From assembly GCF_001557325.1 (NCBI RefSeq), contig NZ_LSJS01000188.1:1-24046 (forward strand): a stretch of 24,046 nucleotides of DNA. The letters run 5' to 3'. This DNA is from Erythrobacter donghaensis (GTDB taxonomy: Bacteria > Pseudomonadota > Alphaproteobacteria > Sphingomonadales > Sphingomonadaceae). Every line of letters starts with the position of its first letter. Position 1 is the stretch's first letter. The translations under genes were made by a program, and so were the position numbers. Under the pieces are notes generated by a model. The model did not search any database. It was given only the letters and a program-made list of their open reading frames with translations, and was not told the origin of the DNA. This document shows positions 1 through 24,046 of the stretch, in pieces.

Positions 1-22
1 CAACCCTCCTTAAATCACAACC

Positions 23-418
23 TCAAATCTGTGCCATTGGTGCTGACGGGGGACACCCGCGCATCTCGATCTGCCCGGCGGTCCAGTGTTCGTCCCTCGA
101 CCGGGCGCGGCGGCGGCTCTTCTGCACATCGAGCATCGTGCGCAATGCCGTGGTGTAGAGCCAAGACCGGAACAGGCGCGGGTCATTCAGATCCTTCAGC
201 CTTTGCCATGCCCTGAGGAACGCCTCCTGCGCCAGGTCGTCGGCGTCAGCCGGACTGCGACACGCTCTGTGCAGGAAATGCCGGAGCTCAGCCTGATGGA
301 TCCGCACAAGTTCACCATAGGCGGCCACGGCCCCGGCCTGCGCAGCCCTTACCAGGGCCGCATCGTCCATTTCCCGGTCGGCACGCTGCGAGCGGGAACT
401 CATGTCTGGACGGCGCAT
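23..418 (-). CDS. ECF sigma factor, region 2 only (truncated or broken)
   Basis: RNA polymerase sigma-70 factor of the ECF class. The region 2 signature is clear: a helix starting ELVRIHQAELRHFLHRA, then DADDLAQEAFLRAW and RSWLYTTALRTMLD, which are the core-binding and -10-recognition parts. The frame closes at 23-25 after about 131 residues. Intact ECF factors usually run 160-200 residues and end with a region 4 helix-turn-helix that binds the -35 element. That part is missing here, and the tail after the RRR stretch resembles no sigma linker. A frameshift or decay near 25-100 is likely, with region 4 possibly beyond the window edge. ATG at 416-418 was chosen over the adjoining GTG at 419-421. 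It is the last gene of a minus-strand operon, 14 bp after the membrane-protein stop. No anti-sigma factor is recognisable. Confidence 0.75.
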   Translation of the reverse strand: MRRPDMSSRSQRADREMDDAALVRAAQAGAVAAYGELVRIHQAELRHFLHRACRSPADADDLAQEAFLRAWQRLKDLNDPRLFRSWLYTTALRTMLDVQKSRRRARSRDEHWTAGQIEMRGCPPSAPMAQI

Positions 419-432
419 CACCGTTGATCAAC

Positions 433-810
433 CTAGTCGCCTTTTCGGCTGCGAATAAAGACCGCGCCCAGGCGACCAGCTCCGTGCCCGAGAACGACCG
501 CGCTCAGCGCAAGGACGGGGACCACCACGTTCTGGCCAAAATCGCCGAAGTGGAACACCAGTCCTGCGCCGACAAACCCGATGCCGGAGCCTAGCGACGA
601 CAACGCCCGGCGAAGCTCGGCTCCCGGATCGGCGAAACCATGTGCGAGCAAGCCCAGGCTTTCCGTGTCGACCGGCTGCTGAAGGCTGAGAGCCTGCCGG
701 ATTGTTTCCTGACGATCGCGGCGGTCCCTGAAGAACAGGACGAAATACACGCAGAAGCAGATGGTGAGCGATGTCAGCATCGCGAACCACACCCAGATCA
801 TGGGATCCAT
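433..810 (-). CDS. Small two-helix membrane protein in sigma-factor operon
   Basis: Inner-membrane protein of 125 residues, function unknown. It has an N-terminal helix (IWVWFAMLTSLTICFCVYFV) followed by a basic, charged stretch (RDRRDRQETIRQAL), then a C-terminal hydrophobic region of one or two helices (from about LGSGIGFVGAGLVF to VVPVLALSAVVLGHGAG). The layout resembles the small DUF6249-type proteins often encoded next to ECF sigma genes, but I cannot assign the family firmly. ATG at 808-810 is preferred because AGGAG sits 6 nt upstream; a TTG two codons earlier also opens the frame. It lies between the putative lipoprotein and the sigma gene in the same direction with short gaps, so co-transcription is likely. 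It may help tether or sense for the sigma factor (inference). Confidence 0.6.
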   Translation of the reverse strand: MDPMIWVWFAMLTSLTICFCVYFVLFFRDRRDRQETIRQALSLQQPVDTESLGLLAHGFADPGAELRRALSSLGSGIGFVGAGLVFHFGDFGQNVVVPVLALSAVVLGHGAGRLGAVFIRSRKGD

Positions 811-831
811 TACCAACTCCTTTGGTTTGAG

Positions 832-1284
832 CTAATCAGCGGGGAAAGTGCAGTCAGGTGCCCCGGCGAGGCTGGACGGGGAAAGCGGCAGCTGTCCGGA
901 ACCGTCCGGCCGAAGGACAGCGATCCACCGGTCTTGCCTCAGGCTCTTGCGAAACCGCGGTGTCAGCCCATTCCAGAGCCCGGGCGTCCGCCGCAGCCGG
1001 TCGACGGGGACACATACCACCTGGTTGCCGGACACGGTCACCGGCAGAGCCTTGAGGTAGCCCAGCAACAGCGCGCAGTCGGGCGAAACAGGCTGTGACC
1101 CGCCGACCTTCGAGCAATGCTCTCCGGTCACTCTCGGCTGCACTTGTGCGTACCATCGTTCCTCTGTTTCGGCAGACGTTGTGGAACACGCCCCGCTTGC
1201 CAGAATGAAAAGCGGTGCAAACCACTGAATCCTTCCGCGCGGGACAGGGCCTTTTCCCCTGCTGGCAATCTTTCGTCTCGGCAT
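832..1284 (-). CDS. Putative exported lipoprotein, function unknown
   Basis: A 150-residue protein not recognised as a known family. A basic N-terminus (MPRRKIASRGKGPVPRGR) precedes a short hydrophobic segment (WFAPLFILASGAC) ending in a lipobox-like ASGAC, then TTSAETEE. This is consistent with a signal peptide of a lipoprotein, although the -3 residue is not the usual leucine. The mature part has three further cysteines (EHC, PDC, VVC) and one near the C-terminus (APDC), so disulfides in the periplasm are possible. It is the first gene of the minus-strand operon leading through the membrane protein to the ECF sigma gene, with a 21-bp gap to the next start. A role in envelope sensing is only inferred from that position. 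Confidence 0.55.
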   Translation of the reverse strand: MPRRKIASRGKGPVPRGRIQWFAPLFILASGACSTTSAETEERWYAQVQPRVTGEHCSKVGGSQPVSPDCALLLGYLKALPVTVSGNQVVCVPVDRLRRTPGLWNGLTPRFRKSLRQDRWIAVLRPDGSGQLPLSPSSLAGAPDCTFPAD

Positions 1285-1600
1285 GATGGCATCCCCATTT
1301 CAGGACCAAGTTGCCGATAAGACGACGCCGGCATTCGAATTGGATGAAAGATATCAGGGAACGGTCTTCAGGATGAGCGCGGCCTGCTTGCGGCAACGGG
1401 CCGGTTCCGCAAGGCGCAATGTCCCTGCGCCTGCAACCCGCGACCGGTCGCCTGCGATGGAGATCGAAGAACCCGCAGGTCCGCATCCCGGGAAGCGGGC
1501 ATCGGCCCGACACCTGTGGGAACCCATCCGGACCAGCCCCTGCCTTTCGCGGACATCGCGCCGATGCTAGATGCTCGCGGCAAACCGGGGAGAGCGCGAG
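1285..1600. other. Divergent intergenic region
   Basis: About 316 bp between the minus-strand sigma operon and the plus-strand GFA-domain gene. It must hold both promoters. I looked for a GGAAC / CGTT ECF-type promoter pair on both strands at normal spacing and did not find a convincing one. No coding remnant, repeat or RNA gene is recognisable. Confidence 0.4.
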
Positions 1601-2050
1601 ATGGAGGGGATCCTGACTGGCGGATGCCTGTGTGGTGCGGTTCGGTACAGCTTGCGGGACGGCTTCAGATCCCGTCCCTACGCCTGTCATTGCACCGATT
1701 GCCAGAAACGGACCGGGAGCGCGTTCAGCGAGCAAATGCTCTTTGCATTGCAGGATTTCACCGCCGAGGGCGACCTGGACTTCGGTCTCTACAAGCAGCC
1801 CAGCGGAAGCCGGTCGACGATCTGGGGATGCGCAAGATGCAAGGCGCGCATCTACGCAACCAGCGACAGGCGCCCCGACCTCGGATCCCTGCGCTGCGGC
1901 ACGCTCGATAACGCGGTTGCTCTCTTTCCTGCTGCTCATGTCTGGACGAGGAGCAAGCAACCATGGATTGCCCTGCCGGATGGGATCCCGGCCGTACCCG
2001 AACAGCCGCAAACCCAGGACGAGTGGCTGGCGCTCGTCGGGCCGAGATGA
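1601..2050 (+). CDS. GFA/CENP-V-fold zinc-binding protein
   Basis: A 149-residue protein of the glutathione-dependent formaldehyde-activating (GFA, also called CENP-V) fold. The usual zinc-ligand pattern is complete: GGCLCGAVRY (C9, C11), YACHCTDCQKRTGSAF (C29, C31, C34) and GCARCKARIY (C77, C80). Family members range from proposed glutathione/formaldehyde adduct enzymes to proteins of unknown role, so the substrate is not predicted. ATG at 1601 was chosen because the conserved core begins at once after it and GGGGAGAG lies just upstream. An in-frame start 30 bp earlier adds non-conserved sequence. It stands alone between the sigma operon and the serine-hydrolase promoter, and its own promoter is not evident. 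Confidence 0.85.
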   Translation: MEGILTGGCLCGAVRYSLRDGFRSRPYACHCTDCQKRTGSAFSEQMLFALQDFTAEGDLDFGLYKQPSGSRSTIWGCARCKARIYATSDRRPDLGSLRCGTLDNAVALFPAAHVWTRSKQPWIALPDGIPAVPEQPQTQDEWLALVGPR

Positions 2051-2101
2051 CAGACCGCCTCGCACATCCCGAGCCACCTCTGCATCTCCCCAGTCAGAAA
2101 G

Positions 2102-2118
2102 TTTAAGCTTGACTTAAA
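2102..2118. promoter_or_regulatory. 17-bp inverted repeat, putative XRE operator (site 1)
   Basis: TTTAAG-CTTGA-CTTAAA is a perfect 6-bp inverted repeat with a 5-bp spacer. It overlaps a possible -35 hexamer, TTGACT at 2109-2114. An 18-bp spacing leads to a -10-like TTTAAG at 2133-2138, which would place transcription start near 2145 and leave a short leader to the ATG at 2178. The same 17-bp architecture recurs at 4528-4544 and 4557-4573. Overlap with the -35 is typical of a repressor site. The binding protein is inferred, not shown. Confidence 0.6.
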
Positions 2119-2177
2119 TTTCATTGGAGGACTTTAAGCGGAAGCTCAAGATTTTCCGTGTCTGCGCGAGGTCAGAA

Positions 2178-3758
2178 ATGCTCAGGGCCGCCTTTCTTCT
2201 CGTCGCCGCGATGGGCCTCGCCGGGACATCTGCCGCGTCCGGGTCTCAACGGGCCGACCTCCAGAGCCGTGCCGAACGGCTTGTCCAGCGCCCGGAAGGC
2301 GCGCCCCCATTCGTCAACGGCGGCCTCGTCATCGGCGAAAACGGGCAAGTGCTTGTCAGCCATGCCGACGGGTACGCGGACTATCGCCTTCGTGCCCCGC
2401 TCGATGTCGACGCCGTTTTTCCGCTAGCCTCCGGGGCGAAGCCGTTCACTTCGGTCGCGATCCTTCAGTTGCGTGACAGAGGGCGTCTCCGGCTTGAGGA
2501 CGCAGTCGGGAAGCATCTTCCGGGATTTCCCTTTGCCGACATCACGATCCGTCACCTGCTCTCCCATACGAGCGGATTGCCCGATCTCGAGCTCTATGAG
2601 CCCCTGATCGCGGCACGTCCCGATCATGTCGTCACGGGCTCCGACCTGGTGCCCGCGCTCAGGGCATGGAAGGAACCCTTGCGGTTCGCGCCGGGAACAG
2701 AATTCAGGTATTCCAACATCAATTACCAGCTCCTCGCCCGAATTGTGGAGGTGGTCTCGGGCCAGAGCTTCGGCGAATACATGCGCGAACGTGTCTTCCG
2801 TCCGGCGGGGATGCGATCGAGCTATGTGCGGGGCACACGTGCGATCGGCGCGCATCGGGAGCCGGTGACCCGGCACACGCTCGCCGTGATGTTCCGGACC
2901 GAGCCCGAGGATGTGAGCCGGCTCGGCTATCGCGATGCCGTCATGATGCGACCCTTCCGCTATGAGGGCTTCAATCTGGGAAGCACCGTCGGCGATCAGA
3001 ACCTTTTCTCGACGCTCGGTGACCTGGTGAAGTTCGATAAGGCACTGAGCTCGGCGAAAATTCTCTCGCTGAAATCCCAGGAGGAGGCCTACGCACCTGT
3101 CCGCTTCAATGACGGACGCATCTATGATGAGCCCGGGATCTATGAGCTCTATGGCGCTCGCTGTTCCTACGGCTTCGGCTGGGAAGTGTGCCGCCACCCC
3201 GAACGTGGACGGCTGGTTGGCCATGCCGGCTTCAGCCGCGGCATAGCGACGATGCTTTATCGCGAGCTCGACAGCCGCCGTGTCGTCGTGATGTACGACA
3301 ATGGCGACGGTGGCGCATTCGGGCCGCGCTTCGCGTCTCTCGTCAATGCCGTGCACGGAAAGCCGGCACTCGATCTGCCCCTACGTCGCTCGCTCACCCG
3401 CGAATATGGCAGGACCCTTGTTTCCGAGGGGCCGGTCGCGGCGCTGATCCGGTTCAATAGGCTCAAGTCCGATACCGAAAGATGGACCACGACCAGCGCC
3501 GGGATGAACCAGCTCGGGTATGATCTGCTCCGCAACGGGTACGAGGCGCTGGCGCTTGACGCCTTTCGCCTGAACCTTGTGCTCAATCCCGACGATGCGA
3601 ATGCTTACGACAGCTACGGCGAGGCGCTGGCGGTGAACGGCCGGCGGGGCGATGCCATCCTCGCCTATCGCCGCGCCCTCGAGCTCGAACCGGACAACAA
3701 GGCCCGTCGGGCAGCACTCGACAGGCTCGAGCGCGAGAGCGTTGAACCAGCATCATGA
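2178..3758 (+). CDS. Exported SxxK serine hydrolase (beta-lactamase family) with C-terminal TPR-like tail
   Basis: A 526-residue serine hydrolase of the beta-lactamase/D-Ala-D-Ala-peptidase fold (class C-like family, often esterases or peptidases rather than true beta-lactamases). ATG at 2178 begins a Sec signal (MLRAAFLLVAAMGLAGTSAA). The TTG at 2124 lies upstream of the inferred transcription start and is rejected. The catalytic SxxK is SGAK (S85, K88), followed by the family block ITIRHLLSHTSGLPDL and the YSN motif (Y178-N180). The HxG-type third motif is probably VGHAGFSRG. The C-terminal ~80 residues form one or two TPR-like helices (LNPDDANAYDSYGEAL, AILAYRRALELEPDN), which is common in this subfamily. 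An operator-like repeat overlaps its promoter. Expected location is the periplasm; the substrate is unknown. Confidence 0.88.
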   Translation: MLRAAFLLVAAMGLAGTSAASGSQRADLQSRAERLVQRPEGAPPFVNGGLVIGENGQVLVSHADGYADYRLRAPLDVDAVFPLASGAKPFTSVAILQLRDRGRLRLEDAVGKHLPGFPFADITIRHLLSHTSGLPDLELYEPLIAARPDHVVTGSDLVPALRAWKEPLRFAPGTEFRYSNINYQLLARIVEVVSGQSFGEYMRERVFRPAGMRSSYVRGTRAIGAHREPVTRHTLAVMFRTEPEDVSRLGYRDAVMMRPFRYEGFNLGSTVGDQNLFSTLGDLVKFDKALSSAKILSLKSQEEAYAPVRFNDGRIYDEPGIYELYGARCSYGFGWEVCRHPERGRLVGHAGFSRGIATMLYRELDSRRVVVMYDNGDGGAFGPRFASLVNAVHGKPALDLPLRRSLTREYGRTLVSEGPVAALIRFNRLKSDTERWTTTSAGMNQLGYDLLRNGYEALALDAFRLNLVLNPDDANAYDSYGEALAVNGRRGDAILAYRRALELEPDNKARRAALDRLERESVEPAS

Positions 3759-3768
3759 ACGACCATTA

Positions 3769-3792
3769 GCCGGAAGCGCATATGCTTCGGGC
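3769..3792. terminator. Stem-loop between convergent genes
   Basis: GCCGGAAGC (3769-3777) and GCTTCGGGC (3784-3792) pair with one mismatch around a 6-nt loop. The hairpin lies between the stops of the plus-strand serine hydrolase and the minus-strand XRE gene. It could end transcription from both sides. No clear T-run follows on either strand, so intrinsic termination is uncertain. Confidence 0.4.
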
Positions 3793-3793
3793 G

Positions 3794-3997
3794 TCAGTCA
3801 TCCAGATCCAGGATGTCGCCGGGCCTGCACTCCAAGACCTCGCAGAGCTTCGCGAGGGTTTCGAAACGGACGCCTTTCACCTTGCCTGAGCGGAACAGCG
3901 AAAGGTGCGTTTCGCTCACGCCGATTTCAGCCGCAAGGTCCTTGGCCTTGATGCCCCGCGCCACGATCACGGCGTCAAGCGTTACCCTGATTGCCAC
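3794..3997 (-). CDS. Small XRE-family transcriptional regulator (YozG-like)
   Basis: A 67-residue Cro/C1-type helix-turn-helix protein consisting of little more than the DNA-binding domain. KDLAAEIGVSETHLSLFRSG gives helices 2-3, and TLAKLCEVLECRPGDILDL is the hallmark end of the small XRE group that is paired with DUF2975 membrane proteins. Translation starts at GTG (3995-3997), 2 bp after the stop of the DUF2975 gene, so expression is probably translationally coupled. Family knowledge: such pairs are widespread and presumed autoregulatory. The 17-bp inverted repeats upstream of this operon and of the serine hydrolase are the natural candidate operators (inference). A dimeric single-HTH protein would fit a symmetric site of this size. 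Confidence 0.85.
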   Translation of the reverse strand: MAIRVTLDAVIVARGIKAKDLAAEIGVSETHLSLFRSGKVKGVRFETLAKLCEVLECRPGDILDLDD

Positions 3998-3999
3998 GC

Positions 4000-4509
4000 T
4001 CAGAAAATCTGCTCGAGTTCGGCCTCGGCTTCGGCCGCCCGTTCCATCAGCCGGCCGAGGAAGCTGAGGCCCACACCGATCGCGGCAATGATGAGAGTGG
4101 CAACATCATGATCGATCAGTCTGGTCCGCGGCTCTGCGAGAAGACTGAATACGGCAGGCAAGGCGAAAAGCGCAAGAGCCGCTCCCGCGATCAGGCAGAA
4201 CCCGACACGCTTGATCGACCGGACCGCGAGTGGCCCGAAAGGCACCCCCTGTGCAGCCGCTGCGGCGGCCTCGCGAAGCTGCCACAGGGCAGCGAGATAG
4301 AGAAACGAAGGGGCCGAAAGCAGTGCCTGAAATCCCACCGCACCGGCGCGATCTTGGATCGTCGCTGCACCGGAACCGAACAGGCCCGCATAGGCCGCGC
4401 GCTCCGCGACGATGACAAAGGCGAGAAACAGAACGAGCGCGCTCAGGAAGCGCTGCAGCCTCGCCGCGAACGCGCGCAAGGCATCGGCATTGCGGGGGGT
4501 GGTTGTCAT
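4000..4509 (-). CDS. DUF2975 family four-helix membrane protein
   Basis: A 169-residue integral membrane protein. Four hydrophobic helices are visible: FLSALVLFLAFVIVAERAAY, ALLSAPSFLYLAALWQLREA, VGFCLIAGAALALFALPAVF and DHDVATLIIAAIGVGLSFLG. A central amphipathic stretch (AQGVPFGPLAVRSIKRVG) resembles the conserved G-x-PF motif region of DUF2975. The C-terminus is acidic (EAEAELEQIF). The immediately following small XRE gene supports this assignment, since DUF2975 and this type of HTH protein occur as pairs. Molecular role is unknown; it may sense a membrane state and modulate the regulator. It is transcribed divergently from the DUF418-ABC operon, with two operator-like repeats in the shared promoter. 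Confidence 0.8.
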   Translation of the reverse strand: MTTTPRNADALRAFAARLQRFLSALVLFLAFVIVAERAAYAGLFGSGAATIQDRAGAVGFQALLSAPSFLYLAALWQLREAAAAAAQGVPFGPLAVRSIKRVGFCLIAGAALALFALPAVFSLLAEPRTRLIDHDVATLIIAAIGVGLSFLGRLMERAAEAEAELEQIF

Positions 4510-4527
4510 GGCCGAGCCCTAGCAAAA

Positions 4528-4544
4528 TTTAGGTGCGAGTTAAA
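4528..4544. promoter_or_regulatory. 17-bp inverted repeat, putative XRE operator (site 2)
   Basis: TTTAGG-TGCGA-GTTAAA has the same 6-5-6 layout as the site at 2102. It lies 19 bp upstream of the DUF2975 ATG (minus strand) and in the shared promoter of the divergent DUF418-ABC gene. Two positions break symmetry, but the outer TTTA/TAAA is kept. Confidence 0.5.
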
Positions 4545-4556
4545 CTCTGGATTGTC

Positions 4557-4573
4557 TTTAAGTCTCAGTTAAA
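4557..4573. promoter_or_regulatory. 17-bp inverted repeat, putative XRE operator (site 3)
   Basis: TTTAAG-TCTCA-GTTAAA, third copy of the motif. Its centre is 29 bp from the centre of site 2, close to three helical turns, so two bound dimers could lie on about the same face of DNA. It lies 27 bp upstream of the DUF418-ABC start codon and could block both divergent promoters. Confidence 0.55.
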
Positions 4574-4600
4574 TTACTGCAGGCGGCAGGAGAACCATCC

Positions 4601-6712
4601 ATGGCCAATCGCATTCTCTCGCTCGACGTGCTCCGGGGCTTCGCGCTGTTCGGGTTGGTGATCGTCAACGCGCCGTTCTTTGCCGCGCCGCTGGTCTCGG
4701 TCGCCAACCCGACCTACGGACCACTTGCCGTGGACGGCGCAGCGCTCTGGTCATGGGCGATCCCCCACGTGTTCTTCGAGTACAAGAGCGTCGCGCTCTT
4801 CACGATGCTCTTTGGCGTCAGCCTGTATCTGGTCGGCGGCGAGAGCGGTGATCCGGCGCGCTCACCGGTACTTCGCCGCAGGCTTGGCTGGCTTGCGCTG
4901 TTCGGTCTTCTCCATGGCGCCCTCGTCTGGTTCGGCGACATCCTGCTGTCCTATGCGATCGCGGGCGCCATCATACTCGGCGCCCGGTCATGGCCGGTCT
5001 CCCGTCTCCTGTCGGTCGGTACTGCGCTCGTTCTGCTTTCTGCAGCACTGCTCGCGGCGCTTGTCCTGTGGCAATCGGGCCTACCTCCGGCGGAACTGGC
5101 TGCGATGAAGGCAATGGCCTGGTCCCCGACTGCCTCGCAGCATGCTGATCAGCTCGCCGCCTTCCGGAGCGACCTTGCCTCCACCCAGCTGGCCAATGCC
5201 GGCCTTTGGGCCGAATTGCAGGTCCAGATCCTTGTCCTGCTGACGCCGCGAACGGCGGGGCTGATGATGATCGGCCTTGCCCTGTTCCGGACCGGCTTCC
5301 TGTCGGGTGAGGCGACGAACCGCACCTATCTTCGCTTCATCGCTGTCGGAGCGCTGGCGCTTGCCGGACTGGCATGGAACGGGTTCGGGATCATCGCGGC
5401 GGATTTCCCGATGATCCGCACCCAGGGCTGGGGTAACCTCGTGTCCTCCCTGCTCTCACCATTCGTCGCCCTTGCCTATGCTGCCGGCCTGATCCTGCTG
5501 CTGCGCTCGGCCCGGCTCCGGCCGCTGACCTCTGCACTGGCGGCAACCGGCCGGATGGCGTTCACAAACTACATTACGCAGTCGCTGGTTCTCAGCATGC
5601 TTTTCTGGAGCGGACGGGGCCTTGGCCTCTATGGCGAGCTGTCGCGTCCGGCGGTGATCGCCATCGCCGCCGGCCTGTTTGCCGTGCAGGTTGGCTGTTC
5701 GGTCCTGTGGCTGAAGCGGTTCGGCAAGGGGCCCCTCGAGGTGCTTTGGCGCCGGCTCAGCGGCGATCCCGCAATTCCGGCAAGGGCAACATGGCACGAG
5801 CCCCCCCTCGCCATCGAGAGTTGTGGCCTGACAAAGCGATACGGGCGGCAGGTCGCGGTGCAGGATGTGTCGCTGACTGTGCCGGTCGGCGCGACCTACG
5901 GCTTTCTTGGTCCGAACGGTGCCGGCAAGACCACGACGATCCGCATGCTGCTCGGTCTCGTCAGGCCGAGCGAGGGAGCAGTGGCGATTTTCGGCCACGA
6001 CGTCCAGCGCGACCGGATGAAGGCTGCGCGGCAAGTCGGCGCGTTGCTCGAGGCCCGTGCCACCTATGATCACCTTTCCGGTCGATCCAACCTCGATATG
6101 ACCCGCCGCCTCCTGAAACTGCCCGCCAGCGAGGTTGACCGTGTTCTCGCCCTTGTCCGCCTTGATCATGCGGCACACCGCCGCGTGGGGCACTATTCCC
6201 TCGGCATGCGGCAACGCCTCGGCCTTGCCCGCGCCCTTCTTGGCCGGCCACGGCTCCTGATTCTGGACGAGCCGCTCAACGGGCTCGACCCCGAAGGTAT
6301 CGCCGAGATGCGCGAGACGATCCGGGCTCTTCCCGAGACCGCCGGAATCACGGTTTTCCTCTCCAGCCATCTGCTTTCCGAAGTCGAGCAGGTGGCGAGC
6401 CATATCGGGCTCATGCGCGCCGGGCGGTTGGTGGCGCAGGGGCCCCTCGCGGAGTTCCGGCAGCTTGCGGCCCCTGACCTGATCCTGCGCACCAGCGATA
6501 TGCGCAGGACATCGGAACTGCTTGGCAGTCAGCCACTCCGCTTCGAGACGGTGCGGGAAGGCCTCAGGCTTGTCGGCAGCGGCACAGACAGCAAGGCTGC
6601 GCGTGTTGCCCGGCTCGTGGCAGGGGCTGGTATCGAAATCTACGAACTCACGCCGCAGCGGACAGACCTTGAACAGCTCTACAACCGCTTTGCTGCAGGA
6701 GAAGCTGCATGA
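4601..6712 (+). CDS. DUF418 (YeiB-type) membrane domain fused to ABC transporter ATPase
   Basis: A 703-residue fusion. Residues 1 to about 390 form a polytopic DUF418/YeiB-like membrane region: the N-terminal hallmark LSLDVLRGFALFGLVIVN, then FFEYKSVALFTMLFGVSLYL, RLGWLALFGLLHGALVWFGD, and late hallmarks ATGRMAFTNYITQS and VLWLKRFGKGPLEVLWRRL. Residues about 403-703 form a complete ABC ATPase of the drug/lantibiotic-exporter type: Walker A GPNGAGKTT (437-445), signature YSLGMRQRLGLARAL (from 532), Walker B LLILDEP (D556, E557) and a switch histidine in FLSSHLL. The reading frame is uninterrupted, so this is not a frameshifted pair. ATG at 4601 has AGGAG 8 nt upstream. Its last 4 bp overlap the permease gene. 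The complex probably exports, or removes from the membrane, a hydrophobic compound or peptide (inference). Confidence 0.9.
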   Translation: MANRILSLDVLRGFALFGLVIVNAPFFAAPLVSVANPTYGPLAVDGAALWSWAIPHVFFEYKSVALFTMLFGVSLYLVGGESGDPARSPVLRRRLGWLALFGLLHGALVWFGDILLSYAIAGAIILGARSWPVSRLLSVGTALVLLSAALLAALVLWQSGLPPAELAAMKAMAWSPTASQHADQLAAFRSDLASTQLANAGLWAELQVQILVLLTPRTAGLMMIGLALFRTGFLSGEATNRTYLRFIAVGALALAGLAWNGFGIIAADFPMIRTQGWGNLVSSLLSPFVALAYAAGLILLLRSARLRPLTSALAATGRMAFTNYITQSLVLSMLFWSGRGLGLYGELSRPAVIAIAAGLFAVQVGCSVLWLKRFGKGPLEVLWRRLSGDPAIPARATWHEPPLAIESCGLTKRYGRQVAVQDVSLTVPVGATYGFLGPNGAGKTTTIRMLLGLVRPSEGAVAIFGHDVQRDRMKAARQVGALLEARATYDHLSGRSNLDMTRRLLKLPASEVDRVLALVRLDHAAHRRVGHYSLGMRQRLGLARALLGRPRLLILDEPLNGLDPEGIAEMRETIRALPETAGITVFLSSHLLSEVEQVASHIGLMRAGRLVAQGPLAEFRQLAAPDLILRTSDMRRTSELLGSQPLRFETVREGLRLVGSGTDSKAARVARLVAGAGIEIYELTPQRTDLEQLYNRFAAGEAA

Positions 6713-7413
6713 TGATCCTCCCCTGCCTGCTCAACGAGATCCGGAAACTGCGCGGCACGCTTGCCCTGCTGCTCTGCGTTGTTGCCCCTTTGCTCGTAGC
6801 GATTGTCGCGGTGCTGATTGCCGCCAGACAGGGGGAGCCGGACTGGCTTGCCCTGCTAACCAACGCTTTCGGCCTGTGGGCCTATCTCGCCCTGCCGATG
6901 ACCATCACCGCCCTCTCGGCGCTTGTCGCGCAGGTCGACCATGGTGCCCGGATCTGGGATCATCTCTTTGCATTGCCGGTGCCGCGAGGTGCCATCCTGC
7001 TGGCCAAGGTGATCACCCTCACCCTTCTGGTCGGCATCATGTCCGTCCTGCTGGCCATGGCGGTGTTCGCGCTCGGGACGCTGGCAGGCGCGGCAGGTCC
7101 GTTGCCGCTGGCCGAGGCGGCGAGAATGGCAGGCATGCAGTGGGCCGCGTCGCTCATGGTGGCCGTCGTCCAGCTGTGGGTCGCGCTGAGGTTCCGGAGT
7201 TTCGTGGCGCCGGTTGCCCTTGGCTTCGCGGGTACGTTTCTCGTCGTTGCAGCGATGGGCGCGCCTGAAGCAATCGTGCTGCCGTGGGCCATGCCTCTTG
7301 CGACACTGGAGGTGCCGGGCGGCAATCCGGCAGTGGCTCTCGTGGCGGGTCTGGGCGGAGGGCTGCTGCTGCTGCCGGTCATGATCCGGCACCTTGCGCG
7401 GCGGGATTACTGA
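6709..7413 (+). CDS. ABC-2 type permease, partner of the fused ATPase
   Basis: A 234-residue integral membrane protein with about six hydrophobic segments, starting with a cytoplasmic N-terminus LLNEIRKLRGTLALLLCV typical of ABC-2 permeases of the bacitracin/lantibiotic-immunity type. The motif HGARIWDHLFALPVPRGAILLAKV between helices 2 and 3 matches the family's conserved coupling region. The start ATG overlaps the ATPase stop (ATGATG at 6709-6714), so translation is coupled. Together with the ATPase half of the preceding gene it makes a two-gene exporter. Its stop codon lies 7 bp inside the end of the convergent serine hydrolase 2 gene. Substrate is unknown. Confidence 0.85.
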   Translation: MMILPCLLNEIRKLRGTLALLLCVVAPLLVAIVAVLIAARQGEPDWLALLTNAFGLWAYLALPMTITALSALVAQVDHGARIWDHLFALPVPRGAILLAKVITLTLLVGIMSVLLAMAVFALGTLAGAAGPLPLAEAARMAGMQWAASLMVAVVQLWVALRFRSFVAPVALGFAGTFLVVAAMGAPEAIVLPWAMPLATLEVPGGNPAVALVAGLGGGLLLLPVMIRHLARRDY

Positions 7414-8525
7414 CCGGCTGTCGGGTTCTTCGGCGAAGCAAGGAGAGCGGCATCGAGCACCTTGTACGCCCGGCCCCGGCAATCGGCCTCGGCGAAGTTG
7501 GCAAGGCAGATCACGGTAAGCTGCCGATCCGGAACACGCACCATGAACGTCGAGACGCCGTAGTCGCCGCCCTCGTACCAGATCGTGGAGAGACCATCAT
7601 GAATGCCGCGTACGAGACCAAAGGCATCGTTGGTCTTCGGATGGGCGTAAGCCCGGGTGGAGAGCATCGTCCGGGTGAAATCCTCTCCGAACCTGTGGTC
7701 GCGAAAAAGCGCAGCGTCCCACCGCGCCAGATCGGCAAGCGTCGAGAACATCCCGCTTCCGCCGTAATGGGGCGAGAGCCGCGGTGCCTCGCGCCATTCG
7801 CCCGCACCGGATGCAGGGACATAGGCGCGCGCCGTTCCCGGGCGTTGCTCCAGCGGTGCATCGACCCAGGTCCGGCGCATGCCGAGGGGCGCGAAGAAGC
7901 TGACCTGCATATGGTTCGGGAAACTCGTCCGGTTCTGGCGCGCCACCAGCTCCGCGAGGATCTGGTAGTTGCTGTTGGAATAGGCCCAGCGGGTACCGGG
8001 CTCGAAAACGAGGCCGGCGCTGCCGAAGACGGCAGCAAGCGCGTCCTCGACAGTGAACCCGTTTTCCGATGCCCACCCGCCCCTCGGCGCGGGAAGCGTG
8101 AAGTATTCGGGGACGCCGCTGGTCATGTAGACCAGATGACCGACGGTCACCGGCTCCATGAACTCCGGCAGTTCAGGCCACCTGCGTCGGATCGGATCAT
8201 CGAGCGTCAGCCGCCCCCGGCTTATCTCAAGGGCGATGGCAGCGGCCGTGAACTGCTTGGAGAGCGATGCGAGATTGAAGGCGGTATCGGCGCCGATCCT
8301 CTCGCCGGTCCGGAGATCGGCGAGGCCGTAGCCCCGCGCGATGACCAGCTCACCGTTCCGGATCACGCCGATCGCATAGCCGGGGCGGGCCGGTACGATA
8401 TCGGCGAACAGGTCATCGACCCGGGTCTGAAGTGCCACCTCGTCCCCGCGCGCTGCCTCCTTTGCTCCACACCCAGCGGCAAACAAGCCAGCGATGATGA
8501 TGAGCAGTCCGGTCACGCGCCTCAT
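7407..8525 (-). CDS. Lipoprotein SxxK serine hydrolase (beta-lactamase family)
   Basis: A 372-residue serine hydrolase of the class C/esterase group. The N-terminus MRRVTGLLIIIAGLFAAGC is a lipoprotein signal with the lipobox cysteine at C19, so it is membrane-anchored. SLSK (S87-K90) is the SxxK pair, YSN lies at 182-184, VGHLVYMTSGVPEY is the block equivalent to RHLLTHTSGLP, and EGGDYGVS probably takes the HxG/KTG position. Histidine of the usual HTSG block is replaced by methionine (MTSG). It lies downstream of marR1 with an 84-bp gap that carries its own MarR-type palindrome. Substrate could be a peptide, ester or beta-lactam; the sequence does not decide. It overlaps the ABC permease end-to-end. 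Confidence 0.88.
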   Translation of the reverse strand: MRRVTGLLIIIAGLFAAGCGAKEAARGDEVALQTRVDDLFADIVPARPGYAIGVIRNGELVIARGYGLADLRTGERIGADTAFNLASLSKQFTAAAIALEISRGRLTLDDPIRRRWPELPEFMEPVTVGHLVYMTSGVPEYFTLPAPRGGWASENGFTVEDALAAVFGSAGLVFEPGTRWAYSNSNYQILAELVARQNRTSFPNHMQVSFFAPLGMRRTWVDAPLEQRPGTARAYVPASGAGEWREAPRLSPHYGGSGMFSTLADLARWDAALFRDHRFGEDFTRTMLSTRAYAHPKTNDAFGLVRGIHDGLSTIWYEGGDYGVSTFMVRVPDRQLTVICLANFAEADCRGRAYKVLDAALLASPKNPTAGQ

Positions 8526-8565
8526 CGCAGCACCTCCCTAGCGCCATGGCGGGTGACGCAAGATA

Positions 8566-8579
8566 TAACAGCACTGTTG
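8566..8579. promoter_or_regulatory. MarR-type operator before serine hydrolase 2
   Basis: TAACAG-CA-CTGTTG, a 14-bp inverted repeat with one mismatch. It is almost identical to the perfect site at 9088-9101 beside marR1. It lies about 40 bp upstream of the hydrolase ATG on the minus strand, and a -10-like TATATC can be read across its edge. MarR1 is the likely ligand (inference). Confidence 0.6.
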
Positions 8580-8609
8580 AATCTCTCAAGCGGCAGCCTG
8601 AGTCACTGT

Positions 8610-9083
8610 TCAACCTGCACCGCGCGTCCGGGAAGTTTCGGCGATACGCTCACGCAGGCCCTTGCGGTGGAGAGCGTTGATCGCCGTGACCAGGGCCCGG
8701 TCGAGCGGCACGCCCGTCTCCTCCATGAGGTCGGCGAGGGCGCGCGCCGTGGCAGACCAGTGTTCCCGAATACGCGGGAGCATCGCTTCCGCCTTCTCGC
8801 TCAGGGACGCGATCCGTTCTCGGCGATCATTGCCACGTGTCACGATCACGAGGCCAAGCCGCTCCATCTGCGCGATCGTCTGGCTGGCAGCGGAATGGGT
8901 AAGCGGCGCGCAGCGCGCGATCGTTGTGATGCTACTCGGGCCGCGATCGGCAAGAACCCGCATCACGGGCGTAAATCTGGGACGGTAGTCCAACCCGTCC
9001 GAGCGGTAGACGGCCAGCATCCCCGCATCGAGCAGGTCAAGCATCTCCTGCAGAAGCGATCCGAGCGTACGCACCTCTTCCAT
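8610..9083 (-). CDS. MarR-family transcriptional regulator 1
   Basis: A 157-residue winged-helix repressor-type protein. The DNA-binding core reads ITTIARCAPLTHSAASQTIAQMERLGLV and is followed by the wing GNDRRERIASLSEKAEAML. The N-terminal dimerisation helix includes LLQEMLDLLDAGMLAVYRSDGLDYRPRFTPV, which is also seen in MarR2 at 13652, so the two are paralogues. ATG at 9081-9083 is only 4 bp from a perfect palindrome, with no proper Shine-Dalgarno. A -10-like TATAAC overlaps that palindrome, so the mRNA may be nearly leaderless and the gene autorepressed. It is followed by serine hydrolase 2, and is divergent from S41 protease 1. Confidence 0.88.
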   Translation of the reverse strand: MEEVRTLGSLLQEMLDLLDAGMLAVYRSDGLDYRPRFTPVMRVLADRGPSSITTIARCAPLTHSAASQTIAQMERLGLVIVTRGNDRRERIASLSEKAEAMLPRIREHWSATARALADLMEETGVPLDRALVTAINALHRKGLRERIAETSRTRGAG

Positions 9084-9087
9084 AATC

Positions 9088-9101
9088 TAACAGTCCTGTT
9101 A
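9088..9101. promoter_or_regulatory. Perfect MarR-type operator in marR1/S41 divergent promoter
   Basis: TAACAG-TC-CTGTTA is a perfect 14-bp inverted repeat in the 101-bp region between marR1 (minus) and S41 protease 1 (plus). A -10-like TATATT at 9100-9105 (plus) and TATAAC on the minus strand abut it. Recurrence before serine hydrolase 2 supports a MarR1 site. Confidence 0.7.
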
Positions 9102-9184
9102 TATTCCGCGCCATCGGTCACCGACGGCCCGCGTGCGCGGATAATGGCCGGATGACCAGAGACCTAGCGCATGAGGAACCTGGA

Positions 9185-10669
9185 ATGTCACCCGTAATCT
9201 CAAGACGCGCCTTCACCGCCGGCATGATGGCCACGATCGGCCTTTGCGGGGTCGGCCACGCCCGGCAGGACCTGTTGATCGCGCCTGATGTCCTATGCTC
9301 CGACTTCGATGAACTTTATGAGCGTCTGGCACGGGTCCATTTCGATCTGTTTGCTCACAGGTCCCGTGCCGAGCACGACGCCCTCCACGCCGCGCTGCGC
9401 GAACGCATGACACGCTCCATGCCCGTCGACGAGGCGATCAGGTTGTTCCAGCGTTTCGTCGCCTTCGGCCGGGTGGCTCATAGCCGCATCGACGCGGCCA
9501 GCGACGCCTATCGTGCCTTCCGCCAAGCGGGAGGCCCTGCCTTCCCGCTCACCTTGCGGGTCAGGGACGATCGCGTGTTCATCATGACCAACGCCAGCGA
9601 CCAGTCCGAGCTGGCGCCGGGCGACGAGGTCCTGTCGATCGAGGGTGAGAGGGCTACGACGTTCATCGATGGGCTTTGGTCCGATCTGTCTGCGGATACT
9701 CGCTACATGTTCCACAGCATGATCGAATGGGAACTGCCGCGGCTGATCTGGCAGCGCCTCGGTGCCGTGCCTGCGATCCGCCTGAAGATTTCCCGTTACG
9801 GCGAGGACGGGCGAGAGGTGCTCGTCAGGACCCGGACGCGTGCGGAGATGGGTGCCGCGACGTCGCAGATCCCCCTGCTGGATCCGGCAGCATCAGACCG
9901 GACCTGGCGGCTCATCGACGATGCGATCGGCTATTTCCGGCCTGGTCCTTTCTACGCAGCCGAGAACCCCGATGCGATGTACGACAACACCGCCTTCGTC
10001 GGCCTGGTGGACAGGGCTTTCTCCGATCTGATCGACAAGGGTGCGGGCAAGGTCATCATCGACCTGCGTGACAACCCCGGCGGAGACAACTCCTTCAGCG
10101 ACCACCTCGTCTCCTGGTTCGCCGACCGGCCGTTCCGCTTCGCCAGCGCGTTCAGGATCAAGGTGACACCCGAGACGGTCGCATCCAACGCCGCCCGCCT
10201 TTCCGTTGCCGGCAACGACCCCACCGGAATTTCAGCCAAGCTTGCAGAGGCCTATGGCCGCGCGCGCGCGGGCGAGATCATCGATTTTCCCATACCCATC
10301 GCGCAGCCACGCGCCGGCCATCGCTATTCGGGCGAGGTCTTCGTACTGGTCAACCGTCACAGCTATTCCAACACGGTCAGTGTCGCCTCGCTGATTCAGG
10401 ATTACGGGTTCGGCACCATTCTGGGCGAGGAAACCTCGGATCTCGCGACGACCTACGGGGCGATGGAAAGCTTCACGCTGTCACGGACCGGGATCGTCGT
10501 CGGTTACCCCAAGGCGAGGATTGTCCGCATCAGCGGCGATCTCACGGGACGCGGCGTCGTGCCTGATGTCAGCATCGAAACGCCTGTTGTCGAGACGCCC
10601 GACGACCCGGTTCTGCAGCGGGCGATATCACTCGTCCGCTCGAGTACGAGCGCGGGACCATCAAAGTGA
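9185..10669 (+). CDS. Tat-exported S41-family peptidase 1
   Basis: A 494-residue protease of the S41 (C-terminal processing/IRBP-like) family. The start MSPVISRRAFTAGMMATIGLCGVGHA is a twin-arginine signal (SRRAF), and ATG at 9185 has GAGGA 7 nt upstream. After an N-terminal helical region comes a degenerate PDZ-like stretch (LAPGDEVLSIEGERATTFIDG). The S41 catalytic domain follows: VIIDLRDNPGGDN, then the nucleophile region NRHSYSNTVSVA with Ser395 as likely catalytic serine, and GTILGEETSD. It is divergent from marR1 and shares its operator region. Tat export means folding before transport, possibly with a cofactor or simply family habit. Substrate is unknown; it may act on peptidoglycan-linked or signal peptides (inference). 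Confidence 0.85.
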   Translation: MSPVISRRAFTAGMMATIGLCGVGHARQDLLIAPDVLCSDFDELYERLARVHFDLFAHRSRAEHDALHAALRERMTRSMPVDEAIRLFQRFVAFGRVAHSRIDAASDAYRAFRQAGGPAFPLTLRVRDDRVFIMTNASDQSELAPGDEVLSIEGERATTFIDGLWSDLSADTRYMFHSMIEWELPRLIWQRLGAVPAIRLKISRYGEDGREVLVRTRTRAEMGAATSQIPLLDPAASDRTWRLIDDAIGYFRPGPFYAAENPDAMYDNTAFVGLVDRAFSDLIDKGAGKVIIDLRDNPGGDNSFSDHLVSWFADRPFRFASAFRIKVTPETVASNAARLSVAGNDPTGISAKLAEAYGRARAGEIIDFPIPIAQPRAGHRYSGEVFVLVNRHSYSNTVSVASLIQDYGFGTILGEETSDLATTYGAMESFTLSRTGIVVGYPKARIVRISGDLTGRGVVPDVSIETPVVETPDDPVLQRAISLVRSSTSAGPSK

Positions 10670-10706
10670 ACAGGCGCTGGTTGGGGCCGGCCCTATATCG
10701 CTGTAA

Positions 10707-10875
10707 GTGCTTGGCACGCGGCAGTTCCCGGGCGTGGGCAAGGGGCCGGAAGCTCGATGGAACGACAAGTGGCACATCGGTTCCTGCATCAAGGCGCTTG
10801 CCTCTACACTCGCCGCGTGTCTGGCAGAGTTGGCGCATATCAGCCGGAACGCGACGATCGGGCGGATCATTGGGG
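10707..10875 (+). pseudogene. Serine hydrolase (beta-lactamase family) remnant
   Basis: The frame from GTG 10707 reads residues closely resembling the SxxK region of class C-like serine hydrolases: WNDKWHIGSCIKALASTLAA, then CLAELAHISRNATIGRIIG. Family members show DKWHIGSCTKAMTATL followed by a helix and W-D-x-T-I-G. The SCIK tetrad would be the SxxK. A TAA stop (10704-10706) is directly upstream, and the similarity ends where the coding end of the convergent S41 protease 2 begins. Everything before and after the SxxK helix is missing. It is a decayed fragment, probably from a former hydrolase gene between the two proteases. Confidence 0.65.
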
Positions 10876-12357
10876 CGGATTTCCGCCAACCACTGCAAGG
10901 GCCCCCGCGAACTGACGGTCGCGTCCCAGCGCCAAGTCTTCTGCGGTGACCCTGACCAGTCGATCGGGAATGATCCCGGCATCAGGCTCCGGCCGTGCCG
11001 AGAAGATCCCGACGATCGGCAGATCGACCTCCAGCCCCGTTTCGGGAAGGCGCACGAAAAAGTAGGCGTCGCCATTGATGCCACGCCGGTTGCCGCCGGT
11101 CGGTTCGCCGATGATCGTCGCAACGCCCGATCCCGAAAGCGCGTTGGCAAACTGGAACGTGGCTGACGAACAGGCGGCATTGACTAGGACGGCCACAGGC
11201 CCGCCGAACCTGCGCCCACGGGGCGAGATTGCCGCCTCATCCGGCGCAGCCTGGACCCGTTCATAGAAGCCTTCGGCGTCCGGGCCCTGTGCTGCCTCCC
11301 CCCAGTCACGGAAGCGCCGGTCCCAGGTGTCGAGGAAGGGGTTCAGTTCGGATGGCAGGGCACGGTACCGCAGCCGGCGACGGAACTGGGGAAGCGGCAG
11401 GTCTGCCGCAACCAGCCTTTCCAGCAGGTGCCAGCCGCACTCGGTGCCCCCCTCATTGCCGCGCAGGTCGATGATCAGGCCCTTTGCGCCCTCATCGATC
11501 AGCCGGTCGAGCACGCCATCGAGATAGGCCTTCCAGTCCCATTTGGACCGGTATGTCGCCCAGTCCCCCATCGTGAGAACTCCGATCCGGTCGGGACGGA
11601 TCGCGAACGGCCAGTCGAGAGGGGCATCATCGGGGGCCCGGGCCGCCCGGATTTCGGCTTCGGTCAGTGCACCGGCTTCCAGCAACCGTGTGCGGCCCTG
11701 AGGGTCGATCAGACCGAGCCTTACGGTTCCATCCTTCCTCGCCGGCTTCAGCAGCGGCCGGAACACATCGAAGGCTGCGTATCGGTCACTCGCACCGATA
11801 CCGAGCTGGGCAACGCGCTTGGCATCATTGCCGCCGTCCGCGCGCGCCAGGGGGAGCATGGCTGCCAGCAGGTCACGTGCAGGCGTTCCGTCGATCATGG
11901 TGATCCGCGAACCCGGTGCCAAGGTGCTCGTGCCCGCCCTGCCACCTGTCACGATCATCTCTCCATCGATCCAGCGGAACGCGAAGGGAAGACGATTGCG
12001 GCCGCCGAACAGGGCAGCGGAGGCCGCGTCACTCTGGTTGAACGGGTTGGGGTGGGTATGACCACAGCGGATGCTGGCGGTTATCCGCGCAAGGGCGATG
12101 TAGAACTCGCCAAGGCTGCGCTCGCGGCGCGCCCAGTCCTTTGCCGCGACAATACGCTCCGCGAAACCGCCAGGCGGCAGATAACGCAAGAGCCCGGGAT
12201 GAACGGTCTCATAGGCGCGCTGCAGCAGATCGAGATCCGCGCGCATCTGCGAAGGGCGCAGGCGCCCTGTTTCGGCGGCGTAGAGTACGGTCGGCAGGCC
12301 GGTGGCTGCGATGGCTGCAGCACCTCCTGCCATGAAGTGGCGGCGCGAAAGGATCAT
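10867..12357 (-). CDS. Tat-exported S41-family peptidase 2
   Basis: A 496-residue S41 protease with a twin-arginine signal (MILSRRHFMAGGAAAIAATG). An N-terminal helical domain has conserved SIRCGHTHPNPF, a motif common in this S41 subgroup before the PDZ-like part (APGSRITMIDGTPARDLLA). The catalytic region contains GLIIDLRGNEGGTECGW, the nucleophile loop NAACSSATFQFA (Ser398 likely, Ser397 possible) and TIIGEPTGGNRRG. It follows the membrane AraC gene in the same direction after 76 bp, so that regulator may control it. It is convergent with S41 protease 1 across the serine-hydrolase remnant. Expected location is the periplasm; the substrate is not predictable. Confidence 0.85.
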   Translation of the reverse strand: MILSRRHFMAGGAAAIAATGLPTVLYAAETGRLRPSQMRADLDLLQRAYETVHPGLLRYLPPGGFAERIVAAKDWARRERSLGEFYIALARITASIRCGHTHPNPFNQSDAASAALFGGRNRLPFAFRWIDGEMIVTGGRAGTSTLAPGSRITMIDGTPARDLLAAMLPLARADGGNDAKRVAQLGIGASDRYAAFDVFRPLLKPARKDGTVRLGLIDPQGRTRLLEAGALTEAEIRAARAPDDAPLDWPFAIRPDRIGVLTMGDWATYRSKWDWKAYLDGVLDRLIDEGAKGLIIDLRGNEGGTECGWHLLERLVAADLPLPQFRRRLRYRALPSELNPFLDTWDRRFRDWGEAAQGPDAEGFYERVQAAPDEAAISPRGRRFGGPVAVLVNAACSSATFQFANALSGSGVATIIGEPTGGNRRGINGDAYFFVRLPETGLEVDLPIVGIFSARPEPDAGIIPDRLVRVTAEDLALGRDRQFAGALAVVGGNPPQ

Positions 12358-12433
12358 GCGAGGCTCCTGTCTTCAGACGGAGCTTCCCTCGTCCGGACAC
12401 CTGCGGCTGTCGCCTCATCAGGCCTCGCCGGGC

Positions 12434-13507
12434 CTATGATGTGACCTTTGAGCCTTGCACGTTCGCGCGATAGCTGCTCGGCGACATGCCCAGATGCGCG
12501 CGGAAGATGCGGTTGAAGCTGGCCTTGGAGCCGAACCCGCATTCCAGCGCCAACCCGAGGAGATCATCCTCGCTGCCCTGTTCCAGCGCCTTGGCAACTG
12601 CGCCGGCACGCAGCCTGCCAAGGCATTCGGCAAAACCGCCATGCCCCTCATTCAGCGCCTTCGAAAGATGCGTCGTATTCGTGCCCAGCAGCCGCGCAAG
12701 ACGGTCGAGATCGAGTTCCGGATCGCGCCACCAGCCTTCACTCTCGAGGCGCGCGAGCCATGTCGCCCCCTGCGCGTGCCAGTCCCGTTCCTCCGATAGA
12801 TCCATCACTGCGATCGGCGCACTCGAATCGCGCCAGCCCAGCACCCCGATGACGAGGGCCGACATGCCGAGAAGGACATAGAACACGAACAGGTCGAAAT
12901 AGTCGATCGGCCTCACCAGCAGGTCGAACAGGTCCCAGGCGGCGCGGGCAACAAGAATGACGCCGAGAAAGATCAGGCCGGCGCGCAGGCGGGTGGCGGG
13001 GCGGGTGAGACGGCGCCGCGCCGCAAGCCAGTTCCTGTAGGCGTCCAGTTCACGCCAACCAAGGACTGCATAGAAGGTCATCGAGGCGATCACCGCCACC
13101 AGAAGGGCAGGACTTAGATAAGGCTGATGGACGTGCTCGTCCCACCAATACTTGGTTGCGACCGGGAATGGAAAAAGCGCTGCCTGATAAAGGAACTGGG
13201 ACACTGGCGCGATCAGATGAGAACGGCCAATGGGCGTGCCGCGCGACAGGGCGGTGACATGGCCGTAGAGCAGCGGGCCGATCGCCAGCGGCACTGCCAG
13301 CGGCGCAGAGGTGAGCCACGGCCAGCGGTCATAGGCACCGGCATAGCCGATGATGAACGGCGTCATCATTCCCGCGACGCAGACCAGCAGCAATGCAAGG
13401 TAGCGGTTGGCCATCCGGTTGGCGGGTGTCCGCCATAGCAGGACGCCCAGAACAAGGTTCTGGCCGGCCAGGACAGCCAGAAGGGTGCTCCATGCGCCGA
13501 ACTGCAT
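12434..13507 (-). CDS. Membrane-anchored AraC-family regulator
   Basis: A 357-residue protein with an N-terminal seven-helix membrane region (from FGAWSTLLAVLAGQNLVLGV to YFDLFVFYVLLGMSALVIGV) and a C-terminal AraC DNA-binding domain. The AraC part shows LDRLARLLGTNTTHLSKALN and the second HTH LLGLALECGFGSKASFNRIF, ending HLGMSPSSYR. This layout is frequent in sphingomonads and Bacteroidota, where it presumably couples a membrane or periplasmic signal to transcription. ATG at 13505-13507 was chosen since the first helix starts at once; the frame is open upstream but non-conserved. No strong Shine-Dalgarno is seen. It is divergent from MarR2 across 144 bp and upstream of S41 protease 2. Confidence 0.88.
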   Translation of the reverse strand: MQFGAWSTLLAVLAGQNLVLGVLLWRTPANRMANRYLALLLVCVAGMMTPFIIGYAGAYDRWPWLTSAPLAVPLAIGPLLYGHVTALSRGTPIGRSHLIAPVSQFLYQAALFPFPVATKYWWDEHVHQPYLSPALLVAVIASMTFYAVLGWRELDAYRNWLAARRRLTRPATRLRAGLIFLGVILVARAAWDLFDLLVRPIDYFDLFVFYVLLGMSALVIGVLGWRDSSAPIAVMDLSEERDWHAQGATWLARLESEGWWRDPELDLDRLARLLGTNTTHLSKALNEGHGGFAECLGRLRAGAVAKALEQGSEDDLLGLALECGFGSKASFNRIFRAHLGMSPSSYRANVQGSKVTS

Positions 13508-13639
13508 CGGGGGTATTGGTGCCGCCAAATCCGCTGGAGTCAACGCGTCTTCTGCATGCAGTGCTCGAGAGGCCGGCGGGTGGGAGCCCTGCTCGGCGAG
13601 GATGACAGAAATCCCTTGATCGACGGGCCCGGAATTTAC

Positions 13640-13651
13640 ATAAGGACTTAT
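13640..13651. promoter_or_regulatory. Palindrome overlapping marR2 ribosome-binding site
   Basis: ATAAG-GA-CTTAT is a perfect 12-bp palindrome ending at the base before the ATG of marR2. It contains the Shine-Dalgarno AAGGA (13642-13646, spacing 5). Its central AG-N2-CT matches the centre of the marR1 sites, so it is a plausible autoregulatory site for the paralogue. Confidence 0.5.
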
Positions 13652-14119
13652 ATGACTCGTCTCTCCAGCAGATTGGGAACCCGGCTCCGCGCACTCCTTG
13701 CGATGCTCGACGGCGATGTCGAGGCCCTGTACGCCCGGCTTGGCACACCGTTCAGGCCGCGGTTCTACCCGGTCGTTTCCCACCTTCTCGCGGCTGGAAG
13801 TGCAACCGTCGGCGAGCTTGCGGGCGCGGCCGGTGTCTCGCAGCCCGCCATCACCCAGACGCTGTCCGAGATGGAGAAGCTTGGGCTCATCGACGTTTCG
13901 GTCGCGGATGACAGGCGCGTCCGCTCTGTCGCGCTGTCACAGGCGGGCGCGGCCACGGCCGGCGAGCTGGCCCCGATGTGGCTCGCAATCGATGATGCCG
14001 CGGATGAACTCGACCGCGAGCTTCCCTACGCCCTTTCGGCGATACTTGACGCTGCGAGCGACGCGCTGCGCAAGGAGCGCTTCCTTGACCGGATCGACAG
14101 GCACACACGGGGAGACTGA
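13652..14119 (+). CDS. MarR-family transcriptional regulator 2
   Basis: A 155-residue winged-helix regulator paralogous to MarR1: shared features include the dimer helix LLAMLDGDVEALYARLGTPF, RPRFYPV, QTLSEMEKLGL and DDRRVRSVALSQ. The HTH is VGELAGAAGVSQPAITQTLS. Start ATG 13652 is the first after the in-frame upstream region and has AAGGA within a palindrome directly before it. It is followed after 1 bp by S41 protease 3, with the stop TGA and next ATG nearly touching, so the two are translationally coupled. It is divergent from the membrane AraC gene. Effector is unknown; MarR proteins usually answer to small hydrophobic compounds or oxidation. Confidence 0.88.
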   Translation: MTRLSSRLGTRLRALLAMLDGDVEALYARLGTPFRPRFYPVVSHLLAAGSATVGELAGAAGVSQPAITQTLSEMEKLGLIDVSVADDRRVRSVALSQAGAATAGELAPMWLAIDDAADELDRELPYALSAILDAASDALRKERFLDRIDRHTRGD

Positions 14120-14120
14120 T

Positions 14121-15125
14121 ATGCTGCGTTTTGCCTTGCCGCTGATGGCAGCCTGCATGATCCTAGGAATGCCAGCCCACGCCCAAACCGGCCAGATCAG
14201 CCAGGGCATCGTGCTCATGGAAGCGGACCGGGCACGCATCATCGACAATGCAGCGAGGCTGCTGGAAAGCCGCTATGTCGATGCCGAGCTCGGCAAGCGG
14301 CTCGCGCGGCAGTTGCGCCGGGCGGCACCGCGATGGTCGCAGATCGCAGATCCGTCAGAATATGCCGAGGCTGTCACGCGATGGCTTCGCGAGACGTCTG
14401 GCGACGGGCATCTCGGCCTCAATTACAGCATACAGCCGATCGCCGAAGCGGGGGGCGAGGAGGCCTTCTCGGCCGGCGAAATGGAACGATGGTATGGTGC
14501 GCACCTCAATCACGGGATCGAGAAGATCGAGCGCCTCGAAGGCAACATCATGCTGTTGGATCTCCGGGTATTCCCGCCGGTATCAATGGCGGGCGACGTC
14601 TTCGCCTCCGCGATGAACGTCGTCGCACAGGGCGACGCGCTCATCATCGATCTTCGGCGCAACGGCGGCGGAGCGGGGGCGGGCAGTCTGGTGACCGGCT
14701 ATTTGCTGGATGAAGGTCAGCCGTTGAGCGGAGGCTACGATCGTCCGACCGACAGGATGTCGGCCAGCACCTCGCCCGTGTGGGTCCCCGGAAGAAGGTT
14801 CGGCACGAAAAAGCCGCTCTATATCCTGACCTCGCGCCGCACCTTCTCGGCTGCCGAGGCCTTCGCCTATGACCTCCAAGCCCTCGGGCGCGCCATTATT
14901 GTGGGCGAGGTTACTGGCGGGGGTGCGCACCCGTTCGAGTACCGGCGGGTCCACCCGCACTTCGCGCTGGATCTGCCGGAAGGAAAATCCATCAATCCGA
15001 TAACCGGAGGCAATTGGCAGGGAACGGGCGTTAAGCCTGACGTTGTTGTCCCTGCCGACGAAGCGCTTGAGAAGGCTCTGGAACTTGCGCGGGCACGGCT
15101 TGCCCCCTTGGAAGCGAAGCGGTGA
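14121..15125 (+). CDS. Sec-exported S41-family peptidase 3 (IRBP-like)
   Basis: A 334-residue S41 protease of the shorter IRBP-like group without a PDZ domain. A Sec signal (MLRFALPLMAACMILGMPAHA) is followed by the N-terminal helical part (IIDNAARLLESRYVDAELGK) typical of this group, with SGDGHLGLNY. The catalytic core has ALIIDLRRNGGGAG, TSRRTFSAAEAFAYDL with nucleophile Ser243, and IIVGEVTGGGAHP. The end INPITGGNWQGTGVKPDVVV is also conserved. ATG at 14121 has GGGGAGA upstream. It forms a two-gene operon with marR2. A broken serine-hydrolase gene follows with its own Shine-Dalgarno, so the operon was probably once three genes long. Confidence 0.9.
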   Translation: MLRFALPLMAACMILGMPAHAQTGQISQGIVLMEADRARIIDNAARLLESRYVDAELGKRLARQLRRAAPRWSQIADPSEYAEAVTRWLRETSGDGHLGLNYSIQPIAEAGGEEAFSAGEMERWYGAHLNHGIEKIERLEGNIMLLDLRVFPPVSMAGDVFASAMNVVAQGDALIIDLRRNGGGAGAGSLVTGYLLDEGQPLSGGYDRPTDRMSASTSPVWVPGRRFGTKKPLYILTSRRTFSAAEAFAYDLQALGRAIIVGEVTGGGAHPFEYRRVHPHFALDLPEGKSINPITGGNWQGTGVKPDVVVPADEALEKALELARARLAPLEAKR

Positions 15126-15141
15126 TGCGCAGCAAGGGGCG

Positions 15142-15420
15142 ATGGCAAAGCTTCTGACTGGCGTTGCCTGTTTCGCCGTGACTGCGCTTGCTGGCTGAGT
15201 GTCTGGACGGACAGTCATTCAACCGGCCAAGGAGGATATCATCGGGCTCGATGTGCCGATCGAGCGCTACCTCGCGCCCCCGCTGCCGCTCGACACCGAC
15301 CCGAGATCGAGGATCGCTACGCGCACCGGAGCGGCCTTGCCGGGGATGCCCCAAAATATCCCGAACCCGTCGATATGGGGGGATTTTTCAGGTTGCGGGT
15401 CCTTCACCCAAGCATCTCAA
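15142..15420 (+). pseudogene. Broken serine hydrolase (beta-lactamase family)
   Basis: ATG 15142 has a good AAGGGG Shine-Dalgarno and opens a signal-peptide-like MAKLLTGVACFAVTALAG, then an in-frame TGA (15196-15198). The same frame continues with GLDVPIERYLAPPLPLDTDP, SRIATRTGAALPGMPQNIP and NPSIWGDFSG. These fit the serine-hydrolase block that runs LDxPIERYLP, R-I-T-x-R-x-LLTHTSGLP-x-x-P-x-N. The SxxK segment and everything after about residue 90 are missing or scrambled, so at least one deletion and one stop are present. It stands just behind S41 protease 3 and was probably the third gene of that operon. Assignment rests on motif likeness, not an alignment. Confidence 0.5.
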
Positions 15421-15756
15421 AGCCGCGCGAATCCAGCGACTGAGCAGCCATTTCAGAAGCGGAACCCCGACATTGTTCGAGTCCCACCTTCCAAGATTTT
15501 ATGGTTTATGTTTAGATATTTACTTCAATGGTAGCGGAGGAGGGACTTTTGGCTAACCGTTAAGCATATGACTTGAAGTTAAAAATTTAGACAATGGCCA
15601 TTATGCTACCCCCTTGAATACCCCCACTCTTTAGCCATGCGGCAAGGTGATCAGAATTCTAGACGATCGGCCATTCGCGGACGATCAGCGGTTCCTCTCA
15701 TTGTCCCGAAGTCCGCAAATAGTCCATTTGCCAAATAGCTGTTTCCAGACGTAGGA
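15421..15756. other. AT-rich gene-free stretch
   Basis: After the hydrolase remnant the composition becomes visibly AT-richer (for example around 15495-15620). No ORF with recognisable family features is present on either strand. A GTTCGAGTCCC string near 15476-15486 recalls a tRNA T-loop, but the flanks do not pair. I see no repeat, terminator or RNA gene. Confidence 0.4.
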
Positions 15757-15918
15757 ATGCCCACAGCTGCGGTCAGATCATTCACTCAGCATCGACTGCT
15801 CGCGAGGACAATCCTCGCAGCCATTGGCAGGAATGGATCGAAAGTTGAGGCTCCCGACTGGTTCACACAAGGATCGTGCGCTGCCTCATTTAGCCGCGCC
15901 TTCCGTCAAATTCGATAA
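15757..15918 (+). pseudogene. Possible AraC-family regulator fragment
   Basis: A 53-codon frame ends in CAASFSRAFRQIR followed by TAA. That resembles the second helix-turn-helix of AraC proteins (x-x-FSRAFRR). Upstream HRLLARTILAAIGRNGS could be the start of an AraC DNA-binding domain (L-A-R-x-L-A-A-I-H-x-x-P). The middle of the domain is missing and the frame stops early. It is too short to be functional as a regulator; a decayed remnant is the best guess. Confidence 0.3.
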
Positions 15919-16089
15919 AAATTCATGACCCTTCGAGTGACGTCGCTGAAATATAATAAATCTCATGCCGATCAGTTAGGATTCCTGGGTTTTCTGTTGC
16001 CGTCCCATGCCTGTCTTGGCCACACCTCCACATAATGCGCGAACACACCCTTCCGCCGCGACCTATGCCCTTCCGAAAGGACGTCTGAC

Positions 16090-16785
16090 ATGCCTCGTAT
16101 CCTGATGATTGCCACATCCGCCGATCGCATGATCCCCGGTGATGAGCCCACTGGCGTGTGGCTCGAGGAACTGACCACGCCCTACTATGCCTTTCGCGAT
16201 GCCGGTGCCGAAGTAACACTCGCCTCGATCACGGGCGGGCCGATCCCTGTCGATGCGCGGAGCCTCGGTCCGCGCGGCGAAAATGATGCCTCGGTTGAGC
16301 GCTATCTCGACGATCCAAAGCTCCAGGCCGAAGTGGCCACGACGCCCGCCTTTACCGCGGTCGATCCGTCAAGCTTTGATGCCGTGTTCTTGCCGGGCGG
16401 GCATGGCACCATGTTCGACTACCCGGAAAACCCGCAACTTGCGCAACTGATCGAACGGTTCGACCGCGAGGGCAAGGTCATTGCCGCCGTATGTCATGGT
16501 CCTGCGGGGCTGGTGGCGGCGCGCAAGCCTGACGGAACGCCGTTTGTCGCAGGTCGCCGGCTCGCCGCCTTCACTGATAGCGAGGAGCGCGCCGTCGGCC
16601 TCGACCAGGCCGTCCCCTTCCTGCTCGAAACCCGGCTTCGCGAGTTGGGTGCGCTGCACGAAGGGGCCGGCGATTGGGAGGCCTTTGCGGTGCGGGACCA
16701 AAGACTGGTGACGGGACAAAACCCCGCATCGGCAACCCGCACTGCGGCGCTGGTCATGGAAATCCTGAACGAAGGCGGAAGCTGA
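16090..16785 (+). CDS. DJ-1/PfpI superfamily protein (Hsp31-like, class I glutamine-amidotransferase fold)
   Basis: A 231-residue protein of the DJ-1/PfpI superfamily, closest in appearance to the Hsp31/glyoxalase III-like group. TGVWLEELTTPYYAFRDAG carries the conserved glutamate, FDAVFLPGGHGTMFDYPEN precedes the nucleophile elbow, and AAVCHGPAGL gives Cys135 and His136. GRRLAAFTDSEE and PFLLETRLRELGA are also typical. Members act on methylglyoxal or repair glycated molecules, or serve as chaperones; which applies cannot be told. It is cytosolic. AAGGAC lies upstream of ATG 16090. It is convergent with a short AraC gene. It is distinct from the second DJ-1-like gene at 22744. Confidence 0.88.
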   Translation: MPRILMIATSADRMIPGDEPTGVWLEELTTPYYAFRDAGAEVTLASITGGPIPVDARSLGPRGENDASVERYLDDPKLQAEVATTPAFTAVDPSSFDAVFLPGGHGTMFDYPENPQLAQLIERFDREGKVIAAVCHGPAGLVAARKPDGTPFVAGRRLAAFTDSEERAVGLDQAVPFLLETRLRELGALHEGAGDWEAFAVRDQRLVTGQNPASATRTAALVMEILNEGGS

Positions 16786-16821
16786 TCGGTGGCACGGCCG
16801 AGGAGCGCCCGGGACGGTGCC

Positions 16822-17244
16822 TTAACCCATGCGGTCCCGCCGCCATCTGCCCGGCGTGTCTCCCATCAAGCGACGGAACGTCTGATTGAAGTGCGCCTGT
16901 GAGGCGAAGCCTGCGGCGAGTGCGACTTCAACCAACGGGATGGCGGGATCACCAAGCAGGTCGACTGCCCTCAGCGTCCGGCGCCAGATGACAAACTGGT
17001 AGGGTGTGCGCCCGGTTTCCCGCTTGAAACAGCGGATGAAATGGCACCGCGACATACCCGCTTCCGAAGCGATGTCGTCGACCCGCAGGGGGCCGTCGAT
17101 GTTGCGCTCGATGAAGCTGATTGCACGGCGCAGGCGGACTGGTGCCATTGCCATCAGCCGCTCATCCGCACTCTTATGCGAATGGAACCTCGTCAGCACT
17201 TCGACCGACGAGCCTACTGTTTCGGCGTCACCGTAGTGCAACAT
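16822..17244 (-). CDS. Short AraC-family transcriptional regulator
   Basis: A 140-residue protein that is nearly only an AraC DNA-binding domain. The first HTH reads VDDIASEAGMSRCHFIRCFK, followed by ETGRTPYQFVIWRRTLRAVDLL. The second HTH reads LVEVALAAGFASQAHFNQTF, then RRLMGDTPGRWRR. No sensor domain precedes it beyond about 35 residues, so it resembles SoxS/MarA-type or truncated regulators that are controlled by abundance or act with a partner. A strong AAGGAGG Shine-Dalgarno sits 8 nt before ATG 17244. It is tail-to-tail with the DJ-1-like gene, and its target is not evident. Confidence 0.87.
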   Translation of the reverse strand: MLHYGDAETVGSSVEVLTRFHSHKSADERLMAMAPVRLRRAISFIERNIDGPLRVDDIASEAGMSRCHFIRCFKRETGRTPYQFVIWRRTLRAVDLLGDPAIPLVEVALAAGFASQAHFNQTFRRLMGDTPGRWRRDRMG

Positions 17245-17367
17245 GACTCGAGCCTCCTTGGAATTGTGAATGGCACGAAGACATTGCTAGAATGGCGGGC
17301 CGCCGACGGATTGCAGATTTCAAACCGTAGGCTGAAAATGTGTCCGGCCCGCTTTCCCGGGGCCACG

Positions 17368-17694
17368 TCAGGTCTGTGGGTTGGCGGCGAGCGTGCCAAT
17401 AATTTGACCAAGCTCCTCCAGCTGTTCGTGCGTCCAGCCGACGCGCAAGGCGCAAAGGTACGCTTCATCCACCACGCGTTGATTGCCAGACTGCAATGCG
17501 CAGGCATAGGCAATCGCAGCATTGGTCCGTACTTCAAAGCTGCGTTTCTCGAGCGCAGCATCGATCTCTGCTCCAGTAAGCCCCGAGCTGCGGGCGTCAC
17601 GCTCAAGTGCTGACAAAGTACGACTGCAGCCGCAGTCGCTCTTCAGGGCGAGCCTGACCTGAACCATGGTTCGGCTGGTGAGGGAATGAGTCAT
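17368..17694 (-). CDS. AhpD-like / carboxymuconolactone decarboxylase-fold protein (tentative)
   Basis: A 108-residue helical protein. A CGC pair (LALKSDCGCSRT) sits near residue 20, and the second half AAIAYACALQSGNQ then ALRVGWTHEQLEELGQIIG resembles the helical repeat of the carboxymuconolactone decarboxylase/AhpD family, whose members carry CxxC or similar cysteines and handle peroxides or dicarboxy lactones. The CxC spacing here is not the standard CxxC, so enzymatic function is doubtful. ATG at 17692-17694 was chosen because the upstream in-frame ATG (17760) lies before a strong hairpin that probably ends the preceding gene. The gene follows the outer-membrane protein gene on the same strand. 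Confidence 0.5.
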   Translation of the reverse strand: MTHSLTSRTMVQVRLALKSDCGCSRTLSALERDARSSGLTGAEIDAALEKRSFEVRTNAAIAYACALQSGNQRVVDEAYLCALRVGWTHEQLEELGQIIGTLAANPQT

Positions 17695-17730
17695 GTGCGC
17701 GAGTTCTCGGTTACAGGCCTGCCTCATCAG

Positions 17731-17751
17731 GCCTTGTCGGGCAGACAAGGC
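17731..17751 (-). terminator. Stem-loop after outer-membrane protein gene
   Basis: GCCTTGTC (17731-17738) and GACAAGGC (17744-17751) form a perfect 8-bp stem with a 5-nt loop, about 19 nt after the outer-membrane protein stop on the minus strand. Flanking GGCCTGCC/GGCAGGCC offers an alternative longer pairing. No U-run follows, so intrinsic termination is only probable. Confidence 0.5.
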
Positions 17752-17769
17752 AGGCCACATGGCGTTTTG

Positions 17770-18375
17770 TCAGAAGTTGTAGCTGATCCCGAAAAGCGTC
17801 TGGTGACGCTCGTAATCGCCACCGTTGTTGCCGAAGTCGCTGTAGCGGTATTCGGCGCGGGCAGAGATCTTGTCGGTGATGGCGTATTCAACCCCGCCGC
17901 CGACCAGCCAGCCGTCGAGGTTCTCGCTATCGCGCAGGATACCGGTGCCGGTGTCGAGCGAGGTGCGAACACGGTTGTTGGCATAGCCGCCGCGGACATA
18001 GACCAGCGCCTTGTCGCTCACGAGATAACCGGCACGGGCGGTGAGGTCGAAGCTGTAGCGCGGGTCGATGGTGAGGTCATTTCCAGCCGAAGCCGTGCGG
18101 ATACGGTCATCGACGGTGGCGGTGAAGCCGGCTTCGGCACCGATCACGACCTTTTCGGATAGCTTGTAGTTGTAGCCGGCATAGCCGCCGAGAACCAGGG
18201 CATCGCGGCTGGCTTCGGCATCGATCGCCTGGCTGTTGATGCTGGAATCGACTTCACCGCGATCCCAGCCAGCGGTCACGCCCACATAGGGACCGTCGAA
18301 AGTGTCGGCCTGAGCGGGCACCGCAAAGACGAAACCCGCGCCAAGAATGGCGAGCGGAAGCAAGGTGTTCTTCAT
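17770..18375 (-). CDS. Outer-membrane beta-barrel protein (opacity/OmpA-like porin family)
   Basis: A 201-residue outer-membrane protein. A Sec signal (MKNTLLPLAILGAGFVFAVPAQA) is followed by alternating beta strands: YVGVTAGWDRG, ALVLGGYAGYNYKL, VVIGAEAGFTATV, FDLTARAGYLVS, ALVYVRGGYANNR, WLVGGGVEYAI, SARAEYRYSDFG, and the C-terminal HQTLFGISYNF ending in the phenylalanine that serves as assembly signal. This is the eight-stranded opacity/Omp25-type barrel. ATG at 18373-18375 has GGAGAA 7 nt upstream; longer in-frame starts lack coding character. It is encoded downstream of the LysR gene on the same strand, with a palindrome in between. Function may be structural or a narrow pore. Confidence 0.88.
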   Translation of the reverse strand: MKNTLLPLAILGAGFVFAVPAQADTFDGPYVGVTAGWDRGEVDSSINSQAIDAEASRDALVLGGYAGYNYKLSEKVVIGAEAGFTATVDDRIRTASAGNDLTIDPRYSFDLTARAGYLVSDKALVYVRGGYANNRVRTSLDTGTGILRDSENLDGWLVGGGVEYAITDKISARAEYRYSDFGNNGGDYERHQTLFGISYNF

Positions 18376-18453
18376 CGATATTCTCCAATTCAAACCCCGA
18401 GGCGGGGACGAATTGGCAATAGATGCACCGGACATCGCCGATAATTCGGCTTT

Positions 18454-18474
18454 GATGGAATGGATTATTCCATC
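18454..18474. promoter_or_regulatory. Perfect inverted repeat between LysR and outer-membrane protein genes
   Basis: GATGGAAT-GGATT-ATTCCATC has 8-bp arms and a 5-bp centre. It lies 13 bp after the LysR stop and about 80 bp before the outer-membrane protein ATG (minus strand). No T-run follows, so an operator for the barrel gene is as likely as a terminator for lysR. Confidence 0.4.
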
Positions 18475-18487
18475 TTCCGAAATTGCC

Positions 18488-19384
18488 TCAGTTGAAAACG
18501 CGATTGGCGCGCAGGCGATCGCGCGCAAAATCGATGAAGGCGCGGACCTTGGCAGAGGCATTGCGCCCGTCCGGATGCACGATGTTGACCGGCAGCGGTG
18601 GCTGTTCGAAGTCCTCCAGGACAATCTGCAAGCGACCCTCGATTAGGTCAGGGCCGATCTGGTAGGACAGGGCCCGGGTCAGTCCCCAACCTGATCGCGC
18701 CGCGCCGATGGCGGCCTCGTTGGAATTCGAAAACAGCGCGGGCTTCACAGTGACGGCAATCTCGGCCTTGGCCCCGAAGCGCCATTCGAGTGACGTCCAT
18801 GCACTGGTCGCAGCAATGATTCGATGGTCTGCCAGATCGCCGGGATGTTGTGGCAGTCCACGGGCTTCAATGTAGTCGGGCGCAGCACATATGACCCGTC
18901 TCACCGAGCCGACGCGAATTGCGCTGTAGCTTGAGTCTGGAAGGTGGCCGATCCGAATGGCGACATCGACGCCTTCATCGACCATGTTGACCACCCGATC
19001 CAGCAGCAGCATCCGCCCCGTCACCTGCGGATGGAGATCGAGAAACTCGGTCATCAGCGGCATAATGTAGATTTGGCCGAACAGCACTGACGATGTGACC
19101 GTCAGAACGCCGGTTGGTGTGGCGTAGGACCCGGCAGCGGCAGCCTCGGCTTCTTCAATCGCCGCAAGGATGTGGCGGCAATCTTCGAGATACCGCGCCC
19201 CCGCCTCAGTCAACTTGACGGCGCGGGTGGTGCGCGTGAGCAGGCGAGCGCCGATCAGGTCCTCAAGCGCGGCGACGGCGCGGGTGACGGCCGGAGGGCT
19301 CATGTGGAGCTGACGCGCGGCCTCGGCAAATCCTCCGGTTTCCGCGATCCTGACGAAGACACGCATCGCGTGGTATCGGTCCAT
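18488..19384 (-). CDS. LysR-family transcriptional regulator
   Basis: A 298-residue LysR regulator. The N-terminal winged HTH is intact: MRVFVRIAETGGFAEAARQL, HMSPPAVTRAVAALEDLIGA and LLTRTTRAVKLTEAGARYL. The effector domain follows with GVLTVTSSVLFGQIYIMPLM and a long substrate-binding part. ATG 19384 was chosen because the HTH begins right after it and GAGAGGTGGG precedes it. It is divergent from the GST-led operon across about 300 bp, the usual LysR arrangement. An inverted repeat at 19432-19450 is a candidate site. It likely activates the GST operon when an electrophile or related ligand is present (inference). Confidence 0.92.
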   Translation of the reverse strand: MDRYHAMRVFVRIAETGGFAEAARQLHMSPPAVTRAVAALEDLIGARLLTRTTRAVKLTEAGARYLEDCRHILAAIEEAEAAAAGSYATPTGVLTVTSSVLFGQIYIMPLMTEFLDLHPQVTGRMLLLDRVVNMVDEGVDVAIRIGHLPDSSYSAIRVGSVRRVICAAPDYIEARGLPQHPGDLADHRIIAATSAWTSLEWRFGAKAEIAVTVKPALFSNSNEAAIGAARSGWGLTRALSYQIGPDLIEGRLQIVLEDFEQPPLPVNIVHPDGRNASAKVRAFIDFARDRLRANRVFN

Positions 19385-19431
19385 AGCCCACCTCTCTGCT
19401 TCAATGCGAACCGTGATGCGGTACAATTGCG

Positions 19432-19450
19432 ACGATCACAAGATGATCGT
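19432..19450. promoter_or_regulatory. Putative LysR-binding inverted repeat
   Basis: ACGATC-ACAAGAT-GATCGT is a perfect 6-bp inverted repeat with a 7-bp centre, 47 bp upstream of the LysR ATG in the divergent region with the GST gene. The ATC-N7-GAT core is close to, though shorter than, typical LysR boxes. Confidence 0.45.
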
Positions 19451-19686
19451 TTCAGCCAGTGCAACGCTTGCGCACTTTGAGAGTAACGATCCTCCTCGAC
19501 ATTCGCAGCGCACGACTGTCCTCAACCACAGTTTTGCTCAGACTGATCGCCCTTGGCCGTTCCACTTTTTGAAATACTGACTTGAGGCCTTTCCGCATTC
19601 TGTGTCCGCCGGGCCTAGTTTAGTTCGTCTCGCGTCGACCCTGAACGACAGCAACCCGGCAATCGAACCAAGGAAAGGTCAACGCC

Positions 19687-20307
19687 ATGAAGCTCTATCA
19701 CCACCCGCTCTCCGGCCATGCGCACCGCGCGCGTCTGTTTCTCTCACTCATCGGCGCACCGGTTGAGGTCATCGATGTCGATCTCGCCGCTGGGGCGCAC
19801 AAGGCACCGGATTTCCTGGCGCTCAACCGTTTCGGCCAATTGCCGGTGCTGGTCGATGGCGACATCGTGATCGCGGATTCGAGCGCGATCCTCGTCTATG
19901 CGGCGAAGAAGTTCGCCCGCACCGACTGGCTTCCCGAAGCCCCCGCTCAAGCGGCAGCGGTGCAGCGCTGGCTCTCGGTCGCGGCCGGTCAAATCGCCTT
20001 CGGCCCGGCGGCGGCACGGCTGGTCACTGTCTTCGGCGCGGGTTTCAACCCCGACGAAGTGATCGCCCGCGCGCACGGCGTGCTCAAGGTCATCGACGCT
20101 GAACTGGAAGGCCGTGACTGGATCATCGGTAGCGCCGCACCGACCATCGCCGACATCGCGCTCTACAGCTACATCGCCAACGCGCCGGAGGGAAATGTCG
20201 ATCTGGCCTCCTACGCCAATGTCAATGCCTGGCTTGACCGGGTCGCCGCCCTCCCCGGCTTCGTCGCCTTCCAGCAGACTGAAATCGGGCTGCGCAAAGC
20301 CGCCTGA
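19687..20307 (+). CDS. Glutathione S-transferase
   Basis: A 206-residue soluble GST. The N-terminal thioredoxin-like domain carries [20 protein letters not shown] (glutathione-site region), then [17 protein letters not shown] with the conserved cis-proline, and [15 protein letters not shown]. The C-terminal helical domain has the N-capping motif [13 protein letters not shown] and ends [14 protein letters not shown]. The likely reaction is conjugation or reduction with glutathione; the substrate is unknown. AAGGAAAGG lies upstream of ATG 19687. It is first in a plus-strand operon with the PNPOx-reductase fusion, a small ORF, a DJ-1-like protein and a PNPOx protein, and is divergent from lysR, which suggests electrophile detoxification. 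Confidence 0.93.
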
Positions 20308-20317
20308 CGCACCTTTG

Positions 20318-20348
20318 GGGGCGGATTGTCGCAAGGATGATCCGCCCC
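20318..20348 (+). other. Stem-loop between GST and flavin fusion gene
   Basis: GGGGCGGAT (20318-20326) and ATCCGCCCC (20340-20348) form a perfect 9-bp stem around a 13-nt loop in the 65-bp gap between the two genes. No T-run follows. It may be a partial terminator or an RNA-processing element that sets relative expression. Confidence 0.45.
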
Positions 20349-20372
20349 ATTCAACCGACCAGGAGCCAATCG

Positions 20373-22445
20373 ATGACCGCAACCGAACCACTCAATGCGC
20401 TCGCCCATCCGATCTGGCATCCGGGCGAGGTGGCGGTGCAGCAGCGGCTCGGTGTGGCCGAGCGCATGGCCAAGGCTGCGCCGCGGATCATTTTCGATCA
20501 CATGCCCGATCAGCACCGGGACTTTTACACCTCGCTCCCCTTCATGATGATCGGCACGGTCGATCCGGCGGGCGATGTCTGGGCCTCGCTGGTGATGGGC
20601 AAGCCGGGCTTCATCCGCTCGCCCGATCCGCGCTCGCTCCTGATCGGCCACCGGCCCGATCAGAGTGACCCCGCGGCTACCGGCATCGCCGAAGGTGCCG
20701 CGATCGGCATGCTCGGCATCGAGCTGGCCAACCGGCGGCGCAACCGCATGAACGGGACCGTGCATGGCGTCAGCGCGGAAGGCTTTGCCGTCACCGTCGG
20801 CCATGCCTTCGGCAATTGCCCGCAATATATCCAGCTGCGGGACTTCGCCTTTGCGCGCGATCCGCAAGCACCTTTGACCATCGAGGCCGAGGAACTGCCC
20901 GCGCTCGATGACGCGGCGCGGGCGATGATCGCTGCGGCCGACACCTTCTTCGTCGCCTCTTACGTCGATCTCGATCATGAGCGGCAGGTCGACGTGTCGC
21001 ATCGCGGCGGCAAGCCCGGCTTCGTGCGGATCGGTGACGACGGGCGCTTCACTATCCCGGACTTCGCCGGGAATCTGCACTACAACACCTTTGGCAATTT
21101 CGTCGCAAATCCGCGCGCTGGGCTGATCTTCATCGATTTTGCCACCGGCGACGTGCTGCAGCTGACGGGCGAACCCGCACTCGAATTCGAGGGCCCGGAG
21201 ATCGAACATTTTCAGGGGGCAGAGCGCCAGTGGCATTTTACCCCGCGCCGGATCATCCGGCGCCGCGGCGCGCTGCCGCTGCGCTGGCAGGTCCAGTCGT
21301 CCGACTATGTCTCGCCCAACACCGCCATGACCGGATCGTGGGAAGACACCGCCGCGCGCATCGCTGCAAGCGAGCTGGCCGCGCGCTGGCGGCCCATGCG
21401 GATTGCGCGGATCGAGCAGGAAACGCCCGAGATCGCCTCCTTCACGCTCGAACCCGCGGATGGCGGCGCGATCGCGAACTACAAGGCTGGGCAACACCTG
21501 CCGGTGCGCGCCAGTATTGCGGGTGAGGCGGCACCGGTGGTGCGCACCTATACGCTGTCGAGCGCCCCATCGGACGGCACCTATCGCCTCAGCGTCAAGC
21601 GACAGGGATTGTTTTCCGGCCATCTCCACGGCCTCAGCGAAGGCAATGTGATTGAGGCGCGCGGGCCGGCGGGCGACTTCTTTATTGAAGGCCATGAGAA
21701 GCGCCCGGCGGTGCTGATTGCGGCCGGGGTCGGCATCACCCCGATGCTCGCCATGCTGCGCCAGATCGTGTTCGAGGGGCTGCGCACGCGCGGCACCCGG
21801 CCGACCTGGCTGGTCCACGCCGCGCGCAGCCGTGCCCTGCGGCCCTTCGATGGTGAGATCCGTTCGCTGGTCGAAAGGGCCAAGGGCGCGGTGCGTTTCG
21901 TCACCGTGCATGACGAACCCGATGCGGGCGAAATCGAGGGTGAGGACTTCACCTGGCAGGGCCGCTTTGCGGCGCCCGATCTCGCGCGGTTCCTGCCGTT
22001 TGGCGATTATGATTTCTACATGTGCGGCCCGCCCGGCTTCATGCAGGGGGTCTATGATGGGCTGCGCGATCTCAATGTTGCCGATAATCGCATCCATGCC
22101 GAGGCTTTCGGCCCGTCCTCGCTGACGCGACGTCCCGATCTGGGCGCGGACGCGCCCGAACCTGTCCCCGCAGCGACCGAGAGCGTGCCGGTGATCTTCG
22201 CCGCTTCGGCGAAGGAAGCGCGCTGGGAACCGGAGGGCGGCACCCTGCTCGAGCTCGCCGAGATGCGGGGCGTGAGTGCTCCCTTCAGCTGCCGCCGGGG
22301 CACCTGCGGCATGTGCGCGGCCAAGCTGCTCAAGGGCAAGGTTGCCTATTCCAACAAGCCCTCGGTCGCTGTGGCCGAAGGGGAAGTGCTGGTCTGCTCG
22401 GCGGTGCCCCACCGCGACAGCGGTCCGCTGGAGATCGATTTGTGA
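20373..22445 (+). CDS. PNPOx-like flavin domain fused to FAD/NAD(P) reductase and 2Fe-2S ferredoxin
   Basis: A 690-residue three-part redox enzyme. Residues about 40-310 are a pyridoxamine-phosphate-oxidase-like split barrel: FYTSLPFMMIGTVDPAGDVW near 51, then VDVSHRGGKPGFVRIG and FAGNLHYNTFGNFVANPRAG. Residues about 335-590 are a ferredoxin-NADP reductase-type module: FAD motif RTYTLS (391-396), NAD(P) motif GVGITP (452-457) and YMCGPPGFM (Cys551). Residues about 604-690 are a plant-type 2Fe-2S domain with C640, C645, C648 and C675. ATG 20373 has AGGAG upstream. Electrons presumably flow from NAD(P)H through FAD and iron-sulphur to a flavin-bound substrate, but direction and substrate are inferred. 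Its PNPOx half resembles the stand-alone protein at 23373. Confidence 0.9.
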   Translation: MTATEPLNALAHPIWHPGEVAVQQRLGVAERMAKAAPRIIFDHMPDQHRDFYTSLPFMMIGTVDPAGDVWASLVMGKPGFIRSPDPRSLLIGHRPDQSDPAATGIAEGAAIGMLGIELANRRRNRMNGTVHGVSAEGFAVTVGHAFGNCPQYIQLRDFAFARDPQAPLTIEAEELPALDDAARAMIAAADTFFVASYVDLDHERQVDVSHRGGKPGFVRIGDDGRFTIPDFAGNLHYNTFGNFVANPRAGLIFIDFATGDVLQLTGEPALEFEGPEIEHFQGAERQWHFTPRRIIRRRGALPLRWQVQSSDYVSPNTAMTGSWEDTAARIAASELAARWRPMRIARIEQETPEIASFTLEPADGGAIANYKAGQHLPVRASIAGEAAPVVRTYTLSSAPSDGTYRLSVKRQGLFSGHLHGLSEGNVIEARGPAGDFFIEGHEKRPAVLIAAGVGITPMLAMLRQIVFEGLRTRGTRPTWLVHAARSRALRPFDGEIRSLVERAKGAVRFVTVHDEPDAGEIEGEDFTWQGRFAAPDLARFLPFGDYDFYMCGPPGFMQGVYDGLRDLNVADNRIHAEAFGPSSLTRRPDLGADAPEPVPAATESVPVIFAASAKEARWEPEGGTLLELAEMRGVSAPFSCRRGTCGMCAAKLLKGKVAYSNKPSVAVAEGEVLVCSAVPHRDSGPLEIDL

Positions 22446-22714
22446 ACTGGACCCTGATCACCCTGCCTGCGCCCGAAGAATTGGTCTGGGGCTATGTCCC
22501 ACCCCCACGGGTGGATGGCGACAGCGGGCACCGTTGGCTCAGCCCGGCTCTTGCTGGACTTGTCCTAGCGGCGCTCCTCGGCCTGCGGTTGGCCGGGATC
22601 GATACCGAGAAGGTCGGGGAACGGCGCCTGCCGCTCGCAGGCCTGATCGAGCGGACCTGCGAAAGCCGCTGTTACGACCACCAGCCCCTGCCACCCGGCA
22701 GGGATCGTGCATGA
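22442..22714 (+). CDS. Small hypothetical ORF, GTG start overlapping upstream stop
   Basis: A 90-residue frame begins at GTG 22442, overlapping the TGA of the flavin fusion gene (GTGA). This suggests translational coupling. One hydrophobic helix (WLSPALAGLVLAALLGLRLA) is visible at about 35-54, otherwise proline- and charge-rich. No family is recognised. Codon use is GC-rich like the neighbours. It could instead be a non-coding gap of 300 bp before the DJ-1-like gene; the case for translation rests only on the overlap and the open frame. Confidence 0.35.
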   Translation: MNWTLITLPAPEELVWGYVPPPRVDGDSGHRWLSPALAGLVLAALLGLRLAGIDTEKVGERRLPLAGLIERTCESRCYDHQPLPPGRDRA

Positions 22715-22743
22715 AACCCAATTCCATCCAAGGACAGATACCC

Positions 22744-23376
22744 ATGACAAAAAGAGTGCTCCTGCTTCTGGCCGACGGTTTCGAACCGCTTGAGGCGGCT
22801 GGCTTTACCGATGTGTTCGGCTGGGCTGCGATCGACGGCGATGAGCCGGTCGAACTGGTTTCGGCGGGGCTCACCTCGCCGCTCAAGGCGACCTTCGGCT
22901 TTTCGGTCATCCCCAACGCACTGGTATCCGAGCTTGAACTGGACAGCTTTGATGCGCTGGCGATCCCCGGCGGCTTCGACGGTGCCGGGTTCTACAAGGA
23001 GGCGCTGTCCGAACCTTTCCTTGACGTGATCCGCCACTTCGAGGCGCGCAGCCGTCCGGTGGCCTCGGTGTGTGTGGCTTCGCTGGCGCTGGGCGCGGCG
23101 GGGGTGATCAAGGGGCGCAAAGCGACGACCTATCACCAGGTGGGCGGCAAGCGGAAGGCGCAGCTGGAAGCGCACGGCGTGCTGTTTGTCGATCAGGCGG
23201 TGGTCGAGGATGGCGGCATGATCACCTCGACCGGCCCCGGCACCGCGATCGAAGTGGCGCTGAAGCTGCTCGAAAACCTCACCAGCCCCGCCAATGCCGC
23301 GCATATCCGCCAGCTCATGCGTGTGCCCCGACCCGATCCGGCCTGGCTGACGACGCCGCAGGTGGCCGCAGCATGA
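22744..23376 (+). CDS. DJ-1/PfpI family protein
   Basis: A 210-residue protein of the DJ-1/PfpI superfamily, ThiJ-like group. LLLADGFEPLEAAGFTDVFG holds the usual glutamate (E14 or E17), FDALAIPGGFDGAGFYKEA precedes the nucleophile elbow, and SVCVASLALGAAG gives Cys110, without the usual following histidine. TTYHQVGGKRKAQLEAHGV and STGPGTAIEVALKLLENL are also typical. AAGGACAG precedes ATG 22744. It shares an ATGA overlap with the following PNPOx gene. Role may be deglycation, peroxide or aldehyde response, or isonitrile-hydratase-like chemistry; the sequence does not decide. It belongs to the LysR-adjacent operon. Confidence 0.88.
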   Translation: MTKRVLLLLADGFEPLEAAGFTDVFGWAAIDGDEPVELVSAGLTSPLKATFGFSVIPNALVSELELDSFDALAIPGGFDGAGFYKEALSEPFLDVIRHFEARSRPVASVCVASLALGAAGVIKGRKATTYHQVGGKRKAQLEAHGVLFVDQAVVEDGGMITSTGPGTAIEVALKLLENLTSPANAAHIRQLMRVPRPDPAWLTTPQVAAA

Positions 23377-23969
23377 GCGTGCGGCCAGTCGACATCGCCT
23401 TCACGTCTTCGGTCAAGGCGGCGCAGGAGCGCAAGGGATCGCGCACGATCTACGAGGACATGGAAATGGGCCAGATGATCGACTCCCAGCTCGCCAGCTT
23501 CATCGAAGGTGTACGCAGCTTCTATCTCGCCACCGCCAGCGCTGACGGACAGCCCTACATCCAGCATCGCGGCGGCCCGCCGGGGTTCTTGAAGGTGACG
23601 GGCAAAACGAGCCTTGCCTTTGCCGATTTCAAGGGCAACCGCCAGTTCATCACCACCGGCAATCTCGCCGAGAACCCCAAGGCCTATATCTTCCTGATGG
23701 ATTACTCCCAGCGCCAGCGGGTGAAGCTGTGGGGCCGGGCCGAGGTGATCGAAGGCGATGCCGCGCTGACCGCACAGTTGATGCCCCAAGGCTACCGCGC
23801 CCGGGCCGAACAGGTGATCCGCTTCGAGGTGACCGCGTGGGATATCAATTGCCCGCAGCACATCCCGCAGCTGTTCCCGGCCGATGCTGTGGCCACCGCT
23901 CTTGCCGAGCGCGATGCGCGAATTGCTGCCCTCGAAAGCGAATTTGCAGCATTCCGTAAGACGCAATGA
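23373..23969 (+). CDS. Pyridoxamine 5'-phosphate oxidase-like flavin protein
   Basis: A 198-residue FMN split-barrel protein. FIEGVRSFYLATASADGQPY, IQHRGGPPGFLKVTGKTSLA, FADFKGNRQFITTGNLAENP and IFLMDYSQRQRVKLWGRAEV are the usual PNPOx-like core. The C-terminal tail (ALAERDARIAALESEFAAF) is a short amphipathic helix suited to dimerisation. The start ATG (23373) overlaps the stop of the DJ-1-like gene by 4 bp, so translation is coupled. The resemblance of its core to residues about 190-260 of the fusion protein at 20373 suggests a common origin. Likely a cytosolic FMN- or F420-type reductase/sensor; the cofactor is not settled. Confidence 0.9.
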   Translation: MSVRPVDIAFTSSVKAAQERKGSRTIYEDMEMGQMIDSQLASFIEGVRSFYLATASADGQPYIQHRGGPPGFLKVTGKTSLAFADFKGNRQFITTGNLAENPKAYIFLMDYSQRQRVKLWGRAEVIEGDAALTAQLMPQGYRARAEQVIRFEVTAWDINCPQHIPQLFPADAVATALAERDARIAALESEFAAFRKTQ

Positions 23970-24046
23970 TCTCTTGCGGGTTATCTGCGTTCAGTCGACG
24001 AATGCGATGAGCTAGATGCAATCAGGATACGGGATCGATGCCCGAT

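Follow-up and report, generated by a model that had tools for sequence, protein, structure and literature searches.

DUF418/YeiB proteins are, to our knowledge, membrane proteins without an assigned substrate. They can be set beside the TmAT superfamily of transmembrane acyltransferases, whose conserved acyl-CoA-site residues are given as a DxxR motif, an FxxxxG motif, a helix-3 Arg and a helix-9 Tyr (PMC12423673), and beside HGSNAT, where the catalytic His (H269) lies 11 residues past a helix Asn (N258) (PMC11357348). One S. epidermidis plasmid is reported to carry a DUF418 gene close to the genes of an ABC ATPase and its permease, from which a single gene separates it (PMC8765612). Among the titles and abstracts listed for DUF418, YeiB or DUF418 with ABC transporters, and acyltransferase fusions, none describes a DUF418 domain fused to an ABC ATPase; the layout has already been noticed by machines, since JGI automatic names give both halves for some protein clusters. 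Here we describe such a fusion in a 24,046-nucleotide stretch of Erythrobacter donghaensis DNA, hereafter the window.

Domain Layout of the Fusion Protein

The fusion gene occupies positions 4601-6712 of the forward strand and encodes 703 amino acids without an internal stop, so no stop separates its domains, a point that the earlier note had marked for checking. That note had recognized a DUF418 region (residues 1 to ~390) and a full ABC ATPase (residues ~403-703) in one frame, and the open reading frame, Pfam and the sequence motifs bear this out, so that the fusion itself is firmly confirmed. In the HMM search of both halves that it had proposed, both domains lie far above the Pfam cut-offs: DUF418 (PF04235) matches residues 228-386 (E 4.1e-37, 128.1 bits against a gathering score of 23.6) and ABC_tran residues 421-560 (E 8.8e-30). 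The NCBIfam YeiB equivalog NF008093 aligns with residues 3-387 at 146.5 bits, below its curated score of 325. The chain thus divides into a DUF418/YeiB domain with ten membrane helices and a predicted transmembrane-acyltransferase fold (residues 1-388; 4601..5764), a flexible linker (residues 389-402; 5765..5806) with pLDDT below 50 at 389-400, and an ABC-2-type ATPase domain defined by Pfam, fold match and motifs (residues 403-703; 5807..6709), all on the forward strand. Among the fusions compared, the inter-domain stretch measures 15-31 residues, and the full-length model (pTM 0.57) does not predict how the two domains are placed relative to each other.

Because the ATPase filled fold searches with the full-length protein, the DUF418 half was folded alone, and its predicted structure is a ten-helix fold with a broken ninth helix, as in the TmAT acyltransferase superfamily. 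The acyl-CoA-site residues of that superfamily, placed by motif and helix and not by superposition, correspond to D9/R12 (DxxR), F67/G72 (FxxxxG), R94 (helix-3 Arg) and Y324 (helix-9 Tyr). G225 is invariant and lies within helix 192-230, where equating it with the helix-6 Gly of TmAT is a guess, and H105 and D113 are invariant and, set against HGSNAT, the fused domain's own. No His is found at the spacing of the HGSNAT catalytic residue, since residue 34, judged by spacing alone, is Val, Ile or Ala in 23 of 23 fusions; another His of this loop might take over its role. Position 56 is His in 32 of 34 stand-alone DUF418 rows, and among the fusions it is Tyr in 16 of 23 and His in the other 7. 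Given the missing His at the HGSNAT spacing and the replacement of H56, the fused DUF418 domain may, judging from its sequence, have changed or lost activity; the change at position 56 may also bear on the acyl donor. The window's DUF418 half has no significant match to Acyl_transf_3, and the DUF418 profile, run against the sequences of solved structures, returned a single match at E 0.24. Overall, it is likely that this half is a still-working acyltransferase, an estimate set slightly lower because of the H56 count.

The ATPase half carries all the hallmarks of its class, namely Walker A (437-445, GPNGAGKTT), the signature (532-539, YSLGMRQR), Walker B with its Glu (552-558, LLILDEP) and the H-loop His 590, and among solved structures its closest counterparts are ABC ATPases, including TM_1403 and one chain of NosDFY. 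Position 484, the site of the Q-loop Gln in many ABC ATPases, is here Glu or Asp, presumably akin to the E-loop of BcrAB-type exporters. The fusion gene ends in a 4-base overlap with a gene for an ABC-2 permease of 234 amino acids (6709-7413, forward strand; ABC2_membrane_4, E 1e-16). In NCBIfam, the ATPase comes closest to gallidermin-type protection and the permease to MutE/MutG, and the LanFEG models all score below their curated values (TIGR03740 225.9 of 309.75; TIGR03732 44.4 of 145.2; TIGR03733 43.2 of 117.2). LanFEG exporters have two different permease genes; beside the fusion there is a single permease open reading frame, followed by a serine hydrolase gene on the other strand (7407-8525). 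A role in anti-phage defence was considered and rejected, since the PADLOC matches to the fusion were only of the generic ATPase kind (best mad3, E 4e-22, residues 501-606) and the HTH match was weak.

Recurrence and History of the Fusion

The earlier note had also called for a survey of how often the fusion occurs. Both Pfam domains are present in at least 23 protein clusters, the window's own included, among the best 120 of 1562 matches. These clusters consist of metagenome proteins from several sources, one of them (P0020) named as a Terricaulis MAG, and the other 22 show 41-76% identity to the window's protein. In 7 of these 22, a permease homologue was found with a longest contig of the same size as that of the fusion, a hint that the two genes lie side by side there as well.

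In the ATPase tree (50 rows, L025 omitted for length), the 23 fusions and the stand-alone L097 form one side of a branch with support 99/97; a clade of the 23 fusions alone is not rejected (p-AU 0.23), and the nesting of L097 is therefore not forced by the ATPase data. The DUF418 tree was built with thinned stand-alone rows, 29 of the 97 listed plus 9 loci in a quick version (61 rows) or 8 in a careful one (60 rows, with L053 dropped for its long branch). Here the 23 fusions share one side of a branch with P0024 (careful tree, support 100/98), and the data reject a clade of the fusions apart from it (p-AU 0.016). P0024 is a stand-alone DUF418 protein with a tail of ~33 residues where the ATPase would come. 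Because each tree places a single stand-alone row inside the fusion group, the two halves may come apart again, and a single fusion event followed by later separation would be the simplest account of the sequences.

The sampled genome collections yielded no gene with both halves. A pattern scan of genome contigs turned up 92 relatives; the 80 retained and inspected include no gene that carries both. Among whole genomes, matches occurred in 20 of 397 at E 1e-60 and in 15 of 398 at E 1e-95, none spanning both halves, and in 1 of 60 at E 1e-105, to the ATPase only; two more samples, run without a positive control, gave the fusion in 0 of 396 and 0 of 385. These samples overlap and contain no known fusion, and absence from sequenced genomes is accordingly not claimed. 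Of the 5000 best plasmid records, not one reaches 80% coverage of the query.

A Conserved Pump Unit and Its Putative Operators

Upstream of the fusion and on the reverse strand lie genes for a DUF2975 membrane protein (169 amino acids, 4000..4509; E 1.7e-7) and a Cro/C1-type HTH_26 regulator (67 amino acids, 3794..3997; E 6e-19). We compared 13 unfused ATPase loci (L083, L084, L110, L112-L121), consisting of 10 of the 18 ATPase matches at E 1e-60, the close kin L083 and L084, and L097, which appears here as L110; they come from the family of a Sphingomonas desiccabilis genome and the order of a Hyphomonadaceae MAG, or their kin. Within ~7 to 9 kb on each side, homologues of the permease were found in 13 of 13, of DUF2975 in 10 and of the HTH regulator in 9, and DUF418 in 0 of 13; in L113 the DUF2975 match is weak and partial, and the HTH regulator has no match there. 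Conversely, an ABC ATPase match was found within 2 kb in 1 of 39 DUF418 loci. The window has the gene set and order of the unfused HTH_26/DUF2975/ATPase/permease unit, which we firmly regard as conserved. A rearranged form stands at L110 7663-10061 (G579), with the ATPase, permease, DUF2975 and HTH matches on one strand and a single operator copy; the ATPase of this locus is the one that nests among the fusions as L097. An acyltransferase-3 gene lies ~1.2 kb from the unfused pump unit in L083 (11493-12767, Pfam E 6e-28), with a similar open reading frame in L084 (5393-6679). These neighbours were set aside as support, occurring in 2 of 13 loci of one lineage, and one further frame flagged by the same script in L118 was dropped.

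The 91-bp gap between the window's divergent genes holds two copies of a 17-bp near-palindrome, TTTAGGTGCGAGTTAAA (4528..4544) and TTTAAGTCTCAGTTAAA (4557..4573), and a copy that fits TTTAA-N7-TTAAA perfectly, TTTAAGCTTGACTTAAA, lies at 2102..2118 before a serine hydrolase gene. This motif was drawn from the window and then sought elsewhere; with up to one mismatch allowed, shuffles give a chance expectation of 0.04 matches for the window. At the same tolerance, two copies each occur in L083, L084, L112, L113, L115, L116, L117, L119 and L120, whereas L110 has a single copy. The three loci that lack both DUF2975 and HTH matches (L114, L118 and L121) have no copy. When the gaps were shuffled letter by letter, 0 to 13 of 1000 shuffles equalled the real gap. 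Outside these loci, 287,244 bases of other loci contained 4 matches at up to one mismatch. Across 13 whole genomes, 14 distinct perfect sites were found in 9 genomes, 13 of them at the unit and 1 elsewhere (G291); the 4 genomes without a perfect site include G403, whose two copies carry one mismatch each. The control, in which the pattern is reversed, occurs 9 times in these genomes, and so a lone site elsewhere means little and it is the placing at the unit that counts. The motif is firmly defined at the unit, and its co-occurrence with the HTH_26 gene makes it a putative binding site of that protein. A sigma-70 scan of 3700-7600 found no promoter.

The serine hydrolase behind the third copy (2124..3758, forward strand; Pfam Beta-lactamase, E 7e-59) has a beta-lactamase fold and a weak C-terminal TPR_2 match below the cut-off; it likely starts at ATG 2178 and possibly belongs to the same regulon. 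No homologue of it was found in the 13 unfused loci, where the second hydrolase (7407-8525) has one weak match, in L117. Both are beta-lactamase-fold enzymes, 31% identical over 297 columns, and they flank the pump unit. Further along, the window encodes three S41-family peptidases within 6 kb (9152-10669, 10867-12357 and 13698-15125, the first two 26% identical), two MarR-like regulators (8610-9083 and 13556-14119, 33% identical), each beside a hydrolase or peptidase gene, and an oxidoreductase of 702 amino acids (20337-22445) that is 75% identical to its nearest named relative, from Erythrobacter sp. NAP1, as expected if the window is of Sphingomonadales origin.

Possible Roles of the Fusion

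Computation supplies the frame, the domains, the predicted fold, the conserved site residues, the conserved unit and the operators. On this basis, the protein would be a transmembrane acyltransferase tied through a short flexible linker to an ABC-2 exporter ATPase, with the separate permease encoded directly downstream forming the membrane part of the exporter. With ten helices and the N-terminus inside, the ATPase would lie in the cytosol, and the acyltransferase would take cytosolic acyl-CoA and pass the acyl group to an acceptor at the periplasmic side. ABC ATPases function as dimers, so two acyltransferase domains would sit at the pump, and the acylation of one envelope substrate (lipid, glycan or peptide) could thereby be coupled to its export. 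Control of expression would fall to the HTH_26 regulator and its membrane partner DUF2975, acting through the paired operators between the divergent operons, perhaps reaching the serine hydrolase of this window as well. We judge the linkage of acyltransferase and exporter ATPase with coupled acylation and export to be evenly poised, and the chance that the acyltransferase works with the pump on one substrate is about even; the argument for joint action is the fusion itself, since the unfused parts are rarely neighbours (1 of 39; 0 of 13). More tentative is the wider picture of an acylate-and-export machine, in which the YeiB-type acyltransferase at the ABC-2 pump modifies the pump's substrate at the outer face while a dedicated HTH_26/DUF2975 envelope switch also controls, in this organism, a serine hydrolase that could strip off acyl or peptide groups.

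Other readings have to be weighed against coupled acylation and export. The earlier note took the DUF418 part for a dedicated membrane subunit of an exporter or immunity pump, a reading supported only in part; a membrane domain does share a chain with the ATPase and adjoin the permease. Such a non-enzymatic role, as an extra transmembrane domain or an anchor for the ATPase, would also suit the Tyr that replaces H56 in 16 of 23 fusions, but the acyltransferase fold keeps the site residues of the superfamily, and in 13 of 13 unfused loci ATPase and permease manage without DUF418, so we consider it improbable. Somewhat unlikely, though a stronger contender, is a join that serves co-expression or membrane localization only, with both halves at work on unrelated substrates; in its favour are the variable linker (15-31 residues), the placing of a stand-alone row inside the fusion group in both trees and the rarity of adjacent unfused parts, and against it is that the join has persisted in at least 23 clusters, whose identity to the window's protein falls as low as 41%. 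That two neighbouring genes were merged by a sequencing or assembly error would fit the lack of the fusion in the genome collections sampled, but the layout is shared by at least 23 clusters, which come from several sources and stay together in both trees, and this leaves the explanation close to negligible.

The conserved tie to an exporter hints at where the substrate of DUF418/YeiB proteins may come from, and the fusion offers a route to the role of these uncharacterised membrane proteins. The sharply defined operators would make a simple reporter for finding the inducer of the system.

Comparison with Known Systems

Among the closest known counterparts of the locus are the unfused units of L083, L084, L110, L112, L113, L115-L117, L119 and L120, which have the same other genes (in L113 without an HTH match) and operators, in the divergent order of the window in 9 of the 10 (L110 has all genes on one strand), and differ in that their ATPase lacks an acyltransferase half. 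LanFEG/BcrAB-type exporters give the best NCBIfam matches of ATPase and permease, whereas the fusion locus scores below the curated cut-offs and has one permease gene and a fused acyltransferase. From the HGSNAT/YeiB branch of the TmAT superfamily the fusion differs by its added C-terminal ABC ATPase, and from HGSNAT in particular by lacking the catalytic His after the Asn and having H105 and D113 as invariant residues of its own. A parallel in architecture is a TmAT-racemase protein, in which a TmAT domain is likewise joined to a cytoplasmic enzyme domain (PMC12423673); there the partner is a racemase, whereas here it is an ATPase with a separate permease.
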